In this document: positions 1 through 64,000 of the stretch, in pieces
Layout of the letters: the number at the start of each line of letters is the position of its first letter
Numbering within the stretch: position 1 is the stretch's first letter
NCBI GenBank assembly: GCA_020849275.1
Contig: JADLGO010000018.1
Coordinates: 1-64,000, forward strand
Direction: 5' to 3'
Source of the DNA: Chthonomonadales bacterium
GTDB lineage: Bacteria > Armatimonadota > Chthonomonadetes > Chthonomonadales > CAJBBX01
Length of the DNA stretch: 64,000 nucleotides
The notes under the pieces: generated by a model
Told to the model about the DNA's origin: nothing
Database searches by the model: none
Seen by the model: the letters and a program-made list of their open reading frames with translations, nothing else
Program-made: the position numbers and the translations under genes

Positions 1-50
1 GCCTCGACCTCGGCGGGCTCGAAGCGGGTGCGGGACTCCAGGTCGCTCAT
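1..50 (-). CDS. N-terminus of a protein, possibly valyl-tRNA synthetase (partial)
   Basis: An ATG at position 50 on the minus strand opens a frame that runs off the left edge, giving MSDLESRTRFEPAEVEA. A short leader followed by a (Y/F)-(D/E)-P-x-x-V-E-x pattern is how many valyl-tRNA synthetases begin. valS lying downstream of clpX is common, but 17 residues cannot prove it. It starts 34 bases after the clpX stop on the same strand, so it is probably co-transcribed. No strong ribosome binding site is visible. Confidence 0.4.
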   Translation of the reverse strand, partial: MSDLESRTRFEPAEVE

Positions 51-84
51 GTGAGCGCTGGAGTTTAGATTGGGGCCGGTCGAC

Positions 85-1362
<1,278 letters not shown>

Positions 1363-1506
1363 GCGTACCAACCCTGTGCTCCTCGTAGCTTCACCCGGCG
1401 TACGTGGCGGCCAACGCAAGATATCCCGGGCGTCGGCGGCCCATGACAGAGGGCGGCCGCGCGCCGACGGTCGACGCGGCGCGCGGCGCCTCATCCCATC
1501 TTCGGG

Positions 1507-2112
1507 TCAGCGAGCCCCTTTCTCCATGACCACGTCGACGATGCCGTACTCCTTCGCCTCCTGTGCTGAGAGCCAGTAGTCGCGGTCGCAGTCGTGGCGC
1601 ACCTTCTCGATATCCTGCTTGGTGTGCTCGGCCAGGATGCGCATCAGCGTCTCGTGTGCGCGGTTCATCTCCTCGAGGCGAATCCGCGCGTCGGTGACGC
1701 TTCCCTCGTAGCCCCCGCTCACCTGATGCAGCATGACGCGGGCGTTGGGCAGGGCAGCACGCTTGCCCGCCGAGCCGCCGGCGAGCAGGACCGCCCCCAT
1801 CGACGCCGCCATGCCGACGCAGGTGGTCGCCACGTCGCACTTGACGATCTGCATCGTGTCGTAGACTGCCAGGCCGGCGGACACGCTGCCGCCGGGAGTG
1901 TTGATGTAGACGTCGACGTCGCTCTCCGGATCCTCGCGCTCGAGGAACAGGAGCTCCGCGATGATCAGGTTGGCGATGTGGTCGTCGATCGGCTCGCCCA
2001 GGAAGATGACCCGGTCCTTCAGGAGCCGGGAGTACAGGTCGTAGGCGCGCTCGCCGCGGGCGCTCTGCTCCACGACCATCGGGACCACGGAGCGAAAGCC
2101 GCGATCTGCCAT
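1507..2112 (-). CDS. clpP: ATP-dependent Clp protease proteolytic subunit ClpP
   Basis: Serine peptidase that forms the two-ring chamber of the Clp protease and works with ClpX encoded just downstream. At 201 residues it has normal length. The catalytic triad is Ser104 (in GMAASMGA), His129 (MLHQ) and Asp178 (DRDYW), each offset by 6 from the Bacillus numbering. The hydrophobic-patch and oligomerisation segments look intact. It lies between tig (66 bases upstream) and clpX and probably shares the promoter at 3657-3686. Confidence 0.97.
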
Positions 2113-2177
2113 GAGCGTCTCCTCTTTCGTGTTTGCAGCCCGGCGCGCGGGCGGGCCGGGCGCCGGCCGGCGAGCGC

Positions 2178-3476
2178 CTATGGCGCCCGCTCCGGTACCT
2201 CGGTGATGGTGGCCATGCTCAGTAGCAGGTCCTGCAACTTGCGCTGGAGGAGCATGTTGGCGACCTCGGCCCGGCGGCGGCGCTCCGCGCGCAGGCGCCG
2301 ATCGCCGACGAGGCTGGTCTCCTCGTCGGGCGCGGGCCCGGCCATCGCCTCATCCACCTCCTCCGCCGACACGCTCAGCCCGCGCGCGCGCGCCAGCTCG
2401 CGCAGGAGCAGGCGCGTGCGGGTAGACACCTGCGCGCGCTCGGTGAGCTGCTCGCGGTGCTGCGCCTCGTCGAGCCCGGTGGCCTCCAGGTACTGCTCGT
2501 ACGTCATGTCGCGTCGCTCCAGCTCCTGGCCGAGCTCGCCGAGGTCCTCCTCCACCTGCTCCCCAACCATGGTGGACGGGTATTCGACCGTGGCGCGCTG
2601 GTCGAGCGCCTGCACGATGCGATTGAGCACGATGTCGTCGGCGAGCCGCTTCAGTTGCGCGTCAAGTCCCTCGCGAATACGCGCGCGCAGCTGCTCGGCC
2701 GTCGGGTCCGGCGTGTTGGCGGCCGCCCACTCGTCGGTGAGCTCGGGTAGCACGCGCTCGTTGATGCTGACGACACGAACCGTGAAGGTCGCCGACCTTC
2801 CCGCGCGCGCCGCGTCCGGGTAGTCCTCCGGGAAGGTGAGCTGGAAAGTACGTTCCTCGTCGATCTGTTGGCCGGTGATGGCTTCGTCGAATCCGGGGAT
2901 GTTGCGGCCGGTGCGAATGAGCGACCTTCGCGGCTGGCCGGGCTCCTGGCCCTCCAGGACGACCGTGAGATCGGCAACCAGCGTGTCGCCGGGCCTGACC
3001 GGGCGATCCGTTACGGCGGCCAGGCGCGCGTGCTGGTCGAGGATGCCGTTCACCTCGCGGTCGACCATCTCGTCGGTGACCGCGTAGACCGGGCGGTTGA
3101 CCTCGATGGCTTGCTCGGCACCGAGGACCACCTTGGGCTCGGTGGGCACCCACGCCTTGAAGGTCCAGGGCATGCCCTCCTCGAGCTCACTGAACTCGAC
3201 ATTCGGGTCGCCGTGCGGGGTAAGATCCTCCTGTTGGATCGCGCTGGCGTAGGCCGGCGCGGCCAGGATCTCGGTAACGCGCTCGCGCAGCTTCTCGGGG
3301 TTCACGTAGCGCTCCACCATCTTGCGCGGGGCCTTGCCGGGCCGGAAGCCCGGCACGTGGGTGAAGGCCGCGAACTCGCGATATGCGCGCCCGAAGGCGC
3401 GGCCGACCGTCTCGGCGTCGACCTCAATGCCGAGCTCGACGACACAGGGCTCGACCTGCTGCCTGGTAACCTGCAT
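2178..3476 (-). CDS. tig: Trigger factor (ribosome-associated chaperone and prolyl isomerase)
   Basis: Binds at the ribosomal exit tunnel and holds nascent chains. The chosen ATG at 3476 follows a GAGGGAGCAGGC ribosome binding site and gives 432 residues, the family norm; an upstream in-frame ATG at 3590 would add an unlike leader. The N-terminal ribosome-docking signature [11 protein letters not shown] is at about residues 45-55. An FKBP-like domain follows at about 155-235 ([14 protein letters not shown] onward), then the helical C-terminal arm. It is first in the tig-clpP-clpX operon. A 5' leader of about 170 bases separates it from its promoter. Confidence 0.95.
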
Positions 3477-3656
3477 GCCTGCTCCCTCGGATGCCGGGCG
3501 GCGTTGCGCGTGGGCGGCGGTTTCCGTGTACCGCGAACGGACCGGCGGGGGGCCGGGCGCCGTTCTGCAAAAAGAAAGGATACGAGGCATGCGCGGCGGG
3601 CCGCGCGCGCTGCCTGTATCCTGCCAGGTGGCTGGAATGGACCATTGCTGAACAGG

Positions 3657-3686
3657 ATTCTAGCATGTCCGTTCCGCTCGTGTCAA
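3657..3686 (-). promoter_or_regulatory. Sigma-70 promoter of tig-clpP-clpX
   Basis: Reading the minus strand, a perfect -35 TTGACA (3686-3681) is followed after 18 bases by TAGAAT (3662-3657). It points into tig, whose ATG is at 3476. Confidence 0.75.
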
Positions 3687-3750
3687 CTGCGCGCGGCGGC
3701 GGTCCGGTCATCGAGGCCGCCCGCCGCCGCCAGGAAAGGGAGACGCACAC

Positions 3751-4908
3751 GTGATGTCCGAAACCTCCACCCCGCACGGCGGTGTGCTCGTTGACCGTCT
3801 CGCCCGGGGCGACGAAGCCGCCGACCTGAACGGGCAGGCCGCCGGCCTGAAGACCATCGCGCTGAGTGCGAGGCAGATGAGCGACCTGGAGATCATCGCC
3901 ACGGGCGCGGCCAGCCCGCTCACCGGCTTTCTGCGCGCCGACGACTACCGGTCGGTCGTGCGCGAGATGCGACTGGCGCGGGGCCTGCCGTGGACGGTGC
4001 CGATCACGCTCGCCGTCGAGGCCGCCGGCGCTCCCCTCGCGGGCGAGCGCGTGGCGCTCACTGGCGAGCGGGGGGCGCTTCTCGCCGTCATGGCGGTCGA
4101 CGAGGTCTACCCCTACGACCCGGTTGAGGAGGCGCGCGAGGTCTACCGCACCGAGGACCCGGCGCACCCGGGCGTAGCGGCGGTCTACTCCCAGGGCGAC
4201 CGGCTTCTTGGGGGCGATGTACGCGTGGTGGCGCTGCCGGAGCACGAGCAGTTCGCGGAGTACTACCTCACGCCCGCGCAGACGCGCGCGGCGTTCGCGC
4301 AACGCGGTTGGCGCACCGTGGTCGGCTTCCAGACGCGCAATCCGGTGCACCGAGCACACGAGTATCTTCAGAAGTGCGCGCTGGAGATGGTCGATGGGCT
4401 CCTGCTCCACCCGCTTGTGGGAGAGACGAAGTCGGACGACATTGCCGCCGGCGTGCGAATGCACTGCTACGAGGCGCTCCTGCGGGACTACTACCCGGCC
4501 GAGCGTACGCTGCTCTCGGTGAACCCGGCGGCGATGCGCTACGCCGGCCCGCGCGAGGCCGTCTTCCACGCGCTGGTGCGCAAGAACTACGGGTGCACGC
4601 ACTTCATCGTTGGGCGCGACCACGCGGGCGTCGGCTCCTACTACGGCACCTACGACGCGCAGCGCATCTTCGGCGAGTTCGAGCCAGGGGCCATCGGCAT
4701 CACCCCGCTCTGCTTTGAGCACAGCTTCTGGTGCAGGCGCTGCGAGGGAATGGCGTCGTCGAAGACCTGCCCGCACGGTCCCGAGGACCGCGTGTCGCTC
4801 TCGGGCACCCGGGTGCGCGCCATGCTGCGCGCGGGCGAGATTCCGCCGGCGGAGTTCACGCGGCCCGAGGTGGCCCGGATCCTGATCGACGCAATGCGGA
4901 CCGGGTGA
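3751..4908 (+). CDS. sat: Sulfate adenylyltransferase (ATP sulfurylase)
   Basis: Makes adenosine 5'-phosphosulfate from ATP and sulfate, the first step of sulfate activation. It is 385 residues and of the monofunctional bacterial/archaeal type. The signature QTRNPVHRAHE (HxxH nucleotide site) lies near residues 190-200 and GRDHAGVGSYYG near 290. A Cys cluster (CRRCEG...C) near 330-345 resembles the zinc site of some family members. The frame opens with GTG at 3751 and has an ATG one codon later, after AGGAAAGGGAG. No reductase, kinase or CysN-type partner is in the window, so assimilatory or dissimilatory use cannot be decided. Confidence 0.93.
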   Translation: MMSETSTPHGGVLVDRLARGDEAADLNGQAAGLKTIALSARQMSDLEIIATGAASPLTGFLRADDYRSVVREMRLARGLPWTVPITLAVEAAGAPLAGERVALTGERGALLAVMAVDEVYPYDPVEEAREVYRTEDPAHPGVAAVYSQGDRLLGGDVRVVALPEHEQFAEYYLTPAQTRAAFAQRGWRTVVGFQTRNPVHRAHEYLQKCALEMVDGLLLHPLVGETKSDDIAAGVRMHCYEALLRDYYPAERTLLSVNPAAMRYAGPREAVFHALVRKNYGCTHFIVGRDHAGVGSYYGTYDAQRIFGEFEPGAIGITPLCFEHSFWCRRCEGMASSKTCPHGPEDRVSLSGTRVRAMLRAGEIPPAEFTRPEVARILIDAMRTG

Positions 4909-4921
4909 CGGGGAGCGCGCG

Positions 4922-5944
4922 ATGGCGAGGTCAGCCGAGCGGACCCTCATCCTGCTCGTGGACGCGGCGCGGCCAGAGGCCGAGGCGATCGAGGCGGCCG
5001 CGCGGCTGGTGCGCGCCGGCCGGCTGGTGGCGTTCCCGACCGAGACGGTGTACGGGCTCGGCGCGAGCGCACTGGACGCCGGAGGGGTCGCGGCCGTGTT
5101 TCGCGCCAAGGGCCGCCCGCCGCGCAACCCGCTGATCGTGCATGTGGAGGGCGCCGCAGCCGCCCGGCGCGTGACGGCCAACTGGCCGGAGAGCGCCGGC
5201 CGACTCGCGGAGCGCTTCTGGCCGGGCCCGCTCACGCTCGTCCTGCCACGCGGGAGCGCCGTGCCGGACGCGGTGACCGGCGGCGGCGACACGGTGGCGG
5301 TCCGCGCGCCATCGCACCCTGTGGCGCGGGCGCTACTGGCCGCCGCGCAACTGCCGATCGCAGCGCCGAGCGCCAATCGCTCGCAGCGCCTCTCGCCGAC
5401 CCGCGCCGAGCACGTCGCGCGGGACCTGTTCGGCCGGGTCGCTCTCATCCTGGACGCTGGCCCGTGCCCTGGCGGCATGGAATCGACGGTGATCGACCTG
5501 ACCACGGTCCCGCCGCGCATCCTGCGACCGGGTCCCATCCTCGCGCGGGATCTCGGCGAGGAGGTCGGCGCGGTGGAGGGCCCGCCGGCGTTCGCGGCCC
5601 GGCGGGGGGCCCCGCTGAAGGGCCCCGGCATGCTGCGCCGTCACTACGCGCCGCGCACCCGGCTCGATTGCGCGCCGACCGGCGAGGCGGCCGCGCACGC
5701 CGCCGAGCAGGCCGCGCGCGGACTGAGGGTCGCGCTTCTGACGATCGGCGCGTCGCCGGCGATAGGCGATGTGCGCCGCGTCCAGATGCCGTCGGACGCG
5801 GTCCGCTACGCGGCGCGCCTCTACGACGTGCTGCACGCGCTCGACGAGGAGGGGCTCGACCGCATTGTGGCCGAACTGCCCCCAGACGAGGATGCCTGGG
5901 CCGCCGTTCGCGATCGTCTCGCGCGGGCCTCCAGCGCGCGCTAG
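4922..5944 (+). CDS. Threonylcarbamoyl-AMP synthase, Sua5/YrdC family
   Basis: Makes L-threonylcarbamoyladenylate for the t6A modification of ANN-decoding tRNAs. Residues 20-210 are the YrdC domain, with FPTETVYGLGASA, KGRPPRNPL and APSANRS as substrate-site motifs. The roughly 120-residue C-terminal part is the Sua5 extension, so at 340 residues this is the long Sua5 type rather than short TsaC. It starts 13 bases after sat and is likely co-transcribed. Confidence 0.92.
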   Translation: MARSAERTLILLVDAARPEAEAIEAAARLVRAGRLVAFPTETVYGLGASALDAGGVAAVFRAKGRPPRNPLIVHVEGAAAARRVTANWPESAGRLAERFWPGPLTLVLPRGSAVPDAVTGGGDTVAVRAPSHPVARALLAAAQLPIAAPSANRSQRLSPTRAEHVARDLFGRVALILDAGPCPGGMESTVIDLTTVPPRILRPGPILARDLGEEVGAVEGPPAFAARRGAPLKGPGMLRRHYAPRTRLDCAPTGEAAAHAAEQAARGLRVALLTIGASPAIGDVRRVQMPSDAVRYAARLYDVLHALDEEGLDRIVAELPPDEDAWAAVRDRLARASSAR

Positions 5945-6054
5945 GCCGGGCCACGGGCCGCCGCTTGCCCGCCGCCAGGAGGAGCGGGCGGGGCCGAGCC
6001 CGAAGGATCAGGCCGGCGGGAGGCGCCCGCGCGAAAGGAGCATCGAGGCAAGTG

Positions 6055-6903
6055 ATGGGGCCTTCGGTTGCGGCGTCCTCCGTGCGCGCGGCGTCGCGCC
6101 TGCGCACGGCGATGGTCTACCTCACGCTCGTGGGGCTCGGATGTCTCTTCTTCTCACCGTTCGTGTGGCTTGTGATGACCTCGTTTAAGCCCGAGGCCGA
6201 AGTCTTTCAGACCATCTGGCCGCGACACTGGGTGCTCAGCAACTACACGCAGGGCGTTCAGCACTTCCCCTTCGGGCGCTACCTGGTCAACACGCTGATT
6301 CTGTGCAGCCTGAACGTCGTGGGCGTGGTCCTTTCCAGCTCGCTCGTCGCCTACGGGCTGGCCCGAGTGCCCTGGCGCGGCCGCCACCTGCTGTTCGCCC
6401 TGCTGCTCTCCACGATGATGCTCCCGGCGCAGGTCACCATGGTGCCGCTCTTCGCGGTGTTCCGGGCGCTCGGTTGGATCGACACCTACCTGCCGCTCAT
6501 CGTGCCGGCCTTCCTGGGCAACGCGTTCTTCATCTTCCTGCTCCGCCAGTTCTTCCTCACCATTCCCGGCGACCTCAGCGATGCGGCGCGGCTGGACGGG
6601 TGCAGCGAGTTCGACATATACCGGCGCGTGATGGTGCCGCTCGCCACGCCGGCGCTCGCCACCGTGGCGCTCTTCACGTTCCTGAACACATGGAACGACT
6701 TCCTCGGGCCGCTCATCTACCTCTACGACGACAACAAGTTCCCGCTATCGCTGGGGCTGGCCATGTTCAGCAGCCAGTACGGCTCCTTCTGGGGCCAGCT
6801 CATGGCCGTCTCGACGATCATGACCGCGCCCATCATCGTGCTCTTCTTCTTCACCCAGCGCACGTTCATCCAGGGAATCACCATGTCGGGCATCAAGGGG
6901 TAG
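6055..6903 (+). CDS. Carbohydrate ABC transporter permease, MalG-like
   Basis: Inner-membrane permease subunit of a CUT1-type sugar importer. The ATG at 6055 follows AAAGGAG and gives 282 residues; the frame is open further upstream but overlaps the Sua5 gene. Six hydrophobic segments are visible. The EAA loop, which docks the ATPase, reads DAARLDGCSEFDIYRRV near residues 175-195. MalG proteins work with a MalF partner, a binding protein and an ATPase, and none of these is in the window. It is therefore an orphan or separated subunit. A strong hairpin follows directly after its stop. Confidence 0.88.
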   Translation: MGPSVAASSVRAASRLRTAMVYLTLVGLGCLFFSPFVWLVMTSFKPEAEVFQTIWPRHWVLSNYTQGVQHFPFGRYLVNTLILCSLNVVGVVLSSSLVAYGLARVPWRGRHLLFALLLSTMMLPAQVTMVPLFAVFRALGWIDTYLPLIVPAFLGNAFFIFLLRQFFLTIPGDLSDAARLDGCSEFDIYRRVMVPLATPALATVALFTFLNTWNDFLGPLIYLYDDNKFPLSLGLAMFSSQYGSFWGQLMAVSTIMTAPIIVLFFFTQRTFIQGITMSGIKG

Positions 6904-6942
6904 GCGCCTCGTCCCCGCGCTCGGCGCGCGGGGACGAGGCGC
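6904..6942. terminator. Long GC-rich hairpin between convergent genes
   Basis: A perfect 17-base inverted repeat (left arm GCGCCTCGTCCCCGCGC, 6904-6920; right arm 6926-6942) encloses a 5-base loop. It starts at the permease stop and ends 5 bases before the stop of the convergent gene. There is no T tract. It probably works as a bidirectional terminator or 3'-end stabiliser. Confidence 0.65.
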
Positions 6943-6947
6943 GGGCT

Positions 6948-7460
6948 CTACGGCGCGACGTCGTGGCCGGAGACGGCGGCCTGGAAGCTGGCGGATCCGG
7001 CGCTACTGCTGCGCCGGAAGGCGATGCGCGGCGTCGTCCCGGGGTCGGCGTACAAGCGCGTCTCCTCGGAGGCGACGAGGGTGTCGCTGCCGGGGAACGC
7101 GGCGTCGGCGAAGCGCTGAGTCACCGGCACCACGTGGACCGCGGTGCTGGCGTTCGCCGTGGTCGTGATGAAGAAGAAACCGGACTGCCCCGAGGGGACG
7201 CCTGCCGTTGCGGAGAAGTGCTCGATCACCCGGCGGCGCACCGAGGCCGGCACCGGGGCAAGGCTCACGTCGGTCGTGATGCTGTTCGCCACGGTGTAGG
7301 GTGTGAGCTGCTGACGGGGGTTGAGCGCCGGCTCGTCGATGCTGCGAACCGGTGTGTAGCCGGCGATGGCCATCACACGCTTCGGGCCGACCGCCGAGAT
7401 GGCGCCGGCCAGGGCCAGGAGCCCGACCGCCGCGAGCAGAGAGAGCTTCAGCCTTCGCAT
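6948..7460 (-). CDS. Secreted protein of unknown function
   Basis: A 170-residue protein with a clear signal peptide (MRRLKLSLLAAVGLLALAG, cleavage near residue 24). I do not recognise the mature part. It is rich in Thr, Ser and Ala, with a VRRRVIEHF stretch in the middle and no Cys, consistent with a periplasmic or exported protein. There is no PEP-CTERM tail, unlike its upstream neighbour. The ATG lacks a strong ribosome binding site. It lies 46 bases downstream of the PEP-CTERM gene on the same strand and may be co-transcribed. Confidence 0.6.
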   Translation of the reverse strand: MRRLKLSLLAAVGLLALAGAISAVGPKRVMAIAGYTPVRSIDEPALNPRQQLTPYTVANSITTDVSLAPVPASVRRRVIEHFSATAGVPSGQSGFFFITTTANASTAVHVVPVTQRFADAAFPGSDTLVASEETRLYADPGTTPRIAFRRSSSAGSASFQAAVSGHDVAP

Positions 7461-7506
7461 GGTATTCGCTTTCTGTCGGCATCGAGGCCGACGAACCGGC
7501 AGGGGT

Positions 7507-8238
7507 TCAGCGATGGGACGCCCTCCGGCGAGACCTGAGCGCGAGGAACAGGAGCGCGATGCCGCCGACCGCCCCGAGGGCCGCGGCGGCCGGCTCGGGC
7601 ACCTGGGCCGCCGCCAGGTTGTCGACCTGGTAGGCGGGCACGAGGAAGCCGGGGTCGATCTGGACCGAGTAGAGGTCGATGGCGGTGAACGGGGTGCCCA
7701 GCCGGGCGATCACGCCAAGGAAGAAGGACCCACCGACCGGGCCGAGGATCGGATCGTAGGGCACGAGGGGGCTGCCGACATACTGGCCGGCGAGCGCCCC
7801 GTCGGCGATTCCCAGACGGTACGTGCCGGCCGGCAGGTCGAGGCCGACGGGGGCATGGAAGACCTCGGCGCCGAAGGCGAACAGCGCGGCGCCAGGCTCG
7901 GTTGGCTGGTAGAGGAGACGCACGGAGTCGCCGCCGACGAACACGTCGAACGGCCAGCCGCCGAGCGCCTGGCCTCCCAGGCCGTCCGAGACCACGGCCG
8001 GCTGCACACGACCGGGATCGAAGTCGTAGGCGAAGCGGCCAAGCGCATCACCCGGCGCGATGGAACCCGGCGCGTACGTCTCATAGTCCTCAACGAAGGA
8101 TGAGGTCCCGGCCAGCGCGGCTTCGAATGCCCCGCGGTCGGTGTAGATGGTGGCCTGGGCATGGCCACGAGCGCCCATGAGCAGGAGTGCGCCGATCGCC
8201 AGGCAGCGCGTCGCGAGCGTCAGTCGAGCGTGCGGCAT
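7507..8238 (-). CDS. PEP-CTERM sorting domain protein
   Basis: Exported protein of 243 residues. The ATG at 8238 follows AAGGAGA and opens a signal peptide (residues 1-26, ending GHAQA). The body is beta-rich and starts with a motif typical of PEP-CTERM proteins (TIYTDRGAFEAAL). The C-terminus has VPEP, a hydrophobic helix and an Arg-rich tail (RSRRR), which is the exosortase recognition signal. Proteins of this kind are cut by exosortase and usually go to the surface or exopolysaccharide matrix. No exosortase is in the window. A second PEP-CTERM gene lies at 21157-21780. Confidence 0.85.
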   Translation of the reverse strand: MPHARLTLATRCLAIGALLLMGARGHAQATIYTDRGAFEAALAGTSSFVEDYETYAPGSIAPGDALGRFAYDFDPGRVQPAVVSDGLGGQALGGWPFDVFVGGDSVRLLYQPTEPGAALFAFGAEVFHAPVGLDLPAGTYRLGIADGALAGQYVGSPLVPYDPILGPVGGSFFLGVIARLGTPFTAIDLYSVQIDPGFLVPAYQVDNLAAAQVPEPAAAALGAVGGIALLFLALRSRRRASHR

Positions 8239-8429
8239 CGTGGTCTCCTTGTGGCCCGCGCGCGGCGCGCGACCGAGGCGCGGGCGGGCCCGTCGCGCGA
8301 TTCGGGCATCGGGCAACAACCTCCCGGCGCGGCCGGGCGCCGGTCGCTGTTCAGGTGCCCGATGCAAGTAGCGTGCCAATCCACCCAACTAACGAGCGTT
8401 CGTGCCGGGCATCGCCGGAGGGACCCGCC

Positions 8430-9251
8430 GTGAGCGAGGGGAGCACGCAGGATGAGGGGCCGATCGCGGGCATGCTGTGCGCCTCGCGCGCGCTCTGCCT
8501 GCGCCACGCCGGCGCGCTGACCGGCCTTGAGGCCGCCGGCGCGGCCGTGGTGTGGCTGCCGTTCCCCGGCGCGCGCCGTGACCGACGGCCCGTCGACCGG
8601 GCTGACTCGGAGATCGCCATGCGCGCGGCGTGCCGGCTCGCGCTGGCCTCCGCGCTCGGCGCGAACGAGGCCGCGCGGATGGCAGATCGGCTGCGCCTCG
8701 GCCACACAGCCCTCGGCCAGCCCGTCGCGGTCTGGCCTGGCGGCGAGCCCGCCTGGCTGCGGAGGGACCTGCACGTCTCGTTCTCGCACGACGGCGAGGC
8801 GCGCCTGGCCGCGGCGGCCTGCGCTGCCGACCTCCGCGGCCTCGGCATCGACGTAGTCCACCTGCCCCGGCTGGCCGGGCGGCGCTGGACGGCCGGCTAC
8901 CTGCGCCGACTGGCCGCCCGGGTGATGGGCGAGGAGGAGCTGCGGCGCTTCCTCGCCTGCGCGCCCCCCGACGGGCCAATGCCCGACGCCGCGCGGCTCT
9001 TCGCGGCGCACTTCGCGCTGAAGGAAGCGGCCTCGAAGGCGCTGGGCACCGGCCTTCGCCTGGGCATCGGGATCGGCCGCCCCGGCAGCGTGTCGCCGCG
9101 CGAGGTGTCCGCGTCACCGTTCGCCGACGCAAGGATCCTGACCCTGCGGGGCGCGGCAGCCGCCCGGTTGGCGACGCTCGGGGCGAAGCGCGCCGAAGGG
9201 CACTGGAGCGCCGACAACGAATACCTGCTGAGCCTGGTACTCCTGCGATAG
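8430..9251 (+). CDS. 4'-phosphopantetheinyl transferase superfamily protein
   Basis: Transfers phosphopantetheine from CoA to a Ser on carrier proteins. The GTG at 8430 follows CGGAGGGA and gives 273 residues, a two-domain Sfp-like size. Residues near 135-140 carry the magnesium-site motif GIDVV, and the later FALKEAASKALGTG matches the WxxKEAxxKxxG signature with Phe in the first position. Neither a carrier protein nor a PKS/NRPS gene is present in the window. It might serve as the housekeeping holo-ACP synthase or a distant pathway. Confidence 0.82.
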   Translation: MSEGSTQDEGPIAGMLCASRALCLRHAGALTGLEAAGAAVVWLPFPGARRDRRPVDRADSEIAMRAACRLALASALGANEAARMADRLRLGHTALGQPVAVWPGGEPAWLRRDLHVSFSHDGEARLAAAACAADLRGLGIDVVHLPRLAGRRWTAGYLRRLAARVMGEEELRRFLACAPPDGPMPDAARLFAAHFALKEAASKALGTGLRLGIGIGRPGSVSPREVSASPFADARILTLRGAAAARLATLGAKRAEGHWSADNEYLLSLVLLR

Positions 9252-9311
9252 CGCGGCCGGCGCGTCCCCTTGCGCAAGCCGCCGCGCGCCAACCACGCAC
9301 TGGCAGACACC

Positions 9312-9337
9312 GAAACCCGCGCGGGCAGACGACCGTA
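9312..9337 (+). promoter_or_regulatory. Possible ECF-type promoter of the sigma operon
   Basis: GAAACC at 9312-9317 and CGTA at 9334-9337 are 16 bases apart, resembling the GAA(A)C...CGT(A/C) pattern that group-4 sigma factors recognise. It precedes the sigma gene, as expected for autoregulation. GC-rich chance matches are common. Confidence 0.3.
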
Positions 9338-9390
9338 GAGGTCCCTGAAAGCGCTCGCATGTGGGGGAGAAGAGGACGTCGACGCTCATC

Positions 9391-9984
9391 ATGCAAGAAG
9401 CGGACGCAAGCCTGGTGCAGCGCACGCTGCGCGGCGAGACCGCCGCGTTCAACACGCTGGTCGTGCGCTACCAACGGCACGTCTACAACCTGGCCTACCG
9501 CATGATCGGGAACGCCGACGATGCCGGTGACCTGGTGCAGGAGACCTTCCTGAGAGCCTACGGGGCCCTCTCGTCCTTCCGGCAGGACGCCAGCTTCCTG
9601 ACCTGGCTCTACAAGATCACCTCGAACCTCTGCATTGACCTGATGAGGTCGCGCCGCGCAAAGAACGCCCTCTCGCTGGATGCCGAGCTCGAGGACGGGC
9701 GCGAGCCCGCCGCCTTCGAGCGCGAGACCTCTCCCGAGGAGATCGTCGTGCGCGGCGCTGTCGGGGACATCGTGCACCGGGCGGTGATGAACCTGCCGGA
9801 GCGGTATCGCCGGGTGGTGGTGATGCGCCATCTGCAGGCGATGAGCATCGAGGAGATCGCGGACACGCTCAACCTGCCCTCGGGAACGGTGAAGACCCAC
9901 CTGTTCCGGGCGCGGGAGATGCTCCGCGACCGTCTCCGGCCCGTACTGGACATGGAAGGCGATGGAAGAGAACAGACTGCTTGA
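9391..9984 (+). CDS. ECF (group 4) RNA polymerase sigma factor
   Basis: Extracytoplasmic-function sigma factor of RpoE type. The sigma-2 region (residues about 15-85) has NLAYRMIGNADDAGDLVQETFLRAY; the sigma-4 helix-turn-helix (about 135-185) has MSIEEIADTLNLPSGTVKTHLFRAR. I prefer the ATG at 9391 (197 residues, MQEADASLVQ); a GTG at 9361 would add ten residues. The next gene overlaps it by 23 bases and encodes a zinc-finger anti-sigma factor, so the pair forms a self-contained regulatory switch. Confidence 0.93.
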   Translation: MQEADASLVQRTLRGETAAFNTLVVRYQRHVYNLAYRMIGNADDAGDLVQETFLRAYGALSSFRQDASFLTWLYKITSNLCIDLMRSRRAKNALSLDAELEDGREPAAFERETSPEEIVVRGAVGDIVHRAVMNLPERYRRVVVMRHLQAMSIEEIADTLNLPSGTVKTHLFRAREMLRDRLRPVLDMEGDGREQTA

Positions 9985-10264
9985 CGATCACTCGGAGCAG
10001 TTCTCGCTCTGCGTCCGGGTGAGGAACCGTCTCCCGGACCTGATCGAGGGCTATCTGGACGCGGTCGTGGCCGAGGCGGTGCGCGCTCACCTGGCCGTCT
10101 GCTATAGCTGCTCGCGCGAGTTCCGCGAGCTTCAGCAGACCATTCGCCTCGTCGAATCCCTGCCGTTCGTGGAGGCCGGCAAGGACTTCGCCCCGCTCGT
10201 GATGGCCGCCCTCGACGCGCAGCGCCGGCGGCCCTGGTGGAAGTGGAAGCCCCGATTACGCTGA
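9962..10264 (+). CDS. Anti-sigma factor with zinc-finger (zf-HC2) domain
   Basis: A 100-residue protein overlapping the sigma gene. It contains the HxxxCxxC zinc motif of anti-sigma factors as His43, Cys47 and Cys50 (RAHLAVCYSC). Such proteins hold the cognate ECF sigma inactive until a signal, often redox, alters the zinc site. There is no membrane segment, so it should be a cytoplasmic sensor. The Trp/Lys/Arg-rich C-terminus (PWWKWKPRLR) is unusual and could bind membrane or nucleic acid. The ATG follows GGAAGGCG. Confidence 0.85.
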   Translation: MEENRLLDDHSEQFSLCVRVRNRLPDLIEGYLDAVVAEAVRAHLAVCYSCSREFRELQQTIRLVESLPFVEAGKDFAPLVMAALDAQRRRPWWKWKPRLR

Positions 10265-10285
10265 CGGCCCGAGCCGCGGCGCGAC

Positions 10286-11215
10286 TCACGCCGGCGATGG
10301 CCCGGTTCGATCGCCGGGCCGGCCGCCGCCCCCGTGCGCGGCCGGCGCCCCGCGCAGCGTGAACACGGGCAATTCCGGCCTGCTGCAGAGCCGGTAGGGC
10401 AGCCGCGTCGTACCAAGCCCCCGCGAAACGTAGACGCGAACCGTGGCGACCCGGCGCCGCGCCAGGCGCACAAGCTCCTCACCCTCGTACCACCCGGCGA
10501 CCAACCCCTTCACCCGCCTCGTGTTGTTGAACGCCGTGCCCAGCATCGGCACGCGGACCTGGCCACCGTGCGTGTGGCCGCACAACACCAGGTCGGCCCG
10601 CCGGCCTCCGAGGTCGACGACCACATCCGGTGAGTGCGCGAGCAGCAGCGTCCAGCGGTCCGGCGCGGCCTTCGCGTAGGCGAGCTCGACGTCGGCGCGT
10701 TCGGTGTGCGGGTCGTCCGTGCCGACGATCTGCAGGCTGTCGCCGCCGAAGGCGAAGTCCATGCAGGCGTTGACCAGCAGGGGCACTCCGCGGGCCTCAA
10801 GCCCCGCCACCACCTCCGAGGTGTGAACGTGCCGCTTGTGCTCGGCGTTTCCGAGAACCGCGACCGCCGGCCGAACGGCGTCACCCAGCGCGTCGAGCCA
10901 GCGGAAGAAGGCGGCGATCCCGGCCTGCCCGTAGACCATGTCTCCGGTGAGCACGTAAAGGTCGGCGCGCACGCTCCGGATGGCCTCCGCGAGCGCGTCC
11001 GCGTTGCGCGGCGGGTCCGACAGGTGGGCGTCGGACACCTGGCAGATGCTCATGCCGTCCAGCGCCGGCGGAAGATCAACGGAGACCACCTCGTGGCGCG
11101 TGACCTCCACCGCGGTGGGTTCCACCACTCGCATGTAGTGATGGGTCCACCGCGCGGCGGCGATCGCGGCGGCGAGCAGTACCGCGCCGACGACGGTCCA
11201 GGCCGCTATGGGCAT
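10286..11215 (-). CDS. Membrane-anchored metallophosphoesterase, YkuE-like
   Basis: A 309-residue calcineurin-like phosphoesterase with an N-terminal membrane anchor (residues 5-25). Metal and catalytic motifs in order are SDAHLSD (Asp62, His64), TGDMVYG (Asp92), GNAEH (Asn123), LLAHSPD and CGHTHGG. The usual GNH(E/D) is altered: Ala124 takes the place of the His, which could weaken catalysis. Relatives act on lipid-A precursors, cyclic nucleotides or cell-wall intermediates; the substrate here is unknown. Its ATG overlaps the upstream methyltransferase stop by 10 bases, so the two are co-translated. Confidence 0.85.
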   Translation of the reverse strand: MPIAAWTVVGAVLLAAAIAAARWTHHYMRVVEPTAVEVTRHEVVSVDLPPALDGMSICQVSDAHLSDPPRNADALAEAIRSVRADLYVLTGDMVYGQAGIAAFFRWLDALGDAVRPAVAVLGNAEHKRHVHTSEVVAGLEARGVPLLVNACMDFAFGGDSLQIVGTDDPHTERADVELAYAKAAPDRWTLLLAHSPDVVVDLGGRRADLVLCGHTHGGQVRVPMLGTAFNNTRRVKGLVAGWYEGEELVRLARRRVATVRVYVSRGLGTTRLPYRLCSRPELPVFTLRGAPAAHGGGGRPGDRTGPSPA

Positions 11216-11946
11216 GGCTCCTCCGGCCGCCGCGCCAGGCAGCAGACGGTGACGCCGAACGGCAACCGGATCGCCCGGAGAAGGGCGTTCTCGGCCCGCA
11301 GCGCGGCGACGAGCAGCGCGTTCACGAGCGCGGGCACGGGCACCAGGGAGGCCTTCGGCGCGCCCGACTCGCGGGTGGCGCGCCGCACCGCCCACACGAC
11401 CGGGAAGAGAAGGGTCATTGCGTAGGAGAGCCGCCGGGGGGAGAGACCCGCGCCGATCACCAGCCGCCGCAGGCCGGCCACCGTGTACCGCCGGTAGTGC
11501 ATGAGCGCGATGTCGTGGGCACTCCAGAGGAACTGGTAGGCCGGGACCGTGGCGACAAGGTGGCCGCCGGGCCGCAGCACGCGGCGTATCTCGGCCGCGC
11601 ATGCGGCGTCGTCGGGCAGGTGCTCCATCACGTCGAGCGCGACGACGGCATCGAACGACCCGCTGGCGAACGGCAGGCGCATCGCGTCGGCCGCGCAGAG
11701 GCGCGTGAGCCCGCGGCGCCGGCAAAAGCCGAGCGCCAGCCGGCTGAAGTCGGCCGACACGACGGTGCCGAACCGCCGGAGGCGCGCCGACATGGCGCCG
11801 GTGCCGCAGCCGAGGTCGAGGATGCGAAGGTCGGTCCGGCCGGTCTCGGCGGCGGCCAGCAGGTCCGCCGAGAGCTCGTGACGCCCGACGAACCACCAGT
11901 AGGAGTCTTCGAGCGCGTACATGCGCTCATACTCCTCGCGGTTCAC
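11206..11946 (-). CDS. Class I SAM-dependent methyltransferase
   Basis: The 246-residue product starts at GTG 11946 (VNREEYERMYALEDSYWW), an N-terminus typical of methyltransferases that act on sugar or lipid intermediates. Motif I is LDLGCGTGAMS, motif II VVSADFS, and LDVMEHL and RVLRPGGHL follow. A membrane-interacting C-terminal segment is possible (AMTLLFPVVWAV). It lies between a dolichyl-phosphate-sugar-type glycosyltransferase and a membrane phosphoesterase, so a role in polyprenyl-linked glycan metabolism is plausible but unproven. Confidence 0.85.
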   Translation of the reverse strand: MNREEYERMYALEDSYWWFVGRHELSADLLAAAETGRTDLRILDLGCGTGAMSARLRRFGTVVSADFSRLALGFCRRRGLTRLCAADAMRLPFASGSFDAVVALDVMEHLPDDAACAAEIRRVLRPGGHLVATVPAYQFLWSAHDIALMHYRRYTVAGLRRLVIGAGLSPRRLSYAMTLLFPVVWAVRRATRESGAPKASLVPVPALVNALLVAALRAENALLRAIRLPFGVTVCCLARRPEEPCP

Positions 11947-12044
11947 GGGAGGGCCTCGCGGCGAGCGGCCCGCCGAGCAGATGCGGGCGCGCCCAGCGCG
12001 TGCGGGGCGGCGGGACGCCGGGCGAATGGGCGGGGATCCACAGG

Positions 12045-12827
12045 TCAGGGAACGGAGGTGCGCTCGGTCTCCGCCCTGCTCAGCTCGTAGGCCGTGGCGC
12101 GAATGCGGAAGAGTGTCCTTAGCATGCGAAGGGCATCGCGCACGAAGACCACCTTGCTGCCCTCCTGGTGTGCCCAGCGTACGGGCACCTCGGCCACACG
12201 GTAGCCAAGCCGCCGCGCCACGTAGAGCACCTCCACGTCGAACGAGAAGTTGTCGATGCGGCAGAGCCGAAACGTGTTCTGGGCGGCCGCGCGGGTGAAG
12301 AGCTTGAAGCCGCACTGGGTATCGCGGATACCGGGAACAGCCACGACCTGCACCACCCGGTTGAACAGCTTGCCGCCCATCTCGCGCCACCAGGCCTGGC
12401 GGCGCTCCAGCCGGGCACCAGGAATGTCCCGCGAGCCGATGGCCACCTCGGCGCCAGCCCGGACATGGCCCAGCAGGTTCGCAACCTCCTCGATCGGGGT
12501 TGCGAGGTCGGCGTCGGAGAAGAGTATGAAGTCGCCGGAGGCTCGCAGCACGCCGTAGCGCACGGCGTGGCCCTTGCCGCGGTTGCCGTCGTAGTGGAGC
12601 AGATGAACGTTGGCGCGCCCCTCCGCGATGGCCCGAACGCGCTCGAGCGTGGCGTCGGTGCTGCCGTCGTCCACGATCAAGAGCTCGTAGGGGCGCCCGT
12701 CGCCGTCGAGGTACGCGAGCATGCGCTCCAGCGTGGCGCCGATCCGCGACTCCTCGTTGTAGGCGGGGACGACGACCGACAGCAATGGGTTGGGCGGCGA
12801 GAACGGCGATTCGGAGGGGTTCCGCAA
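12045..12827 (-). CDS. Glycosyltransferase family 2, dolichyl-phosphate glucosyltransferase-like
   Basis: A 260-residue GT-A enzyme that should move a sugar from a nucleotide donor to a polyprenyl phosphate. Motifs are SVVVPAYNEESRI, IVDDGSTDAT, NRGKGHAVRYG and the DxD-type FSDADLATP; the acceptor segment reads GIRDTQCGFKLF. The start is a TTG at 12827 with GGAG 9 bases upstream. It heads the operon with the methyltransferase and phosphoesterase and is driven by the consensus promoter at 12887-12916. Confidence 0.88.
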   Translation of the reverse strand: MRNPSESPFSPPNPLLSVVVPAYNEESRIGATLERMLAYLDGDGRPYELLIVDDGSTDATLERVRAIAEGRANVHLLHYDGNRGKGHAVRYGVLRASGDFILFSDADLATPIEEVANLLGHVRAGAEVAIGSRDIPGARLERRQAWWREMGGKLFNRVVQVVAVPGIRDTQCGFKLFTRAAAQNTFRLCRIDNFSFDVEVLYVARRLGYRVAEVPVRWAHQEGSKVVFVRDALRMLRTLFRIRATAYELSRAETERTSVP

Positions 12828-12886
12828 GCGTTGCTGCTCCTGAATGGCGGCCGCGCGCGCCGCCGAACCGATTGCATGATAGGTGC

Positions 12887-12916
12887 ATTATAGCGGAGAC
12901 GATGGCGATGCGTCAA
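12887..12916 (-). promoter_or_regulatory. Sigma-70 promoter of the glycosyltransferase operon
   Basis: On the minus strand TTGACG (12916-12911) is followed after 18 bases by a perfect TATAAT (12892-12887). The start codon lies about 60 bases downstream. Confidence 0.78.
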
Positions 12917-12951
12917 ACGGGGCCTCGCCCAGGGGCCGCGAAGGCGGCGGG

Positions 12952-12957
12952 TATAAT
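12952..12957 (+). promoter_or_regulatory. Possible -10 element upstream of pth
   Basis: A perfect TATAAT on the plus strand, 71 bases before the pth start. No convincing -35 hexamer sits 16-19 bases upstream, so it is only a candidate. Confidence 0.35.
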
Positions 12958-13028
12958 GGCGACGGCCGGGCGCGCGGCGCGCGGCGGCCCGAGCGGCCGG
13001 GCGCGAGGCCGGGATCAGGGGAGATGCC

Positions 13029-13613
13029 GTGCTGCTGATCGTGGGGCTGGGGAACCCGGGCTCCGAGTACGCCGGCACCCGCCACAACGTGGGGTTCGAC
13101 GTGATCGACCTGCTTGCCGCGCGCTGGGCCATCCCGGTGCGGCGGCGCGCGCTGCGCTCCGTGCTGGGCACGGGCCGGGTCGGCGAGGCGTCCCTGGTGC
13201 TCGCCCGGCCGATGACCTACATGAACGTCTCCGGCGAGGCCGTCGGCGCGATCGCGCGGATGTACCGAATCGAGCCGTCGAACGTGATCGTGATCGTCGA
13301 TGACGTCGCCCTGCCCACGGGCAAATTGCGCCTGAGGCTTCAGGGGTCTAGTGGCGGCCACCACGGGCTCGAATCGGTGGAGCGTCACCTCGGAACCCGC
13401 GCGTATCCGCGGATCCGCATTGGGGTCGGGCAGGCGCGCCCCGGCCAGATGGTCGGCCACGTGCTCGGCCGGTTTCGGGCGGCGGAGCGCGAGGCGATGA
13501 CGGAGGCCCGCGAGCGCGCCGCCGACGCCGTCGAACTCGCGGTCCGTGAGGGCTTCGAGCAGGCGATGAACGTCTACAACCGCGACCCTGAGCCTGGCGA
13601 CCGGCGCGCGTGA
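13029..13613 (+). CDS. pth: Peptidyl-tRNA hydrolase
   Basis: Releases peptides from prematurely dropped peptidyl-tRNAs. It is 194 residues. The N-terminal signature IVGLGNPGSEYAGTRHNVGFD contains the catalytic His19, and RPMTYMNVSGEAV and the GGHHGLESV loop follow. The GTG start at 13029 has AGGGGAG about 7 bases upstream; an ATG at 13024 is out of frame and stops within four codons. It stands alone between divergent and convergent neighbours. Confidence 0.96.
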   Translation: MLLIVGLGNPGSEYAGTRHNVGFDVIDLLAARWAIPVRRRALRSVLGTGRVGEASLVLARPMTYMNVSGEAVGAIARMYRIEPSNVIVIVDDVALPTGKLRLRLQGSSGGHHGLESVERHLGTRAYPRIRIGVGQARPGQMVGHVLGRFRAAEREAMTEARERAADAVELAVREGFEQAMNVYNRDPEPGDRRA

Positions 13614-13657
13614 GCCGGCTCGCCGGGCCGCGGCTACGGCGTGCCCTTGCGATGGAG

Positions 13658-13679
13658 CGTGACGATTACTCTCGTCATG
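13658..13679. terminator. Possible short hairpin between pth and the lipoprotein gene
   Basis: The arms TGACGA and TCGTCA enclose six bases and can extend by one G-T and one C-G pair. It lies in the convergent gap and overlaps the lipoprotein stop codon. There is no T tract. Confidence 0.3.
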
Positions 13680-14085
13680 TCAATACGCATTGCCTGTCGT
13701 CATCTGACAGCGTGCCGGACCAAGGACCTCCCTCCTCGTCCTCGGCCGAGTCGCCGTCCTCGATGTCCCGCGTCTTGATGGTGACCTTGCCGTCCTCGGC
13801 CTTCCAGGAGATGGGCTGCTCGGGCCGGTCGGCGACCTTCAGGAAGCCGGTGCCCTTCACGTCAAGCCGCAGCCTGCTGGGGCCGGTCAGCGGGCCGCCG
13901 GCCACGGCGTTTGCCAAGAAGCCGAGCCCCTGGTCCTTCATGTCGGACTGGCCCGTCCAGACTCCGCCGAGCGGCGACTCCGCCGCGGACAGCGGCGCCT
14001 GGCCGCGGCTCGGCGCCCCGCCGTTGCAGCCGCTCAAGGCGCAGCCGAAGATGAGTGCGAGCCCTGCGATGAGCCCTCGTGGCAA
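13675..14085 (-). CDS. Small lipoprotein of unknown function
   Basis: A 136-residue protein with a lipobox (LSGC) at about residues 17-20 after a hydrophobic leader, so it should be lipid-anchored. The start I prefer is TTG at 14085, which follows GGAAGGAGA with ideal spacing; a GTG at 14118 would add 11 charged residues before the signal. The mature part contains GVWTGQSDMKDQGLG and a charged segment (DIEDGDSAEDEEGGP). It resembles small ligand-binding or copper-resistance-type lipoprotein folds only vaguely, and I assign no function. Confidence 0.65.
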   Translation of the reverse strand: MPRGLIAGLALIFGCALSGCNGGAPSRGQAPLSAAESPLGGVWTGQSDMKDQGLGFLANAVAGGPLTGPSRLRLDVKGTGFLKVADRPEQPISWKAEDGKVTIKTRDIEDGDSAEDEEGGPWSGTLSDDDRQCVLT

Positions 14086-14273
14086 TCGTCTCTCCTTCCC
14101 GCGGCCCGGCCCCGCCACAGCCGGTCGGGACGCGGCGATCGGTACCGCGCATAGGACGCTCGGGGGCCTCGCCCGGTGCCCGTCCGGGCCAGACAGCCGG
14201 CAGGCGCGCGAGGCGAGGGACCGCCGCGCGGCCCCACGGAGGGCTCCGGAGGGCGTGGGCAGGAGGCTCGCTC

Positions 14274-15542
14274 ATGCGTGACGGCAGCGACGCTCCGAGG
14301 CGCGGGCCCGGCCGGCCGCTGGCCGCGCGATTCCCGGCACTGGCGCATCGCGGCTTCCGGCTGTTGTGGATCGGGCAGTGCATCTCCGTCGCCGGCTCGC
14401 AGATGCAGAGCGCGGCGATCCTCTGGCACGTCGCGCTCATCACCCACTCGCCACGCGCGCTGGGGATGATCGGGCTGTTCAGCCTGATCGCGATCGTCAT
14501 CTTCTCCCCGCTCGGCGGCGCGGTTGCCGACTCGCGCGACCGCCGCCAGGTCCTGCTCGTCACGTCCGTACTGCTGGCCGCGGCGGCCGCGCTGCTCGCC
14601 TGGATGACCCTCACTGGCCGCGTCTCACTCGCCGCCATCTACGCGATCACGGCGCTGTCGGCGGCCGTCGTCGCGTTTGCCAATCCGGCGCGCCACGCGC
14701 TGCTCCCCAACCTCGTGCCCCGCGAGGACTTCTCGAGCGCCGTATCGCTCACCTCCATCGCCAGCCAGGTGGCGAGCATCGTCGGCCCGACGCTCGCGGG
14801 TGCGCTGATCGGTGTCGGCTGGCTTGGCTACACCTACCTTGCCAACGCGGTCTCGTTTCTCGCCGTCGTCGTGGCGCTGCTGATGATCCCGGCGATGGGC
14901 CCGGCATCCGGCGGCGAGGGCGGCGCGATCAGCCTGGCGGCGCTGCGCGACGGCTTTCGCTTCGTCTGGCGCGCGCCCATCCTCGTCTGGACCATCGTCC
15001 TCGACTTCCTAGCGACCTTCTTCTCCTCCGCCACCTGCCTGCTGCCGCTCTTCGCCACCGACGTGCTGCGGGTGGGGGCTCACGGCTACGGCCTGCTCGC
15101 CGCGGCCTCCGGCATCGGCTCGCTCGTGGCGGGCAGCGCGATGGCCGTGCAGCGGCGCGTGCAGCGCCAGGGCCTGCTCATCCTGACCGCCGTGGGGGCC
15201 TACGGGTTCACGACGGTGCTCTTCGGCATCTCTCGCTGGTTCTGGCTCTCCTGGCTGGCCCTCGCGCTCATCGGCGCGTCGGACACGGTGAGCACTATCC
15301 TGCGGCAGACCATTCGGCAGATGGTGACGCCGGACGCCCTGCGCGGCCGCATGACCTCGGTCAACATGCTGTTCTTCAAGGGGGGGCCGCAACTGGGAGA
15401 GCTGGAGGCGGGTCTCGTGGCGCAGGCGATCGGGGCGCCCGCCGCGGTGGTGGTCGGTGGCGTCGGCTGCCTGCTGGCGGTGGCCTGGGTGGCGGCGCGC
15501 GCGCCGCAACTCAGACACTATCGGCACGAGGGGGCGCTCTGA
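14274..15542 (+). CDS. Major facilitator superfamily exporter, EntS-like (MFS_3)
   Basis: A 422-residue membrane transporter with roughly ten to twelve helices. The N-terminus FRLLWIGQCISVAGSQMQ and the loop GGAVADSRDRRQVLL (motif A) match the MFS_3 group, which includes the enterobactin exporter EntS and macrolide exporters. The ATG at 14274 sits 7 bases after a perfect AGGAGG, which rules out longer starts. The substrate is unknown. The gene is monocistronic and ends at a strong hairpin. Confidence 0.88.
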   Translation: MRDGSDAPRRGPGRPLAARFPALAHRGFRLLWIGQCISVAGSQMQSAAILWHVALITHSPRALGMIGLFSLIAIVIFSPLGGAVADSRDRRQVLLVTSVLLAAAAALLAWMTLTGRVSLAAIYAITALSAAVVAFANPARHALLPNLVPREDFSSAVSLTSIASQVASIVGPTLAGALIGVGWLGYTYLANAVSFLAVVVALLMIPAMGPASGGEGGAISLAALRDGFRFVWRAPILVWTIVLDFLATFFSSATCLLPLFATDVLRVGAHGYGLLAAASGIGSLVAGSAMAVQRRVQRQGLLILTAVGAYGFTTVLFGISRWFWLSWLALALIGASDTVSTILRQTIRQMVTPDALRGRMTSVNMLFFKGGPQLGELEAGLVAQAIGAPAAVVVGGVGCLLAVAWVAARAPQLRHYRHEGAL

Positions 15543-15547
15543 GACAT

Positions 15548-15580
15548 GCGGGGCGCCCCGGGCAGTCCGGGGCGCCCCGC
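15548..15580. terminator. Bidirectional GC hairpin terminator
   Basis: A perfect 14-base inverted repeat (GCGGGGCGCCCCGG, 15548-15561; complement 15567-15580) with a 5-base loop, 5 bases after the MFS stop and 30 bases before the convergent esterase stop. There is no T tract. Confidence 0.65.
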
Positions 15581-15609
15581 CCGCCGCGCGCGGCCGGCCG
15601 TTGCCAGGG

Positions 15610-17829
15610 CTATCGGTAGTGCACCAGCACCCTGAGGCGCGCGGTCAGGTAGGTACGCGCGTTGGCCGCGAAGGTCCAGTCCGTGTTCGGCGCGTCCCGG
15701 TTGCCGATCCCGATGTCGGCGCCACCGCCCGCTTTCCAGTTGTTGAGCGCGAAGAGCGTCTGGCGGGCGGCGTGGTCGTGCACCTGCATACAGCCGTAGC
15801 CGTCGCGCGGGTCGCCGGGGTCGTCGCCGAAGTCGAAGGCCTGCGCCGAGGCATCCGGAACGCCCGAGCTGTTCGTGGGCCCGTAGTTGTCCGGCCAGAA
15901 CTCCACGTTCCCGCCGGCCAGTCCGGTACCGTTCGGGATGCCCTTCACGTTCGAGAGCACGTTAATGCTCGTCACGTTCTGCTGGAAGCGCCCTCCCGAC
16001 GCCGCCGTGGGTACGCCGATCTTGCCGGGGTCCGTGGTGAACGCGTCCATCGATACGTAGACGTACTGCGTCTGGCCATCGGCCGTCTGCAGTTCGAGGA
16101 AGTAGGCGATGCGGTCGAACGGCCTGGTGATGCGAGCGTGGTTGTCAACCTCGTACTTCAGGTTCGGCCCGAGCTTCGTCGCGTCGAGGTCGTAGACGAG
16201 CGCGTAGTCCTTCGCCTCGGGCACGCTGATGGCGAGCAGGTCGCGCTTCGGCACGTCGCCCATGCGGAAGGCGCTTGCCGGCAGGCCCGCGCCGTTGGCG
16301 AGGTTGGGCTCCGCTAGCATGCTCCAGGCGTAGCGCACCGCCACAGGCCTCTCGACGCCTGGCGCCGACAACACGACGGCGTCGCCGTCGATGCGCGCGT
16401 CGGCCTTCACGAAGCCCCCCTTCTCGGCGTCGATGATCTCGAACCACGTGAGCGGCTTGCCGTCGCGGCTTGCCAGGCCGCCGGCCGCGTTGTCGAACTC
16501 GAGGCGCATCCGGTCGCCCTCCGGCCGCGCCGCGCGCGGCGTCGGCCCGCTGCTTACCACGCCCGGCACGTGGTAGGTCTTGTCGAGCGCGAGGAGCGCC
16601 AGGCGTCGGCCGACGGTCTGCTTGTCCCTCGGATGAATGTCCGCCAGATCACCCACATCGTTGATCACGGCCATGCCCGTGCCGGGGATCGCCTGCGCCG
16701 CGGACTGCGCCTCCCAGAACTCGGGCTCCACCTGCGGGTTGCCTCCGTAGTTGAACGGCGCAATCTGCACGTAGTAGAACGGGAAATCGCCCTGGTTCCA
16801 CACCTTGCGCCAGCCGCCCACGAGAGCCTTCATGCGCTCCGTATAGGTTCGGCCCTCGCCGAGGTTCGACTCGCCCTGATACCAGATCGCGCCCCGAATG
16901 GCGAACGGACAGAGCGGGCGGATCATGCCGTTGTAGAGCGCGGTCGCGTTCTGCACATCGTGGGGCGCGAGTAGATCGGCGGGGAACGTGGGCATCTCGG
17001 GGGAAGGCACGCCGGCCGCCAGGGCCTTGCGCGCGGCGGCGACCCACCTCTCCGTGGCCGCCAGGGTCCTCTCGAGCTGCCGCTTGTGGATCGGCGCGCG
17101 GGGATCCGCCAGGAGCACGCGCTGGTAGTCGGCGCTGAGCGCCGGCACCGAGGCGAAGCCCTCCGGTGGAGTCCACGTCTGGATAACGGTTCCGCCCCAC
17201 GTCGCGTCGACGAGGCCCACGGGCACTCCGAGCCGCCGGTGCAACTCGCGCCCGAAGTAGTAGGCGGCCGCGGAGAACCCGCCCCAACCTCCCTCGGCCA
17301 CGGTGGTCGGTGTGCAGACCTTCCAGGTGGCGTCCATGTCGTCCATCGGCAGCGGGGTCCAGCGGTTCGGCACCATGAGCAGGCGAATGCGAGGGAAGTC
17401 GGCGGCGGCGATCTCCTTGTCGGCCTCCAGGCAGTTGCGGATGCCCATCTCCATGTTCGACTGGCCCGAGCAGAGCCACACCTCGCCCACGAGCACGTCG
17501 TCCAGCGTGACGGTGCTGCGGCCGGTCGCCGTGAGCGCATAGGGGCCGCCCGCCTTCATCGGGGGCAGCGTCGCCTTCCACTCCCCGTGCGCGTCGGCCG
17601 TGGCGCGCACGCTCGATGAGGCCAGGCGGACGGTGACCTGCTCGCCGGGCGCGGCCCAACCCCAGATGGGTAGCGGCATGTCGCGCTGGAGCACCATGTG
17701 GCTGGAGAACACCTTCGGCATCCGTACATCGGCGCGCGCTAACGGGAGGCTGACGACGAGCAGGAGCAGCGCCAGGCCCGACCGTCGGGCGGCTGCGCGC
17801 CGGAATTCCGCAACCCGAAGCACTCTCAC
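15610..17829 (-). CDS. Secreted sialate O-acetylesterase-like SGNH hydrolase
   Basis: A 739-residue exported esterase with a signal peptide (residues 15-33). An Ig-like segment (about 40-110) precedes the SGNH hydrolase core, with nucleophile Ser124 in SGQSNME, block GAIWYQGESN and the catalytic Asp/His pair in DLADIHP. After about residue 530 comes an extra domain that looks like a carbohydrate-binding or sandwich module. The GTG start at 17829 has GGAGG 5 bases upstream. Relatives remove acetyl groups from sialic acids, xylan or rhamnogalacturonan; the plant-glycan genes further along make pectin or xylan more likely here. Confidence 0.85.
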   Translation of the reverse strand: MRVLRVAEFRRAAARRSGLALLLLVVSLPLARADVRMPKVFSSHMVLQRDMPLPIWGWAAPGEQVTVRLASSSVRATADAHGEWKATLPPMKAGGPYALTATGRSTVTLDDVLVGEVWLCSGQSNMEMGIRNCLEADKEIAAADFPRIRLLMVPNRWTPLPMDDMDATWKVCTPTTVAEGGWGGFSAAAYYFGRELHRRLGVPVGLVDATWGGTVIQTWTPPEGFASVPALSADYQRVLLADPRAPIHKRQLERTLAATERWVAAARKALAAGVPSPEMPTFPADLLAPHDVQNATALYNGMIRPLCPFAIRGAIWYQGESNLGEGRTYTERMKALVGGWRKVWNQGDFPFYYVQIAPFNYGGNPQVEPEFWEAQSAAQAIPGTGMAVINDVGDLADIHPRDKQTVGRRLALLALDKTYHVPGVVSSGPTPRAARPEGDRMRLEFDNAAGGLASRDGKPLTWFEIIDAEKGGFVKADARIDGDAVVLSAPGVERPVAVRYAWSMLAEPNLANGAGLPASAFRMGDVPKRDLLAISVPEAKDYALVYDLDATKLGPNLKYEVDNHARITRPFDRIAYFLELQTADGQTQYVYVSMDAFTTDPGKIGVPTAASGGRFQQNVTSINVLSNVKGIPNGTGLAGGNVEFWPDNYGPTNSSGVPDASAQAFDFGDDPGDPRDGYGCMQVHDHAARQTLFALNNWKAGGGADIGIGNRDAPNTDWTFAANARTYLTARLRVLVHYR

Positions 17830-17951
17830 GTGGTCCTCCGCGATATCGATCTGGCGGCCCTGTCGGGGCGTGCGGCGCGGTACAACGTGGCAACCGGGCC
17901 CGGGGGATCGGCGCCCGCTCGCACGCTGAGGCGGTAGGAAGGGAGACCGGA

Positions 17952-18025
17952 TCGGGGTGGCCGGATTTGAACCGGCGACCACTCGCTCCCAAAGCGAGCG
18001 CGCTACCGGGCTGCGCCACACCCCG
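17952..18025 (-). tRNA. tRNA-Pro (anticodon TGG)
   Basis: The minus strand folds as a full cloverleaf. It has acceptor stem CGGGGTG/CACCCCG, D arm GCGC...GCGC, anticodon stem CTCGC/GCGAG with loop TTTGGGA (anticodon TGG), and T arm GCCGG-TTCAAAT-CCGGC. The discriminator is A, and CCA is not encoded. It is 74 bases. A consensus promoter lies immediately upstream. Confidence 0.96.
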
Positions 18026-18032
18026 CTCCCTC

Positions 18033-18062
18033 ATTATAGGCCGGTCGCGCAGGTCCCGTCAA
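18033..18062 (-). promoter_or_regulatory. Sigma-70 promoter of tRNA-Pro
   Basis: The minus strand carries TTGACG (18062-18057), an 18-base spacer and a perfect TATAAT (18038-18033). The tRNA begins 8 bases downstream, so transcription starts at or just before the mature 5' end. Confidence 0.8.
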
Positions 18063-18073
18063 GCCGCCGTCGC

Positions 18074-18128
18074 GCGCGGGCGGACGGACCGTGCGGAGCG
18101 CGGGCGGACGGACCGTGCGGAGCGCGGG
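18074..18128. repeat. Tandem 24-base repeat, 2.3 copies
   Basis: Two identical 24-base units (18074-18097 and 18098-18121) are followed by the first 7 bases of a third. They lie in the gap between the tRNA promoter and the 3' end of the cyclase/NB-ARC gene. Non-coding. Confidence 0.8.
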
Positions 18129-18150
18129 CAGCGGGTGAGCGCCATCCCCG

Positions 18151-21012
18151 CTATCCGGGGCAAGCGCGGCGGAAGGCGGCGGCGATGTCCAGGCCGGCGA
18201 CCTCGCGGTCCAGGTCGTCGGCGCGTCCCGCGGCCAGCCGGCCCCGGACGTCCGCGGCGACGGCACGCGCCTGCTCGGCCTCGGCCATTTCCCGCGCGAC
18301 CTGCTCGCGTGCCACAAAGCTCGCCAGCACGTACGCCTCGTCGGCCCGGCCACCGGCGCGCATGACACCGGCGATCTGCAGCAGCAGGTGCGTCATGTGG
18401 CCAGCATCGCCCACCTCCGCGGCGATGGCGCAGGCATGCCTGAGCGCATGGAGTGCTGCCTCGGCATCTCCATCCACCAGATGGAGGCGCGCCATCGCCG
18501 AGAGAGCGTACATGCGACAAGCCCGATCCCCAGCCTCCTCGCCGATTCGCAGCGCACTCTCGGCCCGCGCGCGCGCCTCGGTCGCTCGATCCTGGTCCAG
18601 GAGCACCAGGGCAAGCCGGGCATCGGCCAGGGCAACGCCGCGCGTGTTGCCGACGCGCTCGAAGCGCTGCCGGCTCTCGCCCAGCAGCACCTCGGCCTCG
18701 ACGAGGAGACCCCGCCGCCGGGGCAGCTCCGACGCGTTGTAGAGCGTGAACGCGACGCCCAGCTCGTCCCCCTCTCGCTGCCGGATGGCCATGCTGTCCG
18801 CGTGGTACTGCTCGGCAGCGGCGTGGTCGCCGCGCTCGCAGGCCAGTATGCCCAGGTGCATGCGCACCATGCCTTCGGGCCCTGGCTCGCCCAGCGCGAC
18901 GGCGAGCGCGAGGGCCTCCTCCCAGAGCTGCCGGGCCGCCGGGAAGTCGCCGTGGCCCCAGGCCACGTTCCCCAGGTTCACGAGCGCCAGCAGCTCCCGG
19001 TCTCGCTCGCCCAGGTCGTGGCTAATGTCGCGGCTCTCGGCGAACCGGGCCGAGGCACTCGCCAGGTCGTAGCGATCCCATGCGGCCAGCCCGCGCTGGT
19101 TGAGCAGCCGGGCGAGCGAGCTCCGATCGCCGCTCTGGCGCGCCGCGGCCTCGGCAGTCGACAGGCGCGCCTCGCACTCATGGTACAGGCTGTGTTGCCA
19201 GAGGTAGGTGAAAAGCGACTTGGCGTAGCCAACCACGCGATCGGACTGCTCGGCGGCCGCGGCCCAATCCATCCCGGCCCGGATGTTGCCGAGCTCCCGC
19301 GCGAAGAGCTGCGCGCCGCTGGCCGCGCTCTCGCCGAGCGCGCGCAGAAGGTCGGCACCGGCCCGCGCGACGGCGAGGTAGAAGGTGGAGTGGCGCTCAC
19401 GAAGGAGATCGGCGCCGGACGCGGCCTCCAGCTTCTCGAGCGCGTACTGTCGCATCGTCTCCAGCAAGCGGTATCGGGCCTCGCCCGCGCCTTCCTCGAA
19501 CTGGACCAGCGACTTGTCGACGAGGTGGCCCAGCAGGTCCAGGATCTCCCAGCTTCCCAGATCCTCATCCGCGCACACCTGCTGCGAAGCCTCGAGCGAC
19601 CAGCCGCCAACGAACACGGCGAGCCTGTGCAGCAGCGTCCGCTCCGACCCGGAGAGCAGGTCGTAGCTCCAGTCGATCAGCGCCCGAAGCGTCTGCTGCC
19701 TGGGCCTGGCGGTGCGACTGCCCCCTGTCAGGAGGCGGAAGCGGTCCTCGAGCCGGTCGAGGATCTGGCGAGGGCTCATCAGCCGCACGCGAGCGGCCGC
19801 CAGCTCGATGGCGAGTGGGATCCCGTCGAGCCGCCAGCAGATGCGGGCCAGGGCATCCGCGTTGTCCTCGCGCAGCGCGAAGTCCGGCCTGGCCTGGACG
19901 GCGCGGTCCACGAAGAGGCGCACCGCGTCGAACGAGGCGGCATGCTCAACGCCTACCGGCCCTGCGGGCTCTGGCGCGTCCAGCGAGGGCACCGGCCATA
20001 CCGACTCGCCCGCGATGCCAAGCGGCTCACGGCTGGTTGCGAGCACGCGCAACTCCGGGGACTGCGCGAGCAGCGCGGCGACCATGGTAGCGCAGGCTCC
20101 GAGCACGTGCTCGCAGTTGTCCAGGAGCAGCAGCACCTGTCGCGAAGCGAGGTGCTGCGCCAGGGTATCGGAGAGGGGACGCTGAGGCTCGGGACGAACG
20201 CCGAGCACAGCCGCGACGGTCTGGGTGACGAGGCCCTCGTCGACCACGGCGGCCAGATCGACCAACCAGACCCCGTCGGCGAAGTCGGCCACGTGCTCCG
20301 CCGCCAGCTGGACCGCCAGCCGCGTCTTGCCGCAACCGCCGGGGCCCGTGAGGGTGCGCAGACGGCAGGCGGTCAGGCCCTCGGCCACGGCCTGGAGCTC
20401 CCTGGCGCGGCCGATGAACGTGGTGAGCTGGACCGGCAGGTTGTTGGCGAACGACTGCAGCGAGCGCAGCGGGGGGAACTCGTCCGGGAGCGGCGGCATG
20501 ACGACCTGGAAGACGTGCTCCGGTTGGAGCAGGTCCTTGAGCCTGTGCGTCCCAAGGTCCTTGACGGAGGCTCCGGCCGGCAGTCGATCGCTGACCGCGT
20601 CGCGCGCCGCCCGCGACAGCAGCGTCTGCCCACCGTGCCCGATGGCCCGCAAGCGGGCGCACCGGTTCACCGTCGCGCCGTAGTAGTCGCCATCACGAGA
20701 CTCCGCCGGCCCGGTGTGAACCCCGACGCGTATTCGCAGCGCCGCGCCCCCCGGCCACGCCTCAGCGTGCATGGCGCACTGGAGCGCCAGGGCCGCGCGA
20801 ACGGCGTCGCCGGCGTCGGCAAACACGCAGAACAGGCTGTCGCCCTCTCCGCGGCTCTTGATGATGGTGCCGCCAAACCGGGCGAAGTGCTCTGCCGCGA
20901 GCGCGTCGTGGCGGGGGAGCGCCTGCCGCATTGCCTCCGGGCAACGCTCCCACAGGCGCGTGGAGCCCTCAACGTCCGTTAGGACGAAGGTGACGGACCC
21001 GGCGAAGGGCAT
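18151..21012 (-). CDS. Signal regulator: nucleotide cyclase domain, NB-ARC ATPase and TPR repeats
   Basis: A 953-residue cytoplasmic protein. Residues 5-175 form a class III adenylate/guanylate cyclase domain (FVLTDVEGSTRLWE with Asp13; GEGDSLFCVF). Residues 200-480 are an AfsR/LuxR-type NB-ARC NTPase with P-loop GPGGCGKTRLA, the kinase-2 motif LLLDNCEHV and LATSREPLGI. From about 560 onward there are TPR-like helical repeats. No DNA-binding domain follows. The ATG at 21012 is preceded by AGAGGAGG. Relatives are common in actinobacteria and Chloroflexi, where the cyclase part is often suspected to be inactive. Ligand and output are unknown. Confidence 0.85.
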   Translation of the reverse strand: MPFAGSVTFVLTDVEGSTRLWERCPEAMRQALPRHDALAAEHFARFGGTIIKSRGEGDSLFCVFADAGDAVRAALALQCAMHAEAWPGGAALRIRVGVHTGPAESRDGDYYGATVNRCARLRAIGHGGQTLLSRAARDAVSDRLPAGASVKDLGTHRLKDLLQPEHVFQVVMPPLPDEFPPLRSLQSFANNLPVQLTTFIGRARELQAVAEGLTACRLRTLTGPGGCGKTRLAVQLAAEHVADFADGVWLVDLAAVVDEGLVTQTVAAVLGVRPEPQRPLSDTLAQHLASRQVLLLLDNCEHVLGACATMVAALLAQSPELRVLATSREPLGIAGESVWPVPSLDAPEPAGPVGVEHAASFDAVRLFVDRAVQARPDFALREDNADALARICWRLDGIPLAIELAAARVRLMSPRQILDRLEDRFRLLTGGSRTARPRQQTLRALIDWSYDLLSGSERTLLHRLAVFVGGWSLEASQQVCADEDLGSWEILDLLGHLVDKSLVQFEEGAGEARYRLLETMRQYALEKLEAASGADLLRERHSTFYLAVARAGADLLRALGESAASGAQLFARELGNIRAGMDWAAAAEQSDRVVGYAKSLFTYLWQHSLYHECEARLSTAEAAARQSGDRSSLARLLNQRGLAAWDRYDLASASARFAESRDISHDLGERDRELLALVNLGNVAWGHGDFPAARQLWEEALALAVALGEPGPEGMVRMHLGILACERGDHAAAEQYHADSMAIRQREGDELGVAFTLYNASELPRRRGLLVEAEVLLGESRQRFERVGNTRGVALADARLALVLLDQDRATEARARAESALRIGEEAGDRACRMYALSAMARLHLVDGDAEAALHALRHACAIAAEVGDAGHMTHLLLQIAGVMRAGGRADEAYVLASFVAREQVAREMAEAEQARAVAADVRGRLAAGRADDLDREVAGLDIAAAFRRACPG

Positions 21013-21156
21013 CGCGGCCTCCTCTGCCGTGTCCTTACGGAGCACGGGGCCCGGAGGCCTCCCGCGCGGCCCGGGGCACGATGCCGCCGCGGGCCGCGCC
21101 TGAGTGCTGTTGCCGCCAGGCGCATCGTCCTGCGCCCGGCGGCCGCGCCCGCGATG

Positions 21157-21780
21157 CTACCGAATGGCGCGCTGTCTGCGGCGGCGAACGACGAGCGGAA
21201 GGGCGGCGCCGCCCAGACCCCCAAGCAGCACGAGGAAGCCCGGCTCGGGCACGGTCGACGCGGTGGCTGTCAACAGGAACGTGCTGCGGCGAAACGCCTC
21301 AACGTCGTCGACGCCGATCTCCGGCACGGCGAGCACACCGTACAGGCGCTGGTTCACCTCGGTGAGCTGCCCGATCCTCGCCGAGTTGGGCCCGGCCCAC
21401 ATCTCAGCCGTACCGCCGAACGGAACGACGCCGGACGGCGAGAAACCCCAGGCGAGCTGAGGGAAGCCCTCTGCCACCCGGGTGGCTAACTCCACGCCGC
21501 CCTCGTACCCGACGAGCAGCGACAGGTGGTCGAACAGGAGGAGCGGATCCCCGCTGTGCAACTCGGCGCCGCCGCCGCCCTGGACGGCCGGCAGGAGCAC
21601 CGCACCGGGGATCTCGATCGTCTGGCCGGAGTGGTCGAAGTAGTAGGCTGTCGGGTCTGCCCCCTGCGGCATGGTGAAGACGACTGTCACAGACGGACGA
21701 CGCTGCGCCCGGGCGACTGCAGGACACAGCACGGCCAGAGCGGCCCAGAGCACCGGAGCCATGGCGGACAGATAGCGCAT
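21157..21780 (-). CDS. PEP-CTERM sorting domain protein
   Basis: A 207-residue exported protein. The signal peptide covers residues 1-25 (ending VARAQ). The C-terminus has VPEP, a hydrophobic stretch and RRRRQR, the exosortase signal. The middle has no recognisable domain. The ATG at 21780 follows GGAGGAGA. It is unlike the PEP-CTERM protein at 7507-8238 outside the tail. It starts 175 bases from the divergent chemotaxis operon. Confidence 0.82.
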   Translation of the reverse strand: MRYLSAMAPVLWAALAVLCPAVARAQRRPSVTVVFTMPQGADPTAYYFDHSGQTIEIPGAVLLPAVQGGGGAELHSGDPLLLFDHLSLLVGYEGGVELATRVAEGFPQLAWGFSPSGVVPFGGTAEMWAGPNSARIGQLTEVNQRLYGVLAVPEIGVDDVEAFRRSTFLLTATASTVPEPGFLVLLGGLGGAALPLVVRRRRQRAIR

Positions 21781-21955
21781 CCTTGTCTCCTCCACGCGGG
21801 CGCGTGCGAGCCAACCGGTGATGGGAGCATCGGTTGCATTTTCCATGCCAACCCAGCCGGCACGCTGGCTCGCCCCGGAGCGCTCCCCCGCGCGAGGCCC
21901 TGCGGTTCGGGTGGTTACGGGCCGATAATCGGCGTGTCGGGAGGATGACGCCAGT

Positions 21956-22576
21956 ATGCCCGTTCTCACAGGCCGCCTGAGCCCGGCCCAGTTGGACGCC
22001 CTGCGCGAGGTGGCCAGCATCGGCGCCGGCCACGCCGTCTCCGCGCTCGTGGAGCTCAGCGGCCAGAGCCTCGTGGTCTCCGTGCCGGAGGTTGGCGTCT
22101 GCGCGTACCGTGACCTCGCCCGCCTCTTCGGCGGCGCCGATCGTTGCGTGGCGGCGGTCTACATGCCGGTCGGCGGCGTCGCTCCCGGCCACGTCGCGTT
22201 CCTCTGCGGCGAAGGCGAGGCGCGCGAGCTCTGCCGGATGCTGCTGGGCGAGGCGCCCCGCCCGCGATGGGAGGTCGACGAGATGGAGGCCTCGGCATTA
22301 CTGGAGGCTGGCAACATCCTGATCTCGTCCTTCCTGAACGCCGTGAGCGAGCTAACCGGCCTCTCGCTCGCCGCCTCGCCACCTGGGTTCGCGATGGATA
22401 TGGTCGGGGCCATCCTGCAGTGTCTGGCCTGCCAGGCGTCAGATATGGACAGCAACGCGCTCACGATGCGCGTCCAGGTGCGCGGCGACACCGCCGACGT
22501 GGTCGGCGCGTTCACCTACATTCCGGAGCCCGACGCGCTCCGCGTGCTGTTCAGCGCGCTCGGGGTCGCGGGATAG
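21956..22576 (+). CDS. cheC: CheC-family chemotaxis phosphatase
   Basis: A 206-residue protein with the two-fold CheC architecture, which removes phosphate from CheY-P. The second active site is intact (Ser113, Glu117, Asn120, Pro143: SALLEAGN). The first has Asp14, Glu18 and Pro44, but its Asn is replaced by Ser21 (DALREVAS). One half-site may therefore be inactive. The ATG follows GGGAGGA. It is first in an eight-gene chemotaxis-type operon and abuts cheD. Confidence 0.85.
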   Translation: MPVLTGRLSPAQLDALREVASIGAGHAVSALVELSGQSLVVSVPEVGVCAYRDLARLFGGADRCVAAVYMPVGGVAPGHVAFLCGEGEARELCRMLLGEAPRPRWEVDEMEASALLEAGNILISSFLNAVSELTGLSLAASPPGFAMDMVGAILQCLACQASDMDSNALTMRVQVRGDTADVVGAFTYIPEPDALRVLFSALGVAG

Positions 22577-23107
22577 GTGGATGCCGCGACGATGGTCGGC
22601 ATGGCCGAGATTCGCCTGGCCTGCGAGGCGGGAGCCACTCTGATGGCCCTCGGGCTGGGCTCATGCGTGGCCGTGTGCGCGTTCGACCGTGGGGCGCGCC
22701 TCGCGGGCATGGCGCACGTGGTGCTGCCGGACTCGCGGGCCGCGGCGGCGGGCACGCCCGGCAAGTTCGCCGACACCGCGGTTCCCGCGCTGATCGACGC
22801 CCTGTGTGCGGCCGGCGCCGCGCGTCGGACACTCGTGGCGGTGGTGGTCGGCGGCGCCCAGTTGTTCGCGTTCGCGGGGACGGGCCCGCGCCTCGACGTG
22901 GGCGATCGGAACGCGACGGCCGTCCTGGACGCGCTCCGGCGGGCAGCCCTGCCGGTCGTAGCTCGTGATCTGGGCGGAGCGATCGGGCGGACCGTGCATC
23001 TCCACGCTGGGAGCGGGCTGGTGCGCGTGCGGACGGTGGGAGGGCTGCCGCGCACCCTGGCCGTCCTTGGCGAGGCTCGCGCGGCGCGGGTCCAACTGGC
23101 GGCGTAG
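22577..23107 (+). CDS. cheD: Chemoreceptor glutamine deamidase CheD
   Basis: Deamidates Gln on chemoreceptors and pairs with CheC. Cys30 (GLGSCVAV) and His47 (MAHVVLP) are present, as is the CheD loop GKFADTAVPALI. The position six residues before the Cys, a Thr in Thermotoga CheD, is Ala24 here. The frame can start at GTG 22577, directly after the cheC stop (176 residues), or at ATG 22592 with AGGTGG upstream. The CheC-CheD adjacency is conserved in many bacteria. Confidence 0.87.
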   Translation: MDAATMVGMAEIRLACEAGATLMALGLGSCVAVCAFDRGARLAGMAHVVLPDSRAAAAGTPGKFADTAVPALIDALCAAGAARRTLVAVVVGGAQLFAFAGTGPRLDVGDRNATAVLDALRRAALPVVARDLGGAIGRTVHLHAGSGLVRVRTVGGLPRTLAVLGEARAARVQLAA

Positions 23108-23120
23108 GAACGGCAAACAC

Positions 23121-23981
23121 ATGGCCAGGCTCACGCTCGATCAACTGGTGCAGTACGTTCAGGAGATCCCCGCGCTCCCGGACGTTGCCATGAAGGTGCT
23201 TCGCATGACGGAGGACCCGCTCGTCTCCGCGCGCGAGGTCGCCGCGGCGGTCGCCGTCGACGTCGCGCTCACGTCCCGCATCCTTAAGATCGCCAACTCC
23301 GCCTACTACGGCATGTCGCGCCGCATCAGCACGGTGAACGAGGCAGTGCTCCTTCTGGGAATGCGCTCGCTGCGCAGCCTGGCCCTGGCCGCCGCGGCCT
23401 ACGACACCCTGAAGCAGGAGGTGCGCGGCTACAGCCTCCCGGCCGGCGAGCTATGGCGGCACTCGGTGGCGTGTGCGCTGACGTCGCAGGTGGTGGCGCA
23501 CCGCTCGCGCGCCGCCGCCGCCGAGGAGGCGTTCGTCGCCGGGTTGCTGCACGATGTCGGCAAGGTCGTGCTCAACACCTATGTCGGCGACCAGTTTCAG
23601 GCCATTCTGGCGCTCGTGGAGCTAGAGGGCATCCCCTTCCACGAGGGAGAGAAAGTCATCCTCGGCTTCGAGCACGCCGAGGTCGGCGCGCGCATCGCCG
23701 AGAAATGGAACCTGCCAGGCCACCTCTGCGGCGCGATCGCCGGCCACCACGACGTCGCACTGGGCGGCGAGAAGCCGGCGCTCGCCGCGGTCGTCCACGT
23801 CGCCAACTGCATCTGCGTAACCGAGGGGCTGGGCACGACCGGGGACGGTCTGCCGCCTACCTTCGACGAGTGCGCGCTCTCGCTCCTGAAGCTCGACGAG
23901 GCCGACGTGGAGGCCCTGACCGCCGAGGCTGTAACGATGGTCGCCGCCGCCAGCAACCCGCTGGAGGCCGCGCGTGCCTGA
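23121..23981 (+). CDS. HDOD domain signalling protein
   Basis: A 286-residue protein. Residues about 10-205 form the HDOD domain (IPALPDVAMKVLRM, ILKIANSAYYG, LLHDVGKVVLN, GHHD). HDOD proteins are HD-related signalling modules often linked to chemotaxis, pili or cyclic di-GMP. Residual HD and HH motifs remain, so hydrolase activity cannot be excluded. The next gene starts inside its last codons (8-base overlap), tying it to cheB translation. Confidence 0.85.
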   Translation: MARLTLDQLVQYVQEIPALPDVAMKVLRMTEDPLVSAREVAAAVAVDVALTSRILKIANSAYYGMSRRISTVNEAVLLLGMRSLRSLALAAAAYDTLKQEVRGYSLPAGELWRHSVACALTSQVVAHRSRAAAAEEAFVAGLLHDVGKVVLNTYVGDQFQAILALVELEGIPFHEGEKVILGFEHAEVGARIAEKWNLPGHLCGAIAGHHDVALGGEKPALAAVVHVANCICVTEGLGTTGDGLPPTFDECALSLLKLDEADVEALTAEAVTMVAAASNPLEAARA

Positions 23982-25119
23982 GGAAGCGCGCGCGCGCGCG
24001 CCGTTCGCGGGGCTCGGCGTCGAGCCACGCTCGGTTCGCGCCCTCGTCGTCGACGACTCTGCGTTCATGCGGCATATGGTGGCCGACATTCTCCGCGGAG
24101 GGGGGGTCGAGGTCGTCGGCGCGGCAGCCGGCGGCGTGGAGGGGCTCGGCCTGGTTGCGCGGCTGAAGCCGGACGTCATCACGCTCGACATCGAGATGCC
24201 GGAGATGGACGGCATCACGTTCCTGTCGGGCCTGGCGAGCGTGCGCCCGACCCCGGTGGTGGTGCTGTCCAGCCTGGCGGAGGCGGGCGCCGTCGCCACG
24301 GTGCGGTGCCTGGAGCTCGGCGCCGTCGACTGCCTGCACAAGCCCTCCGGCGCGATCAGCCTCGGCATCGACCGAATCGGCGGGGAGCTGGTCGCCAGCG
24401 TGATGGCGGCGGCGCAGGCCAGGCCGACGTTCCCGGCGCGGAGCTCCCCTGTCGCGCTCCGATCGCCGGCCGCCAGCGGCCACGGCGCGCAGCCTGCGCC
24501 GCTCCGGCCCGACGACGCCGTCGTGGTGCTGGCCTCGTCGACCGGTGGCCCGGCGGCCCTGACCGCCGTCGTTCCGCGCCTTCCAGCCGACCTGCCCGCC
24601 GCCCTGGTCATCGTCCAGCACCTGCCGGTCGGCTTCACGCGCGCCCTGGCGCGGCGGTTGGACTCGTGTTCTGCGCTCGCCGTGCGCGAAGCGGAGACGG
24701 GCATGGCCCTTCAGCGGGGGCTCGCGCTGGTGGCGCCCGCTGGATCGCACCTCGAGATGGGGCGCTCCGGTCGGGTGGTTCTGAGCGCCGACCCTCCGAT
24801 CTGGGGTGTCCGGCCCGCAGCCGACGTGACGCTGCGCTCGGCAGCGCAGCGCTTCGGCGCGCGGGTGGTCGCGGTGGTGATGACCGGCATGGGCCGGGAT
24901 GGGGCGCTGGGGGCCAGGGCCGTGCGGCAGCGCGGCGGGCTCTGCGTGGCCCAGAGCGAGGAGACGTGCGCGATCTACGGCATGCCGCGGGCCGCATGGG
25001 AGGCCGGGGCGGTCGAGAGGCTCATACCGCTCGACGCCATCGCGGAGCAGGTGGCAGCCGCCGTCACATCCGGCGCGGCGGCGAGGGGTGGCGGCAATGG
25101 ACGACCGGTCTTCGCTTGA
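23974..25119 (+). CDS. cheB: Chemotaxis response regulator, protein-glutamate methylesterase CheB
   Basis: A 381-residue two-domain protein. The receiver (residues 20-140) has Asp27/Asp28, phospho-acceptor Asp72 (TLDIEMPEMDG) and Lys123. The CheB catalytic domain (about 185-370) has the Ser loop ASSTGGP, the His loop VQHLP and MTGMGRDGA. It demethylates receptors. The GTG at 23974 has GGAGG 7 bases upstream and overlaps the HDOD gene. It is paired with cheR, which opposes it. Confidence 0.94.
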   Translation: MPEEARARAPFAGLGVEPRSVRALVVDDSAFMRHMVADILRGGGVEVVGAAAGGVEGLGLVARLKPDVITLDIEMPEMDGITFLSGLASVRPTPVVVLSSLAEAGAVATVRCLELGAVDCLHKPSGAISLGIDRIGGELVASVMAAAQARPTFPARSSPVALRSPAASGHGAQPAPLRPDDAVVVLASSTGGPAALTAVVPRLPADLPAALVIVQHLPVGFTRALARRLDSCSALAVREAETGMALQRGLALVAPAGSHLEMGRSGRVVLSADPPIWGVRPAADVTLRSAAQRFGARVVAVVMTGMGRDGALGARAVRQRGGLCVAQSEETCAIYGMPRAAWEAGAVERLIPLDAIAEQVAAAVTSGAAARGGGNGRPVFA

Positions 25120-25903
25120 CCCGCGGCAGCAGGCGGACTTCGACCGCTTCATGAGACGCGTGCTCAACAAGTGCGGCATCGACCTCAGCCAGTACCGGGA
25201 GGCCCAGATGCACCGGCGGCTGTGGGCCATGGTGGAGCGGTGCGGCCTGCGCACCTTCGACGAGTACTTCGGCCTCCTCGACCGCGACGCCGGGGCGTGG
25301 GCCGCGTTCCTGGACCGGATCACGATCAACGTCTCCGAGCTCTTCCGCAACCCGGACCGGTGGCGCGAGTTGCGTGACAGCGTACTGCCCGGCCTATGCC
25401 CCGATCGGCGGCCGCTGCGCGTGTGGAGCGCCGGATGCTCGTACGGCGCGGAGCCCTTCACGCTGGCGATGATCCTGGACGAGATGGCTCCCGGAGTGCG
25501 CCACCGCATCACCGCCACCGACATCGACGAGCGGATCCTCGCGAAGGCGCGCGAGGGACGGTTCACGGACGCGGACGTCCGCCATGTTCCGGCGGAGGCG
25601 AGGGGCCGCTACCTGGAGCCCCGTGGGGGCCTGTACACGGTCGCCCCGTCGTTGCGCCAGCGTGTCGACTTCCGGCGTCACAACCTGCTGGCGGACCCGT
25701 TTCCGAGCGGTCTCGACCTGATCGTGTGCCGTAACGTGATCATCTACTTCACCGAGAACGCGAAGGCAGCGCTATATCGGCGGTTCCGTGCCGCGTTGAG
25801 ACCGGGAGGCGTGTTGTTTGTCGGCGGAACCGAGCGCGTGGTGAACCATCGGGAGATCGGGCTGAACGCGACGCTGCCCTTCTTCTACGTACGCGTCCAG
25901 TAG
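25097..25903 (+). CDS. cheR: Chemotaxis protein methyltransferase CheR
   Basis: SAM-dependent methyltransferase that adds methyl groups to chemoreceptor glutamates. At 268 residues it has an N-terminal helical domain (residues 10-85, with TINVSELFRNPDRW) and a C-terminal SAM domain with SAGCSYGAEPFTLAMI, ATDIDERILAKAREG and DLIVCRNVIIYF. In the SAM loop the usual Tyr is Phe. The start overlaps cheB by 23 bases, suggesting coupled synthesis. Confidence 0.94.
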   Translation: MDDRSSLDPRQQADFDRFMRRVLNKCGIDLSQYREAQMHRRLWAMVERCGLRTFDEYFGLLDRDAGAWAAFLDRITINVSELFRNPDRWRELRDSVLPGLCPDRRPLRVWSAGCSYGAEPFTLAMILDEMAPGVRHRITATDIDERILAKAREGRFTDADVRHVPAEARGRYLEPRGGLYTVAPSLRQRVDFRRHNLLADPFPSGLDLIVCRNVIIYFTENAKAALYRRFRAALRPGGVLFVGGTERVVNHREIGLNATLPFFYVRVQ

Positions 25904-25936
25904 GCTTCGCCGCCGGACTTCCAGGGAGGATCGCGG

Positions 25937-26299
25937 GTGCCCAAGAGGATTCTGATCACCGATGACGCCATGTTCATGCGCGTCACGCTCAAGGACATAC
26001 TGTCAAGGAACGGCTACGAGATCGCGGGCGAGGCGTCCAACGGCCGCGAGGCCGTCGAGCTCTACCAGTCGCTGAAGCCCGATCTGGTCACGATGGACAT
26101 CACCATGCCGGACATGGACGGGATCACCGCGCTCAAAGAGATCCGCAAGATGGATCCGAAGGCGTGCGTGCTCATGTGCACCGCCATGCGGCAAAGAAAC
26201 ATGGTGATGGAGGCGATGGGAGCGGGCGCGAGGGACTTTATCGTCAAGCCCTTCCATGAGGACAAGGTGCTCGAGTCGGTCAGCAAGCTGCTGGGATGA
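25937..26299 (+). CDS. cheY: Response regulator CheY (single receiver domain)
   Basis: A 120-residue stand-alone receiver with all key residues: Asp9/Asp10, phospho-acceptor Asp54 (TMDITMPDMDG), Thr82 and Lys104 (FIVKPF). The GTG start at 25937 is preceded by GGGAGG. It lies between cheR and a CheX-type phosphatase, so it is the probable target of both phosphatases in this operon. The cognate kinase is not in the window. Confidence 0.93.
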   Translation: MPKRILITDDAMFMRVTLKDILSRNGYEIAGEASNGREAVELYQSLKPDLVTMDITMPDMDGITALKEIRKMDPKACVLMCTAMRQRNMVMEAMGAGARDFIVKPFHEDKVLESVSKLLG

Positions 26300-26312
26300 G
26301 GAGGGCCGACCG

Positions 26313-26777
26313 ATGATGAGGGCGGACTACATTAACCCGTTCGTGTCCGCGTCGTTCAACGTGCTGGAGACCGTGCTCGCCCAGAAGCCGAGCAAGGGCC
26401 AGCTGGCCATGAGGCCGTCCGTCTTCACGTCGCAGCAATGCAACGTCATCACCGGGGTGGTTGGGCGCATCGAGGGTCAGGTCATCTACGGCATGAGCCT
26501 GATCACCGCCGACAAGATCGCCTCGGCGATGATCGGTCAGCCGATCCGAACGTTCGACCAGCTCGCGGCGAGCGCGATCGCCGAGCTCGGCAACATGATC
26601 ACCGGCAACGCGATGGCGCTGCTCTCCGAGGCCGGCTACGTCTGCGAGATCACGCCGCCGACCATCGTGCGCGGCAGCAACGTGCGGATATCAACTCTCA
26701 GCATTCCGGCTCTCGTGATCCCGATCTGCCTGGAGCAGGGGCAGCTCGAGTTGACCGTGAGCCTCCAGGAGCGGTAG
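26313..26777 (+). CDS. cheX: CheX-like chemotaxis phosphatase
   Basis: A 154-residue CheC/CheX/FliY superfamily protein with a single active-site helix (SAIAELGNMITGNAM, ExxN motif near residues 90-93). Its length and one-site layout fit CheX, which dephosphorylates CheY-P as a dimer. The ATG at 26313 follows GAGGAGG; a second ATG is the next codon. It sits directly after cheY. Confidence 0.83.
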   Translation: MMRADYINPFVSASFNVLETVLAQKPSKGQLAMRPSVFTSQQCNVITGVVGRIEGQVIYGMSLITADKIASAMIGQPIRTFDQLAASAIAELGNMITGNAMALLSEAGYVCEITPPTIVRGSNVRISTLSIPALVIPICLEQGQLELTVSLQER

Positions 26778-26781
26778 ACTG

Positions 26782-26958
26782 ATGGCTCTATCGGGGATCA
26801 GTCCGGCGACGGCGGCCGTGCAGGCCAGCCTGGTGCGCGCGGCCGAGGACAGCACGGCGCAAAGCGCGATGCTGCTGAAGAAGGCGCTCAACAGCGACAA
26901 GGACCTGGTCGCGACCCTATTGCCGCCCACGAGCGGCGTGCTCGACATCCGCGCCTGA
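26782..26958 (+). CDS. Small protein, possible YjfB-like motility protein
   Basis: A 58-residue protein (MALSGISPATAAVQASLVRA...) starting 4 bases after the cheX stop, with AGGAG about 10 bases upstream. The central segment SAMLLKKALNSDKDLV resembles the LLKKAMD core of the small putative motility proteins called YjfB. The match is short. Position and binding site support a real gene; the function is inferred from the operon. Confidence 0.6.
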   Translation: MALSGISPATAAVQASLVRAAEDSTAQSAMLLKKALNSDKDLVATLLPPTSGVLDIRA

Positions 26959-26998
26959 GCGGCGCCGGCCCGCGGCCGCGCGGACGGCCGGTGAGGCG

Positions 26999-27712
26999 AT
27001 GGACAGGAACCTGCTGGCGGCGGGGGCCGCCCGACTGGGCGTGCCGCTCGATGCGGTCCAGCTTGAGCAGATGGCGGCGTTCGTTGCCCTCCTCTACGAA
27101 TGGAACGCGCGCCTGAACCTGACGCGCGTTCCCCGCGAGGAGGTCGTCGCGCGCCATCTGCTGGATTCCCTCGCCGTCTGCGCGGTCGCCGGCTCGCCTG
27201 CGCCCCGCACGCTCATCGACCTCGGCACAGGCGCCGGCCTGCCGGGCGTCCCGCTCGCGGTGGCCTGGCCGGCTTGCCGCGTCACGCTCCTGGACTCCAC
27301 CCGCAAGCGCCTCGACTTCGTCGATGCCGCCCTGCGCACTCTGCGCCTTCCGCATGCGCGAACGGTGCACGCGCGCGCGGAAGAGGCCGCCCGCACACCC
27401 CAGCACCGCGAGCGCTACGACCTTGTGGTGGCGCGTGCCGTCGCCCCGATGCCGCTCCTGGCCGGGCTCCTCCTGCCGTTCGCGCGCATCGGCGGGGCGG
27501 CCGTCGCGCTCAAGAGCAGCGGGGCCGATACCGAGATCCAGGGCGCGCGCGACCGGATCGGCGCTCTTGGCGGCACTCTGGAGCGCGTCGTCGAGGTGCC
27601 CATCCCCGGCGCTGACGTCAGGCGGCTCCTGGCCGTGCTGCGCAAGGAGCGGCCTACGCCGGGCCCGGCAAGGGCCCGACCCGCCGCCAGGCGAGCCGCG
27701 CGCCGCGCGTGA
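26999..27712 (+). CDS. rsmG: 16S rRNA (guanine-N7) methyltransferase RsmG
   Basis: Methylates G527 of 16S rRNA. It has 237 residues. Family motifs are YEWNARLNLTRV, RHLLDSLAV and the SAM loop DLGTGAGLPGVPLA, then LLDSTRKRLDF and VARAVAPM. The C-terminus has an Arg/Ala/Pro-rich tail of about 20 residues not usual in the family. The ribosome binding site is weak. Loss of rsmG gives low-level streptomycin resistance in other bacteria. Confidence 0.94.
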   Translation: MDRNLLAAGAARLGVPLDAVQLEQMAAFVALLYEWNARLNLTRVPREEVVARHLLDSLAVCAVAGSPAPRTLIDLGTGAGLPGVPLAVAWPACRVTLLDSTRKRLDFVDAALRTLRLPHARTVHARAEEAARTPQHRERYDLVVARAVAPMPLLAGLLLPFARIGGAAVALKSSGADTEIQGARDRIGALGGTLERVVEVPIPGADVRRLLAVLRKERPTPGPARARPAARRAARRA

Positions 27713-27759
27713 GGTAGACCTCTGCCCGCCCCCTGCAGGTGTGGTACCATACTGCCGTC

Positions 27760-28707
27760 ATGGACCCGACCTTCCGGCCCTCACCGGCCGCTAACGCCAA
27801 GGTGACGGCCGCCCGCCTGTCGATCGTCTCGAACTCGGCACTTGTCGCGTTGAAGCTTGTCGCCGGCCTGCTCGGTGGGTCGGTGAGCGTGTTGTCGGAG
27901 GCGGCGCACTCGGCCACCGATCTGCTGGCGTCCGTGATCGCCTTCTTCTCCGTTCGCGTGTCGGACCTTCCAGCCGACAGCCACCACCCGTATGGCCACG
28001 GAAAGGCCGAGGCCCTGTCCGGCCTGGCGGAGGCCGTGCTCATCTTCGCCGCCGCCGCTTACATCGTCGTCGAGGGGGTGCGCCGCCTGATGGGGCACGG
28101 CAAGACGCCCGACGTCGACCTTGGCATCGCGGTGATGCTCGTTTCGGTCGTCGCCAACGTGATCGTCTCGCGCCACCTCTTCCAGGTGGCGCGCGAGCGC
28201 GACTCGCTGGCGCTGGAGGCCGACGCCGAGCATCTGCGGACCGACGTCTACACCTCGGCCGGCGTGCTGGTCGGGCTGGGCCTCGTCCGGCTGACAGGCT
28301 GGGTGCCCCTGGACGCTATCGTCGCCATTGTGGTGGCGATGGTGATCGTTCATGCCGCGTGGCGCCTCACCAGGGCGTCGGTCCTGCTTCTCATGGACGC
28401 GCAGCTCCCCGACGATGACACCGCGCTCGTGCGGCGTGTTTTCGACGCCGAGCCCGCCGTGCTCTCCTACCACAAGCTCCGCACGCGCAAGTCGGGCTCG
28501 GCCCGGCTGATCGACGCCCACGTGCAGCTCGACGACCGCCTGACGCTCGTGGAGGCGCATGCGCTCACCGAGCAGCTCGAGGATCGCATACGCGCCGACC
28601 TGCCCTTCGCCGAGGTGACGCTCCACACGGAGCCCTACCACGAGGAGTTGCGTCATCAGCATGAGCGCCACGGAGGCCCGCCGCCGGATGGCCTGAAGCA
28701 CGCCTGA
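27760..28707 (+). CDS. Cation diffusion facilitator family transporter
   Basis: A 315-residue membrane exporter for divalent metals such as Zn, Fe, Co or Mn. Two HxxxD metal sites are visible: SEAAHSATD in helix 2 and EHLRTDVYTS in helix 5. The loop HHPYGHGKAE is typical. The C-terminal cytoplasmic domain (about 215-300) is the metal-sensing part, and the tail is His-rich (HQHERH). The ATG at 27760 is preferred over a GTG 21 bases upstream. Confidence 0.9.
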   Translation: MDPTFRPSPAANAKVTAARLSIVSNSALVALKLVAGLLGGSVSVLSEAAHSATDLLASVIAFFSVRVSDLPADSHHPYGHGKAEALSGLAEAVLIFAAAAYIVVEGVRRLMGHGKTPDVDLGIAVMLVSVVANVIVSRHLFQVARERDSLALEADAEHLRTDVYTSAGVLVGLGLVRLTGWVPLDAIVAIVVAMVIVHAAWRLTRASVLLLMDAQLPDDDTALVRRVFDAEPAVLSYHKLRTRKSGSARLIDAHVQLDDRLTLVEAHALTEQLEDRIRADLPFAEVTLHTEPYHEELRHQHERHGGPPPDGLKHA

Positions 28708-28730
28708 CTCGAGCGCCGGTTGCCCTTCGG

Positions 28731-28759
28731 TTGACGTATGGCGGGACATGGGATACCAT
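28731..28759 (+). promoter_or_regulatory. Sigma-70 promoter of the PpiC foldase gene
   Basis: TTGACG at 28731-28736, a 17-base spacer and TACCAT at 28754-28759. The start codon of the foldase is 46 bases downstream. Confidence 0.6.
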
Positions 28760-28804
28760 AGCTGCCAGTCCAACTCCGCGGTCTCGAAAGGAGATCCTAC
28801 GCTG

Positions 28805-29986
28805 ATGAGGTGCACGCAGCGGGCGACCGCCACCGCGCTGCTCGCCACGCTGATTCTGATTGCGGGCGCGGCCGGCCCGGCGCACGCCCAGAAGGCAGCG
28901 CGCAAGGCGAAAGCCAGACCCGCCCCGGCCGGCTCCGAGGTTGTGGCCACGGTGAACGGCCAGAAGATCACCCGTGCCATGGTCGTCGATGACCTTCTGG
29001 CCGATCAGGATGCGCGCATTCGGGCCACGGAGCCGCGCTTCGCCGATCGACAGCGCCCCGTCGCCGCCGCGATCGGGGCCCTCGTGCTCCGGCGCCTGCA
29101 GGCCGGTGGCGGCAAGGCCGTCACGGTAACGCGGCCCGAGATCGTGGCCTGGCTGTTCCAGGACAAGCCCTCCGTCCTGTTGGAAGCCGTCCAGAACAAG
29201 ATCCGCGAGGTCTCCATCGCCCAGGCCGCGCGCGCGCAGGGTCTGAAGGTTGCCGACGCCGAGGTGAAGGCGAAGGTAGCGAAGGCCATCAACAACGCGC
29301 GCCAGCAGCTTCACCTGACCGGGCAGAGCGACGCGAAGGTCCTCGCTGCGCTTGGCTACCGCGCCGAGGCCATCCGCGAGGCTGTGGTCACGAACGTCTA
29401 TGTCGAGCAGATGGTTCAGCGCGACCTGACGAAGAAGCTCGGCCACCCGGTTGGACCGGCCGACTTCCTGGAGGCGCACCACATCCTGATCCGGCCCGTG
29501 GCCACGCAGACGCCGGCTAGCGCGGGCGCGGCCGGCCAACCGGCTCCCGCTCCCGACCCGCAGGACCAGGAGAAGGGGTTTGCCGACGCGCGGACCAAGA
29601 TCGATGCGGTCGCCGAGGAGGTGAAGACCGGGAAGAAGACGTTCGAGAAAGCTGCCACCGAGTCGAGCGACGACGGCAGCAAGTTCCAGGAGGGGCGGCT
29701 GGGCGTCTTTATGCGCGGCCAGATGGTGCCCGAGTTCGAGAAGGCGGCCTTCGCACTGAAGCCGGGGGAAGTGAGCGCCCCCGTTCGCACGCAGTTCGGC
29801 TGGCACCTGATCCGCGTTGACCGCGTGGGCAAGGACATCCCGGCGGCGGAGCGCGAGTCCTCGCTGCAGAACTACATCCGCGGCCGCGCGCAGGCGCTCG
29901 TTCAGAGCCTCGTGGCGAAGGCGGACGTGCACAACACGCTGCCGCCGCCGATGCCCGCGGCGCCCGCGGGCATGCAGGGAGGCTAG
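28805..29986 (+). CDS. PpiC/SurA-type peptidyl-prolyl isomerase, secreted
   Basis: A 393-residue exported foldase. The signal peptide is residues 1-28 (ending PAHAQ). A SurA-like N-terminal helical region follows (about 40-215, VVATVNGQKITRAMVV). The parvulin domain spans about 235-345 (EAHHILIRPV, GRLGVFMRGQMVPEFEKAAF, PVRTQFGWHLIRVD). The ATG at 28805 with AAAGGAG upstream is preferred to an earlier ATG that would spoil the signal peptide. The proline-rich end (LPPPMPAAPAG) resembles that of the lipoprotein foldase at 58803-59921. Confidence 0.88.
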   Translation: MRCTQRATATALLATLILIAGAAGPAHAQKAARKAKARPAPAGSEVVATVNGQKITRAMVVDDLLADQDARIRATEPRFADRQRPVAAAIGALVLRRLQAGGGKAVTVTRPEIVAWLFQDKPSVLLEAVQNKIREVSIAQAARAQGLKVADAEVKAKVAKAINNARQQLHLTGQSDAKVLAALGYRAEAIREAVVTNVYVEQMVQRDLTKKLGHPVGPADFLEAHHILIRPVATQTPASAGAAGQPAPAPDPQDQEKGFADARTKIDAVAEEVKTGKKTFEKAATESSDDGSKFQEGRLGVFMRGQMVPEFEKAAFALKPGEVSAPVRTQFGWHLIRVDRVGKDIPAAERESSLQNYIRGRAQALVQSLVAKADVHNTLPPPMPAAPAGMQGG

Positions 29987-31036
29987 TCACTCCTGGCGAG
30001 GCTCGCCGCCTCCCTCACGCGATGCAGCGGGCCCGGGTGACCTCACCCTGGCCCGCTCGCGCGTATGGGGCGGGCCGCACTCGTGCCCCTCCTGCGCCCG
30101 CGCCTCGATCTCCGCAACCGCCCCCCGCGCGTCGGCAGCGGTGAAGTCGGCCCCGCCCGTCGCGACGAGGTCGGCGCTCTCGTTCACGTGGCGCCCCCCC
30201 AGCCCGATGCGGAATCGGGGCGCCCCCGGCCGCTCGCGGCGCGAGCTCAGGACCGCGAGCAGGCGGCGCGTTTGGGTCGCGTGCTCGGCCAGCGCACACG
30301 AGATGAGCACCACCTCCGGGCGCACTTGTTCCACCATGTCGGCGAAGTCCGCCTCCGGCACGTCGGCACCCAGGCACAGTGGGCACCACCCGCGCGCCCG
30401 CAGGGACTCCGCGATCATGCGGATGCCGACGACGTGCCGGTTGCCCGCGACACAGCCGAGCAGCGCCCGGCGGCCGTGGCGGACCCCCGGCTGATGGAAA
30501 TGGGATACGCGCGCAACGAGGCGCTCGACCATGCCGGTCGCCAGATGCTCCTCCGCCACCGAGATCCGCCCCTCTACCTCCAACTCGCCGACCGCCTCCA
30601 GGCAGCGCTGGAAGACGCCGACGTAGAGGTCCTCGAGGCAGACGCGCCGGGTGAGGCACTCGCCGACGATCGCGTCCGCCTCCTCGTCATCGCCCTCAAC
30701 GAGCGCGCGGCGCAGACGATCGCTCCAGCGGCGCAACTCGGCGCGCCCGGCGGGGCGCTCGGGCCGGGGACGGCTGCCGGAGAGGGCGGTGCGCAGCAGC
30801 GAGGCGACGATCGGGTCCGAGAGGGTGTAGAGCACGTAGCGGCCGGAGCGCTGGGCGATGACGATACCACGCTCGCGCATGCGGGCGAGATGGTTGGAGA
30901 CGTTTGGCTGCTTGAGGCCGGTGAGCGCGACCAGACGCTTAACAGTCTTTGTGCCCGAGAGCAGACTCTCGAGGATGGCTCTCCTCGAGGCGTCCGCCAG
31001 ATCGTCAAGAACCGGATGACAGCCTTCGGGTGGCAT
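29987..31036 (-). CDS. ArsR-type winged-helix regulator fused to a cobalamin-binding module
   Basis: A 349-residue regulator. Residues 8-85 are an ArsR-type winged helix (DASRRAILESLL, LKQPNVSNHLARMRERGIV). Residues 115-180 form the four-helix cap and 190-320 the Rossmann cobalamin domain of CarH/methionine-synthase type. His201 (NRHVVG) fits the lower axial ligand, and GLGG at 278-281 fits the nucleotide-tail loop. In the cap the Wx9EH motif of light-sensing CarH is only partly kept: Glu163-His164 are present, but the Trp is Glu153. Classical CarH uses a MerR domain. The function is inferred as a corrinoid- or light-responsive repressor; the target is unknown. Its own promoter carries short repeats. 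Confidence 0.82.
   Translation of the reverse strand: MPPEGCHPVLDDLADASRRAILESLLSGTKTVKRLVALTGLKQPNVSNHLARMRERGIVIAQRSGRYVLYTLSDPIVASLLRTALSGSRPRPERPAGRAELRRWSDRLRRALVEGDDEEADAIVGECLTRRVCLEDLYVGVFQRCLEAVGELEVEGRISVAEEHLATGMVERLVARVSHFHQPGVRHGRRALLGCVAGNRHVVGIRMIAESLRARGWCPLCLGADVPEADFADMVEQVRPEVVLISCALAEHATQTRRLLAVLSSRRERPGAPRFRIGLGGRHVNESADLVATGGADFTAADARGAVAEIEARAQEGHECGPPHTRERARVRSPGPAASREGGGEPRQE
30027..30056 (+). terminator. Hairpin downstream of the PpiC foldase
   Basis: Arms GCGGGCC and GGCCCGC (30027-30033, 30050-30056) enclose a second stem GGGTGA/TCACCC, separated by one mismatch. It lies 40 bases after the foldase stop, inside the 3' end of the convergent regulator gene. There is no T tract. 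Confidence 0.5.
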
Positions 31037-31112
31037 CTTCCCGCCGATTCGGGCCCGTTCCCGGGAAGGGCAACGCCGCTGTCACCGGGCCCGTCACCTG
31101 TTCGTATGCCGC

Positions 31113-31141
31113 CTTATATCATGGATCGTATCACCTGTCAA
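31113..31141 (-). promoter_or_regulatory. Promoter and possible operator of the ArsR-cobalamin regulator
   Basis: On the minus strand a perfect TTGACA (31141-31136), a 17-base spacer and TATAAG (31118-31113) point at the regulator, whose ATG is at 31036. Two direct TATCA repeats (plus strand 31117-31121 and 31129-31133, 12 bases apart) fall in and beside the -10 and spacer. That would suit self-repression. Confidence 0.65.
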
Positions 31142-31179
31142 TAATATGTTATCCTCGCGAAACATTTCCGCCCGGCCGA

Positions 31180-32454
31180 TTAGCCTGGCGCGCTGAACGG
31201 GGCCAGCCGGCCCGCGAGGTCGCGCGTCACGTCGGCGCGCACTCGGATGCCGTCCGAGCCATAGTCGGCGTGCAGGACGCGGCCGTACTCGTAGCATTGC
31301 GACACCAGGTCGCTGCGAGTGTACGGAACGAGGATCTCCACATGGACGAGCAGCGAGCGGACGGTGTCCACGACGCGGTCCATCAGATGGTTCAGCCCGT
31401 CGGCCGTACGCGCCGACACGTAACACGAGTTGGGAGTTGCGGCCACCGCCTCGCGCAGCGCGTAGTGGTCGCGCGCGAGGTCCGACTTGTTGAACACCGT
31501 GATGATGGGCTTGCCGCCCGCCCCGAGCTCGTCCAGCGTCTCCGCGACGGCCGCGCGCTGGATGTCGCGCTGTGGGTGGCTGGCGTCGACCACGTGAATG
31601 AGGAAGTCCGTCTCGTTAACCTCCTCGAGCGTGGCGCGGAAGGCGGCGATCAGGTCGTGCGGCAGATTGCGGATGAAGCCGACGGTGTCGGTGAGGAGCA
31701 GCGCCCAGCCGTCGGGCAACACAACCCGGCGAGTGGTGGGGTCCAGCGTGGCGAACAGGCGAGCGTCGGCGTAGACGCTGGCTCCGGAGAGCGTGTTGAG
31801 CAGCGTCGACTTGCCCGCGCTCGTATAGCCGACGAGCGCCGCCGTGGGAAACGGGAGCCGGCGGCGCAGGCTGCGCTGCTGGTGCCGCTGGCTCCGCACC
31901 TCGGCAAGCTCCTCCTCAAGGTCTGAGATACGCTCCCGCACCTTGCGCCGGTCGGTCTCCAGCTTGGTCTCGCCCGCGCCGCCGCGGACGCCGATGCCGC
32001 CTTGCTGTCGCTCGAACCGGGTGTAGAGGTTCATCAGGCGCGGCAGCAGGTAGCTGAGCTGAGCGAGCTCAACCTGCAGCTTGCCCTCGCGAGTGTGAGC
32101 GCGCTGGCCGAAGATGTCCAGGATGAGCTGCGTACGATCGATGACGCGCACCTGCACGGCCTCCTGCAGGTTGCGCTGTTGCACGGGCGAAAGCTCAGTG
32201 TCCACGACGACGAACGTTGCGTCCGAGTCCGCCGCCGCCGCCGCGATCTCCTCGGCCTTGCCCTTGCCCACATAGTAGGCCGGATCGGGCTGCGGGCGAT
32301 GCTGGTGCATGTCCGCCACCACGTTGGCCCCGGCAGTCTGCGCGAGCGACCGCAGTTCCTCGATCGCGTAGTCCTCGGCGCCCTCGTCGGTCTCAACGCA
32401 GACGATGACCGCCCTCTCGGCGGACTCGACGTCGTGCATGGCGGCCTTCGGCAT
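31180..32454 (-). CDS. hflX: GTPase HflX
   Basis: Ribosome-associated GTPase that splits stalled or idle 70S ribosomes, notably under heat stress. It has 424 residues. The N-terminal HflX domain (about 15-190) has PDPAYYVGKGKAEE and the glycine-rich GGIGVRGGAGETKLETDRR. The G domain has VGYTSAGKSTLLN, DTVGFIRNLP and NKSD. The ATG at 32454 follows AGGGGA. It lies 26 bases downstream of dapL in the same operon. Confidence 0.93.
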   Translation of the reverse strand: MPKAAMHDVESAERAVIVCVETDEGAEDYAIEELRSLAQTAGANVVADMHQHRPQPDPAYYVGKGKAEEIAAAAADSDATFVVVDTELSPVQQRNLQEAVQVRVIDRTQLILDIFGQRAHTREGKLQVELAQLSYLLPRLMNLYTRFERQQGGIGVRGGAGETKLETDRRKVRERISDLEEELAEVRSQRHQQRSLRRRLPFPTAALVGYTSAGKSTLLNTLSGASVYADARLFATLDPTTRRVVLPDGWALLLTDTVGFIRNLPHDLIAAFRATLEEVNETDFLIHVVDASHPQRDIQRAAVAETLDELGAGGKPIITVFNKSDLARDHYALREAVAATPNSCYVSARTADGLNHLMDRVVDTVRSLLVHVEILVPYTRSDLVSQCYEYGRVLHADYGSDGIRVRADVTRDLAGRLAPFSAPG

Positions 32455-32480
32455 TTTTCGTCCCCTCCCCGCGACCCGGC

Positions 32481-33659
32481 CTACCAGGCGAGGCGCATGG
32501 CGCGGACGCGCTCGACCGCCTCGGCGCAACGCCCGCCGTCGCGGTCGCCGAGCACCGTCAGCGACATGCGCACATAGCCTTCGCCGTACTCGCCGTAGCC
32601 GATCCCCGGAATGACGAGCACGCCCGCCTCCTGGAGCAGCCGCCGCGCGAAACCCATGCTGGTTTCCCCGGGCGGCACGGGCGCCCACACGTAGAAGGTC
32701 GCTCGCGGCTTGGGAACCGGCCATCCGAGCGCGTTCAGGCCATCAACCAGCACGTCGCGTCGGCGACGAATCAGGTCCAGGGACGCGCTGTTGTCGCCGT
32801 GCTCGATGGCCCACGCCGCCGCCCGCGAGACCGCGGCGAACTGCTTGCTGTCGATGTTCGACTTGAGCTTACTGAGCGTCGCGACGGCGTCCGGGTTCCC
32901 AAAGGCCATGCCGACGCGCCACCCGGTCATGTTGAACATCTTGGAGAACGAATGGAGCTCGATGGCGTGCTCGCCCGCGCCCTCCACCTGGAGCACCGAC
33001 GGCGGGCGACAGCCGTCGAAGGTGACCTCGGAGTAGGCGGCGTCGTTGACGAGCAGGATGTCGTGGTCGCGGCAGAAGGCGATGGCCTCACGGTAGAAGT
33101 CGAGCGAGGCGACGGCTCCGGTCGGGTTGTTCGGGTAGTTGAGCCAGAGGAGCTTCGCTCGCCGGGCGGCTTCCGAGGGGATCGCGGTCAGGTCCGGTAG
33201 GAAGCCACGGGTGGCGGTGAGCGGCATCGCCACCGTCTCGCCGCCGGCCAGCAGCGTGTTCACCTTGTAGACCGTGTAGGCCGGGTCGGGCACGAGCGAC
33301 ACGTCGCCGGGGTCGATGTAGGCCCATGCGAGGTGCGCCAGCCCCTCCTTCGAGCCGATCAGCAGCAGGGCCTCGACGGCCGGGTCGACGGGAACGCAGA
33401 ACCGCCGCTCGAACCACGCGCTCACCGCGCGCAGGAACGCCGGATCGCCGGCCGGGGACTCGTCGTAACGGTGCGTCTCCGGCTCCGAGGCGGCCCGGCA
33501 GAGCGCGTCCACCACGGGCGAGGGCGTCGGCTGGTCGGGATCTCCGATGCCGAGGTCGATCAGGTCGCGCCCCTCGGAGATGGCCTGGCTCTTCAGGCGG
33601 GCGATCTCGCCGAAGAGGTAGGGGGGGATCTGCTCCAGTCGGCGTGCGCGTGCTACCAC
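32481..33659 (-). CDS. Pyridoxal-phosphate aminotransferase, LL-diaminopimelate aminotransferase-like
   Basis: A 392-residue class I/II aminotransferase. Motifs are DLGIGDPDQPTP near the N-terminus, YPNNPTGA, and Lys240 in HSFSKMFNMTGWR, which should bind PLP. The overall pattern fits the DapL group, which converts tetrahydrodipicolinate directly to LL-diaminopimelate for lysine and peptidoglycan. Related aminotransferases of the same fold act on Ala, Asp or aromatic substrates, so specificity is inferred. The GTG at 33659 follows AAGGAGG. Confidence 0.85.
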   Translation of the reverse strand: MVARARRLEQIPPYLFGEIARLKSQAISEGRDLIDLGIGDPDQPTPSPVVDALCRAASEPETHRYDESPAGDPAFLRAVSAWFERRFCVPVDPAVEALLLIGSKEGLAHLAWAYIDPGDVSLVPDPAYTVYKVNTLLAGGETVAMPLTATRGFLPDLTAIPSEAARRAKLLWLNYPNNPTGAVASLDFYREAIAFCRDHDILLVNDAAYSEVTFDGCRPPSVLQVEGAGEHAIELHSFSKMFNMTGWRVGMAFGNPDAVATLSKLKSNIDSKQFAAVSRAAAWAIEHGDNSASLDLIRRRRDVLVDGLNALGWPVPKPRATFYVWAPVPPGETSMGFARRLLQEAGVLVIPGIGYGEYGEGYVRMSLTVLGDRDGGRCAEAVERVRAMRLAW

Positions 33660-33714
33660 TCCGTCCTCCTTGCCCTGGCTCCTGGGCGGCGCGCGTTCGG
33701 GCCGAGGCCGGCGC

Positions 33715-34542
33715 TCAGGGGAGCAACGCCTGACGGACCCGAATGGTCGTGACCGAACGGACGGACGTCGCGCCCTCGCGCGCCGTCGCGGTGGCCGGGA
33801 CCGTGCGGCGGAGGGTCCCGGTGACCTCCGCGTCCTGGCCGATGTCGCGGGCGAAGTACTGTGTGATCGTGCCGTCGATCGTGCCGGCCGGCGCCGAGCC
33901 CGCCTTCTCGTGGCCCGTTCGGAACGCCGCCTTGAACGTGAACGCCAGGTGGGCACACGGATGGTCGCCGCGCCGCGCCTCGCCCAGATAGCGGCCGGTG
34001 AAGCGGATCGTGATGCGATCGTTCCTCGCGCCGCGCGCAGTCAAGGTGGCCTTCCACTGCATCCCCCGGACGGTTGGCTTCAGCGGCAGCGGGAAGCTGA
34101 GGCCGTCCAGAAACTGCGGGCCCGGGTCCTTCACGCCCTGCGGCGCCCTGCGCGCCACGCCGAGGCAGCGGCCGTCGCGCGCATAGGTGAAGATCCGCGT
34201 CACCGGGTCGACGACGTGCTCGATGGCGCCGCCGGAGGTGCGCGTGCGCACCTGGCCCTCGACCGGCGTCTCCTCGACGGTGGCCTTGCCTCCGATCGAG
34301 CGAACGACCTGGCGCCGGGCGATGATGGTGCTCGCCTGCTCGGCGACCAACCGCGCCTCACCGCCCTTCGGCTCGAGCGTCGTCCGCACCGTCTGCTCCA
34401 CGCGATAGCGCGTGACGCTGCCCGGGATATAGCGGTATTGGAGAAGGCCCGGACCGAGCAGGAGGAAGGCCGACAGAAGAGCGCCGCGGGCCCGGAGCCG
34501 GCACAGAGCGGAGCCACCGGCGGAGATCGCGGCTCGTGTCAT
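33715..34542 (-). CDS. Exported or membrane-anchored protein of unknown function
   Basis: A 275-residue protein with an N-terminal hydrophobic segment (residues 20-35), which may be a signal anchor. The rest is beta-rich with repeated Thr/Arg segments (YRVEQTVRTTLEPKGG, GTIDGTITQYFARDIGQ). No family is recognised. Its ATG overlaps the stop of the upstream receiver gene by 4 bases, so the two are translationally coupled. Confidence 0.6.
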   Translation of the reverse strand: MTRAAISAGGSALCRLRARGALLSAFLLLGPGLLQYRYIPGSVTRYRVEQTVRTTLEPKGGEARLVAEQASTIIARRQVVRSIGGKATVEETPVEGQVRTRTSGGAIEHVVDPVTRIFTYARDGRCLGVARRAPQGVKDPGPQFLDGLSFPLPLKPTVRGMQWKATLTARGARNDRITIRFTGRYLGEARRGDHPCAHLAFTFKAAFRTGHEKAGSAPAGTIDGTITQYFARDIGQDAEVTGTLRRTVPATATAREGATSVRSVTTIRVRQALLP

Positions 34543-34946
34543 GGCGAGGAGCTCCCCGCGCCCGCCGCGGCCGCGCGCCGGAGCGCGTCGCGGATCACCT
34601 CGGCCAGGCGCGAGGCGATGGCGGAGTTGGGCACCACGCGGAGGGCCCCGGCCGCGCGGGCGGCCTCGCGCACGTCCGGGATCCGAACGTGCGGCGCGTA
34701 GGCGACGATGGGCGGCGCCGGGTCAGCGGCGGCGAGCCTACGGAGCGCCTCCATCCCGTCGAGGCAGCGCGAGCCGAGGTTCACGAGCGCCAGAACCGGC
34801 CGCGCCTCCGCGTACCGTGTGGGCGCACTCGCCGCGTCCGTAACATGGTCGACGCGATAGCCGGCGGCCCCAAGGACCGTAAGGATGCGCGTCGCGAGCA
34901 AGAGGTCGTCGTCGACCAGAAGCACCGTCGTGGACGGATCCGGCAT
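34539..34946 (-). CDS. Receiver-like domain lacking the phospho-acceptor Asp
   Basis: A 135-residue stand-alone domain with the receiver pattern (VLLVDDDLLLATRILTVLGAAGY). The acidic pocket Asp12-Asp14 is kept, but the position of the phosphorylated Asp is Asn56 (VLALVNLGSR), and the conserved Lys near the C-terminus is not evident (RVVPNSAIA). It should not be phosphorylated normally and is probably a pseudo-receiver that signals by binding. The ATG follows AAGGAGG. It heads an operon with the unknown exported protein, dapL and hflX. Confidence 0.75.
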   Translation of the reverse strand: MPDPSTTVLLVDDDLLLATRILTVLGAAGYRVDHVTDAASAPTRYAEARPVLALVNLGSRCLDGMEALRRLAAADPAPPIVAYAPHVRIPDVREAARAAGALRVVPNSAIASRLAEVIRDALRRAAAAGAGSSSP

Positions 34947-34972
34947 GGGCTCCGCCTCCTTCCGTCTGCCCG

Positions 34973-34978
34973 ATTATA
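34973..34978 (-). promoter_or_regulatory. Possible -10 box of the receiver-dapL-hflX operon
   Basis: A perfect TATAAT on the minus strand (34978-34973), 27 bases before the receiver start codon. The -35 region is weak: no TTGAC-type box at 16-19 bases. Confidence 0.45.
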
Positions 34979-35330
34979 GCACACGCCATCCGGGCCAATA
35001 GCGTCGGCGAGCCCGTCAGTGCCGAGCCGGAGCACCCGGGCTCCTATGCTCGCGCATGTCCTGTGCGAGCGATCTCCGCGACCGCCGTTGCGTTCGTCCG
35101 GCCGGTCCGGCACCTCAAAGGCCGCCCGGTTCCTGTCAGCGCCGGCAGCTCCGGCGGACAGACGCGGAAGCAATGCGCCACCGGTGACCCGCGGGACGGC
35201 GGCCCGGCCAGCCGAGAGGCGCTACCCCCCACCCCGTCGGCGCCGCGCTGGCGGCAAGACCACCGGGCGCGCCGAGGGTCGCCGTGGGCCGGGCCGACGG
35301 CGCGCTCCCGAGCCGCGGGCCCTCGGCGCG
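34979..35330. other. Intergenic stretch without a supported gene; one hairpin
   Basis: About 350 bases between the PPK2 stop and the receiver promoter. Open frames here lack ribosome binding sites and family features. A hairpin at 35048-35070 (GCTCGCGCA paired with TGTGCGAGC, one wobble, 5-base loop) may end the PPK2 transcript. I see nothing else. Confidence 0.5.
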
Positions 35331-36161
35331 TCAACCGCTCCCGGAGCGGTATTCCTCGAGATCGCGCTTCGCCGTGCGCCCGATCGCCTCGAGCCGCTCC
35401 ATCCATATCGGCCTGTAGGGACGCAGCAAGCGCACCAGCGCCTCGGTGACTGCCAGGTTGCGGAACCACTTACGGTCGGCGGGCACGATGTGCCAGGGTG
35501 CCCGCGCCGTGCTGCACCGCGAGAGCGCCTCCTCGTACGCCTCCGTGTAGCGGTCCCAGAGCTCGCGCTCCCGCCAGTCCTGCGCCGAGAGCTTCCAGGC
35601 CTTCGTGGTGTCCTGCTCGCGCTTCCGAAGGCGCTCCTCTTGCTCACCGCGACTGATATGCAGGTAGAACTTCGCGATGATCGTGTCGGCATCGGCCAGG
35701 AGGCTCTCGAAATGGTTGATGTGGTCGTAGCGAGGGCGCCACACGCGCTCCGGCACCAACCCGTGAACGCGGGCCACCAGCACGTCCTCGTAGTGCGAGC
35801 GGTTGAAGAGAGCGATCTCGCCCCGGCCAGGTGTGTGTACATGTACCCGCCAGAGGAAGTCATGGGCCGTCTGTTCCGGCGTGGGCACCTTGAAGGGCAC
35901 CACCCGGCAGCTCTGGGCGTTGACGTAGCGCAGCAGGGCGCGAATCAGCCCGTCCTTGCCGCTCGTGTCCCTGCCCTGAAGCACGACGAGCAGGCCGTGG
36001 CCGCCGGCGTAGAAGAGCAGGTCGTGCAGCTCGGCCATCTCCGCGCCCAACTCGTCGGTGCGCTTCTCCGCCTCCGCACGGTCCATTCCCCCCGTCGCGT
36101 CGGCCTCGATGCGGTCGAGCCGCACGGCTTCGCCCTCGTCGATCCGGATCGCGTGCGCCAT
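35331..36161 (-). CDS. Polyphosphate kinase 2 family protein
   Basis: A 276-residue kinase that moves phosphate between polyphosphate and nucleotides. Walker A is GRDTSGKDG and Walker B includes [11 protein letters not shown]; the lid (EEERLRKR...) follows. The single-domain length fits short PPK2 enzymes, which act on AMP, ADP or both; which class applies is not decidable by eye. The ATG at 36161 follows AAGGAGG. It is divergent from the cobalt/nickel transporter. Confidence 0.92.
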
Positions 36162-36237
36162 CTCGAGCCTCCTTGCTCCGCGCCGCGGGGCGCGGCGACG
36201 CGGCCCGGGAGGGCCGCGTTCGCACCCATGTTCGACG

Positions 36238-36266
36238 TTGATCGGCCCAATCCCGTGTGCTACAAT
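36238..36266 (+). promoter_or_regulatory. Sigma-70 promoter of the CbiM-CbiQ operon
   Basis: TTGATC at 36238-36243, a 17-base spacer and TACAAT at 36261-36266. The leader to the ATG at 36302 is only about 30 bases, too short for a cobalamin riboswitch. Confidence 0.6.
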
Positions 36267-36301
36267 GGCAGCGGACGCAGTACCCCCTCGAAGGGACCGG
36301 C

Positions 36302-38260
36302 ATGCACATTCCGGACTCGATGATCAGCCCCGCAACCTCGCTGGCGGCCGGCGCGGCCATGGCCCCGGTGTGGTACGCAGCCGGCCGCAAACTGCGCGCC
36401 GCCCTCTCGTCCCGTCAAGTCCCGCTCCTCTCCATGGGCGCTGCCTTCTCGTTCGTCGTGATGATGTTCAACATCCCGGTGTTCGGCGGCTCCACCGTGC
36501 ACCCGGTCGGCGCGGCGCTCCTGGCAGTCCTGCTCGGCCCCTGGGCGGCGGTGATCGGCGTGACGGTTGCGCTCACGATCCAGGCGCTCTTCTTCGCGGA
36601 CGGTGGCGTTCTGGCGATCGGCGCCAACTGCTTCACCATGGCCTTCGCCATGCCGTTTGCGGCGTTCGTGGTCTACCGGCTGGCGGCGGGACGCTCGCCG
36701 GCGGGCTCGTGGCGGCGAGCCGCGGCCGCCGGCCTCGGAGCCTACGTCGGCATCAACGCCGCCGCCCTCCTGACTGCGCTGCTCCTCGGCGTCCAGCCCG
36801 CCCTCTACCGCGACGCCGGTGGGCGCGCGCTCTACTTCCCCTTCGGCCTGGGCGTGACGATCCCCGCGATGATGGCCGCGCACCTGACGATCGCCGGCCT
36901 GGCGGAGGCCATTGTCACCTCCCTGGCCGTGCGCGGCATCCAGCGCCTCGGTGTTCCGCTCTACGGCATGGAGCCCGGCGCGACGGGCGCCGGCTCGCGG
37001 CGCGAGCTGGCCTGGGCGGCGCTCGGCGCCTTGGTCGCGCTCTCGCCGCTCGGCCTGCTGGCCACCGGCGAGGCCTGGGGAGAGTGGTCGCCCGGCGACC
37101 TGGCGCGGCGGGCGGGCTACCTGCCGCCGGGGCTCGAGGCGGCCGAGCGGCACGGGTGGAAGGGGTTTGCGTGGATGCCCGACTATCTTGGCGAGCACGG
37201 CCCCGCCTTCTACGTCATCGCAGCCCTGCTCGGCGGCGGCGGCATCGCGCTGATCGGGCTCGGCCTGGGCCGTGCGCTCGCCCGCCGCGAAGAGCCCCCG
37301 GCGGACCACGAGGATGGCGCAGGGCCCGGCAGTCCGCCCGGCGTGGCGCCCGGTGAGTTGCCAGAGTGGATGCGCGGCCCTTCGCCGAGCGACGGGGATG
37401 GGCGCGCGGCTCCCTCCCGTTCCACCCGGCGCGCGGACTTCCTGGATCGGACGCTCGCGAGCCTGGCCGAGGCCGCGCGCGACGCGCTCGTGGGCGAGAG
37501 GTGTGCGAGCCGCCCTGGCCTGCTGCAGCGCCTGGACCCCCGGGCGCGCCTCGTCGGCGTCCTGGCGCTTGTGCTGGCGGCCTCGCTGCTCCATCGCCCC
37601 GCGTCGCTCGCCGCGCTCTACCTGCTCGCTCTTCTCCTCGCAGTCAGCTCGCGCGTCCCCCTTCGGACGCTGCACAACCGCCTCTGGCTGGGCGTGCTCT
37701 CCCTCGCCGTGGTCGCGGCGCTCCCCGCCTCCCTGAGCGTGGCGACGCCGGGAACGCCGGTCGTCGTGTTGCTGCGGCGCCCGTACCTCGCCGTCACGAC
37801 ACCCGGACTGGAGCAGATGGCCCTGCTGGTCTGCCGGACGGCGGCGAGCGTCTCGCTCGTGATGCTGCTCGCGCTCACCACGCGCTGGCACGAGCTCCTG
37901 CGCGCGCTCCGAGCCCTGCTGCTGCCGCCGCTCTTCGTCGCGGTGCTCACGATGACCTACCGCTACCTGGCCGTGCTCGCGCAGGTGGCACTCGACACCT
38001 TCACCGCGCGGCGGAGCCGCTCCCTGGGCACCTCCGGAACTCGCGAGGGTCGGGGCTTTGTTGGCGGCGCGATGGCCACGCTCTTCGGCCGAACCCTCTC
38101 GCTGGCCGACGAGATTCACGGGGCGATGCGCTCGCGCGGGTGGGACGGCGAAGCGCCCCGGGCCGCGCCAACGCGGCTGCGCGGAGGCGACCTGGCCTGG
38201 CTGGGCGCCATCTGTCTGGCAGCGCTGGCCGCGCTGGGCGGCGAGCGCCTTGTGCGCTGA
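36302..38260 (+). CDS. Cobalt/nickel ECF transporter, CbiM-PDGLE-CbiQ fusion
   Basis: A 652-residue fusion. Residues 1-225 are the CbiM substrate-capture protein; the N-terminus MHIPDSMIS keeps the Met-His start that binds metal in the family. Residues about 235-330 match the CbiN-replacing PDGLE-like segment ([14 protein letters not shown], then a membrane helix). After a charged linker, residues 390-652 are CbiQ, the transmembrane coupling subunit. CbiM and CbiQ are normally separate proteins. The ATG at 36302 has AAGGGA upstream. The ATPase follows with an 11-base overlap. Likely substrate is Ni2+ or Co2+. Confidence 0.88.
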
Positions 38261-39101
38261 CGGCCGCGCGTCGCGTCCCACGGGCGATTCGGCGCTCCTG
38301 CTGGAGCGCGTCTCGTTCGCCTATCCGGAGTCCCCACCCGTGCTGCGCGACCTGTCACTCTGCGTGGCGCGCGGTGAGCAGGTGGCGATTCTGGGCGCCA
38401 ACGGAAGCGGCAAGTCGTCGCTGCTGCGGTTGCTGGACGCGCTGGTCTACCCGAGCGCCGGGCGCTTCGTCGCCTTCGGCGAAGAGGTCACGGAGGCCGC
38501 GCTGCGCGACCAGGAAACGTCGAGGCGCTTTCGGCGGCGCGTGGGCCTGGTCTTCCAGAACGCCGACGCGCAACTCTTCTGCCCAACGGTGCGCGAGGAT
38601 CTCGCCTTTGGCCCCCTGCAGCTCGGGCTATCGCCCGCGGAGGTCGAGCGGCGCGTGGCCGACGTGGCGGCAATGCTGGGTATGGGCGCGCTCCTGGACC
38701 GCGCCCCGTTCCACCTCTCGGGCGGCGAAAAGCGCAAGGCGGCCATCGGGGGCGTACTGGCGGCCAACCCCGACGTGCTGCTGCTGGACGAGCCCACGAG
38801 CGGACTGGACCCTCGAAGCCAATGGTGGCTCGTGGAGACGCTCCAGGCCCTTGGCCGCGCCGGCAAGACGATCGTGCTCGCAACCCACGACCTGGAGCTC
38901 GTCCCTCTCGTAACCTCGCGGGCCGTCATCCTGGGCGAGGACCACGCCCTTCTGGCCGACGCCGAACCGGAGGCACTGCTTGGCGACCGCGACCTGCTCC
39001 TGGGGGCCAACCTGATCCACGCGCACAGCCACCGCCACGGCACGATCGAGCACGTACACACCCACCATCACGCCGGCGACCACGCGCACGAGCACGACTA
39101 G
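38250..39101 (+). CDS. ECF transporter ATPase CbiO-like with a histidine-rich tail
   Basis: ATP-binding subunit energising the CbiM-CbiQ protein. Walker A is GANGSGKSS, the Q-loop VFQNADAQLF, signature LSGGEKRK, Walker B VLLLDEPTSGLD and the H-loop ATHD. The last 27 residues contain 12 His (HAHSHRH ... HTHHHAGDHAHEHD), suggesting metal binding or storage, more often seen with nickel. The start is uncertain; a TTG at 38250 overlapping the CbiQ stop gives 283 residues. Confidence 0.9.
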   Translation: MCADGRASRPTGDSALLLERVSFAYPESPPVLRDLSLCVARGEQVAILGANGSGKSSLLRLLDALVYPSAGRFVAFGEEVTEAALRDQETSRRFRRRVGLVFQNADAQLFCPTVREDLAFGPLQLGLSPAEVERRVADVAAMLGMGALLDRAPFHLSGGEKRKAAIGGVLAANPDVLLLDEPTSGLDPRSQWWLVETLQALGRAGKTIVLATHDLELVPLVTSRAVILGEDHALLADAEPEALLGDRDLLLGANLIHAHSHRHGTIEHVHTHHHAGDHAHEHD

Positions 39102-39184
39102 GGCGCAAGCCGCGCCAACGGCCGGCTCCCCGGGCCCGGCGCCCCGACCGCCGCACGCTCACGCCGCCAACCCCCGGATCCGCA

Positions 39185-39214
39185 AAGGCCGGCCCGCGAG
39201 AGCAGACCGGCCTT
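39185..39214. terminator. Hairpin between CbiO and the zinc-ribbon gene
   Basis: AAGGCCGG (39185-39192) pairs with CCGGCCTT (39207-39214) across 14 bases. It lies in the convergent gap, 84 bases after the CbiO stop and 29 before the zinc-ribbon stop. Confidence 0.5.
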
Positions 39215-39242
39215 CGAGCAGGATGCCAGGGGTGATGGCGCG

Positions 39243-39455
39243 TCAGTGCCGGCGCCCGCCGCGGTAGGAGGATCGTCGGTTCTTAGGCCGCGGGGGCGGC
39301 GCGCCGACGGTGGCCATCGACTCCCGCGCGCCCTCCAGCGAGATGGCCTTACCGCACTGCGAGCAGTAGATGTTCGCCCGCCGGACGGCGGAGAACGGGA
39401 TCCGCGCGCGATAGCCGCATGCGCCGCACGTGACGACCGTCTCACCAGGTGGCAT
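39243..39455 (-). CDS. Small zinc-ribbon protein
   Basis: A 70-residue protein with two CxxC knuckles (CGAC and CSQC, 21 residues apart) forming a probable zinc ribbon, then a basic tail (RPKNRRSSYRGGRRH) that could bind RNA or DNA. The best start is ATG 39455 with GGAGGG close by; an in-frame ATG at 39467 is possible. The start is overlapped by a 17-codon upstream frame with a better ribosome binding site, so translation is probably coupled. Function unknown. Confidence 0.7.
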   Translation of the reverse strand: MPPGETVVTCGACGYRARIPFSAVRRANIYCSQCGKAISLEGARESMATVGAPPPRPKNRRSSYRGGRRH

Positions 39456-39495
39456 CGTTCCCTCCATTGCCCAGAGGCTGCTGCGGTTGATGCAT
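39442..39495 (-). CDS. Possible upstream leader peptide of the zinc-ribbon gene
   Basis: ATG at 39495 follows an excellent AAGGAG and encodes MHQPQQPLGNGGNDATW, ending at TGA 39444-39442. It overlaps the start of the zinc-ribbon gene in another frame. No start codon of the zinc-ribbon frame lies near this AAGGAG, so the site seems made for the short peptide. Short length leaves doubt. Confidence 0.5.
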   Translation of the reverse strand: MHQPQQPLGNGGNDATW

Positions 39496-39533
39496 ACTTG
39501 GGTCTCCTTCCGCGCTCTGTCGGGCACAAACGA

Positions 39534-39581
39534 GCGCGAACCTCCCGCCTGCGGTGCACGCGCAAGTACGGAGGTTCGCGC
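39534..39581. repeat. Perfect 12-base inverted repeat in the zinc-ribbon leader
   Basis: GCGCGAACCTCC (39534-39545) and its exact complement (39570-39581) flank 24 bases. It lies between the promoter and the leader peptide on the minus strand, so it would form a stable RNA hairpin about 40-90 bases into the transcript. A T tract is absent. It may be a regulatory leader structure or a protein-binding site. Confidence 0.7.
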
Positions 39582-39626
39582 CAAAGCGTGTATCTGTCGC
39601 AGGTTTCCGGTCTGGTTTCCTGGCTG

Positions 39627-39656
39627 AGTGTACCACGCCGGGGTCCCGCCGGTCAA
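39627..39656 (-). promoter_or_regulatory. Sigma-70 promoter of the zinc-ribbon leader
   Basis: On the minus strand TTGACC (39656-39651), an 18-base spacer and TACACT (39632-39627). It predicts a 5' leader of about 125 bases to the leader peptide and about 165 to the zinc-ribbon start. Confidence 0.62.
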
Positions 39657-39900
39657 CTGGAGGGCGCGGGGCGATCTGCCCGCTGCGGGCGGACCCGGCG
39701 CGCGGTGGCCGTGGCGCGGGGCAGGTTGGGACGATCGCGGGCAGGCAGGACATGACCCCCTCGGCGGCTAACGAGGCGGCGAGGCGCGGCGGCCGACGCC
39801 GGGGCGCGAGCCCGGAGCGGCGCACGCCAGGGAGAAGGCCATCGACACCCAGCCGAGTGCCCGCGCAGGCGATGAGGCCACCGTTCGAGCCGCGGCCGAG
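39657..39900. other. Region upstream of NRAMP without a supported gene
   Basis: With the leader region to its left this makes a gap of about 445 bases between the zinc-ribbon gene and the NRAMP start. The NRAMP frame stays open upstream to a TAA at 39769, but no standard start codon occurs before GTG 39901. I found no manganese riboswitch fold and no clear promoter. Confidence 0.4.
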
Positions 39901-41139
39901 GTGCTCGCCGGCGACAGCGGCAAGGGCCGGCTCGCGCGCCTGTGGCCCTTCCTCGGGCCGGCGTTCATCGCCGCCGTCGCCTACGTGGACCCCGGCAACT
40001 TCGCCACCAACATCCAGGGCGGGGCGAAGTTCGGCTACATGCTCATCTGGGTGATCGTCGCCAGCAACCTGATGGCGATGCTCATTCAGATGCTCTCCGC
40101 AAAGCTCGGCATCGCCACGGGCAGGAACCTTCCGGAGGTCTGCCGCGACCGGTTCCCGCGGCCCGTGGTGATCGCGATGTGGCTGCTCGCCGAGGGCGTG
40201 GCCATGGCGACGGACCTGGCGGAGTTTCTGGGAGCGGCCCTCGGCTTCCACCTGCTCTTCCATATCCCGCTGGTCTGGGGCGGGCTCCTCACGGCGGTTG
40301 CCACGTTCGTCATCCTGAGCCTGGAGCGCCGGGGCTTCCGACCGCTCGAGGCGGTGATCGCCGTGCTGATCGCGGTCATCGCGCTCTGCTACGTGGTCGA
40401 GACGTTCCTTGACCGCCCCGACTGGGGCGCCATCGCCTACCACGGGGTCGTGCCACGGTTTCGCGGGACGGAAAGCGTGCTGCTTGCCGCCGGCATCCTG
40501 GGCGCCACCGTGATGCCGCACGTGATCTACCTGCACTCGGCGCTCACCCAGGGCCGCATCGTGACCCGCGACCCCGCCCAACTCCGCCGTCTGGCGCGCT
40601 TCGAGATGACCGACATCATCATCGCGATGGGCCTGGCCGGGTTCGTGAACGCCTCCATGCTCATCATGGCGGCGGCCACCTTCCACAAGGCCGGCATGCC
40701 GCACGTGGCCACCATCGAGGAGGCGCACCGCACGCTGACCCCGCTGCTGGGGCCGGCGTCTAGCTGGGTGTTCGGCATCTCCCTCCTGGCGGCCGGGCTC
40801 TCCTCGTCCGCCGTGGGCACGATGGCGGGCCAGGTGATCATGCAGGGTTTCCTGCGGCGTCACGTGCCGGTGTGGGTCCGGCGCGCGGTCACGATGGCGC
40901 CATCGCTCGTCGTGATCGCCCTCGGGCTAGATCCCACGCGCGTCCTCGTGCTCAGCCAGGTCGTGCTAAGCTTCGGCATCCCGTTTGCCCTGGTACCCCT
41001 GGTCATGTTCACACACGACCGGCGGCTGATGGGCGTGCTGTCGAACCATGTGGCGGTGACCGCCACGGCCTGGGGCGTCGTCGCGCTCATTGTCGGGCTT
41101 AACTTCTTCCTGCTCTACCAGACATTCCTCGCCGGATGA
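39901..41139 (+). CDS. NRAMP family Mn2+/Fe2+ transporter
   Basis: A 412-residue membrane importer of manganese or iron, proton-coupled in the family. The helix-1 metal motif is DPGN (residues 30-33, in YVDPGNFATN) and the helix-6 motif is MPH (ATVMPHVIYLHS, near residue 200); both metal-site signatures are intact. About eleven helices are visible. The start at GTG 39901 is the only standard option. The downstream USP gene overlaps its stop by 4 bases. Confidence 0.9.
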   Translation: MLAGDSGKGRLARLWPFLGPAFIAAVAYVDPGNFATNIQGGAKFGYMLIWVIVASNLMAMLIQMLSAKLGIATGRNLPEVCRDRFPRPVVIAMWLLAEGVAMATDLAEFLGAALGFHLLFHIPLVWGGLLTAVATFVILSLERRGFRPLEAVIAVLIAVIALCYVVETFLDRPDWGAIAYHGVVPRFRGTESVLLAAGILGATVMPHVIYLHSALTQGRIVTRDPAQLRRLARFEMTDIIIAMGLAGFVNASMLIMAAATFHKAGMPHVATIEEAHRTLTPLLGPASSWVFGISLLAAGLSSSAVGTMAGQVIMQGFLRRHVPVWVRRAVTMAPSLVVIALGLDPTRVLVLSQVVLSFGIPFALVPLVMFTHDRRLMGVLSNHVAVTATAWGVVALIVGLNFFLLYQTFLAG

Positions 41140-42074
41140 CCGCCATGCACGCACGCCGCCAGTTCGCCAACCTTCTCGTTCCGCTCGACGGCTCCCGGCT
41201 CGCCGAGTCGGTGGTGCCCACCGTGCGGGAGCTCGCGCTGCACCTGTGCGCCGAGGTCACCCTGCTGCACGTGCTCGAGCAGCACCCCCCGAGCACGGTG
41301 CACGGCGAGCGGCACCTGAGCGACAGGGCCAACGCCGGGGAGTACCTGGCGCGAATCGCCGCGCGGTTGCGCGAGGCCGGCATCGCGGTGCAGGCACACG
41401 TCCACGATAACCGGGAGGGGGACGTGGCGCGCAGCATCGCCGAGCACGCCGATGAGCTCACGCAGGACATGGTTGTGCTCTGCGCCCACGGGCGCGGCGG
41501 CCTGCGGGGTCTGCTCTTCGGCGGCATCGCCCAGCAGGTGCTCGCCAAGGGCTCCTGGCCCGTGCTCGTGGTGCAGCCGCGGCCGGACGGCGGAGCGCCC
41601 GAATTCCGGCCACGGCGCATCCTCGTCCCGCTCGCCACCACCCACGACCCGAAGCCGGCGCTCGACGCCGCAGCCACGCTGGCGGTTGCGTTCGGAGCCG
41701 TGGCGCGGCTGGTCGTGGTCGTGCCCATGCGCGCCACGCTCGCCGACGAGCGCGCCCGCGCCGGTCGCACGCTGCCGACCACCATGAGGGCCATCCTCGA
41801 CCTGGCCGAGCAGGAGAGCCAGCGCTACCTGGCCGACGCCTCGGCTCGTCTGAGCGCGGCCGGCCTCGCCATCGAGGAGGAGGTCGCGCGCGGCGAGACC
41901 GTGACCGAGATTCGGGCCGCGGCCGATCGGGCCGACGCCGACCTGATCGTCATCGCCAGCCACGCCCGAGTGGGGCTTGAGGCCCTCGCATCCGGCAGCG
42001 TCGGTTCGCGCCTGAGCGCCCGCGCCGCCCGCCCCATTCTGCTCGTGCGGGCCAGCGACCCGGATACCCACTGA
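41136..42074 (+). CDS. Tandem universal stress protein (two UspA domains)
   Basis: A 312-residue cytoplasmic protein with two Usp domains (about 8-150 and 160-308). The first ends GRGGLRGLLFGGIAQQVL...WPVLVVQP; the second has SHARVGLEALASGSVGSRL...RPILLVRAS. Both keep the GxxG(x9)G(S) nucleotide-binding pattern, so ATP binding is likely. The ATGA overlap with the NRAMP gene suggests coupled expression and a role in metal-related stress, by context only. Confidence 0.9.
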   Translation: MTAMHARRQFANLLVPLDGSRLAESVVPTVRELALHLCAEVTLLHVLEQHPPSTVHGERHLSDRANAGEYLARIAARLREAGIAVQAHVHDNREGDVARSIAEHADELTQDMVVLCAHGRGGLRGLLFGGIAQQVLAKGSWPVLVVQPRPDGGAPEFRPRRILVPLATTHDPKPALDAAATLAVAFGAVARLVVVVPMRATLADERARAGRTLPTTMRAILDLAEQESQRYLADASARLSAAGLAIEEEVARGETVTEIRAAADRADADLIVIASHARVGLEALASGSVGSRLSARAARPILLVRASDPDTH

Positions 42075-42105
42075 TCAGCCCAGCAACCACCGCCCGGAGG
42101 AACCC

Positions 42106-42924
42106 ATGCCCCGCCATGTGCTCTGCATCGGCGCGCACCCCGACGACTGCGAGGGGAGCATCGGCGGCACGGCCGCGCTCCTGCGCGCCCGTGGCGACGT
42201 CGTGCGCTTCGTCTCCGTCACCGATGGAAGCAAGGGCCACTTCGCCGAGGAGTACATGGCCGACCCGGATGCCCTGGTGCGCCGCCGCCACGAGGAGGCT
42301 CAGGCCGCTGCCGCCGTGATCGGGGCCGAGTACGAGTGCATGGGGATCCCTGACGGCGAGGTCTTCGTCACCCTGGCCGCCACCGAGGGGATGGTGCGCG
42401 TGCTCCGCTCCTTTGGCGAGCCCGGCCAGGGCCCGGACCTCGTTCTGCTCAACCGCCCCAACGACTACCACCGCGACCACCGCTACACTGCGCGGCTCGT
42501 GCTCGACGCCTCCTACATGCTCACCGTGCCGCTCATGTGCCCCGACACACCCGCCCTGCGGCGCATGCCGGTCTTCGCCTACTGGCACGACGCTTTCACC
42601 GAGGGCGGCGCCTTCCGCGCCGATGTGGCGGTCTCCATCGACGCCGTCATCGAGCAGAAGGTCCGCATGATCTGCGCCCATCGCTCGCAGTTCTTCGAGT
42701 GGATCCCCTACAACGCCGGCACCCACTCCGCCCTGGCCGGATTCCCGTCCGACCCCGCCGAGCAGTGGGAGCGCGTCGCCGGCTGGTGGCGAGACGACGC
42801 CGCAGCCGTCGCGCGCGCCTACGCTGCCAGGTTGCCGGCCGGCGCGCAGTACGCTGAAGCGTTCCAGGTCAGTGAGTACGGCCACCGCCCGGACGCGGGG
42901 GAGCTGGCCTCCCTGATCCCGTGA
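42106..42924 (+). CDS. PIG-L/LmbE family deacetylase
   Basis: A 272-residue zinc-dependent N-deacetylase. The metal motif AHPDD (His11, Asp13, Asp14) and the later NDYHRDHRYT with its histidines are present. Family members remove acetyl groups from GlcNAc-containing sugars such as mycothiol or bacillithiol precursors, chitobiose or glycan ends. It lies between a USP gene and GH42, and a role in carbohydrate turnover is likely. The ATG follows GGAGGAA. Confidence 0.88.
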   Translation: MPRHVLCIGAHPDDCEGSIGGTAALLRARGDVVRFVSVTDGSKGHFAEEYMADPDALVRRRHEEAQAAAAVIGAEYECMGIPDGEVFVTLAATEGMVRVLRSFGEPGQGPDLVLLNRPNDYHRDHRYTARLVLDASYMLTVPLMCPDTPALRRMPVFAYWHDAFTEGGAFRADVAVSIDAVIEQKVRMICAHRSQFFEWIPYNAGTHSALAGFPSDPAEQWERVAGWWRDDAAAVARAYAARLPAGAQYAEAFQVSEYGHRPDAGELASLIP

Positions 42925-43103
42925 CGTGACGGCGGGCGTGACGCGGGCGTGAGGCGCGCCCGCGTCGGCCGGCCGCGAAGTGACGCGCGCCAGACCGCCC
43001 CTGGCGCGCAGGGAACCGCACTCGCACCGTCCAACCTGCACCTGGCTCGTGCCCGAGCCGCCCGCTACCTGCGTGCCGAACCCGGTCAGAGAGGACACCG
43101 CGC

Positions 43104-45077
43104 ATGACCCGACCGCCCTATCTCGGCGCCGCCTACTATCCCGAGGACTGGCCGCTCGAGCAGATACCCGAGGACATCGCCCTGATGCAGCAGGCCGGCA
43201 TGAACGTGATGCGTGTCGGCGAGTTCGCCTGGAGCCGCCTGGAGCCGCAGGAGGGGCAGTACGACTTCGCATGGCTCCATCGCGTGGTGGACGCGCTCGG
43301 CGAGGCCGACATCGCGGTCATCCTGTGCACGCCGACCTGCACGCCGCCCGCTTGGCTCACCGAGCGCTATCCAGAGACGCTGCTCGTGGACGACTTCGGC
43401 CGCCGCGCCCAGCACGGCGCCCGCCGCCACGCCTGCCCGAACAGCCCGGTCTACCGCGAGCACTGCGCCCGCATCGTCGAGCGCATGGCCCGCGAGTTTG
43501 CGCGCGACGGCCGCGTGGTCGGCTGGCAGATCGACAACGAGATGTACCCGGGCGGGCGCGGCTGCTGCTGCCCGGTGTGCCACCGCAAATACCAGGACGC
43601 CATGCGCGGGCGCTTCGGGACCGTGGAGGCGCTGAACGCCGCGTGGGGCGCCGACCTCTGGAGCCAGACCTACCAGGCCTTCGGCCAACTCCCCGTGCCT
43701 CGCGGCGACACCTGGCACCATCCCTCGCTGCTCACCTCATGGATGGAGTTTCAGTCGGACTCCTACGTCGAGTTCACGGAGGCACAGGCCGACATCCTTC
43801 ATCGCCACGGCGCCCCGAACGTCGGCACCGACATGATGCCGGTCGCCGGGCTCAGCTACCCGCGTATCCACCGCAAGCTGGACCTGGTGCAGTTCAACCA
43901 CTATAACGGCATGGAGAACCTGTGGCAGGCGGCGTTCTGGATGGACTACTGCCGCCCGCTCAAGGAGCGTTCGTTCTGGAACACCGAGACGGCCACATGC
44001 TGGAACGGCGCCACCACCGCCAACGGCTACAAGGAGCCCGGGTTCTGCCGCGCCAACTCGTGGCTGCCCATCGCCCTCGGAGCGGAAGCGAACCTTTACT
44101 GGCTCTGGCGCGCCCACTGGAGCGGCCAGGAGTTGATGCACGGTTCGGTGGTCGATAGCTGGGGGCGCCCGCTGCACATCTTCGGCGAGGTGCGCGAGAT
44201 CGCCGACGGCTTCCGCACGGCCGGGGCGTTCCTCGCCGGCACGCTCCCCACCTCCTCGGGCCTGGCGATCCACTTCTCCTCCTGGGCCTGGTGGCTGTTC
44301 GAGTTTCAGCCGCAGGTCAACCGCTTCCGCTACGCCGACTACCTGATGCAGCGCGTCTACCGTCCGCTGGTGGACGCACAGATGCGGCCCGACGTCATCG
44401 ACCCCGGCGCCTCGCTCGATGGCTACCGCGTCGTCTGCTCGCCGTTCCTGCCGGCGCTCGATGAGGGCGGACTGCGCGAGCGCGTGCGCGACTGGGTGGA
44501 GGCCGGCGGCACCTGGATCGTCGGCCCGCTCTCCGACAACCGCGACCTGCACGCCGCCAAACCGCGTAACGCGCCCTTCTCCTGCCTGGAGGAGTGGGCC
44601 GGGGTCCACTGCCGCTACGCGTTGCCCGGCGACCCGCGCGACTTCGCCATCCGTTGGGCCGATGGGTCGACCGGCGCCGGGTCCGTGTGGTACGACGGCC
44701 TGGAGCCGCGGGGCGCCGAGCCGCTGGCCACCTACACCGAGGGGCCGCTGCTGGGCCTGGCCGCGGTCGTGAGGCGCTCGGTCGGCCGCGGACGGATCGT
44801 GATGCTCGGCACGATGCCACAGCCCGAGGAGATCCGGCGGCTCGCGCCCGCCGCGCTGGCGGAGGCCGGCGTGCTGCCCGCGGCCGACGCCTCGCCCAAC
44901 CTGTTGGTGGCGCCGCGCGCCGGCTCGGCCGGGCGCGGCCTGGTGGCCGTGGAGTTGCACAGCCAGCCCGCGCGCCTGCGACTGGCCCGGCCGGCCACCG
45001 ACCTGCTGAGCGGACGCGAGCTGGCGGGCACCGTCGACGTGCCTCCCTATGGCGTGCTCGTGCTGCGCGAAGCATAG
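43104..45077 (+). CDS. Beta-galactosidase, glycoside hydrolase family 42
   Basis: A 657-residue retaining beta-galactosidase without signal peptide, so cytoplasmic. The acid/base is Glu146 (WQIDNEMYP) and the nucleophile Glu295 (FWNTETATC). Cys111, Cys154, Cys156 and Cys159 match the four-Cys zinc site known from Thermus GH42. The TIM barrel (about 1-390) is followed by the trimerisation and beta domains. GH42 enzymes often trim galactan oligosaccharides. The start follows AGAGAGGA. Confidence 0.94.
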   Translation: MTRPPYLGAAYYPEDWPLEQIPEDIALMQQAGMNVMRVGEFAWSRLEPQEGQYDFAWLHRVVDALGEADIAVILCTPTCTPPAWLTERYPETLLVDDFGRRAQHGARRHACPNSPVYREHCARIVERMAREFARDGRVVGWQIDNEMYPGGRGCCCPVCHRKYQDAMRGRFGTVEALNAAWGADLWSQTYQAFGQLPVPRGDTWHHPSLLTSWMEFQSDSYVEFTEAQADILHRHGAPNVGTDMMPVAGLSYPRIHRKLDLVQFNHYNGMENLWQAAFWMDYCRPLKERSFWNTETATCWNGATTANGYKEPGFCRANSWLPIALGAEANLYWLWRAHWSGQELMHGSVVDSWGRPLHIFGEVREIADGFRTAGAFLAGTLPTSSGLAIHFSSWAWWLFEFQPQVNRFRYADYLMQRVYRPLVDAQMRPDVIDPGASLDGYRVVCSPFLPALDEGGLRERVRDWVEAGGTWIVGPLSDNRDLHAAKPRNAPFSCLEEWAGVHCRYALPGDPRDFAIRWADGSTGAGSVWYDGLEPRGAEPLATYTEGPLLGLAAVVRRSVGRGRIVMLGTMPQPEEIRRLAPAALAEAGVLPAADASPNLLVAPRAGSAGRGLVAVELHSQPARLRLARPATDLLSGRELAGTVDVPPYGVLVLREA

Positions 45078-45138
45078 GCCCGGCGCACCCGTCCGCCGCA
45101 CCGGAACCCCCACAGGGAACCGGGCGCGGCGCCGGGCC
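45077..45138. repeat. Inverted repeat between GH42 and the FAD oxidoreductase
   Basis: GGCCCGGCGC (45077-45086) and its complement (45129-45138) enclose 42 bases. It may end the GH42 transcript or form a leader of the next gene. Confidence 0.4.
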
Positions 45139-45179
45139 GTAGACCCATACGACACCATCCTCCCGCGAAGGAGAACCGC

Positions 45180-46427
45180 ATGGCCGAGAGCATCCAATAC
45201 CTGCTGCTGGGAGGAGGACTGGCCTCCGTGTGGGCCGCCCAGACCATCCGCGACCACGATGCGGAAGGAAGCATCCTGATCGTCGGCATGGAGAGGCACC
45301 CTCCCTACGACCGCCCTCCGCTCTCCAAGGAGTCCCTGGTCAACGACGCGTTCCAGCCGGACGACGCCTACAGCAAGGCCGACGGCTTCTACGCGGAGAA
45401 GGGAATCCAACTCCGAACCGGCGTGCGCGCCCTCTCGATCGATCGCGCAGCCCGCGCCGTCGCTCTCGACAACGGCGAAACCCTCCACTACGAGAAGCTG
45501 CTGATCGCGACCGGATCGACGCCCCGCTCGCTGAGCGTTCCGGGCGCCGACCTGGGCGGGGTCTACTGCCTGCGCACGATCGAGCAATCCGAGGCCATTC
45601 GCATCGCGTTCCAGCACAGCCGTCGCGCCGTGATCGTGGGCGCCGGCTACATGGGAATGGAGGTGGCGAGCGGCGCGCTGGTGCGCGGCCTGGAGACGAC
45701 GATCGTGGAGCACCACAACCAGCCGTGGGCCAGGTTCGCGAGCCCCACGCTCGGAGCGTTCATGCGGCGCTACTACGAGAGCAAGGGCGCGCGCTTCCTG
45801 TTCGGCGAGACCGTCACCGCCATCGAGGGCCAGGGAGCCGTCTCGGCGGTCAGGACGCAGGCCGGGCAGCGCCTCGAGGCGGATGTGGTGGTGACCGCCG
45901 TGGGGGTGACCCTCAACGTCGATCTGCCGCGCGAGGCCGGCCTCGAAATGGAAGGCAACGACGGCGTGCGCGTAGACGAGCACCTGCGGACGTCCGACCC
46001 GGCCATCTGGGCCGCCGGCGACATCGCGAGCTTCAGCGACGTGGCCCTGGGCAAGCGCTGGCGCGCCGAACACTTCCTGAACGCCAAGTGGCAGGGCCGG
46101 GCCGTCGGCGCCATCATGGCCGGCGGCGAGAAGCCCTATGACCAGGTGCCCTACTTCTACTCCGACTTCCTCGACTTGCACATGGCTCTTCGGGGCGACC
46201 CCGCCGCCGGCAAGGAAACGCGCGTGCTGGGAAGCATGGATGAGGCCGAGTTCGTAGAGCTCTACCCGGGCGACGACGGGACGCTGCGCATGGGCATCGG
46301 CATCAGCCACGTGGAGAAGAATCTCGACCCGATTTCCGACGGGCTGGAGAAGCTGATCCGGGCGAAGGCGCGCGTCGCGGACCTGACACCCGATCAGGTC
46401 GGCCTGGGCGCCACGGTGCCCGCATAG
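45180..46427 (+). CDS. FAD-dependent pyridine nucleotide-disulfide oxidoreductase
   Basis: A 415-residue flavoprotein of the rubredoxin/ferredoxin reductase and AIFM3-like group. The FAD-binding motif is LLLGGGLASVWAA (residues 8-20), the NAD(P)H motif is VIVGAGYMGMEVA (about 150-162), and the second FAD motif IWAAGDIAS is about 275. No redox-active CxxC is present, so it is not a thioredoxin- or lipoamide-type enzyme. A partner ferredoxin or Rieske protein is not adjacent. The ATG follows GAAGGAG. Confidence 0.88.
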   Translation: MAESIQYLLLGGGLASVWAAQTIRDHDAEGSILIVGMERHPPYDRPPLSKESLVNDAFQPDDAYSKADGFYAEKGIQLRTGVRALSIDRAARAVALDNGETLHYEKLLIATGSTPRSLSVPGADLGGVYCLRTIEQSEAIRIAFQHSRRAVIVGAGYMGMEVASGALVRGLETTIVEHHNQPWARFASPTLGAFMRRYYESKGARFLFGETVTAIEGQGAVSAVRTQAGQRLEADVVVTAVGVTLNVDLPREAGLEMEGNDGVRVDEHLRTSDPAIWAAGDIASFSDVALGKRWRAEHFLNAKWQGRAVGAIMAGGEKPYDQVPYFYSDFLDLHMALRGDPAAGKETRVLGSMDEAEFVELYPGDDGTLRMGIGISHVEKNLDPISDGLEKLIRAKARVADLTPDQVGLGATVPA

Positions 46428-46448
46428 GCCGCGGGCGCCGTCTTGATC

Positions 46449-46468
46449 GGGCCCCGGCGGCGGGGCCC
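46449..46468. terminator. Hairpin between convergent genes
   Basis: GGGCCCCG and CGGGGCCC with a 4-base loop, 22 bases after the oxidoreductase stop and 4 before the GH51 stop. There is no T tract. Confidence 0.5.
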
Positions 46469-46471
46469 AGG

Positions 46472-48013
46472 TCAGTGCAGGCGGCCGCGCAGGCGGACCA
46501 CGCTGGCGGGGTCCATCGCGACGCGGAGCGGGCCGCCCGCGCCGACGGCAAGGGAGCGCCGGGCCGAGAGCCGAACCCGGTCCGGCGCGTCGAAGGTGTT
46601 GTGCGCACGGATGTCGTCGGCCGCCAGCGCCACGTACTCGACCTCGTCCCAGGCCGCGCCGACCAACGCCACCTCGAGCTCGATCGCGCACGACGGATGC
46701 GTGTTGACCGCCGTCAGGCACAGCGCGCCGCCGAGAACGCTCGCGGAGCCGTGCACCGCCCGCAGCGGTGGAGCGGAGCCCGCCAGGTAGCAGCGGCGGC
46801 AGTGCTCGGCGGCCTCGCCGCCGTCGCTGACGGCCTCGGCCAGGGACTCGAAGCGCACGGCCTGCCCGCCGCGATGCGCACGGTAGAGGTCGAACACGTG
46901 GTAAGTTGGCGTCCGCAGACACCGGTCACCGTCGACGAGCAGCAGCGCCTGCAGCACGTTGATGAGCTGGGCGATGTTGGCCATGTATAGCTTGTCGGCG
47001 TGGTTGTGAAACACGTCGAGCGAGAGAGCGGCCACGCAGGCGTCGCGCATCGTGTTCTGCTGGTACAGTCCGCCCGCCGGCTTTCCGGCCTCCACCGGGT
47101 GCCAGGTCCCCCACTCATCCAGCAGGAGCCGGACACGGCGCTCCGGGTCCATCTCGTCCATGATGGAGCGCGTGCCGAGGATGACGCCCTCCACGGCGCG
47201 CGCCTTCGCGAGCAACTCCAGCCACTGCGCCTCGGTGAACTCGGTCGCGGTGCCCGCGGTGCCGCAGTAGTAGTGCGCCGCGAACCCCTGCACCGCCCCC
47301 AGACGGTTCCCGTAGTGCTCCCGCATGTGGCGCAGAAAGCGGCGCGTCCACGCCCAATCAGGTCCGTTCGGGCCGCAGGCGATGGCCTGCGGCGCCGTGC
47401 CGGAGTAGGCGGAGAGGTAGCTCCGAAAGCGGCAGAACTCCTCCGCGTACCGCTCCGGGCTCATGTCGCCGCCGCACGCCCAGTTCTCGTTGCCGATGCC
47501 CCACAGGCGCACGCCGAACGGCTCCTCGGCTCCGTTGGCGCGCCGCTCGTCAGCCAGCGCGGAGGGGCCGCCCTGGTTGCAGTACTCCGCCCAGTCCCGC
47601 AGGTCGGCGGGCGTCCCGGAGCCGAGGTTGGCCGCGAAGTAGGGCTCGGCGCCGATGGCGCGGCAGAAGGCAACGAACTCGTGCGTGCCGAAGCGGTTGG
47701 GCTCCGGAGCCAACCCCCAGTGGCGGTTCAGGCGCAGGGGCCGGCGCTCGACGGGGCCGATGCCGTCACGCCACCGGTAGTCATCGGCGAAGCAACCGCC
47801 CGGCCACCGTAGCACTGGCACGCCCAGCGGCTTCAGCGCGGCGACCACGTCGTCGCGGATGCCGTGCGTGTTCGGGATGCCGCAGTCCGGATCCACGCAG
47901 ATGCCCGGGTAGACGAGCTCGCCAAGATGCTCGGCGAACTGGCCGTGCAGGTACGGGTTGATGACGCCTATGGGCTCTCCCGGCACCACCACGACGCGCT
48001 GAACGCTCTCCAT
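46472..48013 (-). CDS. Alpha-L-arabinofuranosidase, glycoside hydrolase family 51
   Basis: A 513-residue enzyme releasing arabinofuranose from arabinan or arabinoxylan pieces. The acid/base is Glu176 (WGIGNENWACGG) and the nucleophile Glu300 (LLLDEWGTWH). FAEHLG near the N-terminus and RWPGGCFADDY are family motifs. A beta-sandwich domain closes the protein. There is no signal peptide, so it should act in the cytoplasm on imported oligosaccharides. The ATG follows GAGGAGCGAC. Confidence 0.93.
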   Translation of the reverse strand: MESVQRVVVVPGEPIGVINPYLHGQFAEHLGELVYPGICVDPDCGIPNTHGIRDDVVAALKPLGVPVLRWPGGCFADDYRWRDGIGPVERRPLRLNRHWGLAPEPNRFGTHEFVAFCRAIGAEPYFAANLGSGTPADLRDWAEYCNQGGPSALADERRANGAEEPFGVRLWGIGNENWACGGDMSPERYAEEFCRFRSYLSAYSGTAPQAIACGPNGPDWAWTRRFLRHMREHYGNRLGAVQGFAAHYYCGTAGTATEFTEAQWLELLAKARAVEGVILGTRSIMDEMDPERRVRLLLDEWGTWHPVEAGKPAGGLYQQNTMRDACVAALSLDVFHNHADKLYMANIAQLINVLQALLLVDGDRCLRTPTYHVFDLYRAHRGGQAVRFESLAEAVSDGGEAAEHCRRCYLAGSAPPLRAVHGSASVLGGALCLTAVNTHPSCAIELEVALVGAAWDEVEYVALAADDIRAHNTFDAPDRVRLSARRSLAVGAGGPLRVAMDPASVVRLRGRLH

Positions 48014-48069
48014 GTCGCTCCTCGGTGAAGAACCCTGGCCGCGGTGGCCTCGCGCCGCGCTCCCGGCCC

Positions 48070-49422
48070 TCAGAGGTACCCGCCCGCGGATCCGAGGTTG
48101 TTGCGGGCCACCGTCCCGGCCGCGTCGTCCTGGCGCAGGTTGGCCTCCACGTTGCGGTTCAGGATGTTGCCCTCCAGCACGGTGCGGTCGGCGCGGACGA
48201 GCTCCACGCCCACGCGGTTGTCCTGGATATCGTTGCCGCGCAGGACGTGGTCGCTAGGCCGGGCCGCCTCGCCGCCGCGCTTGTCCTCGGGCAGGTCACG
48301 AATGCCGTGGTCCTGGTCGGCGGCGATGCGAATGCCCTTCACGTTGCGCGTCATAACGTTCCTCTCGATCGTCCAGTGGTGGCTCGTGAGGCTCTCCGGA
48401 TAGGCCCGGGCGAACTGCTCGTTGTGGCGGCTCCAGAGGAGGATGCCGTGGCCGTTCGCCTGCAACGCGTTGCCGCGCACGGTCATGAGGTGACCGTTCT
48501 CCACCGCGACTCCGGCCTGCCGGTTCATGAGCATGCGGTTGTCCTCGAGGAGGCAATCCCAGGAGAAGCCGAGCCAGAAGCCATAGTTGCCGCGGTCGGC
48601 GTAGTTGCCCCGGAACACGTTGCCGCGACAGAAGGTAGCCTCGAAGGCGATGTTGGGGCTCAGCGAGCCGTCGTTCTCCTCGAAGAGGTTGTCGTCGCAG
48701 CCGCACGTCGTGCCGTCCGGCGCCAGCCCGGCCAGGAAGAAGCCGTCGCCGCCCAGGCGCGCCGTGTTGCGGCGAAAGACGTTCCGGCAGGAGGCGCGCA
48801 CGGCCAGGAAGCCGGTCGCGTCCGCCCCCATGTGCCCATAGTGACGCCCGCCCTCGCGCGGCTCGAACCGGCAGCAGTAGTCCGCGCTGTTCTCCTCGAA
48901 GAGGCTATCGCAGGTATGGCTCAGGTGGATGCCGTAGCCGCTGTTGTAGTTGGCCTGGTTGCGAAGAACGGTCAGGCGGGCGCAGTCGTAGGTAAGCAGC
49001 CCGCTCTGCTGGTGCTGAAGGTCGTTCTCCACCACCCGGCTGTCCGTCACCTCGTGCAGCAGGATGCCGCCGCCGTAGGACTGCTCGGCGTCGAGCCATA
49101 TGTCGAGGAACACGGTGTTCGGCGGCACCTCGGCGGTGTCCGCGACCTCGCAGCTCGCGAGGGTCAGACCGCGGCAGGCGCGAGCGCGCAGCCCGTGGTA
49201 GTAGCCTCGCAGGCGCACGCCACGCACGGTGACGTCGTGCCGACCCTCCACGCGGACGCCGGTCCCCTCGCGCCCGGCGCCGACCAGCAGCGCCCCACGG
49301 CCGTCCAGCGTCACGCCGTCGGCGGCGATGGTGATGCCGTGGGGCAGGTAGTGGACCCCGTCCGCCAGGACGGTATCGGCCCGGATCTCCATGCCGTCGA
49401 CAGGCACGATGGGCGCATTCAT
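48070..49422 (-). CDS. Right-handed parallel beta-helix repeat protein
   Basis: A 450-residue beta-helix protein with repeated turns (NDLQHQQSGLLTYDCARLTVLRN, GNALQANGHGILLW and others), as in NosD-like and carbohydrate-modifying beta-helix families. The Cys-rich middle (SADYCCRF, TTCGCDDN, ATFCRGN) is notable. There is no signal peptide, which is unusual for a polysaccharide lyase. The ATG at 49422 follows GGGGAGG. The catalytic class cannot be fixed. It is 56 bases upstream of GH51 and likely co-transcribed with it. Confidence 0.78.
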   Translation of the reverse strand: MNAPIVPVDGMEIRADTVLADGVHYLPHGITIAADGVTLDGRGALLVGAGREGTGVRVEGRHDVTVRGVRLRGYYHGLRARACRGLTLASCEVADTAEVPPNTVFLDIWLDAEQSYGGGILLHEVTDSRVVENDLQHQQSGLLTYDCARLTVLRNQANYNSGYGIHLSHTCDSLFEENSADYCCRFEPREGGRHYGHMGADATGFLAVRASCRNVFRRNTARLGGDGFFLAGLAPDGTTCGCDDNLFEENDGSLSPNIAFEATFCRGNVFRGNYADRGNYGFWLGFSWDCLLEDNRMLMNRQAGVAVENGHLMTVRGNALQANGHGILLWSRHNEQFARAYPESLTSHHWTIERNVMTRNVKGIRIAADQDHGIRDLPEDKRGGEAARPSDHVLRGNDIQDNRVGVELVRADRTVLEGNILNRNVEANLRQDDAAGTVARNNLGSAGGYL

Positions 49423-49674
49423 GATCGCCTCCCCGCGCGGCCCGTTGGCGCGCCGCGCTCCTACTGTACCCCGTTCCACGCCCACGCGCGCACGCGCGGG
49501 CCCCGAAGGCAGAGGGCGCGAGAGGGCTGCACGTCGGCCTCACGCTCCGTGCAGATCACGGCGGCGCGACCTTCATCCCACGAGGCAAGCCCATCGGCAT
49601 CAAGCGCGCTGAACCGCACCGTCGGCCCCCCGAACGGCGGCAACGCGGCTCCGCGGCCTCGTGACGCCCGCGCC

Positions 49675-50418
49675 TCAGCGAGCCGAGACCTCCAGCCCCT
49701 CCACGTCGAACAGCACGTTCAGGCTCGCGCGCATGTTGCGCGAGTCCCGCACGAACGCGAGGTAGTGGCGAAGCCGCTCGGCGCAGTTGAGGCTGTTGTG
49801 TGCGAGCACCAGGGCGCCCGGAGGCAGCTTGGGATAGGCGGCGTCAAGGATGTCCTGGTAGATTCCTTTTCCGCGCTCGCGGTCGCCGTCGGCATCCAGA
49901 TAGAGCAGGTCGATGGGCCCGGGGAAGTCGCGCACCACGTCCACGGCGTCGGCGGCGACCACATGCGCGACTCCCGTCGGGTCGACGCGCCTCATGTTGC
50001 GCTCGGCGCGCTCCGCCTCGGCCGGCTTGATCTCGACGCCGAGCAGGGCCTCGGCCGTGTAGGCGGCGCCGGGACCAACGGCCGCGCCCGCGTTGGAGAT
50101 GAAGGTGTTGCCGCAGAACACGCCAGCGGCGATCATGTTCGCCGGCTGCGCGATGGCATTGATCGCGTAGAGCAGGCGCTGCATGCGCGGCGTGATGGCC
50201 GTCCACGGGATCTCGAACAGATCGGCCACCGCCGCGCGGTGCGCCTCGAACCGATCCCGGTCGTACCGCGCATGCGGCAGAATGCCGGCCCGCGCCAGCG
50301 CATCGAGGGCACCCTCGACAACAGCGATCTCGCGTTCGGGAGGCTCGATTGTGCGATGCGGATCGGCGTACTCCATTCGGTAGGTCTCGAGGTCATCGGA
50401 TCGGAACACGAGCGACAT
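49675..50418 (-). CDS. Class I SAM-dependent methyltransferase (O-methyltransferase-like)
   Basis: A 247-residue protein. The core is a class I SAM fold: PANMIAAGVFCGNTF (motif I region), GVEIKPAEAERAERNMR (motif II) and IDLLYLDADGDRE (motif IV with metal-type Asp residues), similar to caffeoyl-CoA-type O-methyltransferases. An N-terminal helical part (residues 1-85) may bind substrate. The ATG follows GGGGGAGG. The substrate is unknown; its neighbours are carbohydrate enzymes. Confidence 0.75.
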   Translation of the reverse strand: MSLVFRSDDLETYRMEYADPHRTIEPPEREIAVVEGALDALARAGILPHARYDRDRFEAHRAAVADLFEIPWTAITPRMQRLLYAINAIAQPANMIAAGVFCGNTFISNAGAAVGPGAAYTAEALLGVEIKPAEAERAERNMRRVDPTGVAHVVAADAVDVVRDFPGPIDLLYLDADGDRERGKGIYQDILDAAYPKLPPGALVLAHNSLNCAERLRHYLAFVRDSRNMRASLNVLFDVEGLEVSAR

Positions 50419-50518
50419 GGCACCTCCCCCGGGCGCCCGCGGCCTCGTCGGACGGGCGTTTGGGCCATCTTAGCATCATCGTTGCGGCTCCGTGCGGCGC
50501 TCTCGAACCCGCGGCGCG

Positions 50519-53500
50519 TCAGGGCCCGTGGTCCGGCTCCCACCGTACGACCACCGGGCCAAACAGGCCGGCCTCGCGCACCTGCCCCATGCAGTTGCTC
50601 ATCAGGTTTCCGACGCGCACCCGCACGGCGTTTGGGCCGGGGCGCAGCGCCGCGCCCATGTCGAAGACATACGGCGGCCACAGCCGGGCGCCCATGCGGC
50701 GCCCGTTCACCCACACCTCCGCCATGTGCTCCACGTGCCCGAGGTCCAACATCGCGCCGCCCCGCGAGGCTGGCTGCGTCCATTCGGCCGTGTAGTCGAC
50801 GTAGCCCGTGAAGCGCTCCAGCCCGTGCCGGTTCCATGACTCCAGCGGAAGCGATAACCCCTCGCGCCGCGCGAGAGCATCGGGAATGGCCGCGCGACGC
50901 GGTACGGGAGGCTGCGTCTCCGCGTCGACCCTCCACGTCCAGGGGCCGGAGATCTCGGTCGCGACCGTGACCAACTCCCGCGCGGCCGCCTGCGTCGTCG
51001 CGCGCCGAGAGGGGTCGAACACGAGCCAGAACCCCTCCACCGGCCCGAACCGCAGCGACACCTCGCTCCCGCCGCCGCGCTCCCGCGACGCGATCGGGCG
51101 GACGGCGCCCGACTCGCAATCCCACACCTCGCAGGCCCCCCGCGCGCCGCGCACCGCCAACCGGCAGCTTCGCGACTCGCCGGTGTTGTTCGCCAGCCAG
51201 TACAGGTCGCACCCGTCCACCCGACGATGACTCTGCAGCATCGGGAAGGTCCCGGAAAGGAACCGGGCCTGCCGCGGGAGCGCGTTCGGCCCGGCCAGAG
51301 CCTCGGCGAGCGCGCGGCACCGCACGAACGAGGGCAGCGCCGCAAGGCGCGCCATGGTGGCGCGCATCGCCGGGTCGTCCATGCCCTCGTCTGTCGAGCC
51401 GACCGGCAGGTCGCCGAGCGCGTACACGCGGCCCCCCGCCCGGGCGAAAGCCACGAGCTTCGCGGCCACATCGCGCGGCAGGATCCGCATCGGCGGCAGC
51501 ACCACGGCGCGGAAGCGCAGATCGCCCAGCACCAGGGCGGCGCCGCGCACCGCCATGCGCCGCACGTAGTGGCGGTCGGCGATCAGGTACTCCACGCGCG
51601 CGGCGGTCAGGCCGGCGATCGCGTCGGAGTAGACCCGATCGATTCGGAGCAACTCCTCGCGGCGCGCGCCGCCGGCGGGCACCCCCGGGTACCCCGCGTC
51701 CAGCATCGACTCGTCCATGAGCGCCCAGATGCTGTCCATCGGGTTAAGGAGCAGCACGTCGGGCGCCGCCTGCCCGTGGGAGCTCACCCAGCACGCCCGC
51801 CGCGAGAAGTCGGTCCACAGGTGCAGGTAGGGCCAGTACGGGTTCTCGGTGAACCAGTCCGGCGGCCAGGGGTTGCCGTCGAAGGTCCGCGTCATGAAGA
51901 TGCCGTGGGGCACGATGTGGCTCACGCCCCAGGCCGTGGTAGCGTTCACCGCCTGCTTCATCAGAACCGGTGTCGCGTCCCAGCCGGCCACGCCCATCAG
52001 CTCCGTCTGGAGTCGCCGGCCCTCGAACTCGGCCACCGAGGCGGACTCCTTGAAATCGTGCACCTCGAGCGCCTTGCGGCCCAGGCAATCGGTGCCCGGC
52101 ATGGTGACGGCGCGCTGCGCCTTGAAGAAGTCGCCGACCGCGCTCGCCTGCAGCATCAGTGTCTCCTCCCAGAGGTTGGAGACGCAGTACATGCCGCGCG
52201 CGGCCAGCCACCGACTCACGCCTCCCAGGAACCGACCCGAGTAAAGGTCCGACACGGCCTCGAACCAATCCCAGCGCGCGCGCGCCCAGCGCCCCTCGGC
52301 GTCCTCGTCCAGCATCAGCGGCAGCCACTGGCGGAGGTCGCGCCCGGTTCGGCGCCGGTACGCGGCCGGCAGGTCGGGGGCCCACGCGAGCTTCCAGCCG
52401 TAGTCCCCCTCGTTGTCGACGAACACGCCGGGGATTCGACGCCCCATCTGGCCGCCAAAGCGACGCGCGTATGGCTCGTGCGCCAGGCCGATGAACACGC
52501 TGCCAAGGCGCGCATCGAGGTAGTTGACGCCGCCGCCATCCAGACCGGGGTGCTCGTAGGTAGTGAAGCTGTAGACCCGCCACGCGCCGGCCGGGGCTCG
52601 CCAGGCGAAGGACCTTCCGGCGCCGATCACGCGCAGCGTGGCGCTGCGAATCCGCGCCGGCACGCGAGCGGGCTCGTCGTTGAGGCGCCAGGGAGGCCCG
52701 CCCGCCGCGCCGACCACCGCGGCGGCCTGCCAGGCGCCGTCGTCGAAAGCCGGGTGCTCCCATCTTGGCGCGGCCGCCGCGCTCGCTCGCCAATCCGCCC
52801 CCGTGGCGATGTCCAGCGTGCGCCCGTCGGCGAACCGCACCCGCAGGCTGGCCGTCATGCCCGCCGGCCCGTCCAGGTTGGCGGCCTCGACCGCGACGAC
52901 GTTGAGGCCCGGGCGCAGCAGCCGTCGAACGTCCGCATCCTGGATGCGCGTCCAGTCGGCGCCGCGCGCGACCTCGGCGCCATTGATGCGAAGCACCACC
53001 TGGTTGTCCGCCGTGCCGCGAAGGCGCGCGGAGACGATCGGCCGGCCTGCCTCCAGCGTGAACGTCTTACGGAACCACGCCCTGGAGCTCTCGGCGGCGC
53101 CGCTCGCCGACCAGATCCAGGCTCCGAGCGGCGCGAGGGCAGTCGCGTCGGAGCGGCTCGTGTCGAACGGCGCGGCGTGCCGCGCTGCGACCGTGAAGAG
53201 CGAGGCGGGCAGGCCAACGCGCTCGCCGCCGGCCACGTCGAGCACGCGCGCCCTCACGGAGAGCGCCCGCAGCTCGGGGTGCAGCGCGGCGACCCGGCCC
53301 GCCGCCTGCCCGCTCGGCCACCAGTACTCGTCGCAGTAGCCCAGGTAGGCGCCGGCCCTCGACGCCTCGCCAAGCGCCGCGCCGAACTCCGAGAACCATC
53401 GTGGCGAGAGCCACTCCTCGCGCGGCAGCGAGGCGGCCCCGGGGGTCATGGCCATGCGCCCGTGCGCGTAGCCGGGATTGAGGCGCTGCCTCGCCATCTC

Positions 53501-53704
53501 GCGAGCCATGTCGGCCGGCCGGGCCCTCGCCAGCGGCGAGTCCCAGAACCAGAAGGCGAAGGGGGCGTAGCGCATGTCCGGCTGCCGGAAGCCGGCTCGC
53601 AGCGCCGCGAGCGTGATGGCGGGCCGCGCGCCGGGAGCCGGCCGCGGCGCGGCGCCGACGGGCGCCGCCAGCGCCGCGGCCAATACCAGCGCGAGAGCCC
53701 TCAC
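50519..53704 (-). CDS. Secreted glycoside hydrolase, GH106-like (alpha-L-rhamnosidase type)
   Basis: A 1061-residue exported enzyme. The signal peptide is residues 1-20. Early motifs FAFWFWDSPL, NPGYAHGRM and YCDEYWWPSGQAAGRV resemble those of GH106 rhamnosidases. Galactose-binding-like beta-sandwich segments lie at about 190-330 (DNQVVLRINGAEVARG) and at the C-terminus (AEVWVNGRRMGARLWPPY). The GTG start overlaps the upstream beta-helix gene stop (GTGA), so the two are made together. GH106 enzymes cut rhamnose from rhamnogalacturonan side chains; the exact linkage here is not known. Confidence 0.78.
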   Translation of the reverse strand: MRALALVLAAALAAPVGAAPRPAPGARPAITLAALRAGFRQPDMRYAPFAFWFWDSPLARARPADMAREMARQRLNPGYAHGRMAMTPGAASLPREEWLSPRWFSEFGAALGEASRAGAYLGYCDEYWWPSGQAAGRVAALHPELRALSVRARVLDVAGGERVGLPASLFTVAARHAAPFDTSRSDATALAPLGAWIWSASGAAESSRAWFRKTFTLEAGRPIVSARLRGTADNQVVLRINGAEVARGADWTRIQDADVRRLLRPGLNVVAVEAANLDGPAGMTASLRVRFADGRTLDIATGADWRASAAAAPRWEHPAFDDGAWQAAAVVGAAGGPPWRLNDEPARVPARIRSATLRVIGAGRSFAWRAPAGAWRVYSFTTYEHPGLDGGGVNYLDARLGSVFIGLAHEPYARRFGGQMGRRIPGVFVDNEGDYGWKLAWAPDLPAAYRRRTGRDLRQWLPLMLDEDAEGRWARARWDWFEAVSDLYSGRFLGGVSRWLAARGMYCVSNLWEETLMLQASAVGDFFKAQRAVTMPGTDCLGRKALEVHDFKESASVAEFEGRRLQTELMGVAGWDATPVLMKQAVNATTAWGVSHIVPHGIFMTRTFDGNPWPPDWFTENPYWPYLHLWTDFSRRACWVSSHGQAAPDVLLLNPMDSIWALMDESMLDAGYPGVPAGGARREELLRIDRVYSDAIAGLTAARVEYLIADRHYVRRMAVRGAALVLGDLRFRAVVLPPMRILPRDVAAKLVAFARAGGRVYALGDLPVGSTDEGMDDPAMRATMARLAALPSFVRCRALAEALAGPNALPRQARFLSGTFPMLQSHRRVDGCDLYWLANNTGESRSCRLAVRGARGACEVWDCESGAVRPIASRERGGGSEVSLRFGPVEGFWLVFDPSRRATTQAAARELVTVATEISGPWTWRVDAETQPPVPRRAAIPDALARREGLSLPLESWNRHGLERFTGYVDYTAEWTQPASRGGAMLDLGHVEHMAEVWVNGRRMGARLWPPYVFDMGAALRPGPNAVRVRVGNLMSNCMGQVREAGLFGPVVVRWEPDHGP

Positions 53705-55416
53705 GGCCGGGCCGGCGGCGCCGGCACCAGCTTCACGGCGTCGGCCAGCACGTTGCCGTTCGCCGCGTCGGTCAGCGTCACGCTGCCCGAGCGGCCGGCG
53801 GCGAAGCGAAACGCGCCGACCTCCACCCACCCGCCTCGCGGACGGCGCAGGTCGATCCGCACCGTTCGGCGGCCCTCGGCGGACGCTACCACCACCGGCG
53901 CGTTCGAGGCGTGGTCGTGGTTGACGTCCGGCCCCACGTAGACGTAGACGCGGTAGCGGCCCGCGCGCGGCACGGCCGGGCGGAACACAGCCGACGCCTG
54001 CCCGTCGCCGGGGCGGGCCCAGCGCGTGCCGCGGAAGTAGTTGCCGCCGCCCGGGGTGAGAAGCCATGTGCCCGTGAGGCGCACGGCCGGCGGGCCGTCT
54101 GCGTCGTCCACCACGTGGGCGCCGGGCTCCTCCTCCGGGCGCGGCTCCGGCCGCGCGGCGGAGTTGAGCCCGACCTGCAGGTCGGCGCGCGCCGAGTTCG
54201 AGAGGCGCAGCGGGCCGCCAAGCCGGTTCGCCACGAAGATGCCCGAGCGAGCCGCCCCCCGGAGGGCAAGTTGCGGCGCAGCCTTCACGAAGTTGCAGCC
54301 GTTCACCATCACGTTGCCGCCGAACGACTCGATGGCGGGCAGGCCTGCGCCGTGGCGGTCCCAGTCGACGAAGTTGCAGTTGTTGAAGCTCACCATGCCC
54401 GTGCCCGCGATGCGGGCGATCTGGTCCGACGGGCCCCAGAAGGCGCAGTTCTGGAACTGCACCACGCCCTCGTGGGTGCTCTTCACCACGATCTCCGTCG
54501 GACGCTCGCCCCCGAAGCTGACGAACTCGCCGTTGGTGATCAGCAGGCCGGGCGTCTGCGACGCCTCGACGAGCACAGCTATCTCCGTGGCGTCGGCCCC
54601 GATGCCCAGGAAGTTGCCGTTGGTCGGCCCGTCCGGCGAGCGCGTGAACCGGTATCCCACGCGATAGCCGAACACGAAGGTGTTCAGCACGTACTCCCAG
54701 TCGGTCCGGCCGAACACGAAGCTCTCGCCGTTCTTCCACAACCACTCGCGGATGCCGCTCTTCTCGTCCCAGTTCCAGAACGGCCAGAAGTGGACGTTCT
54801 CGATACGCCCCACGTCATAGCACTTGTCGATCCAGATCCCGCGGCGCAGCGGCTGCCCGTAGAGGTTGCGGATCATATGCCGGCCGGACGCTCGCGAGCC
54901 GAAGTCGACGCCCTGATAGGGGTTGACGAGCAGACAGTCCAGGATGCTGGAGTTGTCGCCTCCGCCAGCGGCGACACACCACGGATAGGGCACAATACGC
55001 GCCGGATCCTGGTTCGGGTAGAAGACGGTGATGCCCTTGAGGGTCGCATTCGCGCTGAGCGTGATGAAGGCCGGCCCGGCCTCCGACCCGGCGCCCTCGA
55101 CGGCCAGCAGCGTGCTGCCCTGGTGCTGCGTGAAGGCGGTCGGAATGCGCCACACGCCCTCCAGCGTCACGCCCGGCGGCACCACCAGGTGCGTCTTGAT
55201 CCGGTAGTTGCCCACCGGGACCGAGACCGTGCCGCCCACGGAGACCGCCCGCATCGCCGCGGCGAATGCCGCGGTGTCGTCGGTCATGCCGTCGCCGCGC
55301 GCGCCATAGTCGCGCACGCTCACCTGAGACGGTGGCTCCGCCGCGCGCGCCGCCGCGCAGAGCGCCAGCGCCGCACCGATCAGCAGCCAGCGCCGCGTCG
55401 CCTGCCTTGCCTTCAC
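53701..55416 (-). CDS. Secreted beta-helix protein (pectate lyase superfamily) with a golvesin-like C-terminal domain
   Basis: A 571-residue exported protein with a signal peptide at 1-25. Residues 30-430 form a pectate_lyase_3-type beta-helix (VSVRDYGARGDGMTDDTAAFAAAM is the standard opening). Residues about 450-571 look like the golvesin C-terminal-like domain (GRYRVYVYVGP, VRIDLRRPRGGWVEVG), often found on xanthan- or polysaccharide-lyase-related proteins. The GTG start at 55416 has GAGGAGG upstream. It is co-translated with the GH106-like enzyme. Confidence 0.82.
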   Translation of the reverse strand: MKARQATRRWLLIGAALALCAAARAAEPPSQVSVRDYGARGDGMTDDTAAFAAAMRAVSVGGTVSVPVGNYRIKTHLVVPPGVTLEGVWRIPTAFTQHQGSTLLAVEGAGSEAGPAFITLSANATLKGITVFYPNQDPARIVPYPWCVAAGGGDNSSILDCLLVNPYQGVDFGSRASGRHMIRNLYGQPLRRGIWIDKCYDVGRIENVHFWPFWNWDEKSGIREWLWKNGESFVFGRTDWEYVLNTFVFGYRVGYRFTRSPDGPTNGNFLGIGADATEIAVLVEASQTPGLLITNGEFVSFGGERPTEIVVKSTHEGVVQFQNCAFWGPSDQIARIAGTGMVSFNNCNFVDWDRHGAGLPAIESFGGNVMVNGCNFVKAAPQLALRGAARSGIFVANRLGGPLRLSNSARADLQVGLNSAARPEPRPEEEPGAHVVDDADGPPAVRLTGTWLLTPGGGNYFRGTRWARPGDGQASAVFRPAVPRAGRYRVYVYVGPDVNHDHASNAPVVVASAEGRRTVRIDLRRPRGGWVEVGAFRFAAGRSGSVTLTDAANGNVLADAVKLVPAPPARP

Positions 55417-55457
55417 CAGACCGCCTCCTCGTGTCGTCGCGGCGGCGCGCCGGCCGC

Positions 55458-56537
55458 CTACGGGTACCGCCCGAGCTCGCGCACCGCCTCCACCAGCGCC
55501 TCGACGTTCTCCCAGGGCACCTCCGGCCCGATCATCTGCGTTGGCGCGAGAAGCAGCCCTCCTCCGGCAGCGCCGGCCTCAAGGCGCTCGCGCACCTCGC
55601 GCCGCACGTCGTCCGGCGTGCCGCGGGTCAGGAGAGTGTGCGTCCCGATGCCGCCCCAGAACGCAAGCCGATCACCGTACCGATGCTTCAGGGCGGCCAG
55701 GTCCATGCAGTCGGGCTGCACCGGGTTCAGGATGTCCACGCCGGCCCCGATCAGGTCCGGAACGATCGCCGACATGTCGCCGTCGCCGTGGTAGAAGATC
55801 AGTATGTCCGACCGCGCCTCGCGCGCGGCCGCGATGACGCGCTCCAGCCGTGGCAGGATCCAGCGGCGCCAGAGAGCGACGCTCATCAGCAGGCCGCGCT
55901 GCGTGGCGACATCGTCGCCGGTGACCAGCACGTCGGCCCCGCACTCCGCGAACCGCCGCGCCTGCACCACGCGCCGGTCGACGATGCGCCCGAGCAGCAC
56001 CTCGGCGATCTCGGGTCGATCAACCAGGTCGATGAGAAGCTCCGCGGTCCCGCGCAGATACGCCGCCACCTCCAGGATGGTGCACGCCATGGAGGCGCAG
56101 ACGGCCAGGCCGCAGTCGTGGTACGCACAGACCTGCGCGGGGAGATGCTCGTAGCGGTAGACGGCGTCGATGTCGGGCAAAGGGTAGTCGCCCACCGCGC
56201 GGACGCTGTCGAGCGCGGCCATCGGGCTCGTGATACCGCTGAGGTGCCGGTGGCAGGGATCGGCGCGGTCGGGCAGTCGGTGCGCGATGCCCCATTCGTC
56301 GAGGACAGCGCCCGCGGGAAGCTCGGCGTGATAGGCGGTGCGGTCGACGTGGAGTCGCGTGGGAGCGAGGCCCACGCCACGCGCGTCCGTCTCGAAGTAC
56401 GCGAACGGATCGGTGACTCCGTAGCGCCTCCGGAAGTCGCGGAGGCTGGCCCGCGCGAAGCCGAAGGAAAAGTCGAAGGGAACCCGGTCCGGCTGCTGCC
56501 GCCTCATGGCGGCGACGACGCGTTCCCGTCCCGTCAC
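55458..56537 (-). CDS. Uroporphyrinogen decarboxylase family protein (likely methyltransferase-type)
   Basis: A 359-residue URO-D fold protein (MTGRERVVAAMRRQQPDRVPFDF opening, GITSPMAALD, GADVLVTGDDVATQ, FYHGDGDMSAIV). True HemE enzymes start differently and lie with heme genes. This subgroup is close to corrinoid:thiol methyltransferases and uncharacterised URO-D proteins of sugar-degrading bacteria. His and Asp near residues 250-265 could bind zinc. It overlaps the DUF1638 gene by 4 bases (GTGA), a pairing also seen with corrinoid methyltransferases. Confidence 0.8.
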   Translation of the reverse strand: MTGRERVVAAMRRQQPDRVPFDFSFGFARASLRDFRRRYGVTDPFAYFETDARGVGLAPTRLHVDRTAYHAELPAGAVLDEWGIAHRLPDRADPCHRHLSGITSPMAALDSVRAVGDYPLPDIDAVYRYEHLPAQVCAYHDCGLAVCASMACTILEVAAYLRGTAELLIDLVDRPEIAEVLLGRIVDRRVVQARRFAECGADVLVTGDDVATQRGLLMSVALWRRWILPRLERVIAAAREARSDILIFYHGDGDMSAIVPDLIGAGVDILNPVQPDCMDLAALKHRYGDRLAFWGGIGTHTLLTRGTPDDVRREVRERLEAGAAGGGLLLAPTQMIGPEVPWENVEALVEAVRELGRYP

Positions 56538-57283
56538 GTGCCGTTCTCCTCGGCGGCCACGATCTCCTCACCATACGAAGCAGCGATCCGGCTGCCGGGC
56601 GGCACCACCAGGAAGTCGCGCGCGTCCCATGGCCCGTCGACCAGTCGGCGGATCAGAGAGAGGTCGCCCTCCATCCGCTCGAACTTCCAGCCGCGCTCCG
56701 CGGCTTCCTGCCGAACCCTGGCCTCGATCTGCGCCTCCGGCCCCACGCCCATCGCGATGTAGGTGTACTGGCGATAGTTGCGGGTCGTGTCGCAGAGCGT
56801 CTCGTAGAGGTAGCGCGCGTTGTCCTCGCCATACTTGCGCGCAAGCTCCTCGTAGGTGCTGTCCATCCCCGTCCTGCGCTGAATGGAGAGCTGCGTGAGC
56901 TCGCCGGCATCGCGCCCCCGCTCCGACCACCCGGTTGTCTCGAAGTAGACGCCCGGGTTCTCGTGAAAGTAGCGCGCGTATCGGGCCCGGCTGCCCATGA
57001 AGAGGGTGATGCAGTCGTGCCCGCGCGGAAGGACGAGCGGAACGTCCCGCGCGGTCAGCCCGGCCAGGCCGTTGTTGCAGAGCGCGTAGCCGAGGAGCAC
57101 GGCCTCGTAGCGGGCGGCATCGACGGTGTCAACGAGCGCCTGGATCCGCTCGGACATCGGCGCAGCGCCGATGTCGTGCAGGCCCTTCGGCACGAACTGC
57201 GCGTCCACGGTGTTCGGCGAGCTCGCCACCACATGACACAACTCGCGGTACATGACCTCGCAGGCGATTAGCTTCAGACGCAT
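56534..57283 (-). CDS. DUF1638 family protein
   Basis: A 249-residue protein of DUF1638 type, with LKLIACEVMYREL, ALCNNGLAGL and LPRGHDCITLFMGSR. The family is found beside corrinoid-dependent methyltransferases and URO-D proteins in anaerobes and others, and its biochemical role is not established. The ATG at 57283 gives the family N-terminus. It sits 28 bases after mazG and overlaps the URO-D gene. Confidence 0.75.
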   Translation of the reverse strand: MRLKLIACEVMYRELCHVVASSPNTVDAQFVPKGLHDIGAAPMSERIQALVDTVDAARYEAVLLGYALCNNGLAGLTARDVPLVLPRGHDCITLFMGSRARYARYFHENPGVYFETTGWSERGRDAGELTQLSIQRRTGMDSTYEELARKYGEDNARYLYETLCDTTRNYRQYTYIAMGVGPEAQIEARVRQEAAERGWKFERMEGDLSLIRRLVDGPWDARDFLVVPPGSRIAASYGEEIVAAEENGT

Positions 57284-57311
57284 GGCGCCCCCCGTGCTCG
57301 GCCGCACCGGC

Positions 57312-58760
57312 TCACTGCGTGCGTTTGGCCTCGTCCCACAGCGCGTCGAGGTCGGCGAGGCTCATATCGGTCAGCGCGTGGCCCTGCTCGCGAGCGCGCG
57401 CCTCCACGTGGCGGAAGCGCGCCGAGAACCGCCGCACCATACCGCGCAGCGCCTCTTCGGGATCCACCTTCTGCCAGCGCGCCACGTTGACCAGCGTGAA
57501 GAGCAGGTCGCCGACCTCGGCGGCCACCGCGGCGCGGTCCCCCTGCGCCACGGCCTGTCGGAGCTCGTTCGTCTCCTCCTCCATCTTGGCCAGCACGTCC
57601 TCGAACCGCTCCCACTCAAAGCCAACCTTCACGGCGCGCTTGCTGATCTCCAGAGCGCGCACCAGCGCCGGCATGCCGGCCGGCACGCCGTCCAGCACCG
57701 ACTCGCGCCATCCCGCGCCCTTCTCCGCGCGCTTGATCTTCTCCCAGTTGCGCAGGACCTCGTCGGCGCCGGACACGCCGACGTCGCCGAAGACGTGCGG
57801 GTGTCGCCGCACCAGCTTCTCAACGATTCCGCCGATCACGTCGCGAGCGGTCCAGGTGCCTGCCTCGGCCTCGATCTGCGCGTGAAAGACGACCTGCAAA
57901 AGCACGTCGCCCAGCTCCTCGCGCAGCGCGTCCAGGTCATCCTCCTCGATCGCCTCGATGGCCTCGTAGCTCTCCTCCACCAGGTACCGCGTCAGCGTGC
58001 GGTGGTCCTGCTCGCGATCCCAGGGACACCCGCCCTCCCCCCGCAGGCGGGCCATGACCTTCACCAGGTCGTCGAAGCCCGGGCGGCGCCGCTCCGGTGG
58101 CAGGGCGGGCACGTAGACCGCAGTCAGGTGGTCCACCTCGACGCGATCCAGCCGGTGCAGCGCAACCGTTTGGACCGCCTCGGCCCCTCGGACTCCAGCC
58201 TGGCGCACGACCTGCACCTCCCAGTCGTCCGGGTACTCCTCCATCAGCGCCAGCTTGGCCGCCGAGGCGATGTCGCGGTCGTACACCTGGTAAAGGAGCG
58301 TGGGGAGGTCGGGGCGAGGCCGCATGGCCGGGAGCGCGAGCGCGTCGAGCACGAGCAGACCGTCGGCGACCACGACGCCGAGCGCGCCGAGCGCGGCCTC
58401 CAGAAAACTCGCCGATCCGGCAACACGCACGAGCACTCCGGCCGCTCGCGCACGAGCCAACAGGCGCCGCACGGACTCCTCGGCGACGAGCGGGTGCCCC
58501 GGGACGGCATAGGCGACATCGCCGCGAGCCGCCTCGGTGAGTAGCCGGTCCGCGATGGCGTCGTAGACGGCGTCGAAGGTCTCGGCGGACTCATAGAGGT
58601 CGTCGAAGGCCTCGAAGCCGATGTCGAGGCGCGCCAGGTCCAGCGCGGCTGGATGCCGGGCCGTGCGCAGAAACGGCCGGGTGGCCGCGCGCAGGGCGTC
58701 GCGCGCGGCCACCGACATCCCTTCACCGCCGTCCGGCCCAAGGCCGATCAGGGTGATCAT
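57312..58760 (-). CDS. mazG: MazG nucleoside triphosphate pyrophosphohydrolase with tetrapyrrole-methylase domain (YabN-like)
   Basis: A 482-residue two-domain protein. Residues 1-220 are a tetrapyrrole (corrin/porphyrin) methylase-type domain (ITLIGLGPDG, AVPGHPLVAEESV). Residues 235-482 are the MazG pair; the catalytic helix has GGCPWDREQDHRTL, EESYEAIEAIE and EELGDVLLQVVFHAQ, and the second half has the EVGDLLFTLVN repeat. It hydrolyses NTPs, clearing aberrant nucleotides. The same fusion occurs in Bacillus YabN. Confidence 0.93.
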   Translation of the reverse strand: MITLIGLGPDGGEGMSVAARDALRAATRPFLRTARHPAALDLARLDIGFEAFDDLYESAETFDAVYDAIADRLLTEAARGDVAYAVPGHPLVAEESVRRLLARARAAGVLVRVAGSASFLEAALGALGVVVADGLLVLDALALPAMRPRPDLPTLLYQVYDRDIASAAKLALMEEYPDDWEVQVVRQAGVRGAEAVQTVALHRLDRVEVDHLTAVYVPALPPERRRPGFDDLVKVMARLRGEGGCPWDREQDHRTLTRYLVEESYEAIEAIEEDDLDALREELGDVLLQVVFHAQIEAEAGTWTARDVIGGIVEKLVRRHPHVFGDVGVSGADEVLRNWEKIKRAEKGAGWRESVLDGVPAGMPALVRALEISKRAVKVGFEWERFEDVLAKMEEETNELRQAVAQGDRAAVAAEVGDLLFTLVNVARWQKVDPEEALRGMVRRFSARFRHVEARAREQGHALTDMSLADLDALWDEAKRTQ

Positions 58761-58802
58761 GTGCGTCGGTCCTCCCGGCGCACTTCGGCGACGGGCATGG
58801 GG

Positions 58803-59921
58803 CTACCCGCCCGGCGGCGCGGTCCGCGGGACGAGGGGCGTCGGCCCGGCGGGAGGCGGAGACCCGACGCCGGGGGCCGGTACGCCGCCGGGCGGTGCCG
58901 CGGGCGCTCCGGGCGCAGCCGGCTGCATCGCGGTCTTCAGCCGCTTGACGAGGTCCTGGTACTGCTTGAGATTCACCTGGATGTCGGCCCTGGCGGTGTA
59001 CTCGCGCACCTGGTCGGCCACGCGCTGCCCCGCGTTGGGATCCTTGTCCTGGAGCACCAGCGTCTCGACGAGTGGCCGTACCTCCTCCATGGGCGCGGTG
59101 CGGGGCGGCGTCTTCTCGACGAGTTGCGCCAGGAAGAAGTGCGGCGTGGCGCCCTCCACCGCAGGCTGGCCCGTGGGCGGCAGCGCGGCCTTCACCACCT
59201 TCTGCGTAAACTCGCCGGGCTTCAGGTTCCGCACGGCCGCCAGCAGGGCGGGCGGAAGCTGCAGGTCGTTGACGAAGCCGATGTCGCCACTGCGTTCTCG
59301 GGAGCGCGGGTCCTCAGACTTGGTGAGGGCGACGGTCTCGAAGGAGACGCCCTTCTTGAGGCTGTCGAGCGCCTCCTCCGCCTTGGCGCTGCTGACCGAC
59401 TCGAAGATGCGCAGGTGGTAGCGCTCGCGCTCCACCAGTCGCGACTTCACCTCATCGTACTTCTTCTGCAACTCCTGCGGGGTGATGTTGAGCGGCCCGA
59501 ACGCCATGCCGCGGAGGGCCACGTCGACGCGGGCCTCGCGCCGCATCTCCTCGTCGCTGCGGAAGGGATTGCGCGGCATCGAGCCGGGGATGTTGGGGTA
59601 CTTCTTTGCGAACTCGACGTAGGCGGTGACCTGCGCGTCGGTCGGCAGCGCCTTCTTGTCGGCCGCGAGCTGCATGATCAGCCTCTCGGTGATCATCGAC
59701 TGCAGCGCGTAGTCGCCAGCCCGGGCCGGGCCGCCCTGCTGCGCGGAATTGCCCAGGGAGAGCGCGTCCACCTGCTGAACGCGGCTGGTGAACTCCTCCT
59801 CGGTGATGGTGTCCTTGTTCACCCGCGCGGCGATCTTCTTGCCGCCTCCGCCGCAGCCGGCCAGCGCAACCATGCAGCCCAGGAACAGCCCGGCCGCCTC
59901 GAGAGCTCGAATCCGTTTCAA
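58803..59921 (-). CDS. PpiC-type peptidyl-prolyl isomerase lipoprotein
   Basis: A 372-residue lipoprotein foldase. The lipobox ALAGC is near residue 23. A SurA-like N-terminal domain (VNKDTITEEEFTSRVQQV) precedes the parvulin core at about 165-290 (YHLRIFESVSSAKAEEAL, GDIGFVNDLQLPPALLAAVRNLKPGEF). A Pro/Gly/Ala-rich tail of about 40 residues ends it. The TTG start at 59921 has AGGAGA 9 bases upstream. It probably helps folding of exported proteins, as does the foldase at 28805-29986. Confidence 0.87.
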   Translation of the reverse strand: MKRIRALEAAGLFLGCMVALAGCGGGGKKIAARVNKDTITEEEFTSRVQQVDALSLGNSAQQGGPARAGDYALQSMITERLIMQLAADKKALPTDAQVTAYVEFAKKYPNIPGSMPRNPFRSDEEMRREARVDVALRGMAFGPLNITPQELQKKYDEVKSRLVERERYHLRIFESVSSAKAEEALDSLKKGVSFETVALTKSEDPRSRERSGDIGFVNDLQLPPALLAAVRNLKPGEFTQKVVKAALPPTGQPAVEGATPHFFLAQLVEKTPPRTAPMEEVRPLVETLVLQDKDPNAGQRVADQVREYTARADIQVNLKQYQDLVKRLKTAMQPAAPGAPAAPPGGVPAPGVGSPPPAGPTPLVPRTAPPGG

Positions 59922-60014
59922 GTGCGGGATCTCCTGATGGAAGTCCGCGCCGCCGTGGCGGCGTGGCGTCGGGCGCGCTTGGCGCCCCCACTCCTTCTAC
60001 GCAGGGCGCGCCGC

Positions 60015-60503
60015 CTATGGCGACTGGCGCGCCCGCAGCCCGAGGATCAGCTCGACCTCGCCCTCGGAGATACCGGTCTGGCGCGCGATGGCGACCGCGT
60101 CCAGACCGTTGTCGGCCAGCGCGCTCACCTCGCGGTAGCGCGGGTCGGACGCCGGGACGGCCTCCGACTCGGCGGCTAGCGCGGCGGCGCGCGCCGAGGA
60201 GTCACGCCGCCGCGCGGCCGGGCGCGTCGCGCCTTTGCGCGTCTCCTCGATCCGGCGCTCCAGCGTGGCGATGAGCTCACGGGCCTCCAGAGAGCGAGCC
60301 TCGAGTTGCGCGGAGGTCTGCACCGACTCCAGCTTGAGCTGCTCGAGCAGCGCGGAGACGCTGGCCTGCAGAGCGCGCACCTCGGAAAGCACCGGCGCCT
60401 CGGCGGCGCGCGCGTTTAGCTCGGCGCGTGCCTGCTGGTAAAGAAGCCAGCCTGCCACCAGCAGCAGGATCTCGACCGCGAGAACCGCGATCCCCCAGTC
60501 CAT
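60015..60503 (-). CDS. Membrane coiled-coil protein, DUF6115-like
   Basis: A 162-residue protein: one N-terminal membrane helix (residues 4-22), a long coiled coil (25-90), a basic linker, and a C-terminal helix-turn-helix-like segment (SALADNGLDAVAIARQTGISEGEVELILGLR). This matches DUF6115/DUF2802-type proteins, often near flagellar genes in Firmicutes and relatives. No motility genes are beside it here, but a chemotaxis operon is at 22-27 kb. Confidence 0.78.
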   Translation of the reverse strand: MDWGIAVLAVEILLLVAGWLLYQQARAELNARAAEAPVLSEVRALQASVSALLEQLKLESVQTSAQLEARSLEARELIATLERRIEETRKGATRPAARRRDSSARAAALAAESEAVPASDPRYREVSALADNGLDAVAIARQTGISEGEVELILGLRARQSP

Positions 60504-60575
60504 TTGCGCACCCTCTCCGTTCGGCCGGGCGTGCGGCGAGTCCGGCCAGCGCGCGGGCCGCGCGGCGCGGGTTGC

Positions 60576-60848
60576 TCAGGCACGGATGTCCAGATGGGGC
60601 CCCGACGGAGCGGAGGAGGAGGATGCCGGCGGCGAGGCGTCGGTTGCCCGGCCCGGGTCGGCCGCGCAAGGAAGGGCAAGGTCCACGGGGTCGTGGACCG
60701 GAGGGCGAGCGCGCCGTCGCTTGCCGCCGCGGCGCGCCGGCTTCTCGCGCTGCCCGAACTCCCGGGTTTCCGCTTCCGGCTCGACACGCTGCACCTCGTC
60801 GCGCCCGGCGAGAGGGAGGATGCGCAGGTCGCCCGGCTGAATACCCAT
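60576..60848 (-). CDS. Small basic/disordered protein of unknown function
   Basis: A 90-residue protein starting MGIQPGDLRILPLAG with an AAGG-type ribosome binding site. The middle is charged and the second half Pro/Ser/Ala-rich, ending PHLDIRA. Small proteins ending in a (V/L)D(I/V)(R/K)(A/V) motif occur before DUF6115-type genes in some motile bacteria, so a motility link is possible but unproven. It is first in the minus operon driven by the promoter at 60909-60938. Confidence 0.55.
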   Translation of the reverse strand: MGIQPGDLRILPLAGRDEVQRVEPEAETREFGQREKPARRGGKRRRARPPVHDPVDLALPCAADPGRATDASPPASSSSAPSGPHLDIRA

Positions 60849-60908
60849 CGGTCCAGCCTTTCGAGCTGGTGGCGCGCCGCGTCGCGCGGGGCCCGCCCGC
60901 TCCAGCGC

Positions 60909-60938
60909 AGTATAACACACACGCCCGGCGAGCGTCAA
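60909..60938 (-). promoter_or_regulatory. Sigma-70 promoter of the DUF6115 operon
   Basis: On the minus strand TTGACG (60938-60933), an 18-base spacer and TATACT (60914-60909). It precedes the small protein gene by about 60 bases and is divergent from the yebC promoter 9 bases away. Confidence 0.68.
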
Positions 60939-60947
60939 CGCCGCCGT

Positions 60948-60977
60948 TTGACGCGCTAATCGCATGTATGTTACAAT
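60948..60977 (+). promoter_or_regulatory. Sigma-70 promoter of the YebC gene
   Basis: TTGACG at 60948-60953, an 18-base spacer and TACAAT at 60972-60977. The GTG start is 50 bases downstream. Confidence 0.7.
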
Positions 60978-61027
60978 GGCCGTTGCGCATGGGGCCCGTG
61001 GGAACCCGAGAAGGAGGTCGCCTGGTC

Positions 61028-61780
61028 GTGTCCGGACATTCGAAATGGCACAATATCCGCCTGCGGAAGGGCAAGATGGACGCCGAGCGCGGCGCCAAGT
61101 TCACCAAGCTGGCCCGCGAGATCATCGTCGCCGCCAAGACGGGCGGCGGCAACCCGGAAGCGAACCTTCGGCTGCGCCTCGCCATCCAGAAGGCCCGCGA
61201 GAACTCGATGCCCCAGGACAAGATCAAGAACGCGATCCAGCGGGGCACCGGCGAGGTCGAAGGCGCCGTCTACGAGGAGATCTTCTACGAAGGGTACGGT
61301 CCCGGCGGCGTGGCGATCATGATCGAGTGCGCCACGGACAACCGGAACCGCACCGTGGCCGACATCCGTAGCATCTTGAGCAAGAACGGCGGCCATCTCG
61401 GCGAGAGCGGCTCGGTCGGCTGGATGTTCAACGCTCCGCAGGGCCTGGTCGTCGTCTCGCGGGGCGCGACCGATGAGGACGCGCTGATCGACGCCGCGCT
61501 CGAGGCGGGGGCCGACGACGTGCGGGCCACCGACGAGGCCTTCGAGGTCTACACGGATTCCGGCTCGCTGGGTCGCGTCGTTGACGCGCTCGAGCAGGGC
61601 GGCATCAAGCCGCAGTCCTCCGAGATCGCCCGCGTGCCCAACAACACGGTCCGCGTCGACGGCAAGGACGCGCAACAGGTGCTGCGCCTGATGGACCTTC
61701 TTGACGAGCACGACGACGTTCAGCGCGTGTTCGCGAACTTTGATATTCCCGACGAGGTGCTGGAGACGGCGGCGCGCTGA
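61028..61780 (+). CDS. YebC/PmpR family transcriptional or translational regulator
   Basis: A 250-residue family protein with the standard opening SGHSKWHNIRLRKGKMDAER, then KKGGHLGESG-type SKNGGHLGESGSVGWMF and a three-domain layout. YebC proteins bind DNA in some species, and recent work gives them a role in easing ribosome stalling on prolines. The GTG start at 61028 has a perfect AAGGAGG 10 bases upstream. RuvC often follows yebC, but here a membrane protein does. Confidence 0.94.
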   Translation: MSGHSKWHNIRLRKGKMDAERGAKFTKLAREIIVAAKTGGGNPEANLRLRLAIQKARENSMPQDKIKNAIQRGTGEVEGAVYEEIFYEGYGPGGVAIMIECATDNRNRTVADIRSILSKNGGHLGESGSVGWMFNAPQGLVVVSRGATDEDALIDAALEAGADDVRATDEAFEVYTDSGSLGRVVDALEQGGIKPQSSEIARVPNNTVRVDGKDAQQVLRLMDLLDEHDDVQRVFANFDIPDEVLETAAR

Positions 61781-61846
61781 CACCGCGGCGGGGCAGGGCC
61801 GTGGGGGCGCCGCGCGTCGCGCTCCCCGCGGAGGCCGGAACCAACC

Positions 61847-64000
61847 ATGTCCACGTTGCACCGCCTCGCCGGCGCCCTGGCGCTAGCCGCCTCCCTCTGT
61901 GGCGCGCCGATCCGCCCGGCCGCGGCCGCCGTGCGCCTTGACGCCACGATCGGGCTTGGCGGTGTCGCGCGACACGGCGAGTGGACCCCCGTCTCCGTGC
62001 GCGTCTCGGGCAGCTACCGCAGCGTTCCCGCGCAGCTCCGCGCGACCCTGCTGACGCCCGGCTCGGACACGCCCATCACGAGCTACGTCGCTGCCGTGCA
62101 GCTTCACGCCGGCCGCATCGACGAGCGGCACACGCTCTACGTGCCGGCCCCCTACCCGGCCGGCGCGGCGGCCGTCCGCGTGACGCTCGCGGCCGCCGGA
62201 CGGACCGTCGCCAGCCAGGATCTTCCGGCTCCGCGCCTGGTGAGTAACCCGCTCCTCGTGGCGCTGACGGAGAACGGGAGCGGCCTGGCCGGCCTCGGCG
62301 ACGCCGCCATCGGCGCGGCGCCGCGCGCCGTCCCACCCTGGCAGCGCCAGGCTGGCGCCCGGTACAACGCCTCCGTCGTGCACCCGAGCCCCGAGACGCT
62401 ACCGGACTCGCCCATCGGCTATGCCGCAGCCGACGCCGTCGTGCTCGGCGACCTCCTTCCAGACCGCCTCACCGACGCCCAGTGGAGCGCCATCACCGAC
62501 TGGGTACGCGGCGGTGGGTTGCTCGTCGTCTGCGGCGGGCCCGATCTGGGCCGTCTGCAGGCGGCTGCCGTGCGCGACCTGCTGCCGATGTCGCCCGCCG
62601 ACGTCCGACCGGCGCCGCGCCTCTCGGGGCTGGCGTACCGCTACGGCTCGGCGCCCGACGCGCGCGGCGCGCCGGTGGTCACCGGCGCCCTCCGCCCCGA
62701 CGCCACCCTGATCGCGACCCAGGGCGCGCTAACGCTGGTCTGCTGGCGCCGACTCGGCTCGGGCGCCGTCGCGTTCACCGCCTTCGACGCGACCGCCTCC
62801 GCGTTCGCGCGATGGCCCGCCCGCGGCGCCCTATGGACGGAGTTGCTCCTGCTCGCGCGCACCGACTGGCCCGTGGGGGATGGGGTTCGCCAGGCCGCCA
62901 CCAGCGCGGCGGCAGGCGCCTATCGCAGCGCCGAGATCGGGCGCCTGCTGGACGCGCTCGCCGGCAGACAGGCGGCCACGGCGCCGAGCGTGGCCGAGGT
63001 CGGCGGTTTCCTGCTCCTCTACATCGTGCTCCTGGTCCCGGTGAACTACTGGATCCTGAAGCGGCTCGACCGCAAGGAGCTCGCCTGGTTCACCGCCATC
63101 GGCGTCGTCGCGCTCTTCTCCACGGGCGCTTACGCCGTCGGGCGCACCGTCAAGGGCAGCAGCCTCGGCCTGCGCTATGCCACCGTACTCGACGCCGCGC
63201 CGGGGGAGCCCGAGGCCCAGGCCTACACCGTCGCCACGATCTACTCCCCCGAGCAGCGCCGCTACGACCTTTCCGCCGACATGCCGGGGGCCGGGGCGAT
63301 GGAGGTTACCGGTTCCGTGGCGGGCACGCGGCCGACACGCGAGACCGCCGCGGTGGATTTCGGCGATCGATCGACGACGGTGCGGGGCGCCACCGTCCGA
63401 ATGTGGGACTACCGGGCGTTCGGCTTCTTCGGCCGCGCTCCACTCGGAGGCACGCTCGGCGGCTCGCTGACGCCGCTGGGCCAGGGCCGCCTGCGCGTGT
63501 CGATCCGCAACGCCACGCGCCGCACGCTGCGCGACTGCACCCTGTGGACGGGAGAGCGCATCGGCACGCTCGCTCCGGGAGCCGCATGGCGCGGCGAGGT
63601 GATGTGGCGCCCCGAAGGAAACGCCTCGCCGGTCGACCTCACGCTTCCGACCGGCCCCGAGGGGCCTGGCCGCGATGGGGCCATCGCCCGGGCGCTCCGG
63701 GAGATAACGCGAGAAGGGGCATGGAGCCCCCCGGCCGTGGCGGCCGGACCGGGGGTGCTGGTGGCGTCGCCGGGGCTGACCGCCTGGATCGACGATGCGG
63801 TGGTCGGTCTGTCGCTCTCCGGCGGGAGGGCCATACCGGAGGGCGCCACGCTGCTGGTTCTCCATCTCGGCCCGCCGCCGATCGGCGCCGCCCCTGTGAT
63901 GTCGACCGCGCCATTTCCAGCCGGGGGCGACCCGTTCGACGGCGGGCCGGCCGGGCGACGCCTGGGCCCTGCGCCGGGGCCGGTCTACCGCGGCGCGGGC
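61847..64000 (+). CDS. Large exported/membrane protein with a GATase-like segment (partial)
   Basis: An open frame of 718 codons running off the right edge. A signal peptide (residues 1-27) precedes a long beta-rich extracytoplasmic part with a glutamine-amidotransferase-like Rossmann stretch (DAVVLGDLLPDRLTDAQW, VRGGGLLVVCGG; about 190-230), but no catalytic Cys motif of active amidotransferases. Two hydrophobic helices at about 385-405 and 415-435 are followed by another beta-rich region. Similar proteins accompany ABC-type or gliding/export systems; the partner genes would lie beyond the window. Confidence 0.7.
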   Translation, partial: MSTLHRLAGALALAASLCGAPIRPAAAAVRLDATIGLGGVARHGEWTPVSVRVSGSYRSVPAQLRATLLTPGSDTPITSYVAAVQLHAGRIDERHTLYVPAPYPAGAAAVRVTLAAAGRTVASQDLPAPRLVSNPLLVALTENGSGLAGLGDAAIGAAPRAVPPWQRQAGARYNASVVHPSPETLPDSPIGYAAADAVVLGDLLPDRLTDAQWSAITDWVRGGGLLVVCGGPDLGRLQAAAVRDLLPMSPADVRPAPRLSGLAYRYGSAPDARGAPVVTGALRPDATLIATQGALTLVCWRRLGSGAVAFTAFDATASAFARWPARGALWTELLLLARTDWPVGDGVRQAATSAAAGAYRSAEIGRLLDALAGRQAATAPSVAEVGGFLLLYIVLLVPVNYWILKRLDRKELAWFTAIGVVALFSTGAYAVGRTVKGSSLGLRYATVLDAAPGEPEAQAYTVATIYSPEQRRYDLSADMPGAGAMEVTGSVAGTRPTRETAAVDFGDRSTTVRGATVRMWDYRAFGFFGRAPLGGTLGGSLTPLGQGRLRVSIRNATRRTLRDCTLWTGERIGTLAPGAAWRGEVMWRPEGNASPVDLTLPTGPEGPGRDGAIARALREITREGAWSPPAVAAGPGVLVASPGLTAWIDDAVVGLSLSGGRAIPEGATLLVLHLGPPPIGAAPVMSTAPFPAGGDPFDGGPAGRRLGPAPGPVYRGAG

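What the first reader, a model, noticed from the sequence alone, without database searches (positions are those of the whole stretch)
39442..39656. Structured mRNA leader with upstream peptide before a zinc-ribbon gene
On the minus strand a TTGACC-18-TACACT promoter is followed by a perfect 12-base inverted repeat (39534-39581), then an AAGGAG-led 17-codon frame (MHQPQQPLGNGGNDATW) whose stop overlaps the start of a CxxC/CxxC protein in another frame. Promoter, hairpin, leader peptide and coupled start together look like a regulated leader rather than chance. I recognise no known riboswitch class. The leader could sense zinc or translation state.
Basis: partly seen in the sequence, partly recalled or inferred. 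Interest (0 to 1): 0.66.

Follow-up and report, generated by a model that had tools for sequence, protein, structure and literature searches.

The report
Hairpin leader before zinc-ribbon gene
A small zinc-ribbon gene in a Chthonomonadales (Armatimonadota) bacterium is preceded by a promoter, a hairpin and a tiny upstream reading frame; the promoter and hairpin recur at the same place in the three related genomes of the order that carry the gene, but the tiny peptide does not, and nothing points to zinc sensing.

Summary
Taken alone, the inverted repeat is near chance (about one expected per 64 kb). Its placement is not: in the other three Chthonomonadales genomes holding the gene (G003, G017, G002), a -10 box lies at -172 to -205 and a stable hairpin followed by a T-rich stretch at about -133 to -65 from the start codon. 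The local fold z is -3.5 or lower in all four, against 5 of 70 background starts. The core arms (GCCTC/GAGGC type) show compensatory changes, although the window copy alone does not score with the covariance model. So a conserved, attenuator- or terminator-like leader is likely. The 17-codon frame has a strong ribosome site but is not conserved, and it lies downstream of the hairpin, so classical leader-peptide attenuation is excluded by geometry. Zinc or other metal sensing has no support: no Rfam match, and the metal-transporter neighbours are not conserved. In relatives the gene sits beside RRM, cold-shock and fatty-acid-desaturase genes, hinting at an RNA-binding/cold context. Function is inferred, not shown.

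The parts
39651..39656 (-). -35 hexamer TTGACC
   Evidence: one promoter-like site against 0.0 expected
39627..39635 (-). extended -10, TGGTACACT; counterparts at -172 to -205 from the start in the orthologues
39534..39581 (-). leader hairpin: 12-bp perfect outer stem (GCGCGAACCTCC/GGAGGTTCGCGC), 24-nt loop with an inner GCG..CGC pairing; terminator-like
   Evidence: position conserved in G003, G017, G002
39525..39533 (-). T-rich stretch after the hairpin (TCGTTTGTG), weak as a terminator tail; stronger in G002 (TTTTTTATTTT) and G003 (TTATTGTTTGTTTG)
39504..39509 (-). Shine-Dalgarno AAGGAG of the 17-codon frame
39442..39495 (-). 17-codon upstream frame MHQPQQPLGNGGNDATW; stop overlaps the zinc-ribbon start by 14 nt; not conserved
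39461..39465 (-). Shine-Dalgarno GGAGG of the zinc-ribbon gene
39243..39455 (-). 70-aa zinc-ribbon protein (CxxC-x17-CxxC, basic tail); start MPPGE conserved in G003 and G017, MPPPE in G002

Best explanation
The zinc-ribbon gene is transcribed from its own promoter with a leader of roughly 165 nt. About 40-50 nt into it a stable terminator-like hairpin forms. The likeliest role is a transcription attenuator, a partial terminator that sets how much polymerase reads through into the gene, probably relieved by an RNA-binding protein (the basic zinc-ribbon product itself, or a cold-shock or RRM protein). In this species the read-through mRNA also carries a strongly initiated 17-codon frame that overlaps, and could be translationally coupled to, the zinc-ribbon start. 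Shown: the sequence elements and the conserved placement of -10 box and hairpin in four genomes. Inferred: that transcription starts there, that the hairpin terminates, that it is regulated, what relieves it, and that the short frame is translated.
For: Promoter 1 vs 0.0 expected. Hairpin z -3.5 to -6.1 at -141..-54 in all four orthologues, against 5 of 70 background starts with z <= -3.5. Matching geometry: -10 at -172..-205, stem from -116..-133 to -65..-87. T-rich stretch after the hairpin in all four. Core arms of related sequence with compensatory changes (9 of 20 pairs on a 5-sequence alignment without the window). In a second family of the phylum (f15), 12 of 14 homologues have T5+ runs 30-130 nt before the start, against 5-8% of 100-nt windows. 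The upstream gene is divergent in the window and in G017, and about 0.9 kb away in G003, so the hairpin is not simply an upstream gene's terminator. Neighbours in relatives: RRM (G017, f15), CSD and fatty-acid desaturase (G002).
Against: A covariance model from the relatives does not find the window copy: no hit there in the 64-kb search; 9.4 bits in a 211-nt search; 6.9 bits, E 0.49 in 2 kb with the second model. The models also score unrelated terminators at about 25 bits, and A8 is fitted to the structure, so its pair counts lean towards it. No conserved alternative (antiterminator) pairing was found. The window's T tail is weak. Cold-shock and RRM genes of the same genome show no obviously similar leader hairpin, and the leader is single copy. 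Only three order-level orthologues exist for comparison.
Confidence: 0.45

Rival explanations
1. The hairpin is a constitutive mRNA 5'-structure (stabiliser, or a weak terminator without a switch), not a regulated device.
For: Very stable outer stem, weak T tail, no conserved alternative pairing.
Against: Strong T tract in G002 and T-rich tails in G003 and G017 look like terminators rather than mere stabilisers.
Confidence: 0.25
2. The promoter and hairpin define a separate small RNA of about 90 nt that ends at the hairpin; the zinc-ribbon gene is expressed by read-through.
For: Promoter, roughly 90 nt, hairpin and T-rich stretch are the anatomy of a small-RNA gene.
Against: The stretch between promoter and hairpin is poorly conserved in sequence, unlike a trans-acting RNA; found upstream of the zinc-ribbon gene or, in one genus, mostly of a different small basic protein.
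Confidence: 0.1
3. Chance: an ordinary promoter and an inverted repeat in GC-rich sequence, no function.
For: About one 12-bp inverted repeat per 64 kb is expected; the window copy does not match the relatives' covariance model.
Against: Hairpin at the same place in three of three relatives, background about 7% each.
Confidence: 0.15
4. The 17-codon frame is really the start of the zinc-ribbon protein, joined by a frameshift (programmed, or an assembly indel in GGAGGGAACG).
For: The strongest SD in the region serves this frame; homologues of family f15 carry a short N-terminal extension before the Cys motifs.
Against: G003, G017 and G002 start at MPPGE/MPPPE, in G003 and G017 with an SD directly upstream; the window's MPPGE start has its own GGAGG.
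Confidence: 0.05

Closest known systems
Transcription attenuator / 5'-UTR intrinsic terminator leaders
   Same: Promoter, then a terminator-like hairpin with T-rich tail, then a long 5' UTR and the gene
   Different: No antiterminator, ligand or protein known; T tail weak in the window copy; not in Rfam
Leader-peptide (trp-type) attenuation
   Same: Short SD-led frame in a structured leader
   Different: The frame lies after the hairpin, so ribosomes on it cannot control the hairpin; peptide not conserved
cspA-type cold-shock leaders (Rfam RF01766)
   Same: Long 5' UTR ahead of a small, probably nucleic-acid-binding protein gene; cold-shock and desaturase genes next to the gene in one relative
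   Different: No match to the model at the window leader; no cold-induction data
CxxC-x17-CxxC domain proteins (TIGR04272 / PF23477)
   Same: Same cysteine spacing; PF23477 just above its cut-off
   Different: TIGR04272 below its cut-off (27.1 vs 36 bits); function of the family unknown

Membership tests
Known riboswitch or leader families (Rfam 15) | Covariance-model match at or above gathering score | tested here: not met
   none in the leader; only a tRNA in the window
Transcription attenuator (intrinsic) | Promoter upstream and terminator-like hairpin between promoter and start codon | tested here: met
   (by sequence pattern, not by experiment)
Transcription attenuator (intrinsic) | U-rich tract directly after the hairpin | tested here: inconclusive
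   window TCGTTTGTG weak; G002 strong, G003 and G017 intermediate
Transcription attenuator (intrinsic) | Mutually exclusive antiterminator structure | tested here: not met
   no conserved alternative pairing (protein-dependent relief not excluded)
Transcription attenuator (intrinsic) | Condition-dependent read-through | not testable with these tools
   needs RNA data
Leader-peptide (trp-type) attenuation | Peptide coded before or across the terminator hairpin | tested here: not met
   hairpin 39581-39534 precedes the frame 39495-39442
Leader-peptide (trp-type) attenuation | Conserved regulatory codons | tested here: not met
   peptide absent or unrelated in relatives
cspA thermoregulator (RF01766) | Covariance-model match | tested here: not met
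   the weak hit in L005 overlaps the adjacent cold-shock gene and is below gathering score
CxxC-x17-CxxC zinc ribbon (PF23477 / TIGR04272) | Profile score above curated cut-off | tested here: inconclusive
   PF23477 27.3 vs 27 bits; TIGR04272 27.1 vs 36 bits

The most novel reading that the evidence does not exclude
A lineage-specific cis-regulatory RNA of Chthonomonadales: a GCCTC/GAGGC-stem attenuator that controls small basic RNA-binding proteins (the zinc ribbon, and in one genus a small basic protein followed by an L25-like ribosomal protein gene and, in one genome, a probable fatty-acid desaturase gene), perhaps in response to cold.
Probability: 0.2. Interest if true: 0.5.

Novelty: new member of a known kind. 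Interest (0 to 1): 0.33.

Why it matters
If real, it would be a regulatory leader in a phylum with little experimental RNA biology, tied to a small uncharacterised zinc-ribbon protein that travels with RRM RNA-binding proteins. It would give a handle on how these bacteria control RNA-binding proteins. As it stands it is a plausible attenuator-like leader of ordinary kind.

Tried and rejected
Rfam search of the window, the leader and homologous loci: no family. Metal sensing by synteny: Nramp and cbiMQO neighbours are not shared by G003, G017 or G002. Covariance model without the window as a hold-out test and with two more leaders: the window is not recovered significantly, while generic terminators score about 25 bits. 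Shared leader in the genome's own RRM and cold-shock genes: none obvious. Antiterminator search: nothing conserved. A loose terminator scan was uninformative (background 0.94 per 260 nt); a strict one was too strict. Two MAFFT alignments of the hairpin put the window arm out of register and were not used for counting. No same-genus genome is held. Genome contigs gave only the same three relatives; viral contigs gave none.

Full report
What is there. The minus strand reads, in order: TTGACC (39656-39651), 18 nt, TACACT (39632-39627) with TG upstream; a perfect 12-bp inverted repeat 39581-39570 / 39545-39534; TCGTTTGTG; AAGGAG (39509-39504) and ATG 39495 opening 17 codons; GGAGG (39465-39461) and ATG 39455 opening a 70-aa CxxC-x17-CxxC protein in another frame.

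Is it more than chance? The promoter-like site is the only one in 850 bases, against 0.0 in shuffles. The hairpin folds to -36.7 kcal/mol, z -3.6, but perfect 12-bp repeats with short loops are expected about once per 64 kb at 71% G+C (G+C), so the repeat alone is weak evidence. The AAGGAG-ATG arrangement occurs five times in the window, and the other four open ORFs of at least 135 codons, so the 17-codon frame has a credible ribosome site.

Conservation. The protein is rare: 17 of 291 genomes of the phylum (16 of 291 with a profile). Names of the nearest holders place the window in or near Chthonomonadales, Armatimonadota (that Chthonomonadales belongs to Armatimonadota is from general knowledge). 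Within the order only G003, G017 and G002 carry the gene; no same-genus genome is held. All three have a -10-like hexamer at -172 to -205, and a hairpin starting at -116 to -133 and ending at -65 to -87, followed by a T-rich stretch. The window's values are -177, -126 and -78. The best local fold in -141..-54 has z -3.5 to -6.1 in all four genes; 5 of 70 other ORF starts from the window and three loci reach -3.5. For the three genes not chosen for their hairpin, that is roughly 0.07 cubed, or 4e-4, a rough figure from a small background whose ORFs were picked mechanically. The core arms are related (AACCTCC, AGCCTTC, AGCCTCC, AGCCTCT) and vary with kept pairing; on a five-sequence alignment without the window 9 of 20 pairs have changes on both sides. 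That alignment was fitted to the model, and any set of terminators would show some of this.

Limits of the homology. A model of the three relatives does not find the window leader in 64 kb. In a 211-nt search the correct site is the best match at 9.4 bits; in 2 kb with the second model it is the best at 6.9 bits, E 0.49. The models also pick up unrelated terminators. The case for the window copy therefore rests on position and core-arm sequence, not on a model score.

The short frame. Its counterpart exists only in G002, where a same-length frame ends at the same TGA but has a weak SD and a different peptide; G003 and G017 have none. It lies after the hairpin, so ribosomes on it cannot decide the hairpin's fold. 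It could only affect the zinc-ribbon start through coupling or re-initiation, and that start has its own SD.

Context. The metal-transporter neighbours (Nramp, cbiMQO) are not shared by relatives. Instead the gene is followed by an RRM gene in G017 and preceded by one in several f15 loci; in G002 it is followed by a fatty-acid desaturase gene and has a cold-shock-domain gene divergent to it. In genus g18, leaders found with the model (G029, G023) precede a small basic protein gene with an L25-like gene behind it, and in G023 a probable desaturase gene (judged by likeness to the G002 one). Most f15 homologues also have a T5+ run shortly before the start, 12 of 14. This hints at RNA-binding or cold physiology but does not show it; cold-shock and RRM genes of the window's own genome lack an obviously similar hairpin.

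Mechanism. The best reading is an attenuator-like leader with a partial terminator (confidence 0.45). No antiterminator pairing is conserved, so if read-through is regulated, a protein is the likelier agent than a switch of folds. The literature searches supplied only general background; no described leader of this kind was found there, in a search that was not exhaustive.

Noticed in passing
window 36302-38260 (+): One reading frame carries CbiM, PDGLE (below cut-off) and CbiQ domains, a fused cobalt/nickel uptake component, followed by an ABC ATPase (cbiO-like) ending at 39101.
   Followed up: partly
window 39185-39214: Inverted repeat AAGGCCGG...CCGGCCTT between the convergent cbiO-like and zinc-ribbon genes, likely a shared two-way terminator.
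   Followed up: no
whole window 1-64000, both strands: Runs of five or more T occur only twice (once per strand) in 64 kb, so intrinsic terminators with long T tracts must be rare in this 71% G+C genome.
   Followed up: partly
L044 4794-5372, L046, L042 5040-5988: The zinc-ribbon gene and an RRM RNA-binding protein gene are adjacent in two lineages, in opposite orders, suggesting a functional link.
   Followed up: partly
L053, L054 (G029, G023): Promoter, hairpin and T tract before a small basic protein without Pfam match, then an L25-like ribosomal protein gene and in G023 a probable desaturase gene.
   Followed up: partly
L043 3759-4919 (-) and about 5700-5920 (+): Fatty-acid desaturase and divergent cold-shock-domain genes flank the zinc-ribbon gene in G002.
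   Followed up: yes
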